From Microbacterium murale (GTDB taxonomy: Bacteria > Actinomycetota > Actinomycetes > Actinomycetales > Microbacteriaceae): a stretch of 64,000 nt of DNA. Both the position numbers and the translations under genes were made by a program. The stretch spans positions 107,613 to 171,612 of the forward strand of contig NZ_BMCM01000003.1 in the NCBI RefSeq assembly GCF_014635185.1, given 5' to 3'. Positions 1 to 64,000 of the stretch are shown here, piece by piece; position 1 is the first letter of the stretch; every line of letters begins with the position of its first letter. Under the pieces are notes generated by a model. The model did no database searches. It saw nothing but the letters and a program-made list of their open reading frames with translations, and was not told the origin of the DNA.

Positions 1-1
1 C

Positions 2-280
2 TTCGGCGTGAAGAGCGCCTATGGGGAGCCCCAGGACGTCGATGGGGTGAGCATCACGCCGGTCGCCCTGACGTGGGCGGGCTTCGGCGGTGGCGCGGAC
101 CAGGAGGGCAACGGCGGCGGAGGCGGCGGAGGGGTCTCCATTCCCGTCGGCGTATACGTCCGTCGTGAAGAGGGGCTGCGCTTCGAGCCGAACCTGGTGG
201 CTCTGCTGGCCGTGGCGATCCCGTTCGTGTGGGTCGCGGGCCGTGCGCTCTCGCGCGTGATCCGTGCCCTCAAGAAATGA
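2..280 (+). CDS. GerW/YtfJ-family protein, C-terminal part (partial)
   Basis: The reading frame is open to the left edge, so only about the last 92 residues are visible. They show a Gly-rich stretch (six consecutive glycines at about 118-135) followed by a conserved-looking strand ending in Val-Pro-type residues (VSIPVGVYV) and a C-terminal hydrophobic helix (LVALLAVAIPFVWVAGRAL) with a basic tail. This arrangement is that of the GerW (YtfJ) family, named from Bacillus spores but common in non-sporulating actinobacteria, where its role is unknown. The last codons overlap the GTG start of the next gene by 17 bases, suggesting co-transcription. Family assignment rests on the C-terminal pattern only. 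Confidence 0.6.
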   Translation, partial: FGVKSAYGEPQDVDGVSITPVALTWAGFGGGADQEGNGGGGGGGVSIPVGVYVRREEGLRFEPNLVALLAVAIPFVWVAGRALSRVIRALKK

Positions 281-845
281 CGACCCGGTCGCGCAGGCTC
301 TTCAGCGCGCGGCTGTCAGCATCATCGACGCGATCGTCGCCGTCGAAGCATCCAATCCCGTCGTCCTGATCGATGGCCGGGCCGGGGCCGGTAAGACGAC
401 TCTGTCCCGCATGGTGGCCGCGAACTGGCCAGTGGCCGGTCGACCGCAGCTGATCGCGCTGGACTCGCTGTACCCAGGATGGGACGGGCTCGATGCCGGC
501 GTCGAACGTGCCCTGCACGACATCCTGCGCCCGCACGCGCGCGGTCTGCTCAGCACGTGGCGCCGCTGGGACTGGGAACTGGAGACCGACGCCGAAGCGC
601 ATGCGGTGACGCCTGCGCTCGGCGTCATCCTGGAAGGCTGCGGGGCCGTGAACCCCGCAACCGCGCGCCTCGCCGATGTCAGTGTGTGGGTGGAGTCTCC
701 GGATGCTGCGCGCAAACGGCGCGCCCTCGACCGCGACGGGGACGGATTCCGTCCGTATTGGGACGGTTGGGCCGCCCAAGAAGAACGGCACCTGGAACGT
801 GACGATCCTCGCGCGCTCGCGACGCTGCGGGTCACTGTTCCCTAG
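264..845 (+). CDS. Uridine kinase-like P-loop NTPase
   Basis: A 193-residue protein with a clear Walker A motif, GRAGAGKT, at residues 38-45, preceded by a hydrophobic strand (VVLID). A later strand VILEGCG resembles the Walker B/substrate region of small nucleoside kinases, and RKRRALDRDG resembles a lid with several Arg. Size and motifs fit actinobacterial uridine-kinase-like ATP-binding proteins; the substrate cannot be read from sequence. It starts at GTG 264 inside the end of the upstream gene and no in-frame ATG lies near, so translational coupling is likely. Confidence 0.7.
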   Translation: MPSRNDDPVAQALQRAAVSIIDAIVAVEASNPVVLIDGRAGAGKTTLSRMVAANWPVAGRPQLIALDSLYPGWDGLDAGVERALHDILRPHARGLLSTWRRWDWELETDAEAHAVTPALGVILEGCGAVNPATARLADVSVWVESPDAARKRRALDRDGDGFRPYWDGWAAQEERHLERDDPRALATLRVTVP

Positions 846-887
846 GAAACACACCTGGTCATCCCTCGTCTGGTCGGCGTCGCCTGA

Positions 888-1232
888 TCAGTCGATGACC
901 CCACCACTGTGCACGAGTCGTACCTCCACTCCACCGGCACCGCGAATGGCGGGGTTGGTACCGGCGATCGCGAGTGCGTCATCCCAGTTCTCCGCCTCCA
1001 GGATGTACACGCCGGCAACCACCTGCGCGGCATCCACGAACGGGCCGTCGGTTACTCCCTGCGAGCGGATCGAGCGTGCGCGGTCGCGAGGCGTGAATGC
1101 CCACGCCGCCTTCATCGCGCCGGATGCAGCGAGCTCGTCGCCGTGACCATTCGGCTCGGCCAGGTCATCCTCCGTCGCGTCGAGTGCGTGCGCGGAGTCG
1201 TCGGTGTAGATCAGGACTGCGTATTGCGGCAT
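888..1232 (-). CDS. YciI/DGPF-domain protein
   Basis: A 114-residue protein starting with a MPQYAVLIY strand and containing the DGPFVDAAQVVAGVYILEA segment typical of the DGPF branch of YciI-like proteins (ferredoxin-like dimeric alpha-beta fold). In actinobacteria such proteins often sit beside ECF sigma factors, which is not the case here. Function is unknown; some relatives are thought to be enzymes using a conserved His-Asp pair. A good Shine-Dalgarno (GGAGAGACG) precedes the ATG. Confidence 0.8.
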   Translation of the reverse strand: MPQYAVLIYTDDSAHALDATEDDLAEPNGHGDELAASGAMKAAWAFTPRDRARSIRSQGVTDGPFVDAAQVVAGVYILEAENWDDALAIAGTNPAIRGAGGVEVRLVHSGGVID

Positions 1233-1258
1233 CGTCTCTCCGTTCGTGATGACATGGA

Positions 1259-1759
1259 CTACAGGTCTTGCGCGTCGGCGAGGGCGATGAGGCCGTCGAG
1301 GCGGAAGCCCAGCCAGTCGTAGACACCGAAGCGCGGGTCTTCCAGGTCGTGCTCATCGTCTTCCGCTGTGATGTCGAGGCGGGTGGCGATCACGAGTCGG
1401 AGCGCAGTGAGCGTGCGCAGCCAGGAATCGAGATCGGATGCCGCGATCACGACATCCTGTCGGGCGAGAGCGTCGTCGTCGGCGAGATCTTCGGCTGCCG
1501 TCGTGAGAAACGGTGTCAGCCCGTTTCGCACGACGGCGGCGTCGGCCGTTCGCCTGTCGAGAAGATCGTCGTGGGTGGCGGCTGCGAACTCCGCGGATGC
1601 CTCGGCATCCTCGGGGTAGGGATCGGGCGTGAGCCGGACGAGCCCTGGATCAGGCTCGTCGTCGAAGCCGGCGAGGACGTCGGTGAATTCCTCGACGAGC
1701 CCCGCCAGATGAATGCCTTCCACAACGGCGAGCGGGAGGCGGATCACAGCGTCGGTCAT
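1259..1759 (-). CDS. DUF2017 family protein
   Basis: A 166-residue acidic protein beginning MTDAVIRLPL. It matches the actinobacterial DUF2017 family, whose members characteristically follow clpS. The ATG at 1759 overlaps the clpS stop in an ATGA arrangement, so the two are almost certainly translated from one message. A longer reading of the frame upstream runs through clpS out of phase and is spurious. No catalytic residues are recognised; a role linked to ClpS or protein turnover is inferred only from the constant neighbourhood. Confidence 0.8.
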   Translation of the reverse strand: MTDAVIRLPLAVVEGIHLAGLVEEFTDVLAGFDDEPDPGLVRLTPDPYPEDAEASAEFAAATHDDLLDRRTADAAVVRNGLTPFLTTAAEDLADDDALARQDVVIAASDLDSWLRTLTALRLVIATRLDITAEDDEHDLEDPRFGVYDWLGFRLDGLIALADAQDL

Positions 1760-2052
1760 TGCGGAGCCTTCCGGACAGTCGCCCACAGGCCGTAGTCGTG
1801 CATGGCCTGTGCGTGCATCTCCATCGTCTCGCGGGGACCGGTGGCGACGATCGCGTGCCCGTCGTTGTGCACGGCGAGCATGAGCGTCCTCGCTCGATCT
1901 GCCGAGTAGCCGAAGTACGTCCGGAAGACGCGTGCGACGTAGCTCATCAGGTTCACCGGATCGTTCCAGACGACGACCTCCCACGGCTCCAGCGGAGCGG
2001 CCTGGAGGTCGGTGACCTCGCTGAGATCGGGCGTGGCTATCGGAGTGCTCAT
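1756..2052 (-). CDS. clpS: ATP-dependent Clp protease adaptor ClpS
   Basis: ClpS delivers N-degron substrates to the ClpA/ClpC unfoldase. The protein shows the ClpS core: PWEVVVWNDPVNLMSYVARVF (the Asn-Asp pair of the N-degron pocket), a helix ending GYSADRARTLMLAVHNDGHAIV, and a final GPRETMEMHAQAMHDYGLWATV. About 98 residues, usual length. The ATG at 2052 overlaps the upstream metallopeptidase stop as ATGA; an alternative ATG at 2058 adds Met-Gly. It lies between a HExxH peptidase and DUF2017, all overlapping, forming one translational unit. Confidence 0.9.
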   Translation of the reverse strand: MSTPIATPDLSEVTDLQAAPLEPWEVVVWNDPVNLMSYVARVFRTYFGYSADRARTLMLAVHNDGHAIVATGPRETMEMHAQAMHDYGLWATVRKAPQ

Positions 2053-2396
2053 GCCCATCCCATCTCGTGCAGCTGCGTGTCGTCGATGCCGAAGAAGTGC
2101 GCGATCTCGTGTACGAGGGTCGTGTGGACCTCTTCGCGGAGTTCCTCTTCATCCTCGCACTCGGCGAGATGCGATTCTCGGAACAGGATGATGCGATCGG
2201 GCAACTCGCCCATCCCGTACTGGCCGCGCTCGGTCAGCGCGAGCCCGTCGTACATTCCGAGCAGATCGAGACTTCCGTCCTCCGGACGGTCTTCGACGAC
2301 GAAGATCAGATTCTCCAGGCCGTCCACCATCTCGTCGGGCAGTCTGTCGAGCTCGTCGACGACGAGCTGTTCGAAGGTCGCGGCATCCATTTCCAT
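2049..2396 (-). CDS. Minimal zincin-like metallopeptidase (DUF1025-type)
   Basis: A 115-residue acidic protein with a zinc-protease signature HEIAHFFGIDD near the C-terminus (HExxHxxGxxD), in which the two His and the last Asp are expected zinc ligands and Glu the catalytic base. This is the minimal metallopeptidase family common in actinobacteria; substrates are unknown. Start chosen at ATG 2396 (MEMDAATFEQ), because residues further upstream (Cys/Ser-rich) do not look like protein and lie close to the neighbouring gene's end. It overlaps clpS, which suggests a shared proteolysis role. Confidence 0.8.
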   Translation of the reverse strand: MEMDAATFEQLVVDELDRLPDEMVDGLENLIFVVEDRPEDGSLDLLGMYDGLALTERGQYGMGELPDRIILFRESHLAECEDEEELREEVHTTLVHEIAHFFGIDDTQLHEMGWA

Positions 2397-2424
2397 CACC
2401 GACCAGCCTATGGCCCGGCCGGCG

Positions 2425-3054
2425 TCAGTGGACGAACAGCAGCAGCGCGGCGACGGCGAGGAACAGCACACCGAACACGGTGTTCAGGATGCGCTGGCCA
2501 CGTGCGGTGCGTGTGACACGTTGAAACGGTCGGGCGGCGGTCGCGAAGAATCCCCACATCACGGCGACGTCGACGATGATGACGGTCGTGATCAGGATCA
2601 GGTACTGGGGCAGGGCCGGCTGGTCGAGTCGGATGAACTGCGGGATGAACGCGAGGAAGAAGACGATCGCCTTCGGGTTGAGAAGATTCACCCAGAAGCC
2701 GCGTCTGATCATCGACCAGTGACTCTCCGGCAGCCGCGGACCATCGGCAGCCGCCTCGCCGGCACTGCGGACGCGCGTGAAGATCAGCCTTAGACCGAGG
2801 TACGCGAGATACGCGGCCCCCGCGTAGCGGATGATGTCGAACAGCAGGGGAGAGCGGGAGACGATGAGCCCCACGCCCGCCGCGACGATGACGACATGCA
2901 CGATCAATGCGAGCTGTTGGCCGATGATGCCCCACACCGAACGCCGCCAGCCCTCGGCGAGCGAGTTCGACATCGTGTTGATCGCGCCGGCCCCTGGAGT
3001 GAAGCTGATGACGACGGATGCCGCGAGCAGGGAGAGCCAGACCGTCAGAGACAC
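2425..3054 (-). CDS. LysE/RhtB-family amino-acid exporter
   Basis: A 209-residue membrane protein with six predicted hydrophobic segments and the family signature FTPGAGAINTMSNSLAEGWRR near the N-terminus. The segment WVNLLNPKAIVFFLAFIPQF is the usual LysE/RhtB central motif. These proteins export amino acids such as lysine, homoserine or threonine; the specific substrate is not predictable. The GTG start at 3054 is preceded by TAGGAT with a 6-nt spacer, so the transcript is probably leaderless. Confidence 0.88.
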   Translation of the reverse strand: MSLTVWLSLLAASVVISFTPGAGAINTMSNSLAEGWRRSVWGIIGQQLALIVHVVIVAAGVGLIVSRSPLLFDIIRYAGAAYLAYLGLRLIFTRVRSAGEAAADGPRLPESHWSMIRRGFWVNLLNPKAIVFFLAFIPQFIRLDQPALPQYLILITTVIIVDVAVMWGFFATAARPFQRVTRTARGQRILNTVFGVLFLAVAALLLFVH

Positions 3055-3060
3055 CAGGCA

Positions 3061-3066
3061 ATCCTA
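3061..3066 (-). promoter_or_regulatory. -10 hexamer, leaderless LysE-family gene
   Basis: Reads TAGGAT on the minus strand, 6 nt before the GTG at 3054, so transcription should begin at or next to the start codon. No Shine-Dalgarno is present. Confidence 0.55.
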
Positions 3067-3128
3067 TGGGCGCGGTCATGCGTGGATGTTCCAGGCACGA
3101 CACCCGCGTGATTCCGAGCCGCGTGAGC

Positions 3129-5168
<2,040 letters not shown>

Positions 5169-5207
5169 GATCTCATCCTTCCGAAGGGCTCGATCAACCA
5201 CAACCAG

Positions 5208-5223
5208 ATACCCCCAGGGGTAT
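5208..5223. promoter_or_regulatory. CsoR-family-like operator
   Basis: The palindrome ATACCCCCAGGGGTAT has perfect 7-bp arms (ATACCCC/GGGGTAT) around CA. It resembles GC-tract operators of CsoR copper sensors and sits 40 nt upstream of the copper ATPase start, where it would cover the promoter. No csoR gene is in the window. Assignment is by pattern and context. Confidence 0.6.
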
Positions 5224-5240
5224 TCCCGAAGTTCGCCGCA

Positions 5241-5280
5241 CGAAGAAGGGCCCGAGTCTCTCGACTCGGGCCCTCATCTC
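5241..5280 (-). terminator. Hairpin terminator after tRNA-His
   Basis: Perfect 11-bp stem GGGCCCGAGTC/GACTCGGGCCC (5248-5258 with 5263-5273) with a 4-nt loop, followed on the minus strand by TTCTTC. It lies directly downstream of tRNA-His and before the copper-ATPase promoter. Confidence 0.75.
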
Positions 5281-5281
5281 T

Positions 5282-5358
5282 TGGGGTGGCTAACGGGGCT
5301 TGAACCCGCGACCCCCGCGACCACAACGCGGTGCTCTACCAACTGAGCTATAGCCACC
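5282..5358 (-). tRNA. tRNA-His (GTG)
   Basis: Complete cloverleaf on the minus strand: acceptor GTGGCTA/TAGCCAC, D arm, anticodon stem CCGCG/CGCGG with loop TTGTGGT (anticodon GTG), and T arm. The extra G at position -1 opposite C73, a tRNA-His hallmark, is encoded, and CCA is encoded at the 3' end. Confidence 0.95.
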
Positions 5359-5393
5359 ATGTGCCGGCCGGAGCAGGCAACCAGACGATTCTA

Positions 5394-6020
5394 TTACACG
5401 TCCGAGGTGAACGACGACACGGTGCGCTCAGAGATCGCTCGGGCCTCATCACTCGAAGGTCCTGGCTCTGCCACGAACACCGCTTCGCGGTAATACTGCA
5501 TTTCGCGGATCGACTCGAGGATGTCTGCCAGCGCGCGATGTCCGCCATCTTTGGCCGGTGCCTGGAAGAACACGCGCGGGTACCAGCGGCGTGAGAGTTC
5601 CTTGATGCTGGAGACGTCGACGTTGCGGTAGTGCAGCCACTGATCGATCTGCGGCATGTACTTCGCCAGGAACATGCGATCGGTGCCGATCGTGTTGCCC
5701 GCCAGGGGAGCCTTGCGCTCGAGTGGGACGAACCGTTTGATGTACTCGAGGGTCTGAGCCTCGGCATCCGCCAGCGAGACGCCGTCGGGAATCTCATTGA
5801 TCAGACCTGACGACTCGTGCATCTTCGTGACGAAATCGTTCATGTTCGCCAATGCCGCGTCGGTCGGCTTGATGACGACCTGGAATCCCGCGTCGAGCGG
5901 TCGGAGCTCGAAGTCAGTGACGACGACGGCGATCTCGACGAGTTCATCCACCGAAAGATCGAGTCCCGTCATCTCGCAGTCGATCCAGACGAGTCGATCA
6001 TTTTCGGACGCAGATACCAT
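5394..6020 (-). CDS. orn: Oligoribonuclease
   Basis: A 208-residue DEDDh 3'-5' exoribonuclease that degrades the short RNAs and linearised c-di-nucleotides left by other RNases. It shows LVWIDCEMTGLD at residues 10-21 (Exo I, D and E), NTIGTDRMFLAKYMPQ (Exo II) and a final GGHRALADILESI (Exo III, H and D). The ATG at 6020 has TAGACT 6 nt upstream, suggesting a leaderless message. It is flanked by tRNA-His and tRNA-Arg, all on the same strand, a common actinobacterial arrangement. Confidence 0.96.
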   Translation of the reverse strand: MVSASENDRLVWIDCEMTGLDLSVDELVEIAVVVTDFELRPLDAGFQVVIKPTDAALANMNDFVTKMHESSGLINEIPDGVSLADAEAQTLEYIKRFVPLERKAPLAGNTIGTDRMFLAKYMPQIDQWLHYRNVDVSSIKELSRRWYPRVFFQAPAKDGGHRALADILESIREMQYYREAVFVAEPGPSSDEARAISERTVSSFTSDV

Positions 6021-6026
6021 GCGCTC

Positions 6027-6032
6027 AGTCTA
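6027..6032 (-). promoter_or_regulatory. -10 hexamer, leaderless orn
   Basis: TAGACT on the minus strand with a 6-nt spacer to the orn ATG at 6020; no Shine-Dalgarno is visible. Confidence 0.55.
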
Positions 6033-6058
6033 CTGAGGGCATGGACACTGCGATTCCT

Positions 6059-6133
6059 TGGTCCCCCAGGCACGATTCGAACGTGCGACCGGCGACTTAG
6101 AAGATCGATGCTCTTCCGCTGAGCTACTGGGGG
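6059..6133 (-). tRNA. tRNA-Arg (TCT)
   Basis: Minus-strand cloverleaf with acceptor CCCCCAG/CTGGGGG, D arm GCTC/GAGC, anticodon loop CTTCTAA (anticodon TCT) and T stem GCACG/CGTGC. The outermost anticodon-stem pair is T-C, and the loop-proximal pair is a T-G wobble. A and encoded CCA follow. Its 5' end overlaps the last 10 bases of the HNH gene upstream. Confidence 0.9.
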
Positions 6134-6651
6134 TCGACTTCTAGATTAGCGATACTTTGGCCCGGGGTACTCTCACTCGGCGACGGTTGGTTCTTTCGTC
6201 GAGCGCGCCACTCCCGCGCATATGCGTTGCGTCGCTGCCGACACGGTTCGCAGAGGCAACCTCTTCGTCCTTTCGACCCGCCACCATGTGGTGTGAGCGT
6301 TCGACGGGTCGGGGTGGCGGGGGCGATAGGTATGGGGATTCCCATTTTCAAGAGGTGTTTCCGGTGACCGGCGCGCTCCGAGGTGCGACGACGGTGGCAA
6401 TTGGCGCACACGACTTCGCATTTGGCGATCTCGCTCTGGATCAACGACCAGGAGCGGGTTGAAGCGCTTACGGCGCGAGATATTTCAAACTTCTTGTCCG
6501 CACCTGGTAGGTGATCGAAGTCGAGGACTACGGGATCTGACTCGCCGCAGTCGGTGCACGAGTGAACGACGAGGTAGTCCATCATTCGTAAGAAGTTCAG
6601 ATAACGGTGACGCGCCTGCATCGCCTTCAGACGTTCCCCCTTGCTGGGCAC
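6124..6651 (-). CDS. HNH endonuclease-like protein with second zinc finger
   Basis: A 175-residue protein with an HNH/zinc-finger nuclease core: C32 and C35, the DFDH motif at 44-47, and VCANCHRRRT with C82, N84, C85 and H86. A Pro/Thr linker leads to a second cluster, CLCEPCRQRR (C132, C134, C137), then a strongly basic tail that could bind DNA. Such HNH proteins with Cys-rich tails are common in actinophages and mobile DNA. The stop codon falls within tRNA-Arg, an unusual overlap. It is 3 nt downstream of the next upstream gene on the same strand, so the two may be one unit. Codon choice looks less GC-biased than its neighbours. Confidence 0.75.
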   Translation of the reverse strand: MPSKGERLKAMQARHRYLNFLRMMDYLVVHSCTDCGESDPVVLDFDHLPGADKKFEISRAVSASTRSWSLIQSEIAKCEVVCANCHRRRTSERAGHRKHLLKMGIPIPIAPATPTRRTLTPHGGGSKGRRGCLCEPCRQRRNAYAREWRARRKNQPSPSESTPGQSIANLEVDPQ

Positions 6652-6654
6652 AGT

Positions 6655-6924
6655 TCACCCGTGGCGAAGCGCCTGTACCGCGTCGTCCGGTCGCCAGAAT
6701 TCGCCCACGATGCGAAATGCGCCGGTCGCGAGATGCAGGCGCTCTGCGCGATATCGCAGTCCGAGCGGATCGGCGACGATGCGAAGGTGGCCGAGGATGC
6801 GGCCGGTGGTGTCTTGAACTCGCCACAGTTGTTCGGAGGCTCTGACGAGCTGCTCTCGTTTCGATTCGAGTTGCGGCGTGGCGTATCGCACCTCTGGCAG
6901 GTGCAGGATCTGTGTGTCGGACAT
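6655..6924 (-). CDS. Small hypothetical protein
   Basis: An 89-residue protein starting MSDTQILHLPEVRYATPQLESKREQLVRASEQLWRV split by no recognisable domain. It is predicted to be a mixed alpha-beta protein with many Arg and ends in GEFWRPDDAVQALRHG. Not recognised. The start at 6924 is supported by AAGGAGAACCAG just upstream; a longer version to 7002 lacks such a site. It directly precedes the HNH gene and diverges from ssb. Confidence 0.6.
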   Translation of the reverse strand: MSDTQILHLPEVRYATPQLESKREQLVRASEQLWRVQDTTGRILGHLRIVADPLGLRYRAERLHLATGAFRIVGEFWRPDDAVQALRHG

Positions 6925-7125
6925 CTGGTTCTCCTTCCGATTCGAACATATGACCGACCTCGGACATTGCGGTGACAGGAGCGGCAGCATCCTTTCCTCC
7001 ACTGATCAGGCTTTCGTCCCTTCTCTCCACCGAACGCGGGTTCTGCGCTGCGCACGATGCGCGCGAAGGGGCACTCTGGGGCGATCCGGGCGCGTCCCGG
7101 GCACTTGATGGAAGAGGAGATTGAC

Positions 7126-7650
7126 ATGAACGACAACGTGACGATCCTGGGGCGCGTCGGCGCTGACCCGAAACGAAGCGAGACCGCGAACGGCGTCGCG
7201 GTGGTGAACTTCCGCGTCGCCAGCCCGCAGCGCCGCTTCGACTCGAAGACGCAGACCTGGATCGAGACGGGCACGAACTGGTACAACGTCTCCGCGTTCC
7301 GTCAGCTGGCCGATCATGTGAAGGCGTCGCTGCACCAGGGCGATGGCGTCATCGTGACCGGGAAGCTGAAACTGCGCGAGTGGGAGAACGCCGAACGCAA
7401 GGGGATGAGCGCCGACATCGACGCGGAGACCATCGGGCACGATCTGCGCTGGGGTGCCAGCGCCTTCGCGAAGGCGAGTCGTCCCTCGGCTGCTGTGCAC
7501 GACTCTCCCGCGGTCGATGTCGACCTCGTGACTGGAGAGGTGCTCGGTGCCGAGCCTGATGCAGAAGTCGATGACGCCGACAGCCAGCATGCGTCCTCGA
7601 CGGAGCCGGCGATGGCGCACGTCGGCGGACAGTGGTCGACCGAGGATTGA
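7126..7650 (+). CDS. ssb: Single-stranded DNA-binding protein (second type)
   Basis: A 174-residue protein with an N-terminal SSB OB-fold: MNDNVTILGRVGADP, FRVASPQRRFD and WYNVSAFRQLADHVKASLHQGDGVIVTGKL. The C-terminal half is acidic and poorly conserved and ends GGQWSTED; the DDDIPF-type tip by which housekeeping SSB recruits repair partners is absent. That makes it an SsbB-like paralogue rather than the replicative SSB, which in actinobacteria lies with rpsF and rpsR. Start chosen at ATG 7126 after GAAGAGGAGA. Confidence 0.9.
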   Translation: MNDNVTILGRVGADPKRSETANGVAVVNFRVASPQRRFDSKTQTWIETGTNWYNVSAFRQLADHVKASLHQGDGVIVTGKLKLREWENAERKGMSADIDAETIGHDLRWGASAFAKASRPSAAVHDSPAVDVDLVTGEVLGAEPDAEVDDADSQHASSTEPAMAHVGGQWSTED

Positions 7651-7721
7651 CGCAACCGGACAGTCGCACTGCCTGAGCGCCGTCGCAACGCGGCGAGGCG
7701 GGGAGCACGACGGGACACCCT

Positions 7722-7727
7722 TAGAAT
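7722..7727 (+). promoter_or_regulatory. -10 hexamer, leaderless lipoprotein gene
   Basis: TAGAAT with a 6-nt spacer to the GTG at 7734; no Shine-Dalgarno is visible. Confidence 0.55.
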
Positions 7728-7733
7728 CAGAGC

Positions 7734-8237
7734 GTGCCCCGTCGACTTCCCGCCGTCCGTCTGCGTGGCGCGACAGGAGCGGTGATCCTGATAGCGGGCC
7801 TCACGCTGGCGGGGTGCGCCCCTGAAGCGACCGAGACACCGACGACGAGTCCGTCGGCGAGCGTCGAGTCGACGCCATCAGCATCGGCGACCCCGGAAGG
7901 GCCGCTCCTCCAGCCGGATGGCTCCGCTGAGGACAACCTGCCGATCTTCTCCGCAGTCACCGAGCAGGTCTGGGCGTCGGAGAATCGCACGTCAGGTCGC
8001 GCGTATGTCGACGCCCTGGTGGCAGCCGGGTTCGACAGGAACGCGATGCAGGTGACGCAGGATCTGACGACGGTCGGCAACCCGGTCGAGAGTCTGCAGT
8101 TCTCGGTCAGCTGGGCAGGCGAGGAGTGCCTCGTCGGTCAGGTCGGGCCGTCCACGGGGGAACCAGTCACCGTGGTCGTCGACCAACTCGCTGAGGGACG
8201 CTGCCTGGTCGGCAACACCCGCCCGATCGACTGGTGA
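7734..8237 (+). CDS. Putative lipoprotein
   Basis: A 167-residue protein with a basic N-terminus, a hydrophobic helix (AVILIAGLTLAGC) and a lipobox LAGC whose Cys (about residue 28) is the expected acylation site. A Ser/Thr/Pro/Glu-rich linker to about residue 60 follows, then a compact domain with a Cys pair (GEECLVGQ and EGRCLVGN) that could form a disulfide. The function is unknown. It begins with GTG at 7734 directly after TAGAAT-N6. It is upstream of ettA with its own terminator-less gap of 58 nt. Confidence 0.75.
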   Translation: MPRRLPAVRLRGATGAVILIAGLTLAGCAPEATETPTTSPSASVESTPSASATPEGPLLQPDGSAEDNLPIFSAVTEQVWASENRTSGRAYVDALVAAGFDRNAMQVTQDLTTVGNPVESLQFSVSWAGEECLVGQVGPSTGEPVTVVVDQLAEGRCLVGNTRPIDW

Positions 8238-8248
8238 TCCTGAGCCGG

Positions 8249-8254
8249 TAGGCT
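8249..8254 (+). promoter_or_regulatory. -10 hexamer of ettA promoter
   Basis: TAGGCT lies 41 nt before the GTG of ettA, giving a short leader carrying AAAAGGAG. Placement is by consensus only. Confidence 0.4.
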
Positions 8255-8295
8255 GGAGTGTCGATCTTCGACGCCTACAAAAGGAGCGGTTCTCA

Positions 8296-9975
8296 GTGGC
8301 TGAGTACATCTACTCGATGGTTCGTGCGCGTAAGGCGGTGGGCGACAAGCTCATCCTCGATGACGTGACGATGTCATTCCTCCCCGGGGCGAAGATCGGC
8401 ATGGTCGGCCCGAACGGTGCTGGTAAGTCGACGATCCTCAAGATCATGGCCGGCCTCGACCAGCCGTCGAACGGTGAAGCGAAGCTGTCACCCGGGTTCA
8501 CCGTCGGCATCCTGATGCAGGAGCCGGTGCTCGATGAGACGAAGTCGGTGCTCGAGAACATCCAGGACGGCGTAGCCATCAAGCCGAAGCTCGACCGGTT
8601 CAACGAGATCTCCGCTCAGATGGCAGATCCTGATGCCGATTTCGACACGCTGCTCGCGGAGATGGGCGTGCTGCAGGAGGAGATCGACGCGGCAGACGGC
8701 TGGGACCTCGACTCCCAGCTCGCCCAAGCCATGGATGCGCTGCGCACGCCCGATGGTGACGCTGCGATCGCGCCCCTGTCCGGCGGTGAGAAGCGCCGCG
8801 TGGCACTCGCCAAGCTCCTGCTGCAGAAGCCCGACCTGCTGCTCCTCGATGAGCCCACGAACCACCTCGACGCCGAGAGCGTTCTCTGGCTTGAGCAGCA
8901 TCTGCAGGCCTACAAGGGTGCTGTCATCGCCATCACCCACGACCGGTACTTCCTCGACAACGTCGCCGAGTGGATCGCCGAGGTCGACCGCGGCCGTCTG
9001 ATCGGCTACGAGGGCAACTACTCCACGTACCTGGAGAAGAAGGGCGAGCGCCTCGCCATCCAGGGCAAGAAGGATGCCAAGCTCGCCAAGCGCCTGAAGG
9101 ACGAGCTCGAATGGGTGCGCTCCAGCGCCAAGGGCCGCCAGACGAAGTCGAAGGCGCGTCTGGCCCGCTACGAGGAGATGGCGACAGAGGCGGAGCGCAC
9201 CAGGAAACTCGACTTCGAGGAGATCCAGATCCCCGCGGGTCCGCGTCTCGGCAGTGTCGTCATCGAGGCGAAGAACCTCAAGAAGGGCTTCGGCGATCGC
9301 ACGTTGATCGATGGGCTGAGCTTCAGCCTTCCGCCCAACGGCATCGTCGGCATCATCGGCGCCAACGGCGTGGGGAAGACCACGCTGTTCAAGACCATCG
9401 TCGGGCTCGAGCCTCTCGACAGCGGAGATCTCAAGATCGGTGAGACGGTCAAGATCAGCTACGTCGACCAGTCCCGCTCCAACATCGACCCGGACAAGAA
9501 CCTCTGGGAGGTCGTCTCCGACGGGCTCGACTTCATCACGGTCGGCAAGACGGAGATCCCCTCACGCGCCTACGTCTCGAAGTTCGGCTTCAAGGGACCG
9601 GACCAGCAGAAGAAGGCAGGCGTGCTCTCCGGTGGTGAGCGCAACCGTCTGAACCTCGCCCTGACCCTCAAGGAGGGCGGCAACCTGCTCCTCCTCGATG
9701 AGCCGACCAACGACCTGGACATCGAGACACTTGGTTCACTCGAGAACGCGCTTCTCGAGTTCCCCGGCTGCGCAGTGGTCATCACCCACGACAGGTGGTT
9801 CCTCGACCGCATCGCGACGCACATCCTCGCGTACGAGGGCACGGACGAGAACCCGGCCCAGTGGCACTGGTTCGAGGGCAACTTCGAGGCGTACGAGAAG
9901 AACAAGATCGAGCGCCTCGGCCCGGACGCTGCCAACCCGCACCGCTCCACTCACCGCAAGCTGACGCGTGACTGA
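8296..9975 (+). CDS. ettA: ABC-F translational throttle EttA
   Basis: A soluble ABC-F ATPase that binds the ribosomal E site and gates the first peptide bond according to the ADP/ATP ratio. It has two ATPase domains: Walker A GPNGAGKST at 38-46 with LSGGE at 161-165 and DEPTNHLD at 185-192, and GANGVGKTT at about 355-363 with a second LSGGERNR and DEPTNDLD. Between them lies a Lys-rich linker (LAKRLKDELEWVRSSAKGRQTKSKARLARYEEM), the P-site tRNA interaction motif. Length 559 is normal. GTG start after AAAAGGAG. No transmembrane segment. Confidence 0.95.
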   Translation: MAEYIYSMVRARKAVGDKLILDDVTMSFLPGAKIGMVGPNGAGKSTILKIMAGLDQPSNGEAKLSPGFTVGILMQEPVLDETKSVLENIQDGVAIKPKLDRFNEISAQMADPDADFDTLLAEMGVLQEEIDAADGWDLDSQLAQAMDALRTPDGDAAIAPLSGGEKRRVALAKLLLQKPDLLLLDEPTNHLDAESVLWLEQHLQAYKGAVIAITHDRYFLDNVAEWIAEVDRGRLIGYEGNYSTYLEKKGERLAIQGKKDAKLAKRLKDELEWVRSSAKGRQTKSKARLARYEEMATEAERTRKLDFEEIQIPAGPRLGSVVIEAKNLKKGFGDRTLIDGLSFSLPPNGIVGIIGANGVGKTTLFKTIVGLEPLDSGDLKIGETVKISYVDQSRSNIDPDKNLWEVVSDGLDFITVGKTEIPSRAYVSKFGFKGPDQQKKAGVLSGGERNRLNLALTLKEGGNLLLLDEPTNDLDIETLGSLENALLEFPGCAVVITHDRWFLDRIATHILAYEGTDENPAQWHWFEGNFEAYEKNKIERLGPDAANPHRSTHRKLTRD

Positions 9976-10462
9976 CGTCCCGATCGGTGCCACGGCGAGG
10001 CTTCACGTCCCCATCCACCTGCGGTGGGGCGATCTCGACGCGTTCAATCACGTCAACAACACCTCGATGCTCAAGCTGCTCGAGGAGGCGCGCGTACGCG
10101 CCTTCTGGAAGGCCGAGGAGGGGGAGACGGCTCCGCCCACGGCCGTGCTCAATTCCGGCATCGAGGCGGGGACGCTGACGCTGATCGCGAGGCAGGAGAT
10201 CGAGTACCTCGCACCGGTGCCGTATCAGCGGCGCCCCCTCGAGGTGCAGATGTGGTTCGGCAAACTCGGCGGGTCCAGTCTCGAGGTCTGCTACGAGGTG
10301 TACAACGACCCAGCGAACGAGACGCGCGTGCTGTACGCGCGCTCCACCGCCGTCATCGTGCTCGTGGACGCCGTGTCCGGGCGCCCCACGCGCATCACGC
10401 CAGACATGCGTGAAGCCTGGACGCCGTACATCGGCGAGCCGATCACCTACGCGCACCGCTGA
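9968..10462 (+). CDS. Hotdog-fold acyl-CoA thioesterase
   Basis: A 164-residue protein of the 4HBT type. The segment LRWGDLDAFNHVNNTSMLKLLEEARVR (residues 18-44) carries the Asp and HVNN pattern of the active-site helix. Likely hydrolyses acyl-CoA or hydroxybenzoyl-CoA thioesters; the chain length is not predictable. The GTG start overlaps the end of ettA by 8 bases, so translation may be coupled. Confidence 0.85.
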   Translation: MTDVPIGATARLHVPIHLRWGDLDAFNHVNNTSMLKLLEEARVRAFWKAEEGETAPPTAVLNSGIEAGTLTLIARQEIEYLAPVPYQRRPLEVQMWFGKLGGSSLEVCYEVYNDPANETRVLYARSTAVIVLVDAVSGRPTRITPDMREAWTPYIGEPITYAHR

Positions 10463-10499
10463 CGTTCGCGCCGGCGGCATGACCAGCAGGTGGGTTCGA

Positions 10500-11384
10500 T
10501 CAGGCGGCCGGAACCCTGATCATGATCTCCTGCGTCACGCTCGCGGCCAGGACGCCGTCCTGCGTGTAGATACGTCCGGTGGCGAGTCCGCGGCCGCCGC
10601 GGGCGTTCGGCGACTCCTGCACGTACAGCAACCACTCGTCGACGCGCGCGGGGCGGTGCCACCACATCGCATGATCGAGGCTGGCCACCTTGAGCCCGGG
10701 CGTCGCCCACGGCACGCCGTGGGCGCGCAGGATCGACTCCTGGATGCTCATGTCACTGAGATAGGCGAGCGCCGCCCGGTGAAGGCGGGGGTCCTCCGGC
10801 ATCGGAGCGCGCATCCGCATCCACACCGCCTGCTGCGCCTTGCGTTCGCCGTCCGCCACAACATACAGCGGGGATTCGACGTGGCGCATGTCCACCGGAC
10901 GGTCCGTCAGCATCCGCAGTGCCTGCGGGTGCACGCCCTCCACGCGCTCTTCATCTGCCGGGATGTCATCCGGCGCGGGAATGCCCTCGGGCATCGGCTG
11001 CGCGTGCTCGACTCCCGGCGCCTCGTCCTGAAACGACGCGATCATCGAGAAGATCGGCACGCCGTTCTGGTAGGCCTGCGAACGTCGTGTGGAGAAGGAG
11101 CGACCGTCATGGATGCGGTCGACCGCGATCGTGAGCCCCTGTGTCGAGTCGCCGGGGCGGAGGAAGTAGCCGTGCATGGAATGCACCGCACGATCCTCCG
11201 GCATGGTGCGTTCGGCTGCGATGAGGGACTGACCGAGCACCTGGCCGCCGTAGATGCGTCCGGTGGGCATGTCGTGCGAGCGCCCGGTGAAGATGTCTTC
11301 CTCGGTGCGCGCCTGCGTCTCGTCGAGATCCAGCACCTCGAGCAGGTTGTCGACGGATGCCTGAGCCTGTGCCGCTGCGCTCAT
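10500..11384 (-). CDS. tesB: Acyl-CoA thioesterase II
   Basis: A 294-residue protein with two fused hotdog halves. The N-terminal half has GRIYGGQVLGQSLIAAERT and HSMHGYFLRPGD, and the C-terminal half has SLDHAMWWHRPARVDEWLLY and GRIYTQDGVLAASVTQEIMIR. TesB enzymes hydrolyse medium- and long-chain acyl-CoAs. A strong Shine-Dalgarno (GGGAGGAGCG) precedes the ATG. It is convergent with the small thioesterase across 37 nt. Confidence 0.92.
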   Translation of the reverse strand: MSAAAQAQASVDNLLEVLDLDETQARTEEDIFTGRSHDMPTGRIYGGQVLGQSLIAAERTMPEDRAVHSMHGYFLRPGDSTQGLTIAVDRIHDGRSFSTRRSQAYQNGVPIFSMIASFQDEAPGVEHAQPMPEGIPAPDDIPADEERVEGVHPQALRMLTDRPVDMRHVESPLYVVADGERKAQQAVWMRMRAPMPEDPRLHRAALAYLSDMSIQESILRAHGVPWATPGLKVASLDHAMWWHRPARVDEWLLYVQESPNARGGRGLATGRIYTQDGVLAASVTQEIMIRVPAA

Positions 11385-11421
11385 AGCGCTCCTCCCTGCG
11401 ACCGCACGGCCGCCTCGTTGG

Positions 11422-11427
11422 TAGTTT
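11422..11427 (+). promoter_or_regulatory. -10 hexamer, leaderless hypothetical gene
   Basis: TAGTTT with a 7-nt spacer to the GTG at 11435. Confidence 0.5.
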
Positions 11428-11434
11428 AGAACGC

Positions 11435-12100
11435 GTGCCCCCTCGTCTCGTTCTCTCCGATTCCGACACGGCCCGAGACGTTCTCACGTTCCTCGGCCGC
11501 GCGATGCAGGTCTCTGACGACGGCATCCGCCTCCAGGGCAGCAACGGCGTTCTCGCCTTGACGGCGTCTGCGCTGGCGCCCAAGGGGCTGTTCGATCAGA
11601 CGCCGACGGTCCTCGCGATGCGGATCGTGCACGCCGACCCCGAACTGGAGTGCGACATCGTCGTCGACGAGCTCGCGCAGGATCAGGACGAGCGGATGCT
11701 GACGCTGCCGGAGACCGGGCGGTCACCTGCCTGGGCGGGGGTGGCGCCGCCGCGCGGCGGTTGGGAGCCTGCCGGGGATCTCGATTCCGCGACGATCGCT
11801 CGACGTGCCCAGTGGGGGATATCCGCCGTCGCCCGCGGTGCGACCCCTGGCGCGGGTGAAGAGGCCGTCAGGGCGCTCAGGGCGGCGATCTGGGGTGAGG
11901 CGGACGACGATCTCGGAGGTCTTGTGCGCGGCATCGCCTTCGCGGCGCACGCGTTCGGGTTCATCTCCGGCGAAGAGCAGATCCCGGTGACCACATCGGG
12001 ACGATGGACACGCCTGGCATTCCGCCGCGGCCACGTGCTCGCCCGCGGCCCGATGGCCACCGGGTTGACCGCCGTCCGCAGCACGGGGACGCAGAACTAG
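11435..12100 (+). CDS. Conserved hypothetical protein
   Basis: A 221-residue soluble protein beginning MPPRLVLSDSDTARDVLTFLGRA, with no signal peptide or membrane segment. The middle is Ala/Arg-rich and helical and the end is GRWTRLAFRRGHVLARGP. Similar uncharacterised proteins occur in Microbacteriaceae as far as I recall; no domain is recognised. It begins as a probable leaderless message. Its stop overlaps that of the convergent dehydrogenase by 4 bases. Confidence 0.65.
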   Translation: MPPRLVLSDSDTARDVLTFLGRAMQVSDDGIRLQGSNGVLALTASALAPKGLFDQTPTVLAMRIVHADPELECDIVVDELAQDQDERMLTLPETGRSPAWAGVAPPRGGWEPAGDLDSATIARRAQWGISAVARGATPGAGEEAVRALRAAIWGEADDDLGGLVRGIAFAAHAFGFISGEEQIPVTTSGRWTRLAFRRGHVLARGPMATGLTAVRSTGTQN

Positions 12101-13761
12101 ATCGTCCGCGCCGCCGCCCGGCCGGCCTGCCGCCCCGAGAACAGGCACCCGCCGAGGAACGTGCCCTCCAGCGCTCGGTATCCGTGCACGCCGCCGCCGC
12201 CGAATCCGCTCGCCTCGCCTGCCGAGTAGAGACCGGGGATGGCGGATCCGTCGGCCGCCAGAGCGCGTCCGTCGAGATCCGTCTCGATCCCGCCGAGCGA
12301 CTTGCGAGTGAGCACGTGCAGCTTCACCGCGATCATCGGCCCGGCGGAGGGATCCTGCAGCCGGTGCGGGCTCGCAGTGCGGATGAGCTTGTCCCCGCGG
12401 TAGGCACGCATGGATCGCAGCATCCCGATCTGCGCGTCCTTGGTGAAGTCGTTCCCGACCTCGCGGTCTCGGGCGATCACTTCGAGGCGCACGCGCTCCA
12501 GATCGAGCAGATCGTCCTCGTCGGCCCACTTCATCTGCTCGAGCAGCGAATCGAGGTCGTTCTCCACGATGAAGTCCTCACCTTCGTCGAGGAACGACTG
12601 CACAGGGCCGGTCGGTCCCTTCGCGAGTCGCGACTTCAGCAGCAGCGCGACGTCCTTGCCCGTGAGATCCGGGTTCTGCTCGCTGCCCGACAGCGCGAAC
12701 TCCTTCTCGACGATCTGGCGTGACGTGACGAACCAGGAATGGTCGTGTCCGGTGGAGCGCAGGTGCTGCAGCGTGCCGAGCGTGTCGAAACCGGGAAACA
12801 GCGGCACAGGCAGGCGCTTGCCGGTCGCATCCAGCCAGAGCGACGATGGCCCTGGCAGGATTCGGATGCCGTGCGCCGGCCACACCGGATCCCAGTTCTT
12901 GATCCCTTCGACGTAGTGCCACATCCGATCCCCGTTGATGAGGTGCGCGCCCGCAGTGGCCGAGACGGCGTGCATCGACCCGTCGACGTACGCGGGGACT
13001 CCCGTGAGCATGTGCTCAGGTGGAGTACCCAGCCGGTCCGGCCACGCCGCACGCACCAGGGCATGATTGCCGCCGATGCCGCCGGAGGACACGATCGTCG
13101 CGCCGGCGGTGATCTCGAAGTCGCCGACGACCTCTCGTGACGTCGACACGCCCCGTGCGGCGGGGTCTTCGGCCAGTAAATGGCCCCTAGCCCCGACCAC
13201 CGCGCCATCGGTGACGACCAGCTCGGTGACGCGATGGCGGGGGAGGATCGTGAGGGTGCCCGCTTCCTCTGCGCGATGCGCGGCATCCGCGAAGGGCGCG
13301 ACGATGCCGGGACCGGTGCCCCAGGTGATGTGGAACCTCGGTACGGAGTTGCCCGGCCCGATCGCACCGTATCCACCGCGCTCCGCCCAGCCGACCACAG
13401 GGAAGAAACCGACGCCCCGTTCGCGCAGCCAGGCGCGCTTCTCGCCGGCCGCGAACTGCAGGTAGGCATCGGCCCATGCCCGAGGCCAGCGGTCCTCTTC
13501 GCGGTCGAAGCCCGCATTGCCGAACCAGTCCTGCGTGGCGAGCTCGAGGGAATCCTTGATGCCGAGCCGGCGCTGCTCCGGTGAGTCGATCAGGAAGAGT
13601 CCGCCGAACGACCACCACGCCTGTCCGCCGAGGTTCGAGCGCGGCTCCTGATCGATGAGGATCACGCGCCTGCCGGCGGCCGTGGCCTCTGCGGCGGCGA
13701 CAAGACCTGCCAACCCCCATCCGATCACGAGAACGTCTGCGGAAGGGGGCGTGGTGGTCAT
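12097..13761 (-). CDS. FAD-binding dehydrogenase (fumarate reductase/ketosteroid type)
   Basis: A 554-residue flavoprotein. The N-terminal Rossmann motif [15 protein letters not shown] (GxGxxG variant, residues 12-26) and [19 protein letters not shown] define an FAD_binding_2 enzyme. The C-terminal [38 protein letters not shown] is the second FAD contact. The family includes 3-ketosteroid dehydrogenases and fumarate reductases; the substrate is unclear. It follows and overlaps the globin gene by 4 bases, so electron transfer linked to oxygen binding is possible but not shown. Confidence 0.88.
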
Positions 13762-14210
13762 GGGGTCTCCGTTGAATCCTGACTGCTGCTGCGGGTCTCG
13801 AGCGTCGATCGCCCCGCGGGTGCCGGACCGATGCCCGACGGCTCCATGGTGTTCACCATGGCATATGCGGCGCGCTCCAGGTAGTCCCAGAGCGTCGCGT
13901 CGTGCAGCGGCGGCAGTTGCACCTCGTCGAGCGACGTGCGCATGCAGCGGAGCCAGCGGTCGCGCGCGTCAGGATCGACGTGGAACGGCATATGACGCAT
14001 CCGCAGACGTGGATGACCCCTCGTCTCGCTGTAAGTCGAAGGACCGCCCCAGTACTGCGCCAGGAAGAGTGTGAACCGCTCTGCGGCGGGCCCGAGATCC
14101 TCTTCGGGATACATCGGACGCAGCACGGCATCGAGGGCGACCTCACGGTAGAAGCCGTTGACGATCCTCTCGAACGTGGCATAGCCGCCGACCTCGTCGT
14201 AGAAACTCAT
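13758..14210 (-). CDS. glbO: Truncated hemoglobin, group II (GlbO-like)
   Basis: A 150-residue oxygen- or NO-binding globin. Key features are [17 protein letters not shown], the [25 protein letters not shown] run with the expected proximal His at residue 73, and WLRCM with the Trp near the distal pocket. This closely follows the mycobacterial GlbO pattern. A roughly 25-residue Ser/Thr-rich C-terminal extension follows the globin fold. Both ends overlap neighbours by 4 bases (MscS upstream, dehydrogenase downstream), so three genes form one unit. Confidence 0.92.
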
Positions 14211-15286
14211 GACTCGTCCTCAGGCTTGTTCTTCGATGCCGGCTTGGTGTCCTTCTTGCGCCAGATACCGCGAGAGACCGGCGGCACACCGGTCACGGCG
14301 TTGGGCTTGGTGGTGGGCGGGTTCGCCCCGCGCACGCGCCGCGCGCCCTCCGGCCCGGTCGGGACGACGGATTCGAGGCTGGGGATCGCGAGCCCCATCT
14401 CCTCGATCGCGCTCTTGAGCCGCATGCGAAGCTCGCGAGCGACATCATCCTTCGCGTTCGCACGGGTCTTCAAGACGACACGGATGACGAGGGCCTCACC
14501 GCTGATCGATTCGAGCCCCCACACCTCGGGCCGCTCAACGATGCGGGTGCGCCACTTGGGGTCCTTCGAGAGTCCCAGCGCGGCTTCCAGGAGCGCGGCC
14601 TCGACGTCTGGCACGACGGCGTCGACCGGTACGCCGAGATCGATGATCGCACGCGCCCAGCCCTGCGACATGTTCCCGATGCGCAGCATCTCGCCGTTGC
14701 GGACGTACCAGAGCGTGCCGTTGACGTCGCGCACCTGGGTGACGCGCACGCTCACGTGCTCGACGACGCCGCTCGCGAGGCCGGTGTCGACGACGTCGCC
14801 GATGCCGATCTGATCCTCGGCGACGATGAACAGACCGTTCAGCACGTCCTTGACGATGTTCTGCGCTCCGAAGCCCAAGCCCGCACCGATCGCGGCGGTG
14901 AGCAGAGTGAGGGAGCTGATGAGATCAGGGGCGATCACCGCCATCACCATCAGCAGCGTCACGATCACGACGGCGACGTTGATGATGTTGTGCAGGATGG
15001 TGCCGAGCGTGCGCGTGCGCTGGATCAGGCGCATGTCGGCGAGCGGGGACCGCTCGAGCGCCTGGGTGTCGTCGACGTTGGCCTTCGACTTGGCCGTGTC
15101 GACGATGCGGTGCACCACCCTGCGCACGACGAATCGCAGCGCGAACCCGATCAGCAGTGCGACGGCGACGATGATCGCGATGGTGATCGCCTTGCCGCCG
15201 ATCACCTTGAGAATCTCGAGGAACGACTCCCACACCTCGTTCGCCGTGTCCGGCGCGGAGTCGGTCTCGAAGGGAAGCATCAGCAC
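14207..15286 (-). CDS. MscS-family mechanosensitive channel
   Basis: A 359-residue membrane protein. Hydrophobic segments lie at about 30-55, 95-120 and 122-150, the last being the pore-lining TM3 with Gly/Ala repeats ([39 protein letters not shown]). A beta domain follows, then a basic C-terminal tail rich in Pro, Lys and Thr. These channels release solutes on hypo-osmotic shock. Shortest MscS-core architecture. First gene of the overlapping unit with the globin and the dehydrogenase. Confidence 0.9.
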
Positions 15287-15298
15287 CCTCCGATCCTA

Positions 15299-15350
15299 GC
15301 GATCGGGCCTCTGCAACGGCTGGACGACAGCGTGGCAGAGGCCCGATCGA
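15299..15350 (-). terminator. Hairpin terminator after pepN
   Basis: A 15-bp perfect stem, CGATCGGGCCTCTGC paired with GCAGAGGCCCGATCG (15300-15314 with 15335-15349), sits immediately past the pepN stop. The long 20-nt loop is unusual and there is no T tract. Confidence 0.6.
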
Positions 15351-15359
15351 AGAGGTGCG

Positions 15360-17927
15360 TCAGTTGTGTTCCTCGTCGACCTCGGCGTCGCGCGACTGCG
15401 CGGCCAGGGCGCGCTCGACGTCGGCGAGCCCTTCGCTGACGAGGCGACGCAGGGCAGGAGCCGCTTCGGTGTTCGCAGAGAGCCAGGCCCGGGTCGCGTC
15501 ACGCAGTTCGGCGTTCGCCAGCGCCGTCGGGTACAGTCCGACGATGAGGTAGCTGGCGATCTGGTAGGTGCGCGACTCCCATACCGGGAGCAGCATGTCG
15601 AAGTAGTCCGGTACGAATTCGCCGAGTACCGCCGTGCTGTTCGGGTGCCCGAAGCCGAGCGCTGCGGAGCGCACGAGCGTGTTCGGCAGGCTGTCGTCGT
15701 CGATGAGCGAGGCCCACGCCGCACGCTTGTCCGCCTGGGTCGGCAGGGCAGCACGGGCCTGAGCGGCGAACTCTCCACCCTTGGAGGTGTTGTCCGCGGC
15801 GAGGGCGGCGTCGATGGATGCGGCATCCGTCGCGCCGATCGTGGCGAGACCGACGAGCAGCTGCCAGGAGAGGTCGGTGTCGATCTCGAGACCGGGGAGC
15901 GTCTCCTCACCTGAGCGCAGACGGCCCACGATGCCCGCGTGTTCGGCGTTCACGAGCGTGTTCGCGAAGGCCGTGACGAACTGCAGCTGGCTGTCGCTGC
16001 CCGCCTCCGCGCCGTGTGCGAGATCCCACAGGCCGTCGGCGATCTTCAGACGCGCCGCGTCACGTTCGGACGGTGCGACATACAGAGTCGCCGCAGTGCG
16101 CAGCTGCGCGAGCGTGGTGCGCACGGTCGTCGACTCGGACTCCTGCCCGATGTTGCGCAGCACGAGTTCGATGTAGTCGGATGCCGTGCTCTCGGCGTCG
16201 CGGGTCTGATCCCAGGCCGCACCCCAGACGAGTGAGCGTGCGAGGGGATCCGCGATCGCGCCGAGATGATCGATCGCGGTGGCCAGTGAGCGCTCGTCGA
16301 GCCGGATCTTCGCGTACGCGAGGTCGTTGTCGTTGAGCAGCACGAGGTCGGGTCGCCCCCGGCCCTGCAGCTCGGGAACCTCGGTCCGATCGCCGTCGAC
16401 GTCGATCTCGGCGTAATGCGTGCGAGTGAGGGCGCCGTCGATCAGGTCGTAGAAGCCGATGCCCAGGCGGTGCGGGCGGATCGTCGGGTAGTCGGCGGGT
16501 GCCGTCTGAGTGACGGCGAATCGCGTGATGACGCCGTCGGAGTCCTCGGCGATGACGGGGGAGAGCGTGTTCACGCCGGCGGTCTCGAGCCACTTCTTCG
16601 ACCAGGTGCTGAGATCGCGGCCGCTGGTGGCCTCGAGCTCGGTGAGCAGGTCGGTCACCTCGGTGTTGCCCCACGCATGCTTCTGGAAGTACTGCCCGAC
16701 ACCGGCGAAGAACGCATCGATGCCGACCCAGGCCGCGAGCTGCTTGAGCACCGACCCTCCCTTGGCGTACGTGATGCCGTCGAAGTTGACCTGCACGTCC
16801 TCGAGATCGTTGATCTCGGCGACGATCGGGTGCGTGGAGGGCAGCTGATCCTGGCGGTAGGCCCAGGTCTTCTCCATGGCGTTGAACGTGGTCCAGGCCT
16901 CGGTCCACTCGGTGGCCTCTGCCGTCGCGATGGTCGACGCCCACTCGGCGAACGACTCGTTCAGCCACAGGTCGTTCCACCACTTCATGGTGACGAGGTC
17001 GCCGAACCACATGTGCGCGAGCTCGTGCAGGATCGTGACGACCCGGCGCTCCTTGACGGCATCCGTCACCTTGCTGCGGAAGACGTAGGTCTCGGTGAAC
17101 GTGACGGCGCCCGCGTTCTCCATCGCACCCGCGTTGAATTCGGGCACGAACAGCTGGTCGTACTTCGCGAACGGGTACGGAACGCCGAACTTCTCCTCGT
17201 AGTACGCGAAGCCCTCGCGGGTCTTGTCGAAGATGTAGTCGGCGTCGAGGTGCTGCCACAGGCTCTTGCGGCCGTAGACGCCGAGCGGGATGACGTCACC
17301 CGAGGCGCTGGTCAACTCGGAGAACGTGGACTCGTACGGCCCAGCGACGATGGCGGTGATGTACGAGGAGATGCGCGGCGTGGGCTCGAAGCCCCACGTC
17401 GCAGTCGCGTTCTCGTCGTGATTGATGGGCTCGGGTGTGGGGGAATTGGAGACCACCTTCCACGCCTCGGGCGCGGTGATCGTGAACTGGAACGTCGCCT
17501 TCAGATCCGGCTGCTCGAACACCGCGAAGACGCGGCGCGCGTCGGGCACCTCGAACTGCGAGTAGAGGTACACCTCACCGTCGACCGGATCCACGAAGCG
17601 GTGCAGGCCTTCGCCGGTGTTGGTGTAGAGGCAGTCGGCGTCGACGACGAGGACGTTCTCCTCCTGCAGACCGGACAGCGCGATGCGCGAGTCGTCGAAG
17701 ACCTCGCTGGGGTCGAGCTGCTCGCCGTTGAGCGAGATCTCACGCACATCCCGCGCGATCAGGTCGATGAAGGTGAAACTTCCAGGAGTCGCACGGAAGC
17801 GCACGACGCTGCGGGAACCGAAGACCTCTTCGCCCTTCGTCAGATCGAGCGAGATCCCGTAGGACTGCGTGTCGATGAGAGCGCGTCGCTCCTGAGCTTC
17901 GATTCGGGTGAGATTCTCTCCAGGCAC
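15360..17927 (-). CDS. pepN: Aminopeptidase N
   Basis: An 855-residue cytosolic M1 zinc aminopeptidase. It shows the exopeptidase motif GAMEN at 267-271, the zinc site HELAH at 301-305 with the third ligand E324 (WLNESFAEW), and a long C-terminal ERAP-like helical domain from about 530. The start is GTG at 17927, with GGGAGAA upstream; the frame stays open further upstream to 18206 but that part overlaps the divergent ferrochelatase and has no protein-like features. It is transcribed divergently from the ferrochelatase gene. Confidence 0.95.
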   Translation of the reverse strand: MPGENLTRIEAQERRALIDTQSYGISLDLTKGEEVFGSRSVVRFRATPGSFTFIDLIARDVREISLNGEQLDPSEVFDDSRIALSGLQEENVLVVDADCLYTNTGEGLHRFVDPVDGEVYLYSQFEVPDARRVFAVFEQPDLKATFQFTITAPEAWKVVSNSPTPEPINHDENATATWGFEPTPRISSYITAIVAGPYESTFSELTSASGDVIPLGVYGRKSLWQHLDADYIFDKTREGFAYYEEKFGVPYPFAKYDQLFVPEFNAGAMENAGAVTFTETYVFRSKVTDAVKERRVVTILHELAHMWFGDLVTMKWWNDLWLNESFAEWASTIATAEATEWTEAWTTFNAMEKTWAYRQDQLPSTHPIVAEINDLEDVQVNFDGITYAKGGSVLKQLAAWVGIDAFFAGVGQYFQKHAWGNTEVTDLLTELEATSGRDLSTWSKKWLETAGVNTLSPVIAEDSDGVITRFAVTQTAPADYPTIRPHRLGIGFYDLIDGALTRTHYAEIDVDGDRTEVPELQGRGRPDLVLLNDNDLAYAKIRLDERSLATAIDHLGAIADPLARSLVWGAAWDQTRDAESTASDYIELVLRNIGQESESTTVRTTLAQLRTAATLYVAPSERDAARLKIADGLWDLAHGAEAGSDSQLQFVTAFANTLVNAEHAGIVGRLRSGEETLPGLEIDTDLSWQLLVGLATIGATDAASIDAALAADNTSKGGEFAAQARAALPTQADKRAAWASLIDDDSLPNTLVRSAALGFGHPNSTAVLGEFVPDYFDMLLPVWESRTYQIASYLIVGLYPTALANAELRDATRAWLSANTEAAPALRRLVSEGLADVERALAAQSRDAEVDEEHN

Positions 17928-18051
17928 AGCTGATTCTCCCAGGGGTTCGGGGTCGGCACCGAGATCCGACGCGGCTGGCGCCGACGGCAACCATGACAGC
18001 CTACGCCAGGACCCGGGCGTTGTCGGCGCGCAGTGGTGGAAAGATGGAGGT

Positions 18052-19233
18052 GTGACTGCATCCGCTCCTGACGTCGTTCCCTTCGCATCCGCCGCTGCCG
18101 CAGACGGCCCCGAGTTCGTCGAGACGCCGGTGGCGTACGACGCCCTGGTGCTGGCCAGCTTCGGTGGGCCGGAAGGGCAGGACGACGTGATCCCGTTCCT
18201 GCGCAACGTGACGAGAGGCCGCGGGATCCCGGACGAGCGGCTCGAAGAGGTGGCGCACCACTATCGACACTTCGGCGGAATCAGCCCCATCAACGCGCAG
18301 AACCGTGAGCTCAAGGCCGCACTCGAGGCGGAGCTTGCCGGTCGCGGCATAGATCTTCCGGTCTACTGGGGCAACCGCAACTGGGAGCCGTACCTCGACG
18401 ACGCGTTCACCGCAGCCGCCGATGACGGGCATTCGACGCTACTGGTGCTGGCCACCAGCGCATACAGCTCGTATTCCAGCGACCGGCAGTACCGCGAGGA
18501 CATCGCCCGTGCGATCACGGACGCGGGCCTCGAAGATCGTGTGACCGCTGACAAGGTGCGTCTTTACTTCGACCACCCCGGCTTCGTGCAGCCCTTCCAG
18601 GAGGGCGTGGATGCCGCGGTCGCCGGGTTCCTCGAGCAGGGGATCACGGCATCCGATATCCACGTGCTGTTCTCGACCCACTCGATCCCGACCGCAGACG
18701 CCGAGCGCTCAGGCCCGCGGGATGTCGACTGGGGCGAGGGCGGCGCGTACGTCGCGCAGCACCGCGCCGTCGCGGCGCACATCATCGAGAACCTGGCCGC
18801 GGTCACCGGTGGTGCGACGGTTCCGTGGCAGCTGGTGTTCCAGTCGCGCTCCGGTCCTCCCACGCAGCCGTGGCTGGAGCCGGACGTCAACGACGTGATC
18901 GCCGAACTGCCTGCCGCCGGCGCGAAGGCCGTCGTGATCGTGCCGCTCGGATTCGTCAGCGACCACATGGAGGTCATGTGGGATCTGGACACCGAGGCCA
19001 TGGAATCCGCCGCCGAGGCGGGCCTGCCCGCGACGCGCACACAGACGCCAGGGGTGCATCCCGCGTTCGTCGCTGGTCTGGTCGATCTCGTGAACGAGCG
19101 CATCGAGGGGATGCCGGCATCCGAGCGCCCGCACCTGACCGACCTCGGACCCTGGTACGACGTGTCGCGCGCAGGGGACTGCGAGAACGTGCGGCTGGGC
19201 TTCAAGCCGGCTGCCGCCGGTCTCGTACCCTGA
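18052..19233 (+). CDS. cpfC: Ferrochelatase (probably coproporphyrin type)
   Basis: Inserts iron into a porphyrin in heme synthesis; in actinobacteria the substrate is generally coproporphyrin III. The sequence shows YDALVLASFGGPEGQDDVIPFLRNVTRG, then HYRHFGGISPINAQN, VLFSTHSIP with the metal-site His, and the late FQSRSGPPTQPWLEPDVNDVI and VPLGFVSDHMEVMWDLDTEA with the catalytic Glu. About 393 residues. GTG 18052 gives an N-terminus of about 30 residues before the core; a longer frame extends upstream to 17908. A hexamer AAAGAT lies 6 nt ahead of this GTG. No other heme gene is adjacent. Confidence 0.9.
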   Translation: MTASAPDVVPFASAAAADGPEFVETPVAYDALVLASFGGPEGQDDVIPFLRNVTRGRGIPDERLEEVAHHYRHFGGISPINAQNRELKAALEAELAGRGIDLPVYWGNRNWEPYLDDAFTAAADDGHSTLLVLATSAYSSYSSDRQYREDIARAITDAGLEDRVTADKVRLYFDHPGFVQPFQEGVDAAVAGFLEQGITASDIHVLFSTHSIPTADAERSGPRDVDWGEGGAYVAQHRAVAAHIIENLAAVTGGATVPWQLVFQSRSGPPTQPWLEPDVNDVIAELPAAGAKAVVIVPLGFVSDHMEVMWDLDTEAMESAAEAGLPATRTQTPGVHPAFVAGLVDLVNERIEGMPASERPHLTDLGPWYDVSRAGDCENVRLGFKPAAAGLVP

Positions 19234-19257
19234 CGCGGGCGGTCGCGCTGACGCTTC

Positions 19258-19263
19258 TAGGAT
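19258..19263 (+). promoter_or_regulatory. -10 hexamer, leaderless rpiB
   Basis: TAGGAT with a 7-nt spacer to ATG 19271, which favours that start over the in-frame ATG at 19262 lying inside the hexamer region. Confidence 0.5.
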
Positions 19264-19270
19264 GGTGAGC

Positions 19271-19774
19271 ATGCGCATCCATATCGCCACCGACCACGCG
19301 GGACTGGAATTCTCCACGAAGCTGCAGGACCACCTGCGAGCCGCGAACCACGAGGTCATCGACCACGGTCCGCTCGAGTACGACGCTGTCGACGACTATC
19401 CGGCGTTCTGCATCCGTGCGGCGCAGGGCGTCGTCGCCGATCAGACGGCGGGCGTCGAGGCGCTCGGCATCGTCTTCGGCGGCTCGGGCAACGGCGAACA
19501 GATCGCCGCGAACAAGGTGCAGGGCATCCGCGCCGCTCTCGTATGGAATCTGTCCACCGCCGAGCTCGCGCGTGAGCACAACGATGCCAACGTGATCTCG
19601 ATCGGTGCGCGCCAGCACACCTTCGAAGAGGTCACTTCGTTCATCGACCGCTTCATCTCCACGCCGTTCTCCGATGAGGAGCGCCACGTGCGCCGGATCG
19701 GCCAGATCGCGGATTTCGAACGCGACGGCTCGCTTCTGCCCGACCCGCGCCAGCTGCCCGACACGCAGGCCTGA
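19271..19774 (+). CDS. rpiB: Ribose-5-phosphate isomerase B
   Basis: A 167-residue RpiB/LacAB-family isomerase of the pentose phosphate pathway, interconverting ribulose 5-phosphate and ribose 5-phosphate. It has MRIHIATDHAGLEFSTKLQDHL at the start and the central VFGGSGNGEQIAANKVQGIRAALVWN, where actinobacterial enzymes carry a catalytic Glu or Cys. ARQHTFEEVTSFIDRFISTPFSDEERH closes the domain. Stop is 1 nt before the nei start, so the two are probably one transcript. Confidence 0.93.
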   Translation: MRIHIATDHAGLEFSTKLQDHLRAANHEVIDHGPLEYDAVDDYPAFCIRAAQGVVADQTAGVEALGIVFGGSGNGEQIAANKVQGIRAALVWNLSTAELAREHNDANVISIGARQHTFEEVTSFIDRFISTPFSDEERHVRRIGQIADFERDGSLLPDPRQLPDTQA

Positions 19775-19775
19775 G

Positions 19776-20789
19776 ATGCCAGAGGGTCACTCCGTCCACC
19801 GGATCGCTCGGCAGTTCGAGCGCAACTTCGTCGGCAAGCAGATGCGGGCATCGAGCCCTCAGGGGCGGTTCGCCGAGGGAGCGGCGATGCTCGACGGCCG
19901 CGAAGCCGTGAGCGTCAAGGCCGTCGGCAAGCAGATGTTCCTCGAGGCCGAGGGCGACCTCTGGCTGCGCGTGCACCTCGGCCTCTACGGCGCATGGGAC
20001 TTCGCCGGCGAGATCCTGATCGATCCGACCATCGCCTCGGCGAACGGGCGGATGGGGCAGACCAATCAGCGAGGCACCGATCTGGATGCCCCGATCGTGG
20101 ACGCCCCGATCCTGGATGCCGCGGGTGAGAACTCGCTGGCCTCGATCGGAGCACCGAGGCGGGCACGCGTGCATGTGCGGATGTCCGAGCAGACCAAGGG
20201 CCTCGCGGATGAGGGATCCGAGTGGCCCCCGCCCATCGTCGGTCAGGTGCGCCTGCGCCTGATGACCGACATCACCGCGGCAGATCTGCGCGGACCGACG
20301 GCGTGCGAGCTCCAGACCCCGGACGAGATGCTCGCGAGCGTGGCCAAACTCGGCCCCGACCCCCTCGTGGGCGACCCGATCGAGAATGAGGAGCGCTTCG
20401 TCCAGGCCGTGCGCAAGAAGAAGGCGCCCATCGCGCTGCTGCTGATGGATCAGTCGGTGGTCAGCGGCATCGGCAACGTGTACCGCGCGGAGATGCTCTA
20501 TCGGGCGCGCCTCAACCCGCACACCCCTGGCCGAGACGTGCCGGAGGAGATCGTGCGGCAGCTCTGGCACGACTGGGTGAGGCTGCTGGCCATCGGCGTC
20601 GAGACCGGCCAGATGATGACCATGGACGACCTGTCGCCGACCGACTATCGCGCCGCCATGGCGAGTCGCGATGACCGGCACTGGGTCTATCACCGTGCCG
20701 GCCTGCCGTGCCGGGTCTGCGGTACCGAGATCGCGCTCGAAGAACTCGGCGCGCGCAAGCTCTACTGGTGTCCGAGGTGCCAGGCCTGA
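19776..20789 (+). CDS. Fpg/Nei-family DNA glycosylase
   Basis: A 337-residue base-excision-repair glycosylase and AP lyase. It begins MPEGHSVHRIARQF, with Pro2 as the nucleophile and Glu3; PEGH rather than PELP indicates the Nei branch. The helix-two-turn-helix region is LLMDQSVVSGIGNVYRAEMLYRARLNP, and the C-terminal zinc finger is CRVCG...WCPRC. Insert of about 60 residues (VDAPILDAAGEN and so on) in the N-terminal domain is typical for actinobacterial Nei. Starts 1 nt after rpiB. Confidence 0.9.
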   Translation: MPEGHSVHRIARQFERNFVGKQMRASSPQGRFAEGAAMLDGREAVSVKAVGKQMFLEAEGDLWLRVHLGLYGAWDFAGEILIDPTIASANGRMGQTNQRGTDLDAPIVDAPILDAAGENSLASIGAPRRARVHVRMSEQTKGLADEGSEWPPPIVGQVRLRLMTDITAADLRGPTACELQTPDEMLASVAKLGPDPLVGDPIENEERFVQAVRKKKAPIALLLMDQSVVSGIGNVYRAEMLYRARLNPHTPGRDVPEEIVRQLWHDWVRLLAIGVETGQMMTMDDLSPTDYRAAMASRDDRHWVYHRAGLPCRVCGTEIALEELGARKLYWCPRCQA

Positions 20790-20830
20790 CTAGTGTGGTC
20801 CTTCAAACAAGGGACACCTAGACGGGAGAC

Positions 20831-22324
20831 GTGATGGACCTCACAGGCTTGCAGAGTGCGCTGGAGACATTCAGTGGTTGGATCTGGGGGCCGTGGTTCC
20901 TCATCCCGCTTCTGCTCGGCACCGGACTGTATCTCACGATCCGTCTCGGTGGACTGCAGTTCATCCGTCTCGGCTCGGCGCTGCGCCTGGGCCTCTTCAC
21001 CCGAAAGGACCCTGGCTCCGAAGGCGACATCTCTCAGTTCCAGGCGCTGACGACCGCCCTTGCGGCCACGGTCGGTACCGGAAACATCGTCGGCGTCGCC
21101 ACCGCCATCGGCATCGGCGGACCAGGAGCACTGTTCTGGATGTGGGTGACGGGTCTGCTCGGCATGGCGTCGAAGTACTCCGAGGCCTTCCTCGGCGTTC
21201 GCTTTCGCGTCACCGACTCGGCCGGAGAGAAGAACGGCGGACCGCAGCAGTATCTCGAGCGCGGGATTCGCGGCTGGTTCGGCAAGACGCTCGCGCTGTT
21301 CTTCTCGATCGCTGCGGTGATCGCCTGCTTCGGGATCGGCAACATGACCCAGGGCAACTCGATCGCGACGAACCTCGAATCGAGCTTCAACGTTCCGACA
21401 TGGGTCACCGGAATCGTGCTGACCGCGTTCGCGCTGGTCGTGCTGGTCGGCGGCATCAAGTCGATCGGCCGCGTCACCGCCGGTCTCGTGCCGATCATGA
21501 TCGTCTTCTACGTACTCGGCGCCATCTACATCCTGATCGCGAACGTCGGTGCGCTTCCCGCCGCGTTCGCGCAGATCTTCACCGAGGCGTTCACTGGCAC
21601 CAGCGCCATCGGTGGGTTCGCTGGTTCGGCGATCATCATCGCCGTGCAGTTCGGCGTCGCCCGCGGCATCTTCTCCAATGAATCGGGCATGGGCTCGGCG
21701 GCCATCGCGGCCGCCGCAGCGCAGACCAGCCACCCCGTCCGCCAGGGCCTCGTGTCCATGACGCAGACCTTCATCGACACGATCATCGTCGTGAGCTGCA
21801 CCGGCCTCGTCATCATCGCCACCGGCACCTGGAACCAGATCGACCCGGAGACCGGCGAGCAGATCAGCCCGGCCCTGATGACCGGCGAGGCGTTCTCGCA
21901 CGGGCTCCCGGGGGACTGGGGTCACATCATCGTCACGCTCGGCCTGGTGATGTTCGCTGGGTCCACGATCCTCGGCTGGTCGTACTACGGAGAGCGCAAC
22001 GTCGAGCGCCTGTTCGGACGACGCGCGGTGATGCCGTTCCGCATCATCTTCTCGCTGGTCGTGTTCATCGGCTGCACCGTGCAGCTCGGCGTGGTCTGGG
22101 CGTTCTCCGACGCCATGAACGGCTTGATGGCCTTCCCGAACCTGATCGGACTGCTCGTGCTGTCCGGGCTGGTGGCGCGGGAGACCAGACAGTACCTCAA
22201 GCACGACCCGAAGCTGCGGGCGAGCCGCGAGGAGGTCGACGCGTTCATGGCGGGCACACCGGGGTGGGAGGAATGGAAGACCGAGGGGGTCGGGTCGCCC
22301 GCACTGCCCGGTCGGAAGGACTGA
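20831..22324 (+). CDS. Sodium:alanine/glycine symporter (AgcS family)
   Basis: A 497-residue permease with about eleven hydrophobic helices. The N-terminal motif GPWFLIPLLLGTGLYLTIRLGGLQF and the hallmark FQALTTALAATVGTGNIVGVATAI are AGCS family signatures, along with the FSNESGMGSAAIAAAAA motif in the middle. It probably imports alanine or glycine with Na+. Starts GTG-ATG after GGGAGA; ATG 20834 is an equal choice. It is downstream of nei by 41 nt. Confidence 0.93.
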   Translation: MMDLTGLQSALETFSGWIWGPWFLIPLLLGTGLYLTIRLGGLQFIRLGSALRLGLFTRKDPGSEGDISQFQALTTALAATVGTGNIVGVATAIGIGGPGALFWMWVTGLLGMASKYSEAFLGVRFRVTDSAGEKNGGPQQYLERGIRGWFGKTLALFFSIAAVIACFGIGNMTQGNSIATNLESSFNVPTWVTGIVLTAFALVVLVGGIKSIGRVTAGLVPIMIVFYVLGAIYILIANVGALPAAFAQIFTEAFTGTSAIGGFAGSAIIIAVQFGVARGIFSNESGMGSAAIAAAAAQTSHPVRQGLVSMTQTFIDTIIVVSCTGLVIIATGTWNQIDPETGEQISPALMTGEAFSHGLPGDWGHIIVTLGLVMFAGSTILGWSYYGERNVERLFGRRAVMPFRIIFSLVVFIGCTVQLGVVWAFSDAMNGLMAFPNLIGLLVLSGLVARETRQYLKHDPKLRASREEVDAFMAGTPGWEEWKTEGVGSPALPGRKD

Positions 22325-22339
22325 TGCCGCGCGCGGCCG

Positions 22340-22345
22340 TAGGCT
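22340..22345 (+). promoter_or_regulatory. -10 hexamer, leaderless PaiB-like gene
   Basis: TAGGCT with a 6-nt spacer to ATG 22352. Confidence 0.55.
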
Positions 22346-22351
22346 GAGAAC

Positions 22352-22996
22352 ATGCGTCAGAATCCCAGTTTCACGCTCGCCGATGTCGCGGAGATGCGGC
22401 GCGTCATCGAGCAGAATCCGTGGGCGACGATCGTCAGCGCCGCCGCCGACGGGCAGGTCGCGTCGCACTACGTGATGATGCTCGACGAGGACCGCGACGA
22501 CCTCACCATCGTGGGGCACGTCGGCCGGCCTGACGACCTGATCCACGGCATGGGCGAGCGTGAGCTGCTGGTCGTGTTCCAGGGCCCGCACGGCTACGTG
22601 TCGCCCGGTTGGTATGGGCCGGACACCCAGGCCGTGCCGACCTGGAACTACATCGCGGTGCACCTCGCGGGTGTGCCCGAGATCCTCAGCGACGACGAGA
22701 ACCTGAGAGTTCTCGACCGGCTCGTCGAACGCTTCGAAGCGCGCAAGTCGGACCCGCGATTCATGTGGGAACGGCCGAACGACGAGGCCTTCGTGCGCAG
22801 GCTCGCGGCAGGCACGGTCGGATTCCGTCTGACGCCGACGCGGGTGGTGGCCAAGCGCAAGCTCAGTCAGAACAAGGATGCCGCGACCGTCGAGCGCGTC
22901 ATCGCCGAGCTGCAGGGCGACGGCGTCTATGCGAATCCCGCGCTGGCCGGCGAGATGCGCCGGGCTCAGGACGCGCGCCCCGGTCGAACGGCATGA
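22352..22996 (+). CDS. PaiB-like FMN-binding protein
   Basis: A 214-residue protein of the PaiB family. It starts MRQNPSFTLADVAEMRRVI and has the flavin-barrel segments ASHYVMMLDED, LTIVGHVGRPDD and VVFQGPHGYVSPGWY, with the characteristic VPTWNYIAVHLAG motif. In Bacillus PaiB is tied to protease and sporulation control, but the biochemical role is uncertain. Its stop overlaps the amidohydrolase start as ATGA. Leaderless start inferred. Confidence 0.9.
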   Translation: MRQNPSFTLADVAEMRRVIEQNPWATIVSAAADGQVASHYVMMLDEDRDDLTIVGHVGRPDDLIHGMGERELLVVFQGPHGYVSPGWYGPDTQAVPTWNYIAVHLAGVPEILSDDENLRVLDRLVERFEARKSDPRFMWERPNDEAFVRRLAAGTVGFRLTPTRVVAKRKLSQNKDAATVERVIAELQGDGVYANPALAGEMRRAQDARPGRTA

Positions 22997-24471
22997 CGGA
23001 GGTCGGCGCCGACGTCGCGGTGATCCGGAACGCGCGGATCGCGGGCCCAGGGCGTGAGTTCCTCGTCGATGACGAGCCTGTCGACATCCACATCGATGGC
23101 GGCCGGATCGTCGACATCGCCCCCGCCGGTGCCCTGCCCGCACGTGGCGGGGTCATCGACGCCGACGGCGCATGGGTCGTTCCGGGCCTGTGGGACAACC
23201 ACGTTCACACCGTGCAATGGGCTCTGGCCTCCGAACGGGAACAGCTGGGCGCCGCTGTCTCAGCCGTCGATGCGGCCTCGCGGATGTCGGACGTCGCCCC
23301 GCTGGCAGACGGCCGCCGCGTGGGCACGGGGTTCCGTGACGCGTTCTGGGCGGATGCACCCTCGCTCGAGGTCCTCGACACCGCCACGGGAGACGTGCCG
23401 ACGTACCTCATCAACGCCGACGTGCACAGCGTGTGGCTGAACTCCGCCGCGCTGGCTCGCGAGGGATTCATCTCTGCCGACGGCGTGCTGCGTGAAGAGG
23501 ACGCCTTCGAGATCTCGAAGCGCGTGAACGCGGTGGAGCCCGCGCACGGCGACCATGCGGTGCGTTTCGCAGGCGTGGCCGCCGCAGCCAGGGGAGTGAC
23601 GGGGATCGTCGACTTCGACATGGCCTGGAACGCGGATGCCTGGGCGCGCCGCGCCCGCGCGGGATTCGGCACGCAGCGGGTGGAGTTCGCGGTGTACCCG
23701 GCGGATCTCGCACGCGCCATCACAAGTGGCCTTCGCACCGGTGAGGTGCTGCCCCAGACCCACGGCCTCGTTCGCGTCGGACCACTCAAGATCATCTCGG
23801 ACGGGTCGCTCGGCACCCGCACCGCGGCGTGCTCGCACGCCTACCCGGACGACACTGCGGACTTCGGCGTGCTGAACATCCCGCCCGCCGGCCTGATCGG
23901 TCTTCTGACGGATGCGGTCGGTTCGGGGCTCGCCGTGGCCATTCACGCGATCGGCGACCGCGCCGTGTCGTCGGCATTGGACGCGGTGACCGTGACCGGC
24001 GCATCCGGAACGATCGAGCACGCGCAGCTGGTGCGCCATGCCGACCTCGCCCGTCTCGCCCGTCTCGGCCTCGCCGCCAGCGTGCAGCCGGTGCATGCGC
24101 TCGACGATCGTGATCTGGTGGACGCGTACTGGGCGGCTCAGACGGCTGTCGGGTACCCGATGGCGTCACTGCTGCGCGCGGGCGCCGAGCTGAGGCTGGG
24201 CTCCGACGCGCCTGTGGCGCCGCTGGATCCATGGCAGGCCATCGCGGCGGCGGTGCATCGGACGAACGACGAGCGCGAGCCGTGGCATCCCGAAGAACGG
24301 CTGAGCGTCGGTGAGGCGCTCGATGCGAGCGTGCGCAGCGCCGTCCGTCCTGGCGAGCCTGCGGATCTGGTGCTGTGCGGTGCTGATCCGCATGACGCGG
24401 GCTCGTCGACGTTGCGCACGATGCCGGTGCTGGCGACGCTGCTCGGCGGACGGATCACCCACCTGAAGTGA
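22993..24471 (+). CDS. YtcJ-like amidohydrolase
   Basis: A 492-residue metal-dependent hydrolase of the Amidohydro_3 family. The metal site HxH appears in LWDNHVHTVQWAL (about residues 71-73), with later IHAIGDRA (His) and TIEHAQLV (His), and a final GSDAPVAPLDPW with the metal/catalytic Asp. These enzymes hydrolyse amides or N-formyl compounds; the substrate here is unknown. The start is ATG 22993, where ATGA overlaps the PaiB-like stop. Confidence 0.88.
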   Translation: MTEVGADVAVIRNARIAGPGREFLVDDEPVDIHIDGGRIVDIAPAGALPARGGVIDADGAWVVPGLWDNHVHTVQWALASEREQLGAAVSAVDAASRMSDVAPLADGRRVGTGFRDAFWADAPSLEVLDTATGDVPTYLINADVHSVWLNSAALAREGFISADGVLREEDAFEISKRVNAVEPAHGDHAVRFAGVAAAARGVTGIVDFDMAWNADAWARRARAGFGTQRVEFAVYPADLARAITSGLRTGEVLPQTHGLVRVGPLKIISDGSLGTRTAACSHAYPDDTADFGVLNIPPAGLIGLLTDAVGSGLAVAIHAIGDRAVSSALDAVTVTGASGTIEHAQLVRHADLARLARLGLAASVQPVHALDDRDLVDAYWAAQTAVGYPMASLLRAGAELRLGSDAPVAPLDPWQAIAAAVHRTNDEREPWHPEERLSVGEALDASVRSAVRPGEPADLVLCGADPHDAGSSTLRTMPVLATLLGGRITHLK

Positions 24472-24525
24472 TCGCGGTGCATGCGTCACCCCTTGGCGGT
24501 GCGCGTGATCGCGGCGTGCGCACGA

Positions 24526-24531
24526 TACCGT
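24526..24531 (+). promoter_or_regulatory. -10 hexamer, leaderless acyltransferase gene
   Basis: TACCGT with a 7-nt spacer to GTG 24539; a weaker match to the consensus than the others. Confidence 0.4.
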
Positions 24532-24538
24532 TGTAGCC

Positions 24539-26653
24539 GTGAACTCCACAGCGCAGACTCCGCCTCTCACCCGGTCCCAGCGTCGTCGTGACCGCTCACC
24601 GGAGCATGCGGCATCCTCGCGGTTCATCCCGCACGTGCAGGGGCTCAGGGCGATCGCCGTCCTCTTCGTCGTGCTGTACCACTTCTGGCCCGCCCGTCTC
24701 AGCGGCGGTTACGTCGGCGTCGACATCTTCTTCGTCATCTCCGGCTTCCTGATCACCGCGCATCTGGCGAGGGAGCTCACCTCCACAGGAACGGTCAAGC
24801 TCGGACAGTTCTGGGCGCGCCGAGCGCGCCGTCTGCTTCCCGCGTCACTACTCGTGCTGCTGTTCTGCGCGATCGTCGCGGCGATCCCGTTCCTCACACC
24901 GACCTCGGCACTGCCCGCCGAGGTCAAAGAGATCATCGCCTCCACGTTCTACGTGGAGAACTGGTACCTGGTGTTCAACTCCGCCGACTATCTGGCGCAC
25001 GCCGGAGACCCGACGACCGTGCAGCATTACTGGTCGCTCTCGCTGGAGGAGCAGTTCTACGTGCTGTGGCCGCTCATCATGCTGCTCGCGGCGTGGATCG
25101 CGGTCAAATGGTTCCGCGGCGATCGGCTGCGGGCCGCGGCGATCGCGATCGGCGCCGTCTCGGTCGCGTCGTTCATCTTCTGCGTGGTGTACACGATCAC
25201 GGATCCGGCGCCGGCGTACTTCATCACCATGGGGCGGATGTGGCAGTTCGGCGTCGGCGCGGTCATCGCGCTCGTGCCGATGCTGCGCATTCGCAATGCC
25301 GCACTGAGCTTCGTGCTCGGCTGGGCGGGAATCATCGCGCTGCTGTACACCGCCTTCCGTTTCGACGGTCAGACCCCGTTCCCCGGATATGCGGCGCTGC
25401 TGCCGACTCTGGGCGCCGCGGCCGTCATCATGGCGTCGAACACCGACCGCTGGTGGTATCCGACCAGACTGCTGTCCATCCCGCCGATGCGCTTCACCGG
25501 CGACATCTCCTACAGCCTGTATCTCTGGCACTGGCCGCTGATCATCATCGCGCCCTCCGTGCCGTTCTGGGGTCTCACGATCTACCACCGCGTCGCGCTG
25601 CTGGTCATCTGCTTCGTTCTCGCATGGCTCACCAAGCGGTTCGTCGAGGATCCGGCTCGCTCTTGGAAGCCGCTCACCACTCGCCCGCCGAAGGTCACAC
25701 TGTGGTCTGCGCTTGCGGCCATGCTGCTGGTCGGTGCGGTCGCGGCAGGAGGCTGGGCGATCAACGCCCCGGCGTATCAGCAGGGCGTGCAGGCGATCGA
25801 AGACGTGCGCGAGAATCCGCCTGCGTGCTTCGGTGCGGCATCGGTGCTGGACGAGTCGTGCGCAGGCACCGAGCTCGACACGATCCTTCCGGCTCCCGGG
25901 TTCGCCGGCGTCGATCGCCCATCGGATGAGCAGTGCTTCATCCAGCTGAACGACTCGCGGCCCAAGTCGTGCGAGTTCGGCTCTGACGACGCGGACGCAC
26001 CCCAGGTGGCGCTGGTCGGAGACAGCCACGCGTTCCAACTGCTGCCGACGTTCCAGGGCATCGCCGAGCGGGAGGGCTGGCACCTCACGACGTACTTCAA
26101 GGGCGCCTGCCCGTGGAACGCCACGCCGCTGGCGACGGGCGGCTCTTTCGGCGCCGCATGCTCCGACTGGCGAGCGGGGGTGGACGCGCAGCTCGCGGAC
26201 CGCGACTTCGATGTCGTGTTCACATCTGCGATCTCGAACACGCCCTACTCGTCGGCCGGGTTCGAATCCGCGCACGATGCCGCGGTGGCCGGTTACCAGA
26301 AGGCGTGGTCGACCATGACAGACCGTGGCATCCCCGTGGTCACCGTCGTTGACAACCCGGTCTTCGAGACCGATCCGAACAAGTGTCTGCGCACTCGTGA
26401 TCAGACGGAATGCACGGGCGCTCGTGCAGATGTACTGCTCGAGGACGACCCGCTGCGCGACGCGGCTGCAGGCGCAGACGATGTGACGCTGCTCGACTTC
26501 ACCGATGTCTTCTGCGATGAGGACACCTGCAAGACGGTCATCGGCGGCGCGAACGTGTATCGCGACCAGGATCACCTGACGGTGACGTTCGTCGACACGC
26601 TGGCTCCTCAGTACACCCAGGCGTTGAAGGATGCGATGGCGGCCGCGGGCTGA
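24539..26653 (+). CDS. OafA/YrhL-type acyltransferase with SGNH domain
   Basis: A 704-residue membrane enzyme that probably O-acylates surface polysaccharide or peptidoglycan. The N-terminal acyltransferase-3 domain begins FIPHVQGLRAIAVLFVVLYHFWP (the catalytic H is in YHF) and has about ten helices ending near residue 410. After a single helix near 400-415, an extracytoplasmic SGNH hydrolase-like domain follows: VALVGDSHAFQLLPTFQ with the nucleophile Ser, and a late DQDHLTVTF with the Asp and His pair. Start is GTG 24539. Terminated by a strong hairpin. Confidence 0.92.
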   Translation: MNSTAQTPPLTRSQRRRDRSPEHAASSRFIPHVQGLRAIAVLFVVLYHFWPARLSGGYVGVDIFFVISGFLITAHLARELTSTGTVKLGQFWARRARRLLPASLLVLLFCAIVAAIPFLTPTSALPAEVKEIIASTFYVENWYLVFNSADYLAHAGDPTTVQHYWSLSLEEQFYVLWPLIMLLAAWIAVKWFRGDRLRAAAIAIGAVSVASFIFCVVYTITDPAPAYFITMGRMWQFGVGAVIALVPMLRIRNAALSFVLGWAGIIALLYTAFRFDGQTPFPGYAALLPTLGAAAVIMASNTDRWWYPTRLLSIPPMRFTGDISYSLYLWHWPLIIIAPSVPFWGLTIYHRVALLVICFVLAWLTKRFVEDPARSWKPLTTRPPKVTLWSALAAMLLVGAVAAGGWAINAPAYQQGVQAIEDVRENPPACFGAASVLDESCAGTELDTILPAPGFAGVDRPSDEQCFIQLNDSRPKSCEFGSDDADAPQVALVGDSHAFQLLPTFQGIAEREGWHLTTYFKGACPWNATPLATGGSFGAACSDWRAGVDAQLADRDFDVVFTSAISNTPYSSAGFESAHDAAVAGYQKAWSTMTDRGIPVVTVVDNPVFETDPNKCLRTRDQTECTGARADVLLEDDPLRDAAAGADDVTLLDFTDVFCDEDTCKTVIGGANVYRDQDHLTVTFVDTLAPQYTQALKDAMAAAG

Positions 26654-26676
26654 TCCGCCGCATTCTCATCCAGACA

Positions 26677-26714
26677 CGCAGAAGGGCACCGGACGGATCC
26701 GGTGCCCTTCTGCG
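26677..26714. terminator. Bidirectional terminator hairpin
   Basis: A 17-bp perfect stem (CGCAGAAGGGCACCGGA with TCCGGTGCCCTTCTGCG) and a 4-nt loop between the converging acyltransferase and dps genes; serves both strands by symmetry. Confidence 0.8.
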
Positions 26715-26726
26715 TGTGCGCTGTTG

Positions 26727-27212
26727 TTACTCGGCGACGTGCGCGACGAGGAACCAACGGTCCTTCTCGAGGCCGCGCATGATCTCGATCGCCACGTCCT
26801 GGCTGGTGAGGTCGATCTCGTCGAGACCGTCGATCGCGGCCTTGGTGTCGACGAGGATCGCATCGATGTCAGCGACGATGTGGCGGATCAGCTCGGCCGA
26901 CTGCGTGAATCCCGCAGGCACTGCAGACGCGCCGGCCTTCGAGGCGACGGCGCTGAGGCGCGCATCGATCGGGAGACCGAGAGCGACGATGCGCTCCGCT
27001 GCGGTGTCGGCGAAGGCTCCGGCGTTCGCGACGACGGAGTCGAGCAGTTCGTGGACGCCGATGAAGTTGGCGCCGCGCACGTGCCAGTGCGCCTGCTTGC
27101 CGTTGACCGTCAGAGCCTGCAGCCCGAGTACGACGGGGGAGAGGAACTGTGCCGCGGCCGCGGCGACCGTCGGGTCACTGGCGGTGGTGGAGATGGTCTG
27201 TGCCTTGCTCAT
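26727..27212 (-). CDS. dps: Dps ferritin-like DNA-protection protein
   Basis: A 161-residue ferritin-like protein that stores iron and protects DNA during oxidative stress. The ferroxidase motif is present: GKQAHWHVRGANFIGVHELLDSV with His 42, His 44 and His 54, then FADTAAERI with Asp and Glu. The N-terminal tail is Ser/Thr/Ala-rich rather than Lys-rich. A good Shine-Dalgarno (GGAGGCAG) precedes ATG 27212. Divergent from the carbonic anhydrase gene across 130 nt. Confidence 0.93.
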   Translation of the reverse strand: MSKAQTISTTASDPTVAAAAAQFLSPVVLGLQALTVNGKQAHWHVRGANFIGVHELLDSVVANAGAFADTAAERIVALGLPIDARLSAVASKAGASAVPAGFTQSAELIRHIVADIDAILVDTKAAIDGLDEIDLTSQDVAIEIMRGLEKDRWFLVAHVAE

Positions 27213-27298
27213 GTTTCTGCCTCCAGAACGGCGAATTCGAACCTGATGCAGACAACGCTACTCAGCCTGAAACATTCCGCAAGCAAGCTGAGGCTCGG

Positions 27299-27328
27299 CT
27301 CACTTCCGCGGAATGACGCGGAAGTGAG
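27299..27328. promoter_or_regulatory. Perfect 12-bp inverted repeat (operator candidate)
   Basis: CTCACTTCCGCG and CGCGGAAGTGAG are perfect 12-bp arms around a 6-nt spacer. It ends 2 nt before the TAGTCT -10 hexamer of the carbonic anhydrase gene and so covers its -35 region. Nested in it is TTCCGCGGAA. The regulator is unknown. Confidence 0.55.
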
Positions 27329-27330
27329 GA

Positions 27331-27336
27331 TAGTCT
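27331..27336 (+). promoter_or_regulatory. -10 hexamer, leaderless carbonic anhydrase gene
   Basis: TAGTCT with a 6-nt spacer to ATG 27343; sits immediately after the inverted repeat. Confidence 0.55.
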
Positions 27337-27342
27337 CGCCTC

Positions 27343-27879
27343 ATGAGCATCTCGACGTCAGCATCCGTCCTCGCACTTCAGAACAAGACGCCGCACATCG
27401 CCGATGACTCTTTCGTCGCCGACGGCGCGCGCATCGTCGGCGAGGTCACTCTCGAAGCCGGTGCGAGCGTCTGGTACAACGCGGTGCTGCGTGCCGATTC
27501 AGCGGCGATCACGGTCGGGGCCGGAAGCAACGTGCAGGACAACGTCTCGGTGCACGTCGACAGCGGACATCCCGTCGTCATCGGCGCGAACGTGTCGATC
27601 GGTCACAACGCCGTCGTGCACGGCTGCACGATCGGCGACGGCTCGCTGATCGGGATGGGCTCGGTGATCCTCAGCGGTGCGGTGATCGGCAAGGGGTGCC
27701 TGATCGCCGGCGGCGCGGTCATCCTCGGCGGCACCGAGGTTCCGGACGGATCACTGGTGGCCGGAGTGCCGGCGAAGGTGCGCCGTGAACTGAGCGACGA
27801 GGAGCGTGCCGGCCTCATCGCGAACGCCGAGATCTATCACTCGCACCTCGAGACGCACCGGAGTGCCACAGCACTCTGA
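27343..27879 (+). CDS. Gamma-class carbonic anhydrase-like protein
   Basis: A 178-residue left-handed beta-helix protein with hexapeptide repeats. The three zinc His of gamma carbonic anhydrases are in place: HVDSGHP (H71), SIGHNAVVHG (H88 and H93). Relatives include YrdA/PaaY and Cam-type enzymes; activity as CO2 hydratase or as a thioesterase-like helper cannot be decided from sequence. Leaderless start inferred. A tRNA-Met gene follows. Confidence 0.9.
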   Translation: MSISTSASVLALQNKTPHIADDSFVADGARIVGEVTLEAGASVWYNAVLRADSAAITVGAGSNVQDNVSVHVDSGHPVVIGANVSIGHNAVVHGCTIGDGSLIGMGSVILSGAVIGKGCLIAGGAVILGGTEVPDGSLVAGVPAKVRRELSDEERAGLIANAEIYHSHLETHRSATAL

Positions 27880-27895
27880 CGCCGACGTGCACCGC

Positions 27896-27901
27896 TAGGC
27901 T
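27896..27901 (+). promoter_or_regulatory. -10 hexamer of tRNA-Met
   Basis: TAGGCT, whose expected start at about 27908 lies 5 nt before the mature 5' end. Confidence 0.45.
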
Positions 27902-27912
27902 GTTAACCCTGC

Positions 27913-27987
27913 GGGGCGGTGGCCAAGTTGGTTAAGGCAGCGGGCTCATAACCCGACGATTCGTGGGTTCAAGTCCCACCCGCCCTA
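27913..27987 (+). tRNA. tRNA-Met (CAT), elongator-like
   Basis: Acceptor GGGGCGG/CCGCCCT with a terminal G-T pair, D arm GCC/GGC, anticodon loop CTCATAA (anticodon CAT) and T stem GTGGG/CCCAC. The CCA is not encoded. The initiator acceptor and stem pattern are absent, so elongator Met fits best; an Ile2 (lysidine) identity is possible. Confidence 0.85.
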
Positions 27988-28004
27988 CCGAGGACCCCGA
28001 CGCG

Positions 28005-28901
28005 CTACGGCGTGGGCGATCCGCCGTTGACGTTGAGCGTCTCACCGGCGACGTAACTGGACTCGGCAGATGCGAGGAAGACGTACGCCGGTGCGAGTTC
28101 AGCGGGCTCGCCCATGCGACCGAGTGGAGTCTGCGTGCCGAACTCGGCGATCTTCTCCTGCGGCTGTCCGTCCGTGACCTGAAGGGGCGTCCAGATCGGG
28201 CCCGGTGCGACTGCGTTGACCCTGATGCCCTTCGGAGCCAGCTGCTGCGCGAGCGCCTTCGTGAAGGTGTTGATCGAGGCTTTCGTCGTGGCGTAGTCGA
28301 CCAGGATCTCCGACGGCGTGTACGCCTGGATCGACGTCGTATTGATGATCGTCGACCCCGGCTTCATGTGCGGCAGTGCAGCCTTGGTGATCCAGAACAT
28401 CGCGTACACGTTGGTCTTGAACGTGTCGTCGAACTGTTCGTCGCTCAAGGTCGTGAGATCTTCGTTGAAGTTCTGTTTGCCGCCGTTGTTCACCAGGATG
28501 TCGATGCCACCGAGAGCCTGCACCGCCCTGTCGACGAGGTCACGGCAGTAGGCGTCATCCCGCAGATCCCCTGGCACGGTGAACGCCTGTCGTCCAGCCT
28601 CCTGGATCAGTCCCGCGATCCGCTGAGCATCCTTCTCTTCGCTCGGAAGATAGGACAACACCACGTCTGCGCCCTCGCGAGCGAAGGCGATCGCGGTAGC
28701 CGCTCCGATCCCGGAATCGGCGCCCGTGATCAGCGCCTTGCGTCCCTTCAAGCGATCGGTGCCCCGGTAGGTTGCCTCGCCGAGATCCGCCTTCGGAGTG
28801 AGCTCCGCATCGAGCCCCGGCTCGGGCTGGTGCTGCTTCTGGGGCTCTTTCTCGCTGTAGAGCGCGGTCGGGTCTGCGAATGTGTACTGGTCCTTCGACA
28901 T
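28005..28901 (-). CDS. SDR-family oxidoreductase (stress protein type)
   Basis: A 298-residue short-chain dehydrogenase with a roughly 50-residue Gln/Glu/Pro-rich N-terminal extension, as in YdaD/YhdG-type general-stress proteins of Bacillus. The NAD(P) motif TGADSGIG is at 59-66, LVNNGGKQ around 137-144, the catalytic S191, Y204 (YATTK) and K208, and GGSPTP at the end. Substrate unknown. A longer frame upstream to 29228 is antisense to the next gene and not real; ATG 28901 has GGAGATCC upstream. Convergent with tRNA-Met. Confidence 0.88.
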   Translation of the reverse strand: MSKDQYTFADPTALYSEKEPQKQHQPEPGLDAELTPKADLGEATYRGTDRLKGRKALITGADSGIGAATAIAFAREGADVVLSYLPSEEKDAQRIAGLIQEAGRQAFTVPGDLRDDAYCRDLVDRAVQALGGIDILVNNGGKQNFNEDLTTLSDEQFDDTFKTNVYAMFWITKAALPHMKPGSTIINTTSIQAYTPSEILVDYATTKASINTFTKALAQQLAPKGIRVNAVAPGPIWTPLQVTDGQPQEKIAEFGTQTPLGRMGEPAELAPAYVFLASAESSYVAGETLNVNGGSPTP

Positions 28902-28998
28902 GGGATCTCCTCCGGTTCGTCCTGTCGAACATAGGGACAAGGTCCGTTTCGTTCGAGGGGGTTGCGCCGGGACCGGGTCTTGCTCAAGGCTCCTCCCC

Positions 28999-29622
28999 AT
29001 GAGTGATGACGCCCCGGTCTCTGCATCCACGCCGCTCGCCGACTGGCTGGCGGAACTCGCGCAACCCACCGGTGCACCGGGCGGCGGCGCTGCCTCGGCG
29101 GTGTTGCTCGCGACGTCTGCAGCCCTGCTGCGGATGGTCGCCGAGTACACACCCGACGACGCGCGTGCGTCGGAATGCGCGGAGCGGCTCGCGAGCCGGC
29201 GCACCGAGGTTCTGGATGCCGCGCACACTGACGGTCTTCGTTCAGCGGAACTGGGCGCCGCGCTGAACCGGTCTGCCGATGATCCCGATCGCGACGTCCG
29301 CGTGCGCGACGCCGCGTGCGCCGCGGCTCGCGCTTCGCAGCTGATCGGACATGTGGGTCATGCTCTGGTGTCCGAGTTGCGGTTGCTCTCGCAGATATCG
29401 AAGCCCCCGCTCGCGGCCGACGTCGCGGTCGCCGCCGCGGCACTGGCCGCAGGCATCTCCGGCGCCGCGATCAATCTGCGCGCCGACCTGCAGCTGGCGC
29501 GCAGGCACGGTGCGGCTTCGACTGCGGTCACCGAGTTCCAGGCTGAGGTGCGGTCCCTCGGGATCGCCCGATCTGCCGCTGCGGACATCTCCGAGCAGGT
29601 TGCGGAGATCCTCGACCGCTGA
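28999..29622 (+). CDS. Cyclodeaminase/cyclohydrolase (FTCD_C-like) protein
   Basis: A 207-residue helical protein of the formiminotransferase-cyclodeaminase C-terminal family, with the signature PLADWLAELAQPTGAPGGGAASAVLLATSAALLRMVA. The domain normally acts on formimino- or methenyl-tetrahydrofolate. No glutamate formiminotransferase half is present. ATG 28999 was chosen because residues upstream read through the divergent SDR promoter and are not conserved-looking. Confidence 0.8.
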   Translation: MSDDAPVSASTPLADWLAELAQPTGAPGGGAASAVLLATSAALLRMVAEYTPDDARASECAERLASRRTEVLDAAHTDGLRSAELGAALNRSADDPDRDVRVRDAACAAARASQLIGHVGHALVSELRLLSQISKPPLAADVAVAAAALAAGISGAAINLRADLQLARRHGAASTAVTEFQAEVRSLGIARSAAADISEQVAEILDR

Positions 29623-29639
29623 CACGTCGCCCGCTGACG

Positions 29640-29936
29640 TCACAGCGGACGCGCGGTGATCGCCTCATTCCCCAGGTCCTTGCGCGCGGTGCGCAGGCAC
29701 TTCGTGCAGAGCAGCTCAACTGTGCGCGGATGGTTCTCGCCGCACGTGCAGTCGATCGTCACACGCCACTTGGCGCGGCGCCCGCACGCGGCATACGCCT
29801 CTTCGTCACCATGGTCGCATTCGCACTCCAGCGGCACGTCGGCGTCCCATCCGAGTGAGATGTCCTCGAATGCCTGGTCGACCGGATCAGCGGCCTTCGG
29901 CGTGGCCGGTGCATCGGTATGAGTCTTCTGTCGCAT
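29640..29936 (-). CDS. Small Cys/His-rich protein, translationally coupled to DUF262 gene
   Basis: A 98-residue acidic protein with eight possible zinc ligands: C38, C40, H42, C51, C63, C65, H69, C77 and C80. The spacing CxCxH...C...CxC...CxxC suggests two zinc sites, but no named family is recognised. The stop of the upstream DUF262 gene and this ATG share bases (TGATG at 29936-29938), so it is translationally coupled. It may be a partner of that nuclease; this is inference. It converges with the cyclodeaminase gene. Confidence 0.65.
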   Translation of the reverse strand: MRQKTHTDAPATPKAADPVDQAFEDISLGWDADVPLECECDHGDEEAYAACGRRAKWRVTIDCTCGENHPRTVELLCTKCLRTARKDLGNEAITARPL

Positions 29937-31933
29937 CACATCACGTTCCCGATGTAGGAGTATTTCACGAACACCTCGGCGGCGATACCCGATTCCTCCA
30001 GCACGCCCTGCAGCGCGCTCATCATGTAGTTCGAATCCCAGCCCATGTAGAGGAAGTTCTCGTCGTCCAGAGCATCCCACTGCCCCTTCCACGCCATCTC
30101 GTCGTAGATGGGGCCGCCGTGGCTCCTGCTGTACGCGAGTGCAGAGGGCCGGGCGTCGGTCCATGCCCGGCGGAAGACCCGGTTGAAGAGCGCGCGGACG
30201 TCCTTCACCTCCCAGTGCTCGCCGCGGTACTCGACGTAGTCGAACTCCCGGTCCCAGCCCGCCGGCCAGCCGCGCCGCCGCACAGCGTCGAGCACGGGGG
30301 TGAGGGCGTCGTCGTCTATCTCGGGGAGTGCCGGGCGGGCCCAGATGCGCACCAGCTGCTCGGTGAGCCGCACCGTGCGCGCCGCGATGGCCGCTGTGCC
30401 CCAGGATTCCGTGTTCACGAGCGCGCGCGTCTCCTCGACCGCGCTGCGTGCATACGCATCCCGCCGCTTGTCGTCGTAGGAGGCACCGAAGACGCGTTCC
30501 GTGAGGGACTGCTCGAGCAGAGTGAGGTTGCCGAGCGTCGGCGCGAGCGCCCTGTGGCTGTTGCGTTCGTCCTCCGAGTAGTCGATCCAGGGCCGCGTGC
30601 CGTCGCCGGACCAGGCGTCGCTGGGCACGAGCGGAACGATGTGCTCGACGTCGTGGTCTGACGTGTCCTCGACCTGTTCGAGCCGGCCGAGCACGTACGC
30701 CGCGTGCGGGAGCTCGGCATACTTCAGCACCGCGCTGACCCGTTCGTCGGACGGAGTGATGCGCGCGAACGCCCGCATCAGCGCATCGCGGCCCTCGGAG
30801 CGCGCGCGGCAGAGCCGTGCGATCAATCGCTCAGCGGGCAGGCCGACCAGTGCACGCCGCAGATAGAGTGCCTGAATCCACTCCAGCGTCTCGATCAGCT
30901 CCGCGCGCGGGATGAGGCCGCGCGCATGGTCGCTGTACGCGCTCATGGCCAGGGGATATGCCGCGCGTCCGAACGTGTTGATGTACTCGAGCTGCGTCCG
31001 GATCTCGGCATCCTTCTCGGATGACGGATCGAGCAGGATGCCGTAGATCTCGGCGTAGTGTCGCCAGATGTCTGCATCCGCCTGCAGGTGCTCCACGTCG
31101 ACGCGCGGGAACGAATGCCGGAACGCGCTGTACACGCCGTGCTCGCCGTTCGCGGCGACCTCTCTGCCGGTGGTCATCACGAGGTAGTGGCGCCAGAACG
31201 CCCCGATGGTCTCGCCGGTGTGGCGTTCGATCGGCAGCCAGTAGCGCTCTTCGACGTCGAGCTGCTCCGCGTGGGTGAGTCCCATCAGGATGTAGTTGTG
31301 GATCAGCTCATGGTCGCGCAGCGGCTCGCCGGTGGAGTTGAGGCTCTCGAAGATCTGCTGCGCGTTCGCCTCGGGTCCCAGCGTGATCGACACGTGCTCG
31401 ATCCGTTGCAGTCCCCGCCAGATCGTCGGAGCCTCGTCGGCATGCACCTGGCTGCGGAAGAATGCGTAGTTGTCATCGAAGCGCGATTCGCGGTCGGCGT
31501 CGCCACGCTGATCGAGCACCACTGATTCGTAAAGCTCCGCCCACGCGTGGTGAGGGCGCAGCTTGGTGCGAGAGGAGTCGTCCGCACGCACCAGCACCCG
31601 TTCGAGATCTGCGGCCATGGCGGGGTCGGAATCGCGAACCGCGTGATGCAGAGCGGCGACGAGCAGCATGAGCGTCGTGATGCGCTGCTGTCCGTCGATG
31701 AGGATCAGATCGACCTCTGAGGCATCCTGTGCCGAGAGGATGGAGCCGATGAAGTGGCGGTGCGTCTCCCCTTCGCTGGCGACGGCCCGGATGTCGGAGA
31801 GCAGGCGCTCGCATCCGCCGATGTCCCAGCGGTACTGACGCTGGTAGACCGGAACGACGATCGTCGTGTCCGGAGCAGAGAGCCACTCGATCGTGTTGAC
31901 GGCGGTCGCTTCGACATTCGTGGCGGTTGCCAT
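29936..31933 (-). CDS. DUF262/DUF1524 (GmrSD-like) predicted restriction protein
   Basis: A 665-residue two-domain protein. The N-terminal DUF262 (ParB-like NTPase) part has YQRQYRW at 30-36, DGQQRITTL at 80-88 and FESLNSTG at 195-202. The DUF1524 HNH nuclease part has VEHIVP (H431) and LGNLTLLE (N469). The usual Asn of the L-x-N step after LGNLTLL is Thr-Glu here, so the metal finger may be altered. C-terminal 110 residues form an extra unknown domain ending YSYIGNVM. Fused DUF262-DUF1524 enzymes act as type IV, modification-dependent endonucleases (GmrSD, BrxU). No methylase is nearby. Confidence 0.8.
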   Translation of the reverse strand: MATATNVEATAVNTIEWLSAPDTTIVVPVYQRQYRWDIGGCERLLSDIRAVASEGETHRHFIGSILSAQDASEVDLILIDGQQRITTLMLLVAALHHAVRDSDPAMAADLERVLVRADDSSRTKLRPHHAWAELYESVVLDQRGDADRESRFDDNYAFFRSQVHADEAPTIWRGLQRIEHVSITLGPEANAQQIFESLNSTGEPLRDHELIHNYILMGLTHAEQLDVEERYWLPIERHTGETIGAFWRHYLVMTTGREVAANGEHGVYSAFRHSFPRVDVEHLQADADIWRHYAEIYGILLDPSSEKDAEIRTQLEYINTFGRAAYPLAMSAYSDHARGLIPRAELIETLEWIQALYLRRALVGLPAERLIARLCRARSEGRDALMRAFARITPSDERVSAVLKYAELPHAAYVLGRLEQVEDTSDHDVEHIVPLVPSDAWSGDGTRPWIDYSEDERNSHRALAPTLGNLTLLEQSLTERVFGASYDDKRRDAYARSAVEETRALVNTESWGTAAIAARTVRLTEQLVRIWARPALPEIDDDALTPVLDAVRRRGWPAGWDREFDYVEYRGEHWEVKDVRALFNRVFRRAWTDARPSALAYSRSHGGPIYDEMAWKGQWDALDDENFLYMGWDSNYMMSALQGVLEESGIAAEVFVKYSYIGNVM

Positions 31934-32044
31934 GTTCTTCGCTCTTGCTCCTCACGGCGGTGCGATCCCGCGCCCCGCCGTCAAAGAGTCTAGTCGCCGC
32001 CGAATCGCCGACGGCGGGCCACGCTGGTGCCGCAGAACACGCTG

Positions 32045-32058
32045 TTAGGCTTGCCTTA
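32045..32058. promoter_or_regulatory. Iron-box-like (DtxR/IdeR) repeat overlapping -10
   Basis: TTAGGCTTGCCTTA is a near-palindrome (TTAGGC/GCCTTA, one mismatch to GCCTAA) resembling DtxR-type half sites. It also contains TAGGCT, a likely -10. Position fits repression of the gene at 32111. Weak to moderate evidence. Confidence 0.4.
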
Positions 32059-32110
32059 TCAGGGCCTGTTAAAACGTGCTGGCCCCCGATGAAAGGACAT
32101 GACCTAGATC

Positions 32111-32884
32111 ATGGGATACATCAAATCCGCTGCACTCGAGGAAAAGGGCTTCGTCGTCCTGGACAGCTACAACCAGGACCTCGATCCCAAAGAGTGGCTG
32201 GACATCGAGTACAACGACTGGAAGTCGTCGGGTGACACCCGGTTCGCTCCGCTCGCCAGCGCCTTCGGCGACATCGAGTGCAACGGCTTCTGGAACCACA
32301 AGCCGCCGCGCACCGACAAAGACGGCGTGTGGATCGACTCACAGGTCGCCAAGGCCCCGAACCTCACGCGTCGCGCGCAGGAGCCGGGTGCCAACGTCGG
32401 TCGCTGCCGAGTGATCGAGCTGCAGCCCACGCCGTACGGCGAATGCCTCTACAACCTCCACCAGGACGACAACAACCGTCTGAACCCCGATGGCACAGGC
32501 TGGGTCGTCCGCGGATTCTTCAACCTGACCGATGACAAGGACAGCTTCTTCGTCCTGCGCGAGAACCGCACCGACCCGGCAGGCGAGGTGCGAATCGCCC
32601 TTCCGGCCGGCGCGCAGCTCATCATCGACACGCAGCGTCTGTGGCACGCCGCGACCCACGTCGGCTCCGAGCCCCGGTACAACCTCATCACGTCGTGGAC
32701 GTCGGGCCCCGAGCTCGACGCCTACATCGAGAAGTACAACGGCACCGACCAGATCGAGAACTTCGACGTCCCTCAGGACGTTCTCGAGGCCGGTTATGCC
32801 GAGCAGGCGCGCAAGGATGCTGCACGCGCCGCGTACTACGCGGCCAAGGGCCAGCAGGTCAAGCAGGCGATGAGCGAGGCGTAA
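32111..32884 (+). CDS. Predicted Fe(II)/2OG-oxygenase-like protein
   Basis: A 257-residue protein usually called hypothetical. A double-stranded beta-helix-like core is suggested by the sequence LHQDD (H117 and D119), a strand run WVVRGFFNLTDDKDSFFVLRE, and LIIDTQRLWHAATHVGSEPRYNLITSW, which gives H179 or H183 plus R189. HxD...H...R is the iron and 2-oxoglutarate binding pattern. The C-terminus is Ala/Lys/Gln-rich and helical. The upstream region has an iron-box-like repeat, and GAAAGGACATGACC precedes the ATG. Function unknown, and the enzymatic assignment is inference. Confidence 0.5.
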   Translation: MGYIKSAALEEKGFVVLDSYNQDLDPKEWLDIEYNDWKSSGDTRFAPLASAFGDIECNGFWNHKPPRTDKDGVWIDSQVAKAPNLTRRAQEPGANVGRCRVIELQPTPYGECLYNLHQDDNNRLNPDGTGWVVRGFFNLTDDKDSFFVLRENRTDPAGEVRIALPAGAQLIIDTQRLWHAATHVGSEPRYNLITSWTSGPELDAYIEKYNGTDQIENFDVPQDVLEAGYAEQARKDAARAAYYAAKGQQVKQAMSEA

Positions 32885-32905
32885 TCCGCTCATCAGCATC
32901 TCGTT

Positions 32906-32940
32906 GAACGCCCCGGCCGGAAGGTCGGGGCGTTCTTCAT
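32906..32940 (+). terminator. Hairpin terminator
   Basis: A 10-bp stem, GAACGCCCCG with CGGGGCGTTC (32906-32915 with 32926-32935), followed by TTCAT; ends the oxygenase-like gene. Confidence 0.65.
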
Positions 32941-33059
32941 AATCACACGCTTGTGATTTCCGTCTGTCTGGGCGATAATCAGCGTATAACCGCATATTCT
33001 CGCCACACTTCGTTGGCTCAGGTCGTTGGGGAAGACGCACCTGAAGAAACGGAGAGATC

Positions 33060-33563
33060 ATGGCGACGGCTTACGCACGCGGAGTGGTGTATATCCACTC
33101 TGCACCTCGCGCGCTTTGCCCGCACCTGGAATGGGCGGTCGGACGCGCTATCGGTCGTGCGGTGAACTTCGAGTGGGCCGAACAGCCCGTGCTCGAAGGC
33201 TCTCGTCGTGCCGAGTTCTACTGGGACGGCCCAGTGGGCACCGGCGCTGCTCTCGCGACCGCGATCCGCGGCTGGGAGCATCTTCGTTTCGAGGTGACCG
33301 AGGATCCGACACCGCGCAGCGACGGCGGTCGATGGTTGCACACCCCTGATCTCGGCATCCACTATGCGCAGGCCGACGCGGCCGGCAACATCGTCATCGG
33401 CGAGGATCGCATCCGCTACGCCATGGAGATCGCGGCTGGAAGCGCGCTCGAGCTGCAACGTGAGCTCGATGTCGCCCTCGGGTCGGCCTGGGATGAAGAG
33501 CTCGAGCCGTTCCGGCATGCCAGCGACGATTCCACCGTCGTGTGGCTTCACAAGGTCGGATAG
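33060..33563 (+). CDS. DUF3145 family protein
   Basis: A 167-residue soluble protein starting MATAYARGVVYIHSAPRALCPHLEWAVGRAIGRAVNFEW, which is the conserved opening of the actinobacterial DUF3145 family. WDGPVGTGAALATAIRGWEHLRFEVTED follows. Its role is unknown, but the family is nearly universal in actinobacteria. A good Shine-Dalgarno (GGAGAGATC) precedes ATG 33060. Terminated by a strong hairpin at 33661. Confidence 0.9.
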   Translation: MATAYARGVVYIHSAPRALCPHLEWAVGRAIGRAVNFEWAEQPVLEGSRRAEFYWDGPVGTGAALATAIRGWEHLRFEVTEDPTPRSDGGRWLHTPDLGIHYAQADAAGNIVIGEDRIRYAMEIAAGSALELQRELDVALGSAWDEELEPFRHASDDSTVVWLHKVG

Positions 33564-33660
33564 CCTCCGGCCTCCCGTAGACCCGGGGCGCAGGAGGCGT
33601 CAGTATCGGATGCCGGTGAATCATCCCGGACTCCGAGAACGCGAATCCCGCCCCCCGCAC

Positions 33661-33703
33661 GACGAAGGCCTCGCTCCGAGGAATCGGACGCGAGGCCTTC
33701 GTC
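33661..33703. terminator. Bidirectional terminator hairpin
   Basis: A 14-bp stem, GACGAAGGCCTCGC with GCGAGGCCTTCGTC (33661-33674 with 33690-33703). It lies between the converging DUF3145 gene and fabF and can serve both strands. Confidence 0.75.
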
Positions 33704-33783
33704 GTGTTCACCAGTCAGTTCGGGTCGCACTTTCTGCCGTTATCGACGCGCGAAAGCGACAGGAATTGCGACCTGAACGCGGC

Positions 33784-35019
33784 TCAGTCCTCGTATGACG
33801 CGAACGCGGCGACGGCGTTGTGGCCGCCGAAGCCGAACGAGTTGCTGATCGCCAGCTGCGGACCGTCGCCCAGCGGCTGCGCGTCGCCGGAGACGAGCAG
33901 CGGGATCTCCGGGTCCTGCGTTGTGAGGTTGATGGTCGGGGGAGCGATGCGGTTCTGGATGGCGAGGATCGTGAAGATCGCCTCGAGTGCACCGGTGCCG
34001 CCGAGCAGGTGGCCGGTGGATGCTTTGGTCGCCGAGACCGGGATGTCGTGCACGCGGTCGCCGATGACGCTCTTCAGCGCGGCGTACTCGTTCGGATCGC
34101 CGACCGGCGTCGAGGTCGCGTGCGCGTTCACGTGGGTGATCTCATCCGGCGTACGACCGGCGGCTTCGAGCGCGAGCGTGACCGCACGCGCCGCACCCTC
34201 TGGTGCGTTGGCTGTGATGTGGAACGCGTCTGCCGTGACGCCGCCGCCGACGAGCTCGGCATAGATCTTGGCGCCGCGCGCCTTGGCGTGCTCTTCGGTC
34301 TCGAGGATGAGCACTGCCGCGCCTTCACCCATCACGAAGCCGTCACGGTCTTCCGAGTACGGGCGCGAAGCGGTGGCTGGGTCGTCGTTGCGACGAGAGA
34401 GCGCCTGCATCGACGCGAACGACGCGATCGTGATCGGGTGGATGGCCGATTCGGTGCCGCCGGCGATGACGACATCCGCGAGCCCTGCCTGCAGGTGCTC
34501 GTAGGCGTTGACCAGAGACTCAGTGCTGGATGCGCAGGCGGAGGCGACGGTGCGGGCGAAGGCGCGCGCGGTGAAGTGGAGGGAGAGATTGCCGGCGGCC
34601 GAGTTGGGCATGAGCATCGGTACCGTCATCGGCATGACGCGGCGGGGGCCCTTCTCGCGAAGGGTGTCCCACGCGTCGAGCAGGGTCCACACGCCGCCGA
34701 TGCCGGTCGCGAAGTCGACGCCGAGGCGTTCTGGATCGACATCGGGCGAGCCGGCGTCCTCCCATGCCTCCATGGCCGCGATCAGCGCGAACTGGGAGGA
34801 AGGGTCGAGCCGCTTTGCGACCGGACGCGCGAGGACCTCTTCCGGACGCACGATCGCCTCGGCGGCGAACGTCACGGGGAGCTGGAGTTCTTCGACCCAC
34901 TCGTGTTCGAGGGTGCGGCCCCCGGACATACCGGCCAGCAGGTTGGTCCAGTTCTCCGGAGCCGTGCCGCCGATTGCGGAAGTGGCGCCGATACCGGTGA
35001 CGACGATGCGCTTGGTCAT
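33784..35019 (-). CDS. fabF: Beta-ketoacyl-ACP synthase II
   Basis: A 411-residue condensing enzyme that elongates acyl-ACP with malonyl-ACP in FAS-II. The catalytic triad is visible: Cys162 (ASACASSTE), His300 (VNAHATSTP) and His337 (KASTGHLLGG). MTKRIVVTGIGATSAIG begins the protein. It is the last gene of the cluster fasR-fabD-fabH-acpP-fabF, separated from acpP by 99 nt containing a large hairpin. Confidence 0.97.
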   Translation of the reverse strand: MTKRIVVTGIGATSAIGGTAPENWTNLLAGMSGGRTLEHEWVEELQLPVTFAAEAIVRPEEVLARPVAKRLDPSSQFALIAAMEAWEDAGSPDVDPERLGVDFATGIGGVWTLLDAWDTLREKGPRRVMPMTVPMLMPNSAAGNLSLHFTARAFARTVASACASSTESLVNAYEHLQAGLADVVIAGGTESAIHPITIASFASMQALSRRNDDPATASRPYSEDRDGFVMGEGAAVLILETEEHAKARGAKIYAELVGGGVTADAFHITANAPEGAARAVTLALEAAGRTPDEITHVNAHATSTPVGDPNEYAALKSVIGDRVHDIPVSATKASTGHLLGGTGALEAIFTILAIQNRIAPPTINLTTQDPEIPLLVSGDAQPLGDGPQLAISNSFGFGGHNAVAAFASYED

Positions 35020-35074
35020 TGGGTGTGGTTCCTGTCGAAGGGGACGAGAGCGGTCTCTGGAGAGGGAAGGCAGA

Positions 35075-35110
35075 GGATGCCACGCCTCGCGGCTCGCGAG
35101 GGTGGCATCC
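35075..35110 (-). promoter_or_regulatory. Large hairpin in acpP-fabF intergenic region
   Basis: Stem GGATGCCAC (35075-35083) with GTGGCATCC (35102-35110) and an inner CCTCGCG/CGCGAGG. No T tract follows, so partial termination or mRNA stabilisation of acpP, rather than full termination, is likely. Confidence 0.5.
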
Positions 35111-35118
35111 GTCAGGTC

Positions 35119-35367
35119 TTACGCCTGGCCGGCGACGATGAAGTTCACGGCGTCACCGACGGTCTTGAGGTTCTTGACCTCGTCGTCGGGGATGGTGACG
35201 CCGAACTTCTCTTCTGCGTTGACGACGATCGTCATCATCGAGATCGAGTCGATGTCGAGGTCGTCGGTGAAGGACTTGTCGAGCGCGACCTCGGAGCCGT
35301 CGATGCCGGTCTCGTCGGTGATGAGCTCGGAGAGGCCGGCGAGGACCTCATCGTTGGTGAAAGCCAT
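35119..35367 (-). CDS. acpP: Acyl carrier protein
   Basis: An 82-residue acidic carrier protein with the phosphopantetheine serine S41 in the DLDIDSISMM motif. It carries the growing chain in FAS-II and is used by FabD, FabH and FabF encoded alongside. AGAGGAAAACC precedes ATG 35367. Normal length. Confidence 0.97.
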   Translation of the reverse strand: MAFTNDEVLAGLSELITDETGIDGSEVALDKSFTDDLDIDSISMMTIVVNAEEKFGVTIPDDEVKNLKTVGDAVNFIVAGQA

Positions 35368-35435
35368 GTGGTTTTCCTCTTTCTTGCGGGTTGTATTCGG
35401 AACCGATGAACAGTTTAGGAGGTCGACGGACGTGA

Positions 35436-36437
35436 TCAGGGAAGGACGACGACCTGCGCGGCGAACACCAGACCGGCGCCGAAGCCGATCTGCAGCGCGA
35501 GTCCGCCGGAGAGTTCAGGATGCTCGACCATCAGACGGTGGCTCGCGAGCGGGATGGACGCCGCCGAGGTGTTGCCGGTGGTCTCGATGTCACGGGCGAT
35601 CACCGTGGTCTCGGGCAGCTTCAGCTGCTTCGCGAATTCGTCGATGATGCGCATGTTGGCCTGATGCGGGATGAAGGCGGCGAGGTCTGCCGCCTCGATG
35701 CCGGCGACTTCGAGCGCCTCACGCGCGACCTTCGCCATCTCCCAGACGGCCCAGCGGAACACCGTCGGTCCCTCCTGACGGAGCGTCGGCCACGGCACCT
35801 CGCCGTCGCGGAACTGGGTGAGCGTGCCGTTCATGCCGACGGCATCCGCCTTCGAACCGTCCGAACCCCACACGGCCGGCGCGATGCCCGGCGTCTCGCT
35901 GGGACCGATCAGTGCCGCGCCTGCACCGTCGCCGAGCAGGAATGAGATGCTGCGATCGGCTGGGTCGACGACGTCGGAGAGCTTCTCCGTCCCGATCACG
36001 AGGGCGTAGCGAGCTGCACCGGCACGGATCAGGGCGTCGGCCTGCGCGATCGCGTAGGCGTAGCCGGCGCACGCGGCGTTGACGTCGTATGCCGCAGCGG
36101 GGTTCGAGCCGACGCGGTCGGCGACGATCGCAGACACGGAAGGTGACTGCTTCGGATTGCTGATGGTCGCCACGATCACGAGGTCGACCTCGGATGCTGC
36201 GACACCGGACTTCTCGATGGCCTCGGCGGCCGCGATGGTGGCGAGATCGATCGCGTCGGTCTCCTTGACCGCTCGTGCACGGGTGATGATGCCGGTGCGC
36301 TGGCGGATCCACTCGTCACTGGAATCGATCGGTCCGATGAGGTCGTCGTTCGGGACCGCGTTCTCACCGCGCGCAGCGCCGAAAGACAGGATCCGGGTGA
36401 ACTGCGGGCCGGTGGCCTGCTTCAGGGTGGCGCTCAT
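35436..36437 (-). CDS. fabH: Beta-ketoacyl-ACP synthase III
   Basis: A 333-residue enzyme that starts fatty-acid synthesis by condensing an acyl-CoA primer with malonyl-ACP; in these bacteria it usually accepts branched primers. Catalytic residues are C123 (VNAACAGY), H258 (IPHQAN) and N289 (TTGNTSA). Its ATG overlaps the fabD stop by 4 bases (ATGA). Confidence 0.97.
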   Translation of the reverse strand: MSATLKQATGPQFTRILSFGAARGENAVPNDDLIGPIDSSDEWIRQRTGIITRARAVKETDAIDLATIAAAEAIEKSGVAASEVDLVIVATISNPKQSPSVSAIVADRVGSNPAAAYDVNAACAGYAYAIAQADALIRAGAARYALVIGTEKLSDVVDPADRSISFLLGDGAGAALIGPSETPGIAPAVWGSDGSKADAVGMNGTLTQFRDGEVPWPTLRQEGPTVFRWAVWEMAKVAREALEVAGIEAADLAAFIPHQANMRIIDEFAKQLKLPETTVIARDIETTGNTSAASIPLASHRLMVEHPELSGGLALQIGFGAGLVFAAQVVVLP

Positions 36438-37354
36438 GCGGCTGCTCCGTTCAGCAGCTCAGCCGCTGCGTCGAGGTCTTCTGGTGTCTTGACGGCCACG
36501 ACGGGCGTGCCGCGCAGGCCCCGCTTGGCGAGACCGGCGAGGGCTCCTGCCGGGGCGAGTTCGATGAGGCCGGTGATCTCGTTGTCGGCGAAGGAGCGCA
36601 TGCAGAGGTCCCAGCGCACGGGCGAGGAGACCTGGTTGACGATCAGGTCGAGGGCCGTGGCGCCGGACGTGACGATCGAGCCGTCCTTGTTGGTCCAGAG
36701 CGTGATCTGCGGGTCGTTCGGGGCGATCTCGCCGACGGCTGCGCGCAGCGCTTCGACGGCGGGCTCCATGTACGAGGTGTGGAAGGCGCCGGCGACCTGC
36801 AGCGGGATCACGCGGGTTCCCTTGACGGGCTCCTCGGCCAGTGCGGCCAAAGCGGGAAGGGCGCCCGCGACCACGATCTGGCCGCCGCCGTTGTAGTTGG
36901 CCGGTGAGAGCTCGAGCTCGGCGAGGCGGTCGAGCACGGCCTGTTCGTCACCGCCGATCACGGCGCTCATCCCGGTCGGTGCCTGTGCCGCGGCATCCGC
37001 CATCGCACGTCCGCGGACGCCGACGAGACGCATCGCCTGCTCTGCGGAGAGGACGCCGGCGCCGACGAGTGCGGCGAGTTCGCCGACCGAGTGCCCTGCA
37101 GTGCCGTCCGGGGCGCGTCCGGCGCGCTCGGCGAGTGCAGCGGACGCGATCAGTGAGGCTGCGACGATGAGCGGCTGCGCGATGCGCGTGTCGCGGATCG
37201 TGTCGGCGTCGGACTGCGTGCCATGCAGGACGAGATCGACTTGGGCGGCCTCGGAATAGGCGGCGAGGCTGTCGGCGACGCCGTCCAGTTCGAGCCAGGG
37301 GGAGAGGAAGCCGGGGGTCTGTGAGCCCTGTCCAGGGCAGCAGGCGACAATCAC
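36434..37354 (-). CDS. fabD: Malonyl-CoA:ACP transacylase
   Basis: A 306-residue transferase that loads malonate on ACP. The nucleophile S89 sits in GTAGHSVGELAAL and H192 in AGAFHTSYMEP. GTG start at 37354, with CAGACT 6 nt upstream, so a degenerate leaderless promoter is possible. A 6-bp inverted repeat lies 46-70 nt upstream, a position expected for activation by FasR. Confidence 0.96.
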   Translation of the reverse strand: MIVACCPGQGSQTPGFLSPWLELDGVADSLAAYSEAAQVDLVLHGTQSDADTIRDTRIAQPLIVAASLIASAALAERAGRAPDGTAGHSVGELAALVGAGVLSAEQAMRLVGVRGRAMADAAAQAPTGMSAVIGGDEQAVLDRLAELELSPANYNGGGQIVVAGALPALAALAEEPVKGTRVIPLQVAGAFHTSYMEPAVEALRAAVGEIAPNDPQITLWTNKDGSIVTSGATALDLIVNQVSSPVRWDLCMRSFADNEITGLIELAPAGALAGLAKRGLRGTPVVAVKTPEDLDAAAELLNGAAA

Positions 37355-37399
37355 CTACTCAGTCTGCCAACGTTCACGCCAGAACGGTGGATGAACCAT

Positions 37400-37424
37400 C
37401 ACAAGATTCCGAGATTCCCTTGTG
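37400..37424. promoter_or_regulatory. Inverted repeat upstream of fabD (FasR-site candidate)
   Basis: CACAAG and CTTGTG, 13 nt apart, centred about 58 nt upstream of the fabD start. An activator site for the adjacent fasR gene product is the natural suggestion, but the motif is short. Confidence 0.3.
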
Positions 37425-37450
37425 TGTGGCGTACAGCATTCGTCGGCGAG

Positions 37451-38644
37451 TCAGCGTGCGCGGCGGTTGGTCGGCCGGCGACGCACCGGGTCCGTGGCGC
37501 CGATCGAGCCGATGATGAGTGCTGTCTGCAGGATGAGAGCCTCGCGGGGGCCGGTCGCATCCCACCCGATGACCTCGCTCACGCGCTTGAGCCGGTAGCG
37601 GACCGTGTTCGGGTGCACGAACAACTCTCGCGCCGTCGCTTCGAGCGAGCGGCCGTTGTCGAGGTAGCTCCAGAGCGTGGTGACGAGGTCTGTCGAATGC
37701 GCCTGCAGGGGACGGTAGATGCGCTCGATGAGTGTCTGCTTCGCCAGCGGGTCACCGGCGAGCGCACGTTCCGGCAGAAGATCGTCGGCTTCGACCGGAC
37801 GCGGAGCCGTGCGCCATGCGCGGGCGACGGCGAACCCTGCGAGGGCGGCGCGTGCGCTCTGTCCGGCATCCACGAGTGCCGCGACCGGCGGGCCGAGCAC
37901 GACGTAACCGGGGCCGAACGACGGCTCGAGACGCGCCGCGATGTCTTCGAAGGCGAGTTCATCCGCGACGTCTTCGCGGCCGGGGACACGGGCACGCCCG
38001 AGGACGAGGACGAGCCGCGAGCCCTGCACGCCGATGAGCACGTCGACCGCGAGCTTGCGTGCGGTGCGGCGCACGTGATCGACGTCGAACTGCGGGGGAG
38101 TCGTACCGACCAGCACGCAGACCTCACCATGGCCGTGCCAGCCGAGCGCGGCGATGCGGCTGGGCAGCTCCTCATCGGCCTCGCCGGTGAGGATGGAATC
38201 GACCACCAGTGCTTCGAGCCGTGCGTCCCACAGACCACGTGCCTCGGCGGCGCGGGCGTACACGTCGGCGGCGGCGAAGGCGACTTCGCGCGAGTAGAGC
38301 AGAATCGCTTCGCGAAGGGCTTCGCCCTTACCCGCGACCCGCTCCTCCGTGACCTCGACGGTCACCCGGATGAGCTGCAGGGTCTGGGTCAGGCTCACGC
38401 TGCGCAGGAGTTCGCGCGGGGCGGCGGCGAAGATGTCCGCCGCGATCCACGGCGTGGAGGTCGGATCGTCGAACCACTGGATGAACGACGTGATGCCCGC
38501 CTGGGCCACCAGCCCGACCGCAGAGCGGCGGGCCGGTGGCATGTCGGCGTACCAGGGCAGCGTGTCATCGAGACGCTGGATGGTCGCCGTGGCGAGATCG
38601 CCGGAGATCCGGCGCAGCCAGGCGAGCGTCGTCGTCTTGTCCAT
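37451..38644 (-). CDS. fasR: PucR-family regulator of fatty-acid synthesis (FasR-like)
   Basis: A 397-residue regulator. The C-terminal helix-turn-helix (DNGRSLEATARELFVHPNTVRYRLKRVSEVIG) is of the PucR HTH_30 type, and the N-terminal part is a sensory domain of unknown ligand. Its position immediately upstream of fabD matches Streptomyces fasR, an activator of the fab cluster. I chose ATG 38644 (MDKTTTLAWLRRISG); GTG 38668 is in frame 8 codons earlier. It begins 31 nt after aceE on the same strand. Confidence 0.88.
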   Translation of the reverse strand: MDKTTTLAWLRRISGDLATATIQRLDDTLPWYADMPPARRSAVGLVAQAGITSFIQWFDDPTSTPWIAADIFAAAPRELLRSVSLTQTLQLIRVTVEVTEERVAGKGEALREAILLYSREVAFAAADVYARAAEARGLWDARLEALVVDSILTGEADEELPSRIAALGWHGHGEVCVLVGTTPPQFDVDHVRRTARKLAVDVLIGVQGSRLVLVLGRARVPGREDVADELAFEDIAARLEPSFGPGYVVLGPPVAALVDAGQSARAALAGFAVARAWRTAPRPVEADDLLPERALAGDPLAKQTLIERIYRPLQAHSTDLVTTLWSYLDNGRSLEATARELFVHPNTVRYRLKRVSEVIGWDATGPREALILQTALIIGSIGATDPVRRRPTNRRAR

Positions 38645-38675
38645 CGATGCCACAGGCGATCCGGTCACACCGGGC

Positions 38676-41402
38676 TCAGCTCTCGCCGCCGGCGTTTCCG
38701 CTCGTGCCGGCGTTGACGTTGTGCAGGTCGTACTTCGAGATCGCCTGTGCGATCACGGAGCGCTCGACCTGCCCCTTGTCTGCGAGACCCTGGAGCGCGC
38801 GGACCACCATGGAGGGGCCGTCGATCTTGAAGAAGCGACGTGCCGCTGCACGGGTGTCGGCGAAACCGAAGCCGTCCGCGCCGAGCGTGTAGTAGTCGCC
38901 CGGAACCCACTGACGGATCTGATCCTGCACGGCGTGCATGAAGTCGCTGGTCGCGACGAACGGACCCTCGGCTCCCTGCAGCTTCTGCGTGACGTAGGCG
39001 ACCTGCGGCTCTTCCTCGGGGTGCAGGAAGTTGTGCTCGTCGGCGGCGAGACCGTCGCGGCGCAACTCGGTCCAACTGGTGACGGACCAGACATCGGCGG
39101 CCACGCCCCAGTCCTTCGCGAGGAGTTCCTGGGCCTCGAGTGCCCACGGCACGCCGACGCCGGATGCGAGCAGCTGCACGCGAGGTCCGTCGCCCTGGCC
39201 CTCGGAGACGCGATGCAGACCCTTGAGGATGCCCTCGACGTCGACGTCCTCCGGCTCAGCGGGCTGCTTGAACGGCTCGTTGTAGACCGTGAGGTAGTAC
39301 ATGACGTCGGGGTCGGGGTGCGATCCGCCGTACATGCGCTCGATGCCGGCCTGCACGATGTGCGCGACCTCGTAGCCGTAGGCCGGGTCGTACGTGACCG
39401 TGGCCGGGTTGGTCGACGCGAGCAGCGGCGAGTGGCCGTCAGCGTGCTGCGTGCCCTCGCCGGTCAGCGTCGTACGGCCGGCCGTCGCGCCGATCACGAA
39501 GCCGCGCGCCATCTGGTCGGCGGCTGCCCAGAAGGCATCGCCGGTGCGCTGGTAGCCGAACATCGAGTAGAAGATGTAGATCGGGATCAGCGGCTCGCCG
39601 TGCGTCGAGTACGCCGTGCCGGTGGCGGTGAACGCCGCGGTGGCACCGGCCTCGTTGATGCCGACGTGCATGATCTGACCCTGCGGGCTCTCCTTGTAGG
39701 CGAGGAGCAGTTCGCGGTCGACGGCGGTGTAGTTCTGGCCGTTCGGGTTGTAGATCTTCGCGGTCGGGAAGTAGGCGTCCATACCGAACGTGCGCGCCTC
39801 ATCAGGGATGATCGGCACGACCCGCTCGCCGAAGCCCTTGACCTTCATGAGGTCCTTGAGCATGCGGACGAACGCCATCGTCGTGGCGACCTCCTGGTTG
39901 CCGGAGCCCTTCTTGGGGAACGCGTAGTCCTTGTCCTCGGGGAGCGTGAGCCCCACGTGGGTGGTGCGCCGCTCAGGCAGGAAGCCACCGAGCTCGTGAC
40001 GGCGGTCCAGCATGTACTGGATCGTCTCGTCCTTGGCTCCGGGGTGGAAGTACGGCGGCTGGTACGGGTTCTCCTCGAGCTGCGCGTCCGTGATCGGGAT
40101 CTGCATGGTGTCGCGGAAGAGCTTGAGGTCTTCCAGCGTCATCTTCTTCATCTGGTGCGTCGCGTTGCGACCCTCGAAGTGCGGGCCGAGGCCGTAGCCC
40201 TTGACAGTCTTCGCGAGGATGACGGTCGGCTGGCCCTTGTGCTCCATGGCGGCCTTGTACGCGGCGTACACCTTGCGGTAGTCGTGGCCACCGCGGCGCA
40301 GCTTCCAGATCTGGTCGTCGGTGTAGTCCTTGACCAGGGCGGCGGTGCGCTCATCGCGACCGAAGAAGTTCTCGCGCACGAAGGCGCCGCTCTCGGCCTT
40401 GTAGGTCTGGTAGTCGCCGTCGGGGGTGACGTTCATGAGGTTCAGCAGCGCGCCCTCGGTGTCGCGGGCGAGCAGGTCGTCCCACTCGCGGCCCCAGACG
40501 ACCTTGATGACGTTCCAGCCGGCGCCGCGGAAGTACGACTCCAGCTCCTGGATGATCTTGCCGTTGCCGCGCACCGGTCCGTCGAGGCGCTGCAGGTTGC
40601 AGTTGATCACGAAGGTCAGGTTGTCGAGGCCCTCGTTCGCGGCGACCTGGAGCTGACCGCGAGACTCGACCTCGTCCATCTCGCCGTCGCCGAGGAATGC
40701 CCACACGTGGGAGTCGGCGACACTCTTGATGCCGCGGTTCTCGAGGTACTTGTTCGCCATCGCCTGGTAGACCGCGTTGATCGGGCCGAGGCCCATCGAG
40801 ACGGTCGGGAACTGCCAGAAGTCGCGCATCATGCGCGGGTGCGGGTACGACGGGATGCCGTTCGGCGCGCCGGACTTCTCCTGGCGGAACGCATCGAGCT
40901 GCGACTCGCTCAGGCGCCCCTCGAGGAAGGCGCGGGCGTACATGCCGGGGGAGGCGTGACCCTGGTAGAAGATCTGGTCTCCGCCAGACGAGTCGTCCTG
41001 CCCGCGGAAGAAGTGGTTGTGACCGACCTCGTAGAGCGAGGCTGCCGAGGCATATGTCGAGATGTGCCCGCCGACGCCGATGCCTGGTCGCTGTGCCCGG
41101 TGCACCGTGATCGCGGCGTTCCAGCGGATCCAGTGGCGGTAGCGGCGCTCGAGTTCTTCGTCGCCGGGGAAGTCCGGCTCGTTCTCGGACGCGATGGTGT
41201 TGATGTAGTCGGTGGTCGGAACCATCGGCACGTTGAGGTGCAGCTCTTTCGAGCGCTTGAGCATGCTGAGCATGATCTCGCGCCCGCGGCCGTGACCCTT
41301 GGAATCGACCAGCCCGTCAAGTGACTGCTGCCACTCGCCGGTCTCCTCCGGATCGCTGTCGAGGGGGCCCTGGGAGTACGGATCCTGGTCGTGAACGGTC
41401 AC
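38676..41402 (-). CDS. aceE: Pyruvate dehydrogenase E1, homodimeric
   Basis: A 908-residue thiamine diphosphate enzyme that decarboxylates pyruvate and passes the acetyl group to lipoyl E2, making acetyl-CoA for the FAS-II genes that follow. The ThDP site [14 protein letters not shown] is visible around residues 230-245, and the sequence starts with the typical [24 protein letters not shown] 41402 has GAAAGG upstream; a longer frame to 41492 adds non-conserved residues. First gene of a run continuing to fabF. Confidence 0.96.
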
Positions 41403-41539
41403 AAGGAGCCTTTCGTCAAGCTGGCAGGTCTTGCCAAGGAAACGGGAAGCGACGCGGGGAGCCTTGTCGGCTCGGCACAACGCGCGCCGCATTCAGCCTA
41501 GCCCTCTTCACAGACTGCGTCGCGCATCCGAGGCATGGA

Positions 41540-41545
41540 TAGACT
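41540..41545 (+). promoter_or_regulatory. -10 hexamer of tRNA-Val
   Basis: TAGACT, with the tRNA 5' end 10 nt further on. Confidence 0.45.
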
Positions 41546-41555
41546 GGATGCACCA

Positions 41556-41628
41556 GGGCCTTTAGCTCAGCTGGTAGAGCGCCACGTTTACACCGTGGAT
41601 GTCGTCGGTTCGATCCCGGCAGGGCCCA
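41556..41628 (+). tRNA. tRNA-Val (TAC)
   Basis: Acceptor GGGCCTT/AGGGCCC (one G-T pair), anticodon stem CCACG/CGTGG with loop TTTACAC (anticodon TAC), T stem with TTCGATC. CCA is not encoded directly. Its 3' half is overlapped by the 3' end of a quinone reductase gene on the other strand. Confidence 0.95.
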
Positions 41629-42658
41629 CTCCATGGTCATTCTCCGCGACGCGGATGAGCACCTTCCCGATCGCGCCCTGCTGCACCGCGTCGTGCGCAG
41701 CGGCGGTCTCCTCTAGCGGAAACCAGGTGAGGGGAAGGCCCGCCGCCTCTCCGACGGGAAGCGCGTCGTCCTCCAGCGCGGCCGTGATGTCTGCGACCGC
41801 GGCGGCGAGAGCATCCTCACCGACCGTGTAGAGCAGCAGCCCCTGCCACCGCACGTTCTTCGCGAACGTGGCGATGATCGGGATGGTGATCCTGTCGCCC
41901 TTGTCATTCGCGTAGAACGCGATCGAACCGTGGTTCGCGACCACGGCGACGTCCAGTGCCGCGTTCATGGCGGGGGAGACCTCGACGATGTGGTCGACGC
42001 CCGAGGGTGCGACGTCCAGAATCCGCTCGGCCAATCGATCGTCGGGATAGCGGAACACGTGGTGCGCGCCCGCTGCTCGGGCGAGGACCTCCTTCTCCTC
42101 GCCGCTCACGGTCGTGAGAACCGTCGCTCCCGCCCAGACGGCGAGCTGGATCGCCGCATGCCCAACGGCGCCTGCCCCGCCCTGCACGAGAACGATGCGG
42201 CCGGACAGCGCGCCGGGGGAGAGCCGCGACGGGCCGAACTCGTGCACGGTCAGCGCGCGATGCGCGGTCATCGCCGGAACACCGAGGCTCGCGGCGACGT
42301 CGAAGCCGATGCCATCAGGAAGCCGGACTGCGCGCGTGGCGGGGACGATCGTGACGTCCTGCGCAGTACCGGTCGGCCGTTCATGCGCCGCAAGGTAGAC
42401 CCACACCCGATCTCCGACCCGCAGGCTCGCGACATCGTCGCCGACGGCATCGACGACGCCGGCGCCGTCCTGATTCGGCACGATCTGATCGAACGGCATC
42501 GGCGTGCCCGATGAGGCGCGAGCCTTCCAATCGGTCGGATTGACGCCGGATGCGTGAATGCGGACGCGCACCTCGCCGGGACCCGGCTGTCCTGCCTCGC
42601 GCTCGATCAACGTGAGCGTCTCGGAGCCGCCCTTGCCCGTGTACACGATTGCTCTCAT
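41588..42658 (-). CDS. NADPH:quinone reductase-like (zinc-free MDR) protein
   Basis: A 356-residue medium-chain reductase. The start MRAIVYTGKGGSETLTLIER, the GroES-like region VNPTDWKAR and the NADPH motif VLVQGGAGAVGHAAIQLAVWAGA (residues about 155-177) fit the quinone oxidoreductase subgroup, which lacks the catalytic zinc Cys. The natural end should be about IGKVLIRVAE; the last 15 or so residues (GPAGIEPTTSTV) are encoded by the antisense of tRNA-Val, so the frame runs into the tRNA before stopping. That points to a lost original stop. Confidence 0.85.
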   Translation of the reverse strand: MRAIVYTGKGGSETLTLIEREAGQPGPGEVRVRIHASGVNPTDWKARASSGTPMPFDQIVPNQDGAGVVDAVGDDVASLRVGDRVWVYLAAHERPTGTAQDVTIVPATRAVRLPDGIGFDVAASLGVPAMTAHRALTVHEFGPSRLSPGALSGRIVLVQGGAGAVGHAAIQLAVWAGATVLTTVSGEEKEVLARAAGAHHVFRYPDDRLAERILDVAPSGVDHIVEVSPAMNAALDVAVVANHGSIAFYANDKGDRITIPIIATFAKNVRWQGLLLYTVGEDALAAAVADITAALEDDALPVGEAAGLPLTWFPLEETAAAHDAVQQGAIGKVLIRVAENDHGVGPAGIEPTTSTV

Positions 42659-42705
42659 GTCGGATGCAAGGCGGAGGCGCGTGCGGGTATTCCGCGCCTA
42701 TGCGG

Positions 42706-43275
42706 TCAGCCGAGTTCGGTGAGAGCCGCGCGCAGACGATCGAGCGCCGCTGCCGTCAGGGGCGCCAGCTCTTCGCCTTCCCCGGAAGACCAGGCAGCGA
42801 ACGCCTCTTTGAACGCGAGCACGCCGAGTTCGGCGGCCGTCGCTGCCACCGGTTCGCTGACGCCTCGGTTTCGCAGCGCTTCGCTCATCGCTGCGGCCAT
42901 TCCGACCTTCTTGAGCACGGCCCGTTCCTGCAGCTCGCTGCTGGTGGCGATCACGGCTTCGAGCCGTGGACCCAGTTCGCGGTTGAAGGGAGTCATCGCT
43001 GCGGCAGCACTCGCGAGCCCGGCGGCGACGGCAGCAAGTGGCGTCGCATCCGCCGGTGCTGTCGTGATTCCCTCGGCGAACAGCGCCGACAGCGTCTCCT
43101 GCCCTGCAGCGAGCACCTCTCGCTTGTCGGTGAAGTGCCGGAAGAACGTGCTGCGGGTGAGTCCGGCGCGGTCTGCGATCTGCGCGACTGTCGTCTCGTC
43201 GTATCCCTGCTCGGAGAACAGGTGCAGCGCGGCGGAGACGAATCGCTCCCGCGCATCGGGCTTCCAGCGTGGCAT
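42706..43275 (-). CDS. TetR-family transcriptional regulator
   Basis: A 189-residue repressor with the N-terminal helix-turn-helix FSEQGYDETTVAQIADRAGLTRSTFFRHFTDKREVL (residues about 20-55) and a variable ligand domain. It is divergent from the NAD-dependent epimerase-like gene at 43368 and separated by two near-identical palindromic sites, so it very probably controls both genes. Its ATG follows TAGCAT-N6, a leaderless promoter. Confidence 0.92.
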   Translation of the reverse strand: MPRWKPDARERFVSAALHLFSEQGYDETTVAQIADRAGLTRSTFFRHFTDKREVLAAGQETLSALFAEGITTAPADATPLAAVAAGLASAAAAMTPFNRELGPRLEAVIATSSELQERAVLKKVGMAAAMSEALRNRGVSEPVAATAAELGVLAFKEAFAAWSSGEGEELAPLTAAALDRLRAALTELG

Positions 43276-43281
43276 GACCCC

Positions 43282-43287
43282 ATGCTA
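43282..43287 (-). promoter_or_regulatory. -10 hexamer, leaderless tetR gene
   Basis: TAGCAT on the minus strand with a 6-nt spacer to ATG 43275; borders the first operator, so a bound repressor would block the promoter. Confidence 0.55.
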
Positions 43288-43289
43288 TC

Positions 43290-43311
43290 TGATGAGACAC
43301 ATGTCGCATCA
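43290..43311. promoter_or_regulatory. TetR operator 1
   Basis: TGATGAGACA-CA-TGTCGCATCA: 10-bp arms with one mismatch. It nearly abuts the -10 of the TetR gene, hence autorepression is likely. Confidence 0.7.
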
Positions 43312-43322
43312 AAGTGCTACCG

Positions 43323-43344
43323 TGATGAGACAACAGTCGCATCA
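43323..43344. promoter_or_regulatory. TetR operator 2
   Basis: TGATGAGACA-AC-AGTCGCATCA: same sequence as operator 1 except at the centre. Operator centres are 33 bp apart, about three helical turns. Confidence 0.7.
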
Positions 43345-43367
43345 CCTTCCAGGACAAGGAGCAACTC

Positions 43368-44261
43368 ATGCATGTCTTCATCACCGGAGCATCCGGCGGA
43401 ATCGGCCAGGTCGTCACGGAAGAGCTCGTGGCGCATGGCCATGAGGTCACCGGACTGGCTCGCTCTGACGCGTCCGCGCAGAAGATCCGTGCAGCCGGAG
43501 GCACACCGCTGAAAGGCGACCTCGGCGACCTCGACGTGCTCACCGCTGCTGCCCGAGCCGCCGATGGCGTGATCCATCTCGCCTTCAGCAACGACTTCAC
43601 CGATCTTGCGCGGAGCATCGCCGAAGAGGGTGCCGCGATGGATGCCATCGGTTCTGCTCTCGTGGGAACCGGCAAGCCGTTCTCCATCGTCTCGGGCACG
43701 CCCGTCGCGAGCGGCCGAGCCGCCACCGAGCAGGATCCGATGTCGACAGTCGGCCCCGTCGGCGGGCGCGGCATCAATGCCGACCGGATTCTCGGGCTCG
43801 CGTCGCAGGGCGTGCGCACATCGGCCGTGCGGCTGCCCCGTTCCGTGCACGAGCGTCACGTCGCATACGGCTTTGCGGGGATGCTGATTCAGGCCGCGCA
43901 GCGATCGGGTGTCTCGCCGTACGTCGGCGACGGCAGTCAGCGCTGGCCGGCCGTGCACCGCCGCGACGCCGCATCGCTGTTCCGGCTCATGATCGAGTCG
44001 GGCGAGTCTGGCACGGCCGTGAACGCCGTCGGCGACGAGGGCGACTCGATGCTGGCGATCGCCACGGTGATCGGAGAGCAGCTCGGGGTTCCCGTCCAGC
44101 AGGTGCCCGCTGAGATGTTCGGCCCGCTCGGAGAGATCTTCGCGACGGATCAACCGGCATCGAGTGCCTGGACGCGAAAGACCTATGGATGGGAGCCCAC
44201 TCGCCCGAGTCTTCTTGACGATCTCGCCGCAGGCGACTACCCGGCGCTCGACGTGCGCTGA
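43368..44261 (+). CDS. NAD(P)-dependent epimerase/dehydratase-like SDR
   Basis: A 297-residue extended-SDR protein. The dinucleotide-binding motif is TGASGGIG (residues 6-13) and the N-terminal half reads HVFITGASGGIGQVVTEEL and LKGDLGDLDVLTAAARAADGVIHLAF. The usual YxxxK is not obvious, so activity is uncertain. AAGGAGCAACTC precedes ATG 43368. Divergently paired with the TetR gene and convergent with the MarR gene, overlapping it by 25 bases. Confidence 0.85.
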   Translation: MHVFITGASGGIGQVVTEELVAHGHEVTGLARSDASAQKIRAAGGTPLKGDLGDLDVLTAAARAADGVIHLAFSNDFTDLARSIAEEGAAMDAIGSALVGTGKPFSIVSGTPVASGRAATEQDPMSTVGPVGGRGINADRILGLASQGVRTSAVRLPRSVHERHVAYGFAGMLIQAAQRSGVSPYVGDGSQRWPAVHRRDAASLFRLMIESGESGTAVNAVGDEGDSMLAIATVIGEQLGVPVQQVPAEMFGPLGEIFATDQPASSAWTRKTYGWEPTRPSLLDDLAAGDYPALDVR

Positions 44262-44782
44262 GGCGAAGGCCGGACCCGGCTTGCGGCGTGTGGGTCTACG
44301 GCGGGTCGCCAACCGTCGTCCTGCCTGATGGCGCCCAGGATCAGACGACTGATCTCCTTCAACTGCGTCAACTGCGCCGTCGTCAGTGGGTCGATGACCA
44401 GTCTGCGCACTGTGTTCACGTGCCCGGGACTCGCCTGCTCGACCTTGGCCAGCCCGGCATCCGTGAGGATCGCGAGCGTGAAGCGACCGTCGGCCGGGTC
44501 GGGGGTCCTGCGCATCCAGCCGCGCTTCTCCAGACGTGCGGCCGCGCGCGAAAGCCGTGACAACGAGCTGTTGGCGTAGCCGGCGAGCACACTCATGCGG
44601 AGGGTCGCCTCCGGAGCGTCGGCGAGGGCGTACAGGATTCCGTACTCGAAGTGCGACACCTCCGAATCACCGAGCAACTGTGCGTCGAGTGCGGTCGGCA
44701 GCCATTCCAGGAGCGTGGCCAGAGACGACCAGGTCGCCAACTCATCGCCATCGAGAACCGCGGGGCGGGAAGGATCGGACAT
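44237..44782 (-). CDS. MarR-family transcriptional regulator
   Basis: A 181-residue winged-helix repressor with the core SHFEYGILYALADAPEATLRMSVLAGYANSSLSRLSRAAARLEKRGWMRRTPDPADGRFTLAILTDAG (residues about 43-110), including the wing. Divergent from the SDR gene at 44863, with an 8-bp-armed palindrome lying over its -35 region. Its ATG follows TAGCCT-N6. The 3' end overlaps the upstream SDR gene by 25 bases. Confidence 0.9.
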   Translation of the reverse strand: MSDPSRPAVLDGDELATWSSLATLLEWLPTALDAQLLGDSEVSHFEYGILYALADAPEATLRMSVLAGYANSSLSRLSRAAARLEKRGWMRRTPDPADGRFTLAILTDAGLAKVEQASPGHVNTVRRLVIDPLTTAQLTQLKEISRLILGAIRQDDGWRPAVDPHAASRVRPSPQRTSSAG

Positions 44783-44788
44783 GCCAGC

Positions 44789-44794
44789 AGGCTA
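44789..44794 (-). promoter_or_regulatory. -10 hexamer, leaderless marR gene
   Basis: TAGCCT on the minus strand with a 6-nt spacer to ATG 44782; the operator begins 6 nt further upstream. Confidence 0.55.
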
Positions 44795-44799
44795 TCCGA

Positions 44800-44821
44800 T
44801 TGACTTGCGCAGTCAAGTCAA
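44800..44821. promoter_or_regulatory. MarR operator candidate
   Basis: TTGACTTG-CGCAGT-CAAGTCAA has perfect 8-bp arms around 6 nt. It overlaps the probable -35 region of the divergent marR and SDR promoters; a half-site-like TGACTTGACT recurs at 44833-44842. Confidence 0.6.
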
Positions 44822-44862
44822 ATAGTGCAACATGACTTGACTGAGAAAGTTAAAGGAGTGTC

Positions 44863-45654
44863 ATGGAGCTGAAACTGAGCGGCAGAAGAGCGTTCGTGAG
44901 CGGGTCGACGCAGGGGATCGGATACGCGATCGCGAAGGGGCTGCTCGCCGAAGGGGCCTCCGTCGTCATCAACGGACGAAGGGGGGAGAAGGTCGACGCG
45001 GCGGTTCTCCGACTGAAGGCGGGGGATGCCGACGCACCCGTCTCGGGACTCGTCGCCGATTTCGAAGACCCACGTCAGACGGCACAGTTGATCGAGGAGC
45101 TCGGAGACGTCGACATCCTGGTCAACAACGTCGGACTCTTCGGACTTGCCTCCTTCGGCGACATCGGCGATGACGACTGGCAGCGGTATTTCGACATCAA
45201 CGTCATGAGCGGGGTGCGACTCTCCCGAAACGCGTTGCCGCGCATGCTCGAGAACGGCTGGGGGCGGATCCTCTTCATCGGCAGCGAGTCCGGAGTCAAC
45301 ATCCCCGCAGACATGGTGCACTACGGCGTCACGAAGGCCGCGATGCTGGCGCTGAGCAACGGTCTCGCGAAACTCACCCGCGGCACAGAAGTGACAGTGA
45401 ACACGATCCTGGGCGGCCCGACATACTCCGATGGCGTCGCCGACACCGTGACCACGCTGTCGCAGGCGCAGGGAATCCCGGCGGACGCGTTGAAGACGGC
45501 CATCATCGGCGAGAACAGGACGTCGCTGCTCGAGCGATTCATCGAGCCCGAAGAGATCGCCAACCTCGCGCTCTACCTGTCGAGCCCGCTGTCGTCTGCG
45601 ACGAACGGTGCGGCGCTGCGGGCAGATGGCGGCGTGCTAACGACCACCACCTGA
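44863..45654 (+). CDS. SDR-family oxidoreductase
   Basis: A 263-residue classical SDR. The NAD(P) motif GSTQGIG is at 14-20, DILVNNVG around 84-91, with the triad S141, Y154 (YGVTK) and K158, and a short C-terminal ADGG. Substrate unknown. AAAGGAG precedes ATG 44863. Divergent from marR, which probably represses it. Confidence 0.88.
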   Translation: MELKLSGRRAFVSGSTQGIGYAIAKGLLAEGASVVINGRRGEKVDAAVLRLKAGDADAPVSGLVADFEDPRQTAQLIEELGDVDILVNNVGLFGLASFGDIGDDDWQRYFDINVMSGVRLSRNALPRMLENGWGRILFIGSESGVNIPADMVHYGVTKAAMLALSNGLAKLTRGTEVTVNTILGGPTYSDGVADTVTTLSQAQGIPADALKTAIIGENRTSLLERFIEPEEIANLALYLSSPLSSATNGAALRADGGVLTTTT

Positions 45655-45672
45655 CTACAGGGTCGCCGCCGT

Positions 45673-46512
45673 TCAGGACTCCTCGTGACTCCTCGGGTCG
45701 GCGTCGAAGAGGCGACCGTCGGGTCGACCCAGAGCAGTGATCGCGGCGACCTCGGCGTCATCGAGGAGGACGGATGCCGCGGCGAGGTTCGCGCGCTGGT
45801 GCTCCAGCGACGATGCCTTCGGAATCGCGACGCTCTGCCGTGCGACATGCCAGGCGAGCACAGCCTGCGCCGGCGAGATCTCGTGTGCCGCGGCGACCTC
45901 GACGATCACCGGCTCCTCCAGCAGCGCCTTCGCGCGGCCGATCGGGCTCCAGGCTTCGGTGATGATGCCGTGCTCCAGGTGATAGGCGAGCTGCTCCTCC
46001 TGCGGGAAGTACGGGTGCAGTTCGATCTGATTCACCACAGGGCGCACGCCGGTCTCGTGCTCGAGCCGTTCGAGGTGCTCCGGCAGGAAGTTCGACACAC
46101 CGATCTGTCGCACGACGCCGCGCCGCTGCGCCTCCACGAGTTCTGCCCATGCCTGCACATACTCGTCCTGACTGGGGTTCGGCCAGTGGATGAGATGCAG
46201 ATCGGTGGCATCGAGCCCGAGTCGGAATCGGCTCTCCTCGATGCTCGTGCGCGCCTTCTCTGTGGGGTGGTGGCGGCCGGGCAGCTTCGTGGTGACGATG
46301 ACTTCTGCGCGATCCGTCGCGGCATCCGCCACGCCACGGCCCACGGTGCCCTCGTTCTCGTAATTGAACGCGGAGTCGACCAGGCGATAGCCGGCATCGA
46401 TGCCTGCTGCGATCGCCGCCGCGCCCTCGGCGCCGTTGAGGCGGTACGTTCCCAGCCCGATGGCGGGGAGGGTGAAGCCGTTGTGAGCTGTGCGCGTGGG
46501 TAGAGCGGTCAT
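45673..46512 (-). CDS. Aldo/keto reductase
   Basis: A 279-residue NADPH-dependent oxidoreductase with the catalytic tetrad D46, Y51, K76 and H109 (DSAFNYENE, TTKLPG, LHLIHWP). The end PKASSLEHQRANL is the coenzyme-binding segment. Probable role: reducing reactive aldehydes or ketones. Convergent with the SDR gene across 18 nt. Good Shine-Dalgarno (GAAGGAG) upstream of ATG 46512. Confidence 0.9.
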   Translation of the reverse strand: MTALPTRTAHNGFTLPAIGLGTYRLNGAEGAAAIAAGIDAGYRLVDSAFNYENEGTVGRGVADAATDRAEVIVTTKLPGRHHPTEKARTSIEESRFRLGLDATDLHLIHWPNPSQDEYVQAWAELVEAQRRGVVRQIGVSNFLPEHLERLEHETGVRPVVNQIELHPYFPQEEQLAYHLEHGIITEAWSPIGRAKALLEEPVIVEVAAAHEISPAQAVLAWHVARQSVAIPKASSLEHQRANLAAASVLLDDAEVAAITALGRPDGRLFDADPRSHEES

Positions 46513-46561
46513 CGTGGTCTCCTTCGAGGTCTGGAATCAGCGTACGCGGCACAATGGACTC

Positions 46562-46939
46562 ATGCGATGTCCCTGCTTGTCCGGCGACACATTCGAGTCG
46601 TGCTGCGGTCCGGTGCTCGCCGGAGAGGCGACCGCGCCGACTGCAGAGCGCCTGATGCGGTCGAGATTCACGGCGTTCGCGGTCGGTGATTCGCCATACC
46701 TGCTGCGTTCATGGCATCCGTCGACCAGGCCGGGTGATCTCGAACTCGACACCGACATCCGCTGGACGCGACTCGACATCCTCGAGACCGAGGCCGGCGG
46801 TCCGTTCGACACGAGTGGGTTCGTGGCGTTCGAGGCGTTCTATCGGGAGCGCGGAGTGCAAGCCTCGCTGAAGGAACGCAGCCGCTTCGTACGCGAGGTC
46901 GGGATCTGGTCGTACGTAGACGGCGCGCCCGTCGGATGA
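46562..46939 (+). CDS. YchJ/UPF0225 SEC-C motif protein
   Basis: A 125-residue protein beginning MRCPCLSGDTFESCCGP, the Cys-rich SEC-C zinc motif, followed by an SnoaL/cystatin-like domain with ERLMRSRFTAFAVGDSPYLLRSWHPSTRP. The YchJ family is widespread and uncharacterised. ATG 46562 is preferred since it begins the conserved Cys motif; there is no obvious Shine-Dalgarno. Divergent from the aldo/keto reductase. Confidence 0.88.
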   Translation: MRCPCLSGDTFESCCGPVLAGEATAPTAERLMRSRFTAFAVGDSPYLLRSWHPSTRPGDLELDTDIRWTRLDILETEAGGPFDTSGFVAFEAFYRERGVQASLKERSRFVREVGIWSYVDGAPVG

Positions 46940-46968
46940 CACGATCGTCGGATGTCCACGGCCGCGGG

Positions 46969-46974
46969 TAAGTT
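46969..46974 (+). promoter_or_regulatory. -10 hexamer, leaderless zinc-ribbon gene
   Basis: TAAGTT with a 6-nt spacer to GTG 46981. The GGAG inside the spacer is too close to act as a ribosome-binding site. Confidence 0.5.
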
Positions 46975-46980
46975 GGAGAC

Positions 46981-47712
46981 GTGAACGCCACCCCCGAGCA
47001 CCAGCGCATCCTTCTCGACGTCGCCGACCTGGATCGCCGTATCCAGCAGGCCGAGCGTGCGCGCACCACGCCGGCGCAGGGTCCACGCATCAATGAGCTC
47101 GTGAAAGAGCGCCAGGAGCAGCTTCGCGAGCTGACCATCCTGACCGGTGCGCGTGACGACGCTCGTACGGAGCTCGCCCGGTTGGAATCCGATGTGAAGC
47201 TCGTCGAACAGCGCCGCACCCGTGATTCGGAGCGGCTGGCCGCCAGCACGAACTCGAAGGACGCGCAGGCGCTTGAGCATGAGCTCGCGAGCCTCGCCAA
47301 GCGCGTGAGCGACCTGGAGGACATGGAGCTCGAGGTCATGTCGCGCGTGGAAGACGCTGAGGCTGCCGTCGCCACGCAGCAGGCACTCATCGACGTGACC
47401 ACGGCAGAGGGAACCGAGCTCACCACGCAGGCGAAGGCCGCGGTGGCTGCGGCGACGACCGAGGGCGAGCACCTCACACGTGATCGTGCGGCGATCACCG
47501 CAGACCTCCCCGCCGATCTGCTCGCCGACTACGAGCGCCGCGCATCACGCGGCATCGGCGTGGGCCTGTTACTCCGCGGCACCTGCGAGGGCTGCCGCAT
47601 AATGCTGTCGGGAACGCACCTGAACGAGGTCCGGCGGGCCGCGCCCGACGCGGTGCTGTCGTGCCCCGAGTGCGGCGCCATCCTGGTGCGCACCGACGAA
47701 TCAGGCCTGTGA
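46981..47712 (+). CDS. Coiled-coil C4 zinc-ribbon protein
   Basis: A 243-residue protein. Residues 1-160 form a long coiled coil rich in Glu, Arg and Ala. The C-terminal zinc ribbon is CEGC...CPEC (CEGCRIMLSG, then LSCPECGAILVR). This is the C4-type/CT398-like family of actinobacteria, of unknown role, probably binding nucleic acid or protein. GTG 46981 lies after TAAGTT-N6. Its stop overlaps the next start as GTGA. Confidence 0.85.
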   Translation: MNATPEHQRILLDVADLDRRIQQAERARTTPAQGPRINELVKERQEQLRELTILTGARDDARTELARLESDVKLVEQRRTRDSERLAASTNSKDAQALEHELASLAKRVSDLEDMELEVMSRVEDAEAAVATQQALIDVTTAEGTELTTQAKAAVAAATTEGEHLTRDRAAITADLPADLLADYERRASRGIGVGLLLRGTCEGCRIMLSGTHLNEVRRAAPDAVLSCPECGAILVRTDESGL

Positions 47713-49403
47713 AGGCGGCGTCCGCATCGGACGCGAGAACTCTGCTGGCCTCTGTCGGCGGCGGTGACTTCTTCGCCATCGAGCTCGACCCCGATGGCGA
47801 AGAGCGAGAACGTGTCGAACTCGCGGGTTCTGACCTCGTCGACTGGGTGCGCGACATCGAGCAGCACAGATCGCCGCGTTGGGTGATCCGCAGCGCGAGG
47901 GAGCTGTATCCCCGGTTGCTGGCGGCCGGCGTGTTCCTGACGAGGGCGCATGACCTGCTGCTGTGCCATGCGATCCTTCGAGACACCGACCGCGTGGCGC
48001 GCCCGCTCGTACCTTCAGAGGACTGGCTTCCGCGCGAACCGGATGCCGGCGAACCGGCGCTGTTCGACCTGCTCGCGCGACCCTCCGGCGATTCCGTGGA
48101 CGACCTCCTTGAGCAGTACCGCGAGCAGTGCCGCGTGATCGCCGCCGACAAGACGGCGCGACTGCCGCTGCTGTGCGCGGCCGAATCCGCCGGCGGGCTG
48201 ATCGCCGAGGAGATGCGAGCGGGCGGAGTGCCGTGGGATGCCGACGCGCACGACCGCATCCTCGTCGATGTGCTCGGTCCTCGGGCACCGGGCGGCGGAC
48301 TGCCCACACGCATGGCCGAACTCGCCGAGAAGGTGCGTTTCCATCTCGGCGACCCGCAGCTCCATCTGGACAGCCACATGAAGCTGCTCCGTGCGCTGCA
48401 CCGCGTCGGGGTGAACGTCGAATCGACGAGTCAGTGGGAACTGAGCGAGGTGGCGCACCCGGTGATCGAGCCGCTGCTCGCGTACAAGAAGCTCTCGCGC
48501 CTTCTGAGCGCGAACGGCTGGGCGTGGCTGTCGGATTGGGTGCACGACGGTCGGTTCCGGCCCGTGTACATCCCCGGAGGCGTCGTCACCGGCCGCTGGG
48601 CGTCGTCGGGTGGGGGAGCGCTGCAGATCCCGCGGATCCTCCGGCCGGCGGTGCAGGCGGACGACGGCTGGATGCTGGTCGTCGCGGATGTCGCGCAACT
48701 CGAACCGCGCATGCTGGCGGCCATGGCAGGAGACAAGGCGATGGCAGAGGCGGCGCGCGGCCGCGATCTCTACGCCGGTGTCGTCGCATCCGGGGCGGTG
48801 GCCACGCGAGAAGAGGCGAAGTACGCGGTGCTCGGGGCGATGTACGGAGCGACGACCGGCGACAGCGGTCGGCTGGTTCCGCGGCTGCGCAAGGTCTATC
48901 CGCGCGCGATGCGCCTCGTGGACGATGCGGCGCGCACGGGCGAGGACGGCGGGGTGGTGTCGACGAACCTCGGCCGTTCCTCGCCTCGCCCCGATGCGGC
49001 GTGGCAGGCGGCGCAGAGCGAGGCCAGCGGCGCCGACGCCGATCCGGTCGAGGTGAAGCGCGCACGGCAGAGTGCGCGCGAGCGCGGCCGTTTCACGCGC
49101 AACTTCGTCGTGCAGGGCACCGCCGCCGAATGGGCGTTGATCTGGCTGGCGGAGATCAGACACAGGTTGCGGGGGCTTCCTGAAGCGGAGACGCCGGCCA
49201 CGGCATCCGGTCCGTTCGCACGCAACGCGCACCTGGCCTTCTTCCTCCACGACGAGGTCATCCTGCATGTGCCGGCCGAGTCGGCGGATGCCGCGGCCGA
49301 AGCCGTGCGTCAGGCCGCTGCCGTGGCCACCCGTCGTCTGTTCGGCGACTTCCCGATCGATGTGCCGCTTGACCTGCGAATCGTGCAGACCGCGGAGAAG
49401 TAG
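47709..49403 (+). CDS. Bifunctional 3'-5' exonuclease/DNA polymerase I-like protein
   Basis: A 564-residue protein related to the Klenow fragment, without a 5' nuclease. Polymerase motifs: TGRWASSGGGALQIPR at 294-309, motif A VVADVAQLEPRML at 324-336 (Asp at the usual metal position), the O-helix TREEAKYAVLGAMYGATTG at 366-384, and motif C FLHDEVILHVP at 512-522. The N-terminal region is in the exonuclease position but its DxE metal motif is not evident. GTG 47709 overlaps the zinc-ribbon stop. Role: probably repair. Confidence 0.88.
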   Translation: MKAASASDARTLLASVGGGDFFAIELDPDGEERERVELAGSDLVDWVRDIEQHRSPRWVIRSARELYPRLLAAGVFLTRAHDLLLCHAILRDTDRVARPLVPSEDWLPREPDAGEPALFDLLARPSGDSVDDLLEQYREQCRVIAADKTARLPLLCAAESAGGLIAEEMRAGGVPWDADAHDRILVDVLGPRAPGGGLPTRMAELAEKVRFHLGDPQLHLDSHMKLLRALHRVGVNVESTSQWELSEVAHPVIEPLLAYKKLSRLLSANGWAWLSDWVHDGRFRPVYIPGGVVTGRWASSGGGALQIPRILRPAVQADDGWMLVVADVAQLEPRMLAAMAGDKAMAEAARGRDLYAGVVASGAVATREEAKYAVLGAMYGATTGDSGRLVPRLRKVYPRAMRLVDDAARTGEDGGVVSTNLGRSSPRPDAAWQAAQSEASGADADPVEVKRARQSARERGRFTRNFVVQGTAAEWALIWLAEIRHRLRGLPEAETPATASGPFARNAHLAFFLHDEVILHVPAESADAAAEAVRQAAAVATRRLFGDFPIDVPLDLRIVQTAEK

Positions 49404-49406
49404 ACT
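49401..49406 (+). promoter_or_regulatory. -10 hexamer of rnpB, overlapping the upstream stop codon
   Basis: TAGACT whose first three bases are the TAG stop of the polymerase gene. The RNA would start about 7 nt later, at 49413. Confidence 0.5.
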
Positions 49407-49412
49407 GAGAGG

Positions 49413-49797
49413 GCGAATGGGTCGGCTGGACGGCCGCGTTGCGGGAGACCGCACCGAGGAACGTCCGGGCTCCACAGGGCAGGATGGTGGGTAACACCCA
49501 CCCGGAGCAATCCGCGAGACAGTGCCACAGAGAGCAGACCGCCGTTCGGCCTCCGGGTCGTGCGGTAAGGGTGAAAGGGTGGTGTAAGAGACCACCGGGG
49601 GTCATGGTGACATGACCCGCCAGGTAAACCTCGTCCGGAGCAAGGTCAGACAGAGGATGTTGACGCGGCTCGCCGAGTCCTCGGGTAGACCGCTGGAGCG
49701 GCACGGCAACGTGTCGCCGAGAGAGATGGCCGTCGAAGGGATCCCTCGAGAGAGGCCCCGGAACAGAACCCGGCGTACAGGCCGGCCCATTCCACCA
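49413..49797 (+). ncRNA. rnpB: RNase P RNA, type A
   Basis: Catalytic RNA of RNase P. The ends pair (GAATGGGTCGGC with GCCGGCCCATTC), and conserved core segments are present: GAGGAACGTCCGGGC, ACAGGGCAGGATGGTGGG, AGTGCCACAGAGAGCAGACCG, GGTAAGGGTGAAAGGG and GTAAGAGACCACCGGGG. AACAGAACCCGGCGTACAGGC near the 3' end is the pseudoknot side. Ends are approximate. Confidence 0.95.
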
Positions 49798-49800
49798 CGT

Positions 49801-49845
49801 CGAAGGGCTCGGCGACCGTGACAGGTCGCCGAGCCCTTCGTGGGT
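49801..49845. terminator. Bidirectional terminator after rnpB and ppgK
   Basis: A 17-bp perfect stem, CGAAGGGCTCGGCGACC with GGTCGCCGAGCCCTTCG (49801-49817 with 49824-49840), between two converging genes. Confidence 0.85.
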
Positions 49846-49857
49846 TCTGTGTGGGGA

Positions 49858-50616
49858 TCAGTCGGCTGCGAGCGAGGCGGCGCCGATGATTCCCGACGAG
49901 TTGCGGTGGATGGCCGGGATGATGGGCGTGTTCAGCTCGAGCAGCGGGATGAACTTCTCCGGGTGCTTGGACACTCCTCCGCCGACGACGAAGAGGTCGG
50001 GGCTGAACAGGAACTCGACGTGCGAGAAGAACACCTGAAGGCGCGCCGACCAGTCCTCCCAGGAGAGCTTCTCGCGCTCCATCGCCGAGTATGCCGTCCA
50101 CGTCTCGATGGAGGCGTCCTTGATGGTCGTGCCGTTGTAGAGCAGGTGTCCGAGCTCTGTGTTCGGCAGCAGCACGCCGTCGTAGAGGAACGCCGAGCCG
50201 ATGCCGGTGCCGAGGGTGGCGAGGATCGTGAGGCCGCTGACGTCTCGCGCAGCACCGTGTCGCACCTCGGCGACGCCGGCAGCATCCGCGTCGTTCACGA
50301 ACGTGATGTGGCGGCCGAGACCGTCTTCGAAGAACTTCTCGGCTTCGAAGCCGATCCACTCCTCGGAGACGTTGGCTGCGGACAGGGTCTTGCCGTTCTT
50401 CACGATCGCGGGGAACGCCACGCCGAGAGGCAGATCGGAATCCCGTACTTCGAGTGTGTCGAGCACCTCGTTGACGGCCTTGAGGACGTCTTCAGGCGAT
50501 GCGCCCTTGGGGGTGTCCACCCGGACGCGATCCGAATCGAGCGCACCCTTCTTGAGGTTGACAATGCCTGCTTTGATGCCTGTGCCGCCGATGTCGACGC
50601 CGATCGCTTTTGCCAT
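49858..50616 (-). CDS. ppgK: Polyphosphate glucokinase
   Basis: A 252-residue ROK-type kinase that phosphorylates glucose with polyphosphate (and ATP). The N-terminal MAKAIGVDIGGTGIKAG carries the phosphate motif, LGVAFPAIVKNGK and FVNDADAAGVAEVRHG the glucose site, and ATLGTGIGSAFLYDG the second loop. The start is set at ATG 50616, since TAGGCT lies 7 nt upstream; TTG 50622 is in frame. Confidence 0.93.
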   Translation of the reverse strand: MAKAIGVDIGGTGIKAGIVNLKKGALDSDRVRVDTPKGASPEDVLKAVNEVLDTLEVRDSDLPLGVAFPAIVKNGKTLSAANVSEEWIGFEAEKFFEDGLGRHITFVNDADAAGVAEVRHGAARDVSGLTILATLGTGIGSAFLYDGVLLPNTELGHLLYNGTTIKDASIETWTAYSAMEREKLSWEDWSARLQVFFSHVEFLFSPDLFVVGGGVSKHPEKFIPLLELNTPIIPAIHRNSSGIIGAASLAAD

Positions 50617-50623
50617 GCTCAAT

Positions 50624-50629
50624 AGCCTA
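50624..50629 (-). promoter_or_regulatory. -10 hexamer, leaderless ppgK
   Basis: TAGGCT on the minus strand with a 7-nt spacer to ATG 50616. Confidence 0.55.
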
Positions 50630-50649
50630 GCGAGCGCCCGGGACGACAG

Positions 50650-50655
50650 TAGGAT
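50650..50655 (+). promoter_or_regulatory. -10 hexamer of the glnA2 operon leader gene
   Basis: TAGGAT, 29 nt before ATG 50685, leaving a short leader with GAAGGGAG as the ribosome site. Confidence 0.4.
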
Positions 50656-50684
50656 CGTGACAGAAGCTTACGAAGGGAGCTGCC

Positions 50685-50945
50685 ATGTCTCACGGTGAAG
50701 ATTCATACATGTCCAGCGGGGAGCGCAAGTACTGGTACAACACCAATACGGGCCAGGTCGAGCACGGCTACGAGTCGCCCGCTGTCTACCGCGTCGGCCC
50801 CTTCGACACAGCAGAGGCTGCAGCCAACGCGCTCGAGACGATTCGTGCGCGCTCTGAAGCGTGGGCTGTGGAAGAAGCCATCGACGAGGACTGGCGCAAG
50901 GCGACCGACGTACGCAAGGCGACTGACGTGGATGGGAAGCACTAG
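50685..50945 (+). CDS. SPOR-like small protein
   Basis: An 86-residue soluble protein. ERKYWYNTNTGQVEHGYESPAVYRVGPFDTAEAAANALETIRARSEAW resembles an actinobacterial SPOR-like domain. The C-terminus is acidic and basic. It lies between ppgK and glnA2 with a good Shine-Dalgarno (GAAGGGAG) and the same strand as glnA2, 10 nt before it. Role unknown. Confidence 0.75.
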   Translation: MSHGEDSYMSSGERKYWYNTNTGQVEHGYESPAVYRVGPFDTAEAAANALETIRARSEAWAVEEAIDEDWRKATDVRKATDVDGKH

Positions 50946-50955
50946 GCATATGGGC

Positions 50956-52293
50956 ATGGACAAGCAGCGAGACTTCGTGCTGCGCACGATCGAAGAACGT
51001 GGTGTGAAGTTCGTCCGGCTCTGGTTCACCGACGTGATCGGCACGCTGAAGTCCGTGGCCATCGCGCCGGCCGAGGTCGAGGGCGCGTTCGCCGAGGGGA
51101 TCGGGTTCGACGGCTCGGCGATCGAGGGCCTCACGCGAACCTACGAGTCGGATCTGCTCGCGCAGCCCGACCCGACGACATTCCAGACGCTGCCGTGGCG
51201 GGGCGAGGTCGACCCGACCGCCCGCATGTTCTGCGATCTCACCACTCCGGACGGCCAGCCCGCCGTCGCAGACCCGCGGCACGTGCTCAAGCGCACGCTC
51301 GCCAAGGCCGCCGACGCCGGATTCACGTTCTACACTCACCCCGAGATCGAGTTCTACCTGCTCAAGTCCTCGGTGATCGGACCCGAGGGTCCCGTGCCCG
51401 TCGACTCCGCAGGATACTTCGACAACGTGCCCGGCGGGACGGCTCACGATTTCCGCCGACGCTCGGTGCGGATGCTGGAAGACCTGGGTATCTCGGTCGA
51501 GTACAGCCACCACGAAGGCGGACCGGGTCAGAACGAGATCGACCTGCGCTACGCGGACGCGCTCACCATGGCTGACAACATCATGACGTTCCGCACGGTC
51601 GTCAAGGAGGTCGCGATCGAGCAGGGCGTCTACGCGACGTTCATGCCGAAGCCGATGAGCGACCAGCCCGGTAGCGGGATGCACACGCACATGTCGCTGT
51701 TCGAGGGCGACCAGAACGCCTTCTGGGAGGAAGGCGCCCAGTACCAGCTCTCCAAGACAGGTCGGCATTTCATCGCCGGCCTCCTCAAGCACGCCAACGA
51801 GATCGCCGCGGTCACCAATCAGTTCGTGAACTCGTACAAGCGACTGTGGGGCGGTGACGAAGCGCCCAGCTTCGTGACATGGGGCCACACCAACCGCTCC
51901 GCCCTCATCCGCGTGCCGATGTACAAGCCGCACAAGAGCCAGTCCTCGCGTGTCGAGTACCGGGGCCTCGACTCGGCCGCCAACCCGTATCTCGCTTACG
52001 CGCTGCTGCTCGCCGCAGGTCTCAAGGGCATCGAGGAGGAGTACGAGCTGCCGCCAGAGGCCGAGAACAACGTGTGGTCGCTGAGCGATGCGGAGCGCCG
52101 TGCGCTCGGTTACTCCTCACTGCCGGCCAGCCTGGACCATGCCCTCGAGTACATGGAGTCATCGGAGCTCGTCGCCGAGACGCTCGGCGAGCAGGTCTTC
52201 AACTACGTGCTGCTCAACAAGCGCAAGGAGTGGGAAGCCTACCGCGGTCAGGTCACCCCGTTCGAGCTGAAGAGCAACCTCGAGCTGCTCTGA
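50956..52293 (+). CDS. glnA2: Glutamine synthetase, GlnA2 type
   Basis: A 445-residue type I-like glutamine synthetase. Motifs: IGFDGSAIEGLTR, HPEIEFYLL, the GlnP region GGPGQNEIDLRYADALTMADN with HH, FMPKPMSDQPGSGMHTHMSL and the VEYRGLDSAANPYLAYALLLAAG run. At the position of the adenylylation Tyr of GlnA (NLYDLP-like), this protein has NNVWSLSDAERR, without Tyr, so it is unlikely to be adenylylated by the adjacent GlnE. ATG 50956 used; ATG 50950 is in frame. Confidence 0.9.
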   Translation: MDKQRDFVLRTIEERGVKFVRLWFTDVIGTLKSVAIAPAEVEGAFAEGIGFDGSAIEGLTRTYESDLLAQPDPTTFQTLPWRGEVDPTARMFCDLTTPDGQPAVADPRHVLKRTLAKAADAGFTFYTHPEIEFYLLKSSVIGPEGPVPVDSAGYFDNVPGGTAHDFRRRSVRMLEDLGISVEYSHHEGGPGQNEIDLRYADALTMADNIMTFRTVVKEVAIEQGVYATFMPKPMSDQPGSGMHTHMSLFEGDQNAFWEEGAQYQLSKTGRHFIAGLLKHANEIAAVTNQFVNSYKRLWGGDEAPSFVTWGHTNRSALIRVPMYKPHKSQSSRVEYRGLDSAANPYLAYALLLAAGLKGIEEEYELPPEAENNVWSLSDAERRALGYSSLPASLDHALEYMESSELVAETLGEQVFNYVLLNKRKEWEAYRGQVTPFELKSNLELL

Positions 52294-52297
52294 GCCG

Positions 52298-55273
52298 ATG
52301 GCTCGATCGGACTCCACCTCTTCGCTGTCGTCACTGGCACGGGTCGGCTTCACCGGCCTGAGTGCTGCCGCCGAGGTGCTCGACGAGCTGTCGACGCTGA
52401 CCGGCATCGAACGCTCGACACTCGTCGATGGCGTGGTCGCTGCGGACCCAGACGGTGCAGCCGGTGGGATGCTCAGGGTCGCGCGCCGCGACCCTGACGC
52501 GCTGAGGCGCGTGCTGCGCGATGAAGATGCCAGGGGCATCTGCTGGCGCGTCTTCGGCGCGTCGACCGGTCTGGCCGACTTCTTCCTCCGCCATCCCGAC
52601 CAGCTCTCCGTGCTCACCGAGATCGGACCGCTCGTGCCGAGCGCAGCGACGCTGCAGGAGCGCCTGCTCGACTCGGTGGGTGCGAAGGAAGGTTTCGCGG
52701 AGACCGCGGACGATTCCGCGCTGGTCGCCCTGCGGATCGCATATCGCCGCTCGCTGGCTGAGATCGCCGCGGTCGACCTGTCAGCACCCGAACCCGCGTT
52801 GCGGATCGCTGCGGTGTCCGCTGCGCTTGCGGATGCCGCGGGCGCAGCACTGGAAGCATCGCTCGCTGTCGCCCGCACCAGGGTCGCCCTCACCCGCCCG
52901 CGCGAGGAGGTCGCTCTCACCCGGCTGGCGATCATCGGGATGGGCAAGGCGGGCGCTCGCGAACTCAACTACGTGAGCGACGTCGATGTGATCTTCGTAG
53001 GCGGCACGGCAGACGAAGAGCGCCTCGAAGAGGGACGCTCCATCGACATCGCCACGAAGCTGGCGATCGAGACGATGCGCGGGCTGGAGGGCATCGAGGT
53101 CGAACCACCGCTGTGGGAGGTCGACGCGAACCTTCGTCCGGAGGGCAAGCAGGGCGCGCTGGTGCGCTCTCTCGGCTCGCACCTGGCCTACTACGACCGG
53201 TGGGCGAAGAGCTGGGAGTTCCAGGCCCTGCTCAAGGCGCGTCCGCTCGCCGGAGACGCGAGCCTGGGCGACGCGTACATCGAGGCCGTGCAGCCGAAGA
53301 TCTGGTCGAGTGCCGCTCGCGAGAACTTCGTCGACAGCGTTCAGCGGATGCGTGAGCGCGTCACGGAGCACATCGGTCCCGAAGACGCCACCCACCAGAT
53401 CAAGCTCGGCGTCGGTGGGTTGCGGGACATCGAGTTCACCGTGCAGCTTCTGCAGCTCGTGCACGGCCTCACCGATCCGAGCCTGCGCACGCGAGGGACA
53501 CTGGAGAGCCTGGACGCTCTCGTAGCGGGCGGCTACATCGGCCGGGAGGATGCCGCGACCTTCGCTTCCGATTACCGGACGCTCCGGCTGCTGGAGCACA
53601 GGCAGCAGTTGCGCGAGCTGTCCCGCACGCATCTCATGCCGAGAACACCCGACGGATTGCGCATCCTCGCCAGGGCCACCGGACTCGCCGACACCGGCGA
53701 CGGCATCTGGGCGCTCTGGGAGAGCGTGCGCCGTGAGGTGCGCGACATCCACACCCGCCTGTTCTACCGACCGCTGCTGAGCGCTGTCGCCGCGCTGCCG
53801 GAAGAAGAGCGCACGCTCTCGACAGCGCAGGCTCATGACCGGCTCGCCGCCATCGGTTTCCGTGACGCCGCAGGGGCTCTGCGCCATATCGGCGCGCTCA
53901 CCTCCGGGATCAGCCGCAAGGTCACGATCCAACGTCATCTCATGCCGATCATGGTGCGCTGGTTCGCCGACGGCAGCGACCCCGACTACGCGCTGCTCGC
54001 CTTCCGGAGGATCAGCGAGAGGCTGGGGGACACGTCCTGGTTCCTCCGGATGCTGCGCGACTCCTCAGGCGCGGCCGAGAGCCTCACGCGGCTGCTGTCG
54101 GCATCGCGGTACATCGGCGAGCTCATGGAGTGGATCCCGGAGTCGGTCGCGTGGCTGGACACCCCAGAGCGGCTTCGCCCACGCGCCGCATCGCAGCTCT
54201 ACGAAGAGGCGAGGGCGATACAGACGAGGCACAAGTCCGTCGGGCCCGCCCTGAAGGCGGTTCGCGCGCTGCGGCGGCGCGAGCTGCTTCGCACGGCGAT
54301 GGGCGCCGTGCTCGATGTGCTGACGATCGAAGAGATCGCGACCTCTCTCACCGCGATCACCGACGCGACCATTCAGGCAGGTCTCCGCGCAGTACGGCGG
54401 GAGGTGGTGCCTCCTGAGGACGACGATCTCGACTTCGCCGTCATCGGAATGGGGCGCTTCGGCGGCGCGGAACTGGGCTTCGGATCGGATGCCGACATCC
54501 TCTACGTGTATGACGCGAACGGGATCGATCCGCAGCGCGCTCAGACCCTGTCGACGCAACTGGTCTCCGGCCTCCGCGAACATCTGACCGACCACCGTGT
54601 GCCCCTCGATCTTGACGCCGACCTGCGTCCTGAGGGACGCCAGGGCCCTGTGGTGCGATCGATCGCGGCGTACACCGAGTACTACCGGCGCTGGTCTGTG
54701 TCGTGGGAGGCGCAGGCGCTGCTTCGCGCGCGCGGCGTCGCAGGCAGTGCACAGCTGATCACGAAGTTCATGGCATTGGCGGACAGCATCCGCTATCCGG
54801 AACAGGTCGACCAGCAGGGGCTGCGCGAGATCAAGCGGATCAAGGCCCGTGTCGAAGGGGAGCGGCTTCCCCAGGGCGCCGATCCGCATAGACACCTCAA
54901 ACTGGGCCCCGGGTCGCTCAGCGACGTCGAGTGGCTGGTTCAGCTCGTGCAGCTGCAGCACGCTCACGCCGTGCCGGCGCTGCGCACGACATCGACCCTG
55001 GACGCACTTCACGCTGCGGTGGATGCGGAGCTGGTGCCGGCCGACGATGCGGAGAAGCTGCGCGAGGCGTGGCTGCTGGCGAGCAGGCTGCGTTCAGCGA
55101 TCACGCTGCGCACGGGGCACACCGCGGACATGCTCCCGGCCGACCGTCGTGAACTCGACGCACTCGGCCACCTGCTCGGCTACCCCGACGGCTCGGCCAC
55201 GGCCGTGGAGGAGGACTATCTCGGCGTCACCAGACGCGCTCGACGAGCGTTCGAGAACCTCTTCTACGGCTGA
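52298..55273 (+). CDS. glnE: Glutamine synthetase adenylyltransferase/deadenylylase
   Basis: A 991-residue bifunctional enzyme that switches glutamine synthetase off and on by AMP transfer to a Tyr. There are two nucleotidyltransferase domains. The N-terminal has SDVDVIFVGG (DxD, phosphorylase), with LRPEGKQG nearby; the C-terminal has GSDADILYVYD and DLRPEGRQGPVVRS (adenylylase). The intervening GlnD-like region is helical. It begins 4 nt after glnA2, so it is co-transcribed with it. Its main target should be the type I enzyme encoded at 56629-58053. Confidence 0.96.
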   Translation: MARSDSTSSLSSLARVGFTGLSAAAEVLDELSTLTGIERSTLVDGVVAADPDGAAGGMLRVARRDPDALRRVLRDEDARGICWRVFGASTGLADFFLRHPDQLSVLTEIGPLVPSAATLQERLLDSVGAKEGFAETADDSALVALRIAYRRSLAEIAAVDLSAPEPALRIAAVSAALADAAGAALEASLAVARTRVALTRPREEVALTRLAIIGMGKAGARELNYVSDVDVIFVGGTADEERLEEGRSIDIATKLAIETMRGLEGIEVEPPLWEVDANLRPEGKQGALVRSLGSHLAYYDRWAKSWEFQALLKARPLAGDASLGDAYIEAVQPKIWSSAARENFVDSVQRMRERVTEHIGPEDATHQIKLGVGGLRDIEFTVQLLQLVHGLTDPSLRTRGTLESLDALVAGGYIGREDAATFASDYRTLRLLEHRQQLRELSRTHLMPRTPDGLRILARATGLADTGDGIWALWESVRREVRDIHTRLFYRPLLSAVAALPEEERTLSTAQAHDRLAAIGFRDAAGALRHIGALTSGISRKVTIQRHLMPIMVRWFADGSDPDYALLAFRRISERLGDTSWFLRMLRDSSGAAESLTRLLSASRYIGELMEWIPESVAWLDTPERLRPRAASQLYEEARAIQTRHKSVGPALKAVRALRRRELLRTAMGAVLDVLTIEEIATSLTAITDATIQAGLRAVRREVVPPEDDDLDFAVIGMGRFGGAELGFGSDADILYVYDANGIDPQRAQTLSTQLVSGLREHLTDHRVPLDLDADLRPEGRQGPVVRSIAAYTEYYRRWSVSWEAQALLRARGVAGSAQLITKFMALADSIRYPEQVDQQGLREIKRIKARVEGERLPQGADPHRHLKLGPGSLSDVEWLVQLVQLQHAHAVPALRTTSTLDALHAAVDAELVPADDAEKLREAWLLASRLRSAITLRTGHTADMLPADRRELDALGHLLGYPDGSATAVEEDYLGVTRRARRAFENLFYG

Positions 55274-55309
55274 GTTGCGCTATCTCCGCCGCTGGCTCAG
55301 GCTGAGCAC

Positions 55310-56224
55310 ATGACAGCGACCAAGATCGGCATCATCTGGAACCCCTCGAAGATCGATGCGGACGTACTGCGTTCGGCGGTCGCTGAAGCGCTGGACGGCG
55401 ACGTGCAGTGGTGGGAGACGAGCGAAGAGGACCCCGGACTCGGGATGGCGAAGGATGCCGTCACCGCCGGATGCGGAACAGTCATCGCGGTCGGTGGAGA
55501 CGGCACGGTGCGTGCGGTCGCCGAGGCGCTGGCCGGCACCGAGGTCGTGCTCGGCATCGTGCCTCAGGGGACCGGCAACCTGCTCGCCCGCAACCTCGAG
55601 GTGCCGTTGGACGACATCCCGGCGGCATTGGCACGGATCAGCGCGGACGAGCCCCAGACGGTCGATCTCGGCTGGGTGAGCGTGAACGGCGAGGAACGCG
55701 CATTCACCGTGATGGTCGGTTTCGGTATCGACGCGCAGATGCTCGTCGAGACGGACGACGATCTGAAGGACCGTGCCGGCTGGCTCGCCTACGTCGAAGC
55801 GATGGGGCGTGCCATGGCCGGCACCGAGATGACGGGTATCACGCTCGCGCTCGACGGGGGAGATGCCCAGGAGGTGCGCGGTCACACCCTGCTGATCGGC
55901 AACTGCGGCATGGTGCAGGGCGGCGTGCGCCTGCTGCCGGACGCCAAGCTGGATGACGGGCTGCTCGACCTGCTGCTGGTGAGCGCCGACGGCGCACTGC
56001 AGTGGCTCGACACCGTCCGCTCCGTCGTCTGGGACAACGGCATCCGTCGCCTGCTGACCCGTGATGAGACGGCAGTGAGCACCGAGTCCACGCGTCACCT
56101 GACTGCGGAGCGCATCAGCGTCGAGCTTGAGCAGCCGCTGGCGTTCGAGGTCGACGGCGAAGAACTCGGCGACGTGTCATCGTTCGAGGTGCGCGTACAG
56201 GCAGGGGCACTGCGAGTGCACTGA
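55310..56224 (+). CDS. Diacylglycerol kinase-family lipid kinase
   Basis: A 304-residue soluble kinase. GTVIAVGGDGTVRAVAEALAG and GIVPQGTGNLLARNL are the GGDGT nucleotide-binding motif and its partner, and CGMVQGGVRLLPDAKLDDGLLDLLLVS is the C-terminal family motif. Substrate is probably diacylglycerol or another lipid. It lacks a hydrophobic segment. Separated from glnE by 36 nt. Confidence 0.9.
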   Translation: MTATKIGIIWNPSKIDADVLRSAVAEALDGDVQWWETSEEDPGLGMAKDAVTAGCGTVIAVGGDGTVRAVAEALAGTEVVLGIVPQGTGNLLARNLEVPLDDIPAALARISADEPQTVDLGWVSVNGEERAFTVMVGFGIDAQMLVETDDDLKDRAGWLAYVEAMGRAMAGTEMTGITLALDGGDAQEVRGHTLLIGNCGMVQGGVRLLPDAKLDDGLLDLLLVSADGALQWLDTVRSVVWDNGIRRLLTRDETAVSTESTRHLTAERISVELEQPLAFEVDGEELGDVSSFEVRVQAGALRVH

Positions 56225-56229
56225 GCGGC

Positions 56230-56541
56230 TCATTCCTCCTCCACGCGGACGAGGTTCTCGAGCACCAGCTCGCCAGTGGCATTGGTCGCATGCATCATGT
56301 CTTCGAGTCGCTTCGAGTTGATCGATGGCAGCTCAGCGCTGTCGAACATGAAGACCAGGGGTACCGCGGGGTGGATCCAGGCGCTCATCCGGCCGTTGGG
56401 ACCGCCGCCGATGGGAAGCCACGTCATCATGAAGCTCTCCTGCCGACGCAGCTTCGTCGCCACGACGACCTTCAGGTGCGCCAGTGTCTCGTCTTCGATG
56501 CCGATGGCCTCAGCGGTGTGGTCGTATTTGAGTCTGCCCAT
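56230..56541 (-). CDS. DUF7882-type small protein
   Basis: A 103-residue protein starting MGRLKYDHTAEAIGIEDETLAHLKVVVATKLRRQESF split into short strands, with an acidic tail ELVLENLVRVEEE. It matches small actinobacterial proteins grouped as DUF7882 (often mislabelled ATP-dependent DNA ligase). No motif of a ligase is present. TAAGGT lies 5 nt before ATG 56541, suggesting a leaderless start. Convergent with the lipid-kinase gene. Confidence 0.7.
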   Translation of the reverse strand: MGRLKYDHTAEAIGIEDETLAHLKVVVATKLRRQESFMMTWLPIGGGPNGRMSAWIHPAVPLVFMFDSAELPSINSKRLEDMMHATNATGELVLENLVRVEEE

Positions 56542-56570
56542 ACTGCACCTTAACGCGCACCCGTGAACAT

Positions 56571-56612
56571 CAGAAGAGCCCATTCCGCGATGGTGCGGAA
56601 TGGGCTCTTCTG
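56571..56612 (-). terminator. Terminator hairpin after glnA
   Basis: An 18-bp perfect stem, CAGAAGAGCCCATTCCGC with GCGGAATGGGCTCTTCTG (56571-56588 with 56595-56612), in the gap behind glnA. Confidence 0.8.
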
Positions 56613-56628
56613 AATGTGCTGAACGGTG

Positions 56629-58053
56629 TCAGACCCCGTAGTACAGCTCGAACTCGAACGGGTGCGGACGCTGCGCCATCGGCAGGATCTCGTTCTCGAT
56701 CTTGTACGAGATCCAGGTCTCGATGAGTTCAGGTGTGAAGACGCCGCCCTCGAGCAGGAACTGGTGGTCGTCGCGGAGCGCGTCGAGCGAGTCCAGCAGC
56801 GAGTTCGGCACCTGCGGGATGTTCTTGGCCTCCTCGGGCGGAAGCTCGTAGAGGTCCTTGTCGACCGGCTCGTGCGGCTCGATGCGGTTCTTGATCCCGT
56901 CGAGGCCCGCCATCAGCTGTGCGGCGAACGCGAGGTACGGGTTACCCGAGGCATCCGGAGCGCGGAACTCGATGCGCTTCGCCTTCGGGTTCGAGCCGGT
57001 GATCGGGATGCGGATCGCTGCCGAGCGGTTGCCGGCGGAGTAGACCAGGTTGACCGGAGCCTCGAAGCCCTTGACCAGACGGTGGTAGCTGTTCAGCGTC
57101 GGGTTCGTGAAGGCCAGCAGCGCCGGCGCGTGTGCGAGGATGCCGCCGATGTACCAGCGGGCGATGTCGCTGAGCTGGCCGTAGCCTGCCTCGTCGTAGA
57201 ACAGCGGCTTGCCGTCGCTCCACAGCGACTGGTGCGTGTGCATGCCAGATCCGTTGTCGCCGTAGAGCGGCTTCGGCATGAACGTCGCCGACTTGCCCCA
57301 CTCTTCTGCGGTGTTCTTGACGATGTACTTGAACTTCAGGATGTCGTCGGCCGCGTGCACCATCGTGTCGAAGCGGTAGTTGATCTCCTGCTGACCGCCG
57401 GTGCCGACCTCGTGGTGCGAACGCTCGAGGATGAATCCGGCTTCGATCAGCTTGAGCGTGATGTCATCGCGGAGGTCCGCCGTCTTGTCGACGGGGGCCA
57501 CGGGGAAGTATCCGCCCTTGTACGGCGTCTTGTTGCCGAGGTTGCCGCCTTCTTCTTCGCGACCCGTGTTCCAGGCGCCCTCTTCGGAGTCGACGCTGTA
57601 GAAGCTCGAGTTCGAGGTCACCGAATAACGGACGTCGTCGAAGATGTAGAACTCCGCCTCCGGGGCGAAGAACGCCGTGTCGGCGATGCCGGTCGAGACG
57701 AGGTACTTCTCCGCCTTCTTGGCGACCTGACGCGGGTCCTTCGAGTAGATCTCGCCGGTGCGCGGGTTGTAGATGTCGAAGAGCATCACGAGGGTGCTCG
57801 CCTCGCGGAACGGGTCGACGTACGCGGTCGTGACGTCGGGGATGAGCTGCATATCGGATTCGTGGATGCTGGCGAATCCGCGGATGGACGAGCCGTCGAA
57901 CAGCTGGCCGTCAGTGAAGAATGCCTCGTCGACCGTCGACGCGGGGATGTTGAAGTGCTGCTGGACACCGGGCAGATCAGTGAAACGGATGTCAAGGAAC
58001 TTGACGTCGTTCTCCTTGATATAGCTCAGAACCTCGGACGAATCGGTGAACAT
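56629..58053 (-). CDS. glnA: Glutamine synthetase type I
   Basis: A 474-residue ammonia-assimilating enzyme. [63 protein letters not shown] and the NRSAAIRIP and VEFR-like steps form the active site. The adenylylation Tyr is expected in [11 protein letters not shown]. It is on the strand opposite to glnA2-glnE, with its own terminator. The start ATG 58053 is well placed; the 121-nt gap to the RDD gene holds both promoters. Confidence 0.97.
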
Positions 58054-58162
58054 TTATCACTCCAGATGATGCGGATCGGGGCCTTGAAGGCTGCAAGCAG
58101 GCTATGGCCGAGGGGTTACCCGGCCATGTCCTCTATGTTTCCGCCATGTTACAGACCGCCGA

Positions 58163-58168
58163 TAGACT
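58163..58168 (+). promoter_or_regulatory. -10 hexamer, leaderless RDD gene
   Basis: TAGACT with a 6-nt spacer to GTG 58175. Confidence 0.55.
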
Positions 58169-58174
58169 GGACTT

Positions 58175-58570
58175 GTGACGGATGCTGAGAACACGTACCC
58201 CGGCGAACGTCTCGGGCTCCCCGTGAGCGGTACGCGCAGCATCGCGAGAGTCGGCAAGCGCATCGGTGCTCTCGTCATCGACTGGGCAGCGGCCGTCGTC
58301 ATCTCCATCGCGTTCTTCCAGTACGACTCCATCGCCACGCTGGTGATCTTCGCCGTCGTGCAGATCGTCTTCATCCCCACCATCGGCGGCAGCCCTGGGC
58401 ACCGAATCCTCGGTATGCGCCTGGTGATGCTCGGCGGCGGCTGGGTCGGCCTATGGCGGCCGATCGTGCGCACGTTGCTTCTGGTGCTCGTGATCCCCGC
58501 CGTCATCTGGGATCCGGACCAGCGCGGTCTGCACGACAAGGCCGTCGGCACGATCCTGATCCGGGCCTGA
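58175..58570 (+). CDS. RDD-family membrane protein
   Basis: A 131-residue integral membrane protein with about three helices (ALVIDWAAAVVISIAFFQY, LVIFAVVQIVFIPTI and WRPIVRTLLLVLVIPAVIW) and the RDD-like Asp in ALVIDWA. GGSPGHRILGMRL and DPDQRGLHDKAVGTILI complete the family pattern. Role unclear, perhaps ion or solute transport. Confidence 0.85.
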   Translation: MTDAENTYPGERLGLPVSGTRSIARVGKRIGALVIDWAAAVVISIAFFQYDSIATLVIFAVVQIVFIPTIGGSPGHRILGMRLVMLGGGWVGLWRPIVRTLLLVLVIPAVIWDPDQRGLHDKAVGTILIRA

Positions 58571-58586
58571 GGGCCTGCGTTCCGGC

Positions 58587-58605
58587 CCCTGAGCTTGTCG
58601 AAGGG
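58587..58605. repeat. CCCTGAGC...GAAGGG-type short repeat
   Basis: CCCTGAGCTTGTCGAAGGG, an element I recall as frequently repeated between genes in Microbacteriaceae; it is at the 3' junction of two convergent genes. Only one strict copy is seen in this window; a variant follows rimK. Confidence 0.4.
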
Positions 58606-59094
58606 TCAGTGTCGCCCGCGATTGCGCCGGCGGGTCTCCTTCGGCGCACGACCGCCGAGGAACGACCGGGCGGGGTCGACGATGAAGCCGCGTCGTAGCG
58701 CCTCCCGACCGATCAGCATCCGGAAGCCCATCTCGTCGCGGTTGCTCAGTGTGACCTCCGAGACCACGAGCTGATCGACGATGCGGATCGCCAGCAGCAC
58801 GACGAGCCGGTGCTGCGCGTGTCCTGAGGAACTGCGCACCGCACGTCTGTCGTGGACGGGACACTCGACGATCGTGGCATCCGCATTGGTGTGCTGCCAG
58901 GGGTTCACCCTGAATCGCACCCACGCCTCGCCCTCGCGCTCGAACTCCTCGACGTCGAATGCGTGCAATGACGACGTGCGCGCGCCGGTGTCGATCTTTG
59001 CCTTGATCCAGTCGACGCCGGCGTCGGGCAGGCTCACCCATTCACGCCACCCCGTAAGAGTGTTTGAATGAGATGTCTTCGTCACTCGATACAT
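58606..59094 (-). CDS. Retropepsin-like protease (RimB/PF05618 type)
   Basis: A protein of about 162 residues. WVSLPDAGVDWIKAKIDTGARTSSLHAFDVEEFEREGEAWVRF contains the aspartic-protease-like KIDTGARTSSLHA motif. Family PF05618 is linked with RimK ligases (RimB in Pseudomonas). ATG 59094 is used; ATG 59109 in the same frame would leave only 2 nt to the divergent rimK start. The end is Arg-rich. Confidence 0.75.
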   Translation of the reverse strand: MYRVTKTSHSNTLTGWREWVSLPDAGVDWIKAKIDTGARTSSLHAFDVEEFEREGEAWVRFRVNPWQHTNADATIVECPVHDRRAVRSSSGHAQHRLVVLLAIRIVDQLVVSEVTLSNRDEMGFRMLIGREALRRGFIVDPARSFLGGRAPKETRRRNRGRH

Positions 59095-59111
59095 CTTGGC
59101 AGGAAACATAC

Positions 59112-60296
59112 GTGAAGCTCGCAGTTCTCTCCCGCGCTCCGCAGGCGTACTCGACGCAGCGCCTCCGCGCGGCCGCTCTTCAGCGCGGTCACAACGTCAA
59201 GGTGCTGAACACGCTGAAGTTCGCGATTGATCTGACCGCTGACGAACCCGACCTGCATTACCGCGGCCGTCCGCTGAGCGACTACGACGCGATCCTGCCC
59301 CGCATCGGCAGCTCGATCACCTACTTCGGCACGGCCGTGGTGCGCCAGTTCGAGCAGATGGACGTCTACACGCCGAACACCGCGAACGGCATCTCCAGTG
59401 CCCGCGACAAGCTCCGCGCGAATCAGATCCTCTCGCGGCACAACATCGCGATGCCGGCAACCGCGTTCGTGCGCAACCGCGCCGACGTGCGACCTGCCAT
59501 CGAACGCGTCGGCGGTGCCCCCGTGGTCATCAAGCTCCTGGAGGGCACGCAGGGCATCGGCGTGATCCTCGCCCCGCAGGTGAAGGTCGCCGAGGCGATC
59601 ATCGAGACGCTGCACTCCACGAAGCAGAACGTCCTCATTCAGAAGTTCATCGCCGAGAGCAGAGGCCGTGACATCCGCGCGCTCGTCGTCGGCGACCGTG
59701 TCGTCGCCGCCATGCGCCGCGTTGCCGCCGGCGATGAGTTCCGCTCCAACGTGCATCGCGGAGGCAGTGTCGAACCGGTGCAGCTCGACCCGGCGTACGA
59801 GCAGGTCGCGGTGCGATCTGCGCAGATCATGGGACTGCGGGTCGCGGGTGTCGACATGCTCGAGGGCGACGACGGGCCGCTCGTCATGGAGGTCAATTCC
59901 TCGCCCGGCCTTCAGGGCATCGAGCAGGCGACGAATCTGGACGTCGCGGGCGCCATCATCGACCACATCGCGGATCGGGTCGCGTTCCCCGAGATCGATG
60001 TCCGTCAGCGCCTGACCGTCTCGACGGGCTACGGCGTGGCCGAGCTGCTCGTGCACAACGCCGCCGAGCTCGTCGGCAAGACTCTGGGGGAATCAGGTCT
60101 GTGGGAGCGCGACATCACGGTGCTGACGCTGCACCGCGGGGTCAGCGTGATCCCCAATCCGCGCAAGCACGTCGTGCTCGAGGCCGATGATCGGCTGCTG
60201 TGCTTCGGCAAGCTCGAGGAGATGCGCGGAATGATCCCGGAGCGTCGCCGCCGCAGGGCGAAGGTGCGTCGTCTGCCGAAAGAACCGCTGAGCTGA
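59112..60296 (+). CDS. rimK: RimK-like ATP-grasp ligase fused to an RCK_C/TrkA-C domain
   Basis: A 394-residue protein. Residues 1-285 form an ATP-grasp amide ligase (SPGLQGIEQATNLDVA, VVIKLLEGTQGIGVIL, KFIAESRGRDIRALVVG and MEVNSSPG) of the RimK type, which adds Glu to ribosomal protein S6 in Escherichia. Residues about 300-375 (ELVGKTLGESGLWERDITVLTLHRGVSVIPNPRKHVVLEADDRLLCFGK) match a TrkA-C/RCK_C ligand domain. The fusion suggests control by a small ligand. GTG 59112 chosen from AGGAAA upstream; its start nearly touches the divergent protease gene. Confidence 0.88.
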   Translation: MKLAVLSRAPQAYSTQRLRAAALQRGHNVKVLNTLKFAIDLTADEPDLHYRGRPLSDYDAILPRIGSSITYFGTAVVRQFEQMDVYTPNTANGISSARDKLRANQILSRHNIAMPATAFVRNRADVRPAIERVGGAPVVIKLLEGTQGIGVILAPQVKVAEAIIETLHSTKQNVLIQKFIAESRGRDIRALVVGDRVVAAMRRVAAGDEFRSNVHRGGSVEPVQLDPAYEQVAVRSAQIMGLRVAGVDMLEGDDGPLVMEVNSSPGLQGIEQATNLDVAGAIIDHIADRVAFPEIDVRQRLTVSTGYGVAELLVHNAAELVGKTLGESGLWERDITVLTLHRGVSVIPNPRKHVVLEADDRLLCFGKLEEMRGMIPERRRRRAKVRRLPKEPLS

Positions 60297-60312
60297 CGCC
60301 GCAGCGGATCCC

Positions 60313-60350
60313 GGAGCGGATCCGCTCCGCTCCCTGAGCCCGCCGCAGGG
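60313..60350. repeat. Palindromic intergenic element
   Basis: GGAGCGGATCCGCTCC is a perfect 16-bp palindrome (60313-60328), followed by a CCCTGAGC...AGGG variant (60332-60350). It lies between converging rimK and DUF4191 genes and may act as a terminator. Confidence 0.45.
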
Positions 60351-60357
60351 TGAAGGA

Positions 60358-61068
60358 TCAGCGCGGACGCTGAGCGCGGACCTTCGTCGGGTCGATGCCC
60401 TTCGGGATCGGCAGTGACGAGACCGACTGCGAGACGGAGTCGATGCGTCGGATGACGGCGGCCATCGTGGTCTTGTCGATCTTCTTCGGCAGCTTCTTGA
60501 TCGTCTTCGAAAGGTCGGCGATCGTGACCTCGTCCTCGCCGTGACCGACGTAGAACACGTGCACCGGAACGCCGTTCGCGACGCGCTGCGCCTTGCTGCG
60601 CTCCTCGTTCACAAGCCGGGTGAGGCGGCCTCGGGCGCCTTCGCCGACGACGACGATGCCCCCTCGCCCGATCGCGCGGTAGACCGCTTCCTGCGTCTTG
60701 GGGTTGATGCCGACGGGAGTGTCAGAGGACTGCCAGTTGCGGCCGAGGCTCGTGCTGAGCACGTGTCCTGAGGCGCCGGGCATGCCGTCGATCTTGGCGT
60801 ACATCGCGTTGGTCGACAGCCTGGTCATCAGGAAGAGCGAACCGAGCACGCCGAGCATGAGGCCGGTGATGGCCCAGAGCACGAGGGTCCACACCTGGAA
60901 CGGCGGGATGAGGTAGCCGACAACGAGACCGAGCAGGATGCCGGCGACGAGGATGGCGATCTGCGCCCACGGCAACCAGCTGTACACCTCACGTGTGAAC
61001 CTGAACAGGGACTTGATCTGGGAGAAGAACCCCGGTCGCTTCTCGGGTTCTGGAGCACGCTTAGCCAT
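60358..61068 (-). CDS. DUF4191 membrane protein
   Basis: A 236-residue protein. Two hydrophobic helices (LPWAQIAILVAGILLGLVVGYLI and VWTLVLWAITGLMLGVLGSLFL) follow a basic N-terminus, then a soluble domain (VGHGEDEVTIADLSKTIKKLPKKIDK). This is the DUF4191 family of actinobacteria, of unknown role. ATG 61068 lies after TAGTCT-N7. Confidence 0.9.
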   Translation of the reverse strand: MAKRAPEPEKRPGFFSQIKSLFRFTREVYSWLPWAQIAILVAGILLGLVVGYLIPPFQVWTLVLWAITGLMLGVLGSLFLMTRLSTNAMYAKIDGMPGASGHVLSTSLGRNWQSSDTPVGINPKTQEAVYRAIGRGGIVVVGEGARGRLTRLVNEERSKAQRVANGVPVHVFYVGHGEDEVTIADLSKTIKKLPKKIDKTTMAAVIRRIDSVSQSVSSLPIPKGIDPTKVRAQRPR

Positions 61069-61075
61069 GAATACA

Positions 61076-61081
61076 AGACTA
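61076..61081 (-). promoter_or_regulatory. -10 hexamer, leaderless DUF4191 gene
   Basis: TAGTCT on the minus strand with a 7-nt spacer to ATG 61068. Confidence 0.5.
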
Positions 61082-61215
61082 CCGAGTCCGTGCACTCCTC
61101 ACGTGCGCGTTCGCGGGAGGCGCACTCACTCTGCACATCGGTGGAAATCCTGGATCTGTCCACACTCGCCCGCTACCGACGCTGCCACGCTGCCGCGTTG
61201 CGCTGTGATGGTTCG

Positions 61216-62685
61216 ATGACTGAGACGGATGCTGCTGCCGACCGTGCCTCACTCGTGCCGGGGGTGCACCGCCTGATCCGTGCGATCGACGGCAAGGAGG
61301 GCCCGTTCGCCGGCGCACTCGTCGTGTTCGACGACACGGTCGCCGTATGCATCGATATCGAGCGGCTCGGCGCCTGGGAGGGCTGGGCGTTCTCGGATTC
61401 CGAGCACGTGTGCGGCGCGCTCGACATCAGACGACGTGCCGATGGGCATGACGTTCTGCTGCCGTGGTGCACGCAACGTGTCGAGGCCTTCCTCGGCCGC
61501 AGGGACGCCTCCGATTCGCCGCTCACACCCGGGGAGTTGGGCACGCTCGTCGTCAGTCTGCTGCGTGGCGTGCGGGAGCTGGGCACGGATGCTGAAGCAG
61601 CGGGCGAGTGGTGGCTGACGGGCGACGGGCGTCCGCTGTTCGTCCATGGCGAAGGCGGGAGCGCGCGTGCGCGTACGGCTGCACTCGTCGAGCGGATGCT
61701 CCGGCAGCAGGTCGATCGCGGCACGGTGCGAATCCTGCAGGAGGCCGCATCCGCGCTGCGCCAGCCGCGCCATCCCGCCGACGATGATAGGCGCTGGGAG
61801 CAGGAGCTGTTCGCGCGCGCCGCGCCGCGAGCACTGCAGCTCGACGTCTTCGCACCGGAGCGTGTGAGCGCGATCTCTCCGAGACTCGTTGCGGCAGACG
61901 CGGCGTCAGGCGACGCGGGGAGACCGCATCGCCGCCATGTGGCAGGGGAGACGCGCAGCGCGCGATTGAAGAGGAAAGAGCGGCGCTCGGCAGGCGCCGG
62001 TGCAGGCGCCGGTGCCGTGCATGTGCTGCGCTCCCTGGCGGAGGGCGCACGAATACGCATCGAGCATCTGGGTGAGCGGCGGTTCAAGCGACCGCCGCTG
62101 CATGCGAGTGCGGAAGGGATCGGCAAGCCGAAGTCCTCGCGGCGTCGAGCCGTGCTGCTCGCCGGCGCGCTCGGGGCGATCGTGTTGATCGTCGGACTGC
62201 TCTGGCCTGGCGATGGTGGTGATGCACCCGCCGAAGCGACATATCGGAAGGCGCCGACCGCAGCGGCACCGGACGACGTGGCGAATCGCGGGGCCGAGGA
62301 CCGCGGCGACTCCGGCGTGCCGAAGACGTCGACCCCCGACCCTGTGCCGTCAGAGCCGACATCCGACGAGGGCATGGCACCGGATCCCGGCACGGCGCTG
62401 GATGCGGTGCCGCAACTGCTCGATGCGATCAGCGTGTGCGTCCGGGATGTCGCGGAGCACTGCTCCGGTGCAGTCGCGGAAGGCGGCAGGATCCCCACCG
62501 AAGGCATTGCGAGCCTCGGTGCGTCCGAGAGCGCAGCCGCGCTGGTGGACGACTACGGCGATGTCGCGGTGATCCGCCTGACCCCGGTGGATTCCGGGGC
62601 CACCGAACAGATGATGGTTCTCGAGCGCCGAGACGACATCTGGCTGGTGCGCGACGTGTATGACGTCGCGCACCAGCCAGATTAG
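61216..62685 (+). CDS. Hypothetical membrane protein
   Basis: A 489-residue protein of unknown family. Residues 1-210 are a soluble, possibly kinase-like or sensory domain (GVHRLIRAIDGKEGPFAGALVVF, CVDIERLGAWEGWAFS-like strands); no active site is evident. After a basic linker and Gly/Ala-rich stretch, one helix (residues about 311-330, RAVLLAGALGAIVLIVGLLW) is followed by a low-complexity Pro/Asp/Thr tail and an extracellular domain. ATG 61216 used; a longer frame starts at 61090. Upstream of the sucB-like gene, convergent. Confidence 0.7.
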   Translation: MTETDAAADRASLVPGVHRLIRAIDGKEGPFAGALVVFDDTVAVCIDIERLGAWEGWAFSDSEHVCGALDIRRRADGHDVLLPWCTQRVEAFLGRRDASDSPLTPGELGTLVVSLLRGVRELGTDAEAAGEWWLTGDGRPLFVHGEGGSARARTAALVERMLRQQVDRGTVRILQEAASALRQPRHPADDDRRWEQELFARAAPRALQLDVFAPERVSAISPRLVAADAASGDAGRPHRRHVAGETRSARLKRKERRSAGAGAGAGAVHVLRSLAEGARIRIEHLGERRFKRPPLHASAEGIGKPKSSRRRAVLLAGALGAIVLIVGLLWPGDGGDAPAEATYRKAPTAAAPDDVANRGAEDRGDSGVPKTSTPDPVPSEPTSDEGMAPDPGTALDAVPQLLDAISVCVRDVAEHCSGAVAEGGRIPTEGIASLGASESAAALVDDYGDVAVIRLTPVDSGATEQMMVLERRDDIWLVRDVYDVAHQPD

Positions 62686-62698
62686 GTGCGAGCGGTGC

Positions 62699-63949
62699 TC
62701 AGGCGCCGAGGTTCGCTGCGAAGTCCGCGCCTTCGAGGCGGGTCTTGATCGCTCCGAGGAAGCGAGCAGCATCCGCACCGTCGATGATGCGGTGATCGTA
62801 CGACAGCGCGAGGTAGACGTACGAGCGCACGGCGATCGCGTCGACGCCGTCGACCTTGACCAGGCCCGGGCGCTTGAAGACGACACCGGTGCCGAGGATC
62901 GCAGACTGCGGCAGGAACACGAGAGGTGTGTCGAACAGCGCGCCGCGCGAACCAGTGTTGGTCAGCGTGAAGGTGCCGCCGGCGAGCTCGTCGGGCTTCA
63001 GCTTGTTGTCCCGAGAGCGTGCCGCGAGGTCACCGATCTCGTGCGCGATCTGTGCGAGGTTCTTCGTCGCGGCGTCGCGCAGCACGGGAGTGAGCAGCCC
63101 ACGTTCCGTGTCGACGGCGATCGAGACGTTCTCCGTGTCCGGGTAGACGATGCTCTCGCCGTCGACCGTGGCGTTGATGATCGGGAACGCCTGCAGAGCC
63201 TCGGCTGCAGCCAATGCGAAGAACGGCAGGAACGAGAGCTTGTCGCCGGTCTTCTGCTGGAACTCCGCCTTGACGCTGTCGCGGTAGTTCGCGACGTTCG
63301 TCACATCGACCTCGACGATCGTGGTGAGCTGAGCGGTCTGCTGCATCGACTCGACCGCGCGCTTGGCGACGACCTTGCGCAGACGCGACATCGGCTGCGT
63401 GGTGCCGCGCAGCGGCGACACCTCGAGCGGTGCAGCTGCCGGCGCTGCGGTGGCAGCCGCGGCCGGTGCGGCGGACTTGGACTCTGCGGCCTTGAGGACA
63501 TCCTCCTTGCGGATTCGCCCGCCCACGCCGGAGCCCTTGACGCTCGAAAGGTCCACACCCTGCTGCGACGCGAGGCGCCGCACGAGAGGTGTGACGTAGA
63601 CGTTGTCGCCGTCGGTCGCGGCCGGCGCCGACTCGGCGGATGCCGGAGCCGGTGCGGCGGCCTGAGCCGGTGCGGCGGCGGGTGCTGCCTCCGGGGCGGG
63701 TGCCGGCGCAGCTTCTGCCGGTGCCGGAGCGGCGGGGGCCTCTGCGGCCGGTGCGGCCTGCGGTGCGGGAGCAGCAGGAGCCTCAGCGGCAGGAGCCTCA
63801 GCAGCGGGCGCTTCAGCAGCGGGCGCTGCCGAAGGCGCGCCCGAACCGACGCGTGCGAGCACGCTGCCCACCGCGATGGTCTCGTCTTCGGCGAGCGCTC
63901 TGGCATCGGCGGTCAATCCCGCCCACCAGCGTTCGATTGCCTTCATCAT
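62699..63949 (-). CDS. sucB: Dihydrolipoamide acyltransferase E2, lipoyl domain missing
   Basis: A 416-residue acyltransferase. Residues 20-36 (AEDETIAVGSVLARVGS) match only the end of a lipoyl domain; the segment before has no lipoyl-Lys motif (DKx) in any frame. An Ala/Pro-rich linker fills 37-112, a peripheral subunit-binding domain 116-153 (VTPLVRRLASQQGVDLSSVKGSGVGGRIRKEDVL), and the catalytic domain 182-416 ends in YDHRIIDG (H386, D390). The start ATG at 63949 or 63946 has AGAGGA upstream. Whether an intact lipoyl domain lies upstream of position 64000 cannot be seen, but it would not be continuous. Confidence 0.85.
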   Translation of the reverse strand: MMKAIERWWAGLTADARALAEDETIAVGSVLARVGSGAPSAAPAAEAPAAEAPAAEAPAAPAPQAAPAAEAPAAPAPAEAAPAPAPEAAPAAAPAQAAAPAPASAESAPAATDGDNVYVTPLVRRLASQQGVDLSSVKGSGVGGRIRKEDVLKAAESKSAAPAAAATAAPAAAPLEVSPLRGTTQPMSRLRKVVAKRAVESMQQTAQLTTIVEVDVTNVANYRDSVKAEFQQKTGDKLSFLPFFALAAAEALQAFPIINATVDGESIVYPDTENVSIAVDTERGLLTPVLRDAATKNLAQIAHEIGDLAARSRDNKLKPDELAGGTFTLTNTGSRGALFDTPLVFLPQSAILGTGVVFKRPGLVKVDGVDAIAVRSYVYLALSYDHRIIDGADAARFLGAIKTRLEGADFAANLGA

Positions 63950-64000
63950 CAGTCCTCTCGTAGTGGATGGATCGTGGTTCTGCTTCAACCGAGTCCGAGT

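Follow-up and report, generated by a model that had tools for sequence, protein, structure and literature searches.

An apparently lipoyl-free E2 acyltransferase gene in Microbacterium murale as a probable product of a chimeric contig end

The E2 locus and its neighbourhood

The window, by which we mean the whole 64,000-nucleotide stretch of Microbacterium murale DNA analysed here (G000:C3:107613-171612), ends in a minus-strand reading frame at 62699-64000 that comprises 433 amino acids and is open as far as the window edge. At a threshold of E 0.001, Pfam lists two domains in this frame, E3_binding (PF02817, 57.3 bits) and 2-oxoacid_dh (PF00198, 240.3 bits), and detects no lipoyl domain, in agreement with the original prediction of an E2 gene that lacks a lipoyl domain and retains its catalytic and subunit-binding domains. 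The frame also carries a DHR motif in the catalytic domain, along with Ala/Pro linkers. The best NCBIfam model is TIGR02927 SucB_Actino (454.2 bits versus a curated cut-off of 423.45), and both the E3-binding and acyltransferase catalytic domains expected of this family are present. The match, however, starts at frame residue 37 and covers only profile positions 186-578 of 579, so that the frame enters the family profile mid-course and not at its start. The part that is E2 sequence begins near AEDET, in the closing portion of lipoyl domain 2, and continues through a linker, the E3-binding domain, and the catalytic domain (Table 1).

Elsewhere in the window, two glutamine-synthetase-like frames were recognised by eye at 50695-52293 (plus strand) and 56629-58053 (minus strand), with a long GlnE-resembling frame, likewise recognised by eye, between them at 52298-55273 (plus strand).

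Table 1. Features at the end of the window that bears the E2 frame (window positions).
Feature	Position	Strand	Evidence
SucB/AceF-type E2 gene, genuine 3′ part	62699..63894	-	PF02817, PF00198, TIGR02927 positions 186-578 of 579
Foreign contig tail, identical to C4:49686-49808	63878..64000	-	123 of 123 bases
Junction common to the E2 gene and the pilin-like gene, about 17 bases	63878..63894	-	C4 identity ends at 63878; upper limit from sucB matches in relatives
Window edge, also the edge of the assembled stretch	64000..64000	.	Next 10 bases are N (G000:C3:171613-171622)

A contig tail identical to a pilus-locus segment

The final 116 bases of the window recur with 100% identity at C4:49693-49808 (116/116), and the full run of identity with C4 extends over 123 bases, from window position 64000 down to 63878; the other 15 matches in the search, the window itself aside, are 14-30 bases long. 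The C4 locus sits in an 11-kb stretch without N, where the sequence is continuous and leads from the end and stop codon of a tadC-like frame, through a short spacer with AGAGGA, to a small ORF (MMKAIERWWAGLTADARALAEDETGDVPGW...) and further small ORFs. A frame near this pilus locus gives a T2SSF match (28.9 bits). The cluster looks to be of the Flp/tad type, in keeping with this nearby T2SSF frame, and the tadC-like label is provisional; for the small pilin-like protein, no Pfam family was found at E 0.001. In a 29-genome search, 21 of the 28 other genomes contained one relative of the pilin-like ORF each and seven contained none, while the M. murale genome gave two matches, the second of which covers residues 1-34 only and lies at the E2 contig end.

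The tail of the window thus holds the 3′ end of the tadC-like frame, the spacer with AGAGGA, and the ATG with the first codons of the small pilin-like gene. The AGAGGA site and ATG previously proposed for the 5′ end of the E2 gene are present, but as a perfect copy of C4 sequence and not as E2 sequence: no native start was found upstream of the linker and E3-binding domain, and the AGAGGA and ATG are the copied start of the pilin-like gene beside the N run. The E2 part does start inside a lipoyl domain, as had been suggested, although the sequence before AEDET is a copy of the pilus locus. A frameshift hiding a lipoyl domain inside the window was considered and rejected, positions 63895-64000 being pilus-locus sequence.

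The junction was delimited by a DNA search with window positions 63790-64000 as the query, which gave any match in 28 of 59 genomes and which divergent relatives of the tail escape. In relatives, the longer matches start at query bases 107-112 (the earliest corresponding to window position 63894), eight of them inside SucB_Actino places, and since C4 matches query bases 1-123, an overlap of about 17 bases belongs to both sources. Without this shared junction, the pilus-derived tail amounts to about 106 bases. No match in the 58 other genomes spans both the E2 and the pilus parts of the query, although in G051 (query 73-127, 80%) and G054 (query 102-158, 78%) a short, weak match does run across the junction.

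The gap and the sequence beyond it

The 10 N directly adjoining the last window base are presumably a fixed scaffold filler. Past them, on the minus strand, lie an ATG, a full lipoyl domain 1 with STDKVD (PF00364, 90.9 bits), an Ala/Pro/Glu linker, and the first part of lipoyl domain 2 (up to TVTRWLKQ), which reaches the gap. The strongest of nine genome-wide Biotin_lipoyl matches falls here (C3:171924-172139), on the same strand as the E2 frame, and a dihydrolipoamide-dehydrogenase-like gene (Pyr_redox_2, 222 bits) is located upstream of lipoyl domain 1. Of the N-terminal lipoyl domains belonging to SucB_Actino, domain 1 is whole across the gap and domain 2 is interrupted by the 10 N. The original prediction had named, as an outcome that would count against it, an assembly gap beyond which lipoyl coding sequence continues; such an arrangement was encountered here, in a frame interrupted by N.

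The size of the missing part can be estimated from two landmark words flanking the gap, which are spaced 107 bases apart in lipoyl domain 1 versus 10 N plus 108 bases here, 2 of these 108 belonging to the shared junction stretch. With the N left aside, the foreign tail has, within a base or two, the length of what lipoyl domain 2 lacks; with the 10 N at face value, the gap region exceeds its counterpart in lipoyl domain 1 by 11 bases.

These measurements bear on the possibility of a real recombination in the strain, in which copying of a tad piece into sucB destroyed lipoyl domain 2 and split domain 1 from the catalytic part. The scaffold as assembled reads in this way, and the foreign piece provides AGAGGA and an ATG in frame with E2; however, the duplicate is completely identical to its source, ends exactly at the N run, agrees so closely in length with what is missing once the N are set aside, and forms a joined sequence that no match in the 58 other genomes spans. 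Such a recombination is consequently very unlikely, and less likely still is its further implication, a split E2 served in trans by a lipoyl domain on a separate protein.

SucB_Actino genes in related genomes

SucB_Actino occurs in one frame with two TDK lipoylation motifs in 24 of the 28 other genomes of the genus, the motifs having been counted by a regular expression and not by a profile. In three others (G003, G009, and G019), it is present in two pieces, each at a contig end and broken in the lipoyl/linker region, whereas in G023, a fragmented assembly with 83% completeness, no SucB_Actino match over the cut-off was found. The motif survey of named loci covered the first 20 (L018-L037) of 80 loci. 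Five Microbacterium loci (L019-L023) have two motifs each, although their species may repeat those of the 28 genomes, and L018 begins at the edge of its contig, beyond the lipoyl region. Among other genera, ten loci (L024-L033) have one motif each, suggesting that lipoyl domains differ in number outside the genus or that the regular expression misses some, and L034, L035, and L037 have two. In L036, from the complete chromosome of Microbacterium elymi, E2 pieces occur in three frames at about 2382-4153 with TDK motifs in different frames, so that the gene looks frameshifted, through either a sequencing error or real pseudogene formation.

A genuine lipoyl-free E2 that borrows the lipoyl domains of another protein, as the E2 domain of actinobacterial OdhA probably does, could be read from the window frame alone, which has no lipoyl domain, and from the lipoyl-domain fragment encoded just upstream. 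We give this reading next to no credence: the start of the frame is a copy of the pilin-like gene, the E2 part begins within a lipoyl domain and not at a domain border, and the genus has one continuous gene in the 24 genomes mentioned above.

At the DNA level, lipoyl domains 1 and 2 are 75-82% identical, with exact common stretches of 17-50 bases (30 loci, G021 counted twice), and in M. murale the final 16 bases ahead of the gap match lipoyl domain 1 exactly. The repeated lipoyl domain DNA, together with the split copies, suggests that draft assemblies tend to break in the E2 gene.

A probable assembly origin of the lipoyl-free frame

The E2 gene is very probably an ordinary SucB/AceF-type gene with two lipoyl domains, broken at a chimeric, mis-assembled contig end to which a pilus piece has become attached. 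Two lipoyl domains and Ala/Pro/Glu linkers make the gene repetitive, and assembly would have broken it inside lipoyl domain 2; the stretch with the E2 3′ part would then have ended in the pilus-derived bases of the tad locus, joined via the common junction, and this chimeric stretch would have been placed next to that of lipoyl domain 1, with 10 N between the two. Assembly words are commonly longer than the overlap of about 17 bases, so that plain repeat collapse may not suffice and the error may have required a chimeric read or gap filling. We infer that mis-assembly or chimeric reads created the duplicate and that the gene is intact in the cell itself; on this evidence, the lipoyl-free form of the E2 exists only in the assembly. 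Three options had originally been offered, and the gap and the duplicate tail favour the contig-edge artefact over both a genuine lipoyl-free E2 and a truncated or recombinant gene.

The locus brings no new biology. It does show clearly how draft assemblies can fragment an E2 gene made repetitive by several lipoyl domains, the gene being broken in M. murale and in three of the 28 other genomes of the genus. It also illustrates that a chimeric contig end can mimic a gene with its own ribosome-binding site and start codon, and automatic annotation of this assembly could report a false lipoyl-free E2.

Other E2 genes and comparison with known systems

A genome search for further E2 genes with a lipoyl domain, as the original prediction had recommended, yielded two, at C3:363858-365312 and C1:722244-723653. 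Each has a single lipoyl domain and is directly preceded by an E1-beta-like frame (named by eye), and both score below the SucB_Actino cut-off. That either of them takes the place of the sucB E2 was considered and appears unlikely. The former (L002:349-1725, minus strand) combines its single lipoyl domain with a strong catalytic domain (270 bits); an E3-binding domain was found in it neither by Pfam nor in a whole-genome PF02817 search, and it probably carries a divergent one. A weak SucB_Actino match lies at C2:63695-64474 in a 1,231-aa frame, which the genome search for Biotin_lipoyl (E 0.001) left without a lipoyl match and which, judged by its length, is the probable OdhA of this genome.

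In OdhA/KGD, the actinobacterial two-in-one 2-oxoglutarate dehydrogenase, the E2 catalytic domain works with AceF lipoyl groups, and E2 and E1 are fused in one polypeptide (PMC10415282); the window gene differs from it in having no E1 part. It resembles TIGR02927 SucB_Actino in its E3-binding and catalytic domains, its Ala/Pro linkers, the E3-like gene upstream, and lipoyl domain 1 and part of domain 2 across the gap, and departs from that family in the assembly only, where 10 N and the foreign tail break up lipoyl domain 2.
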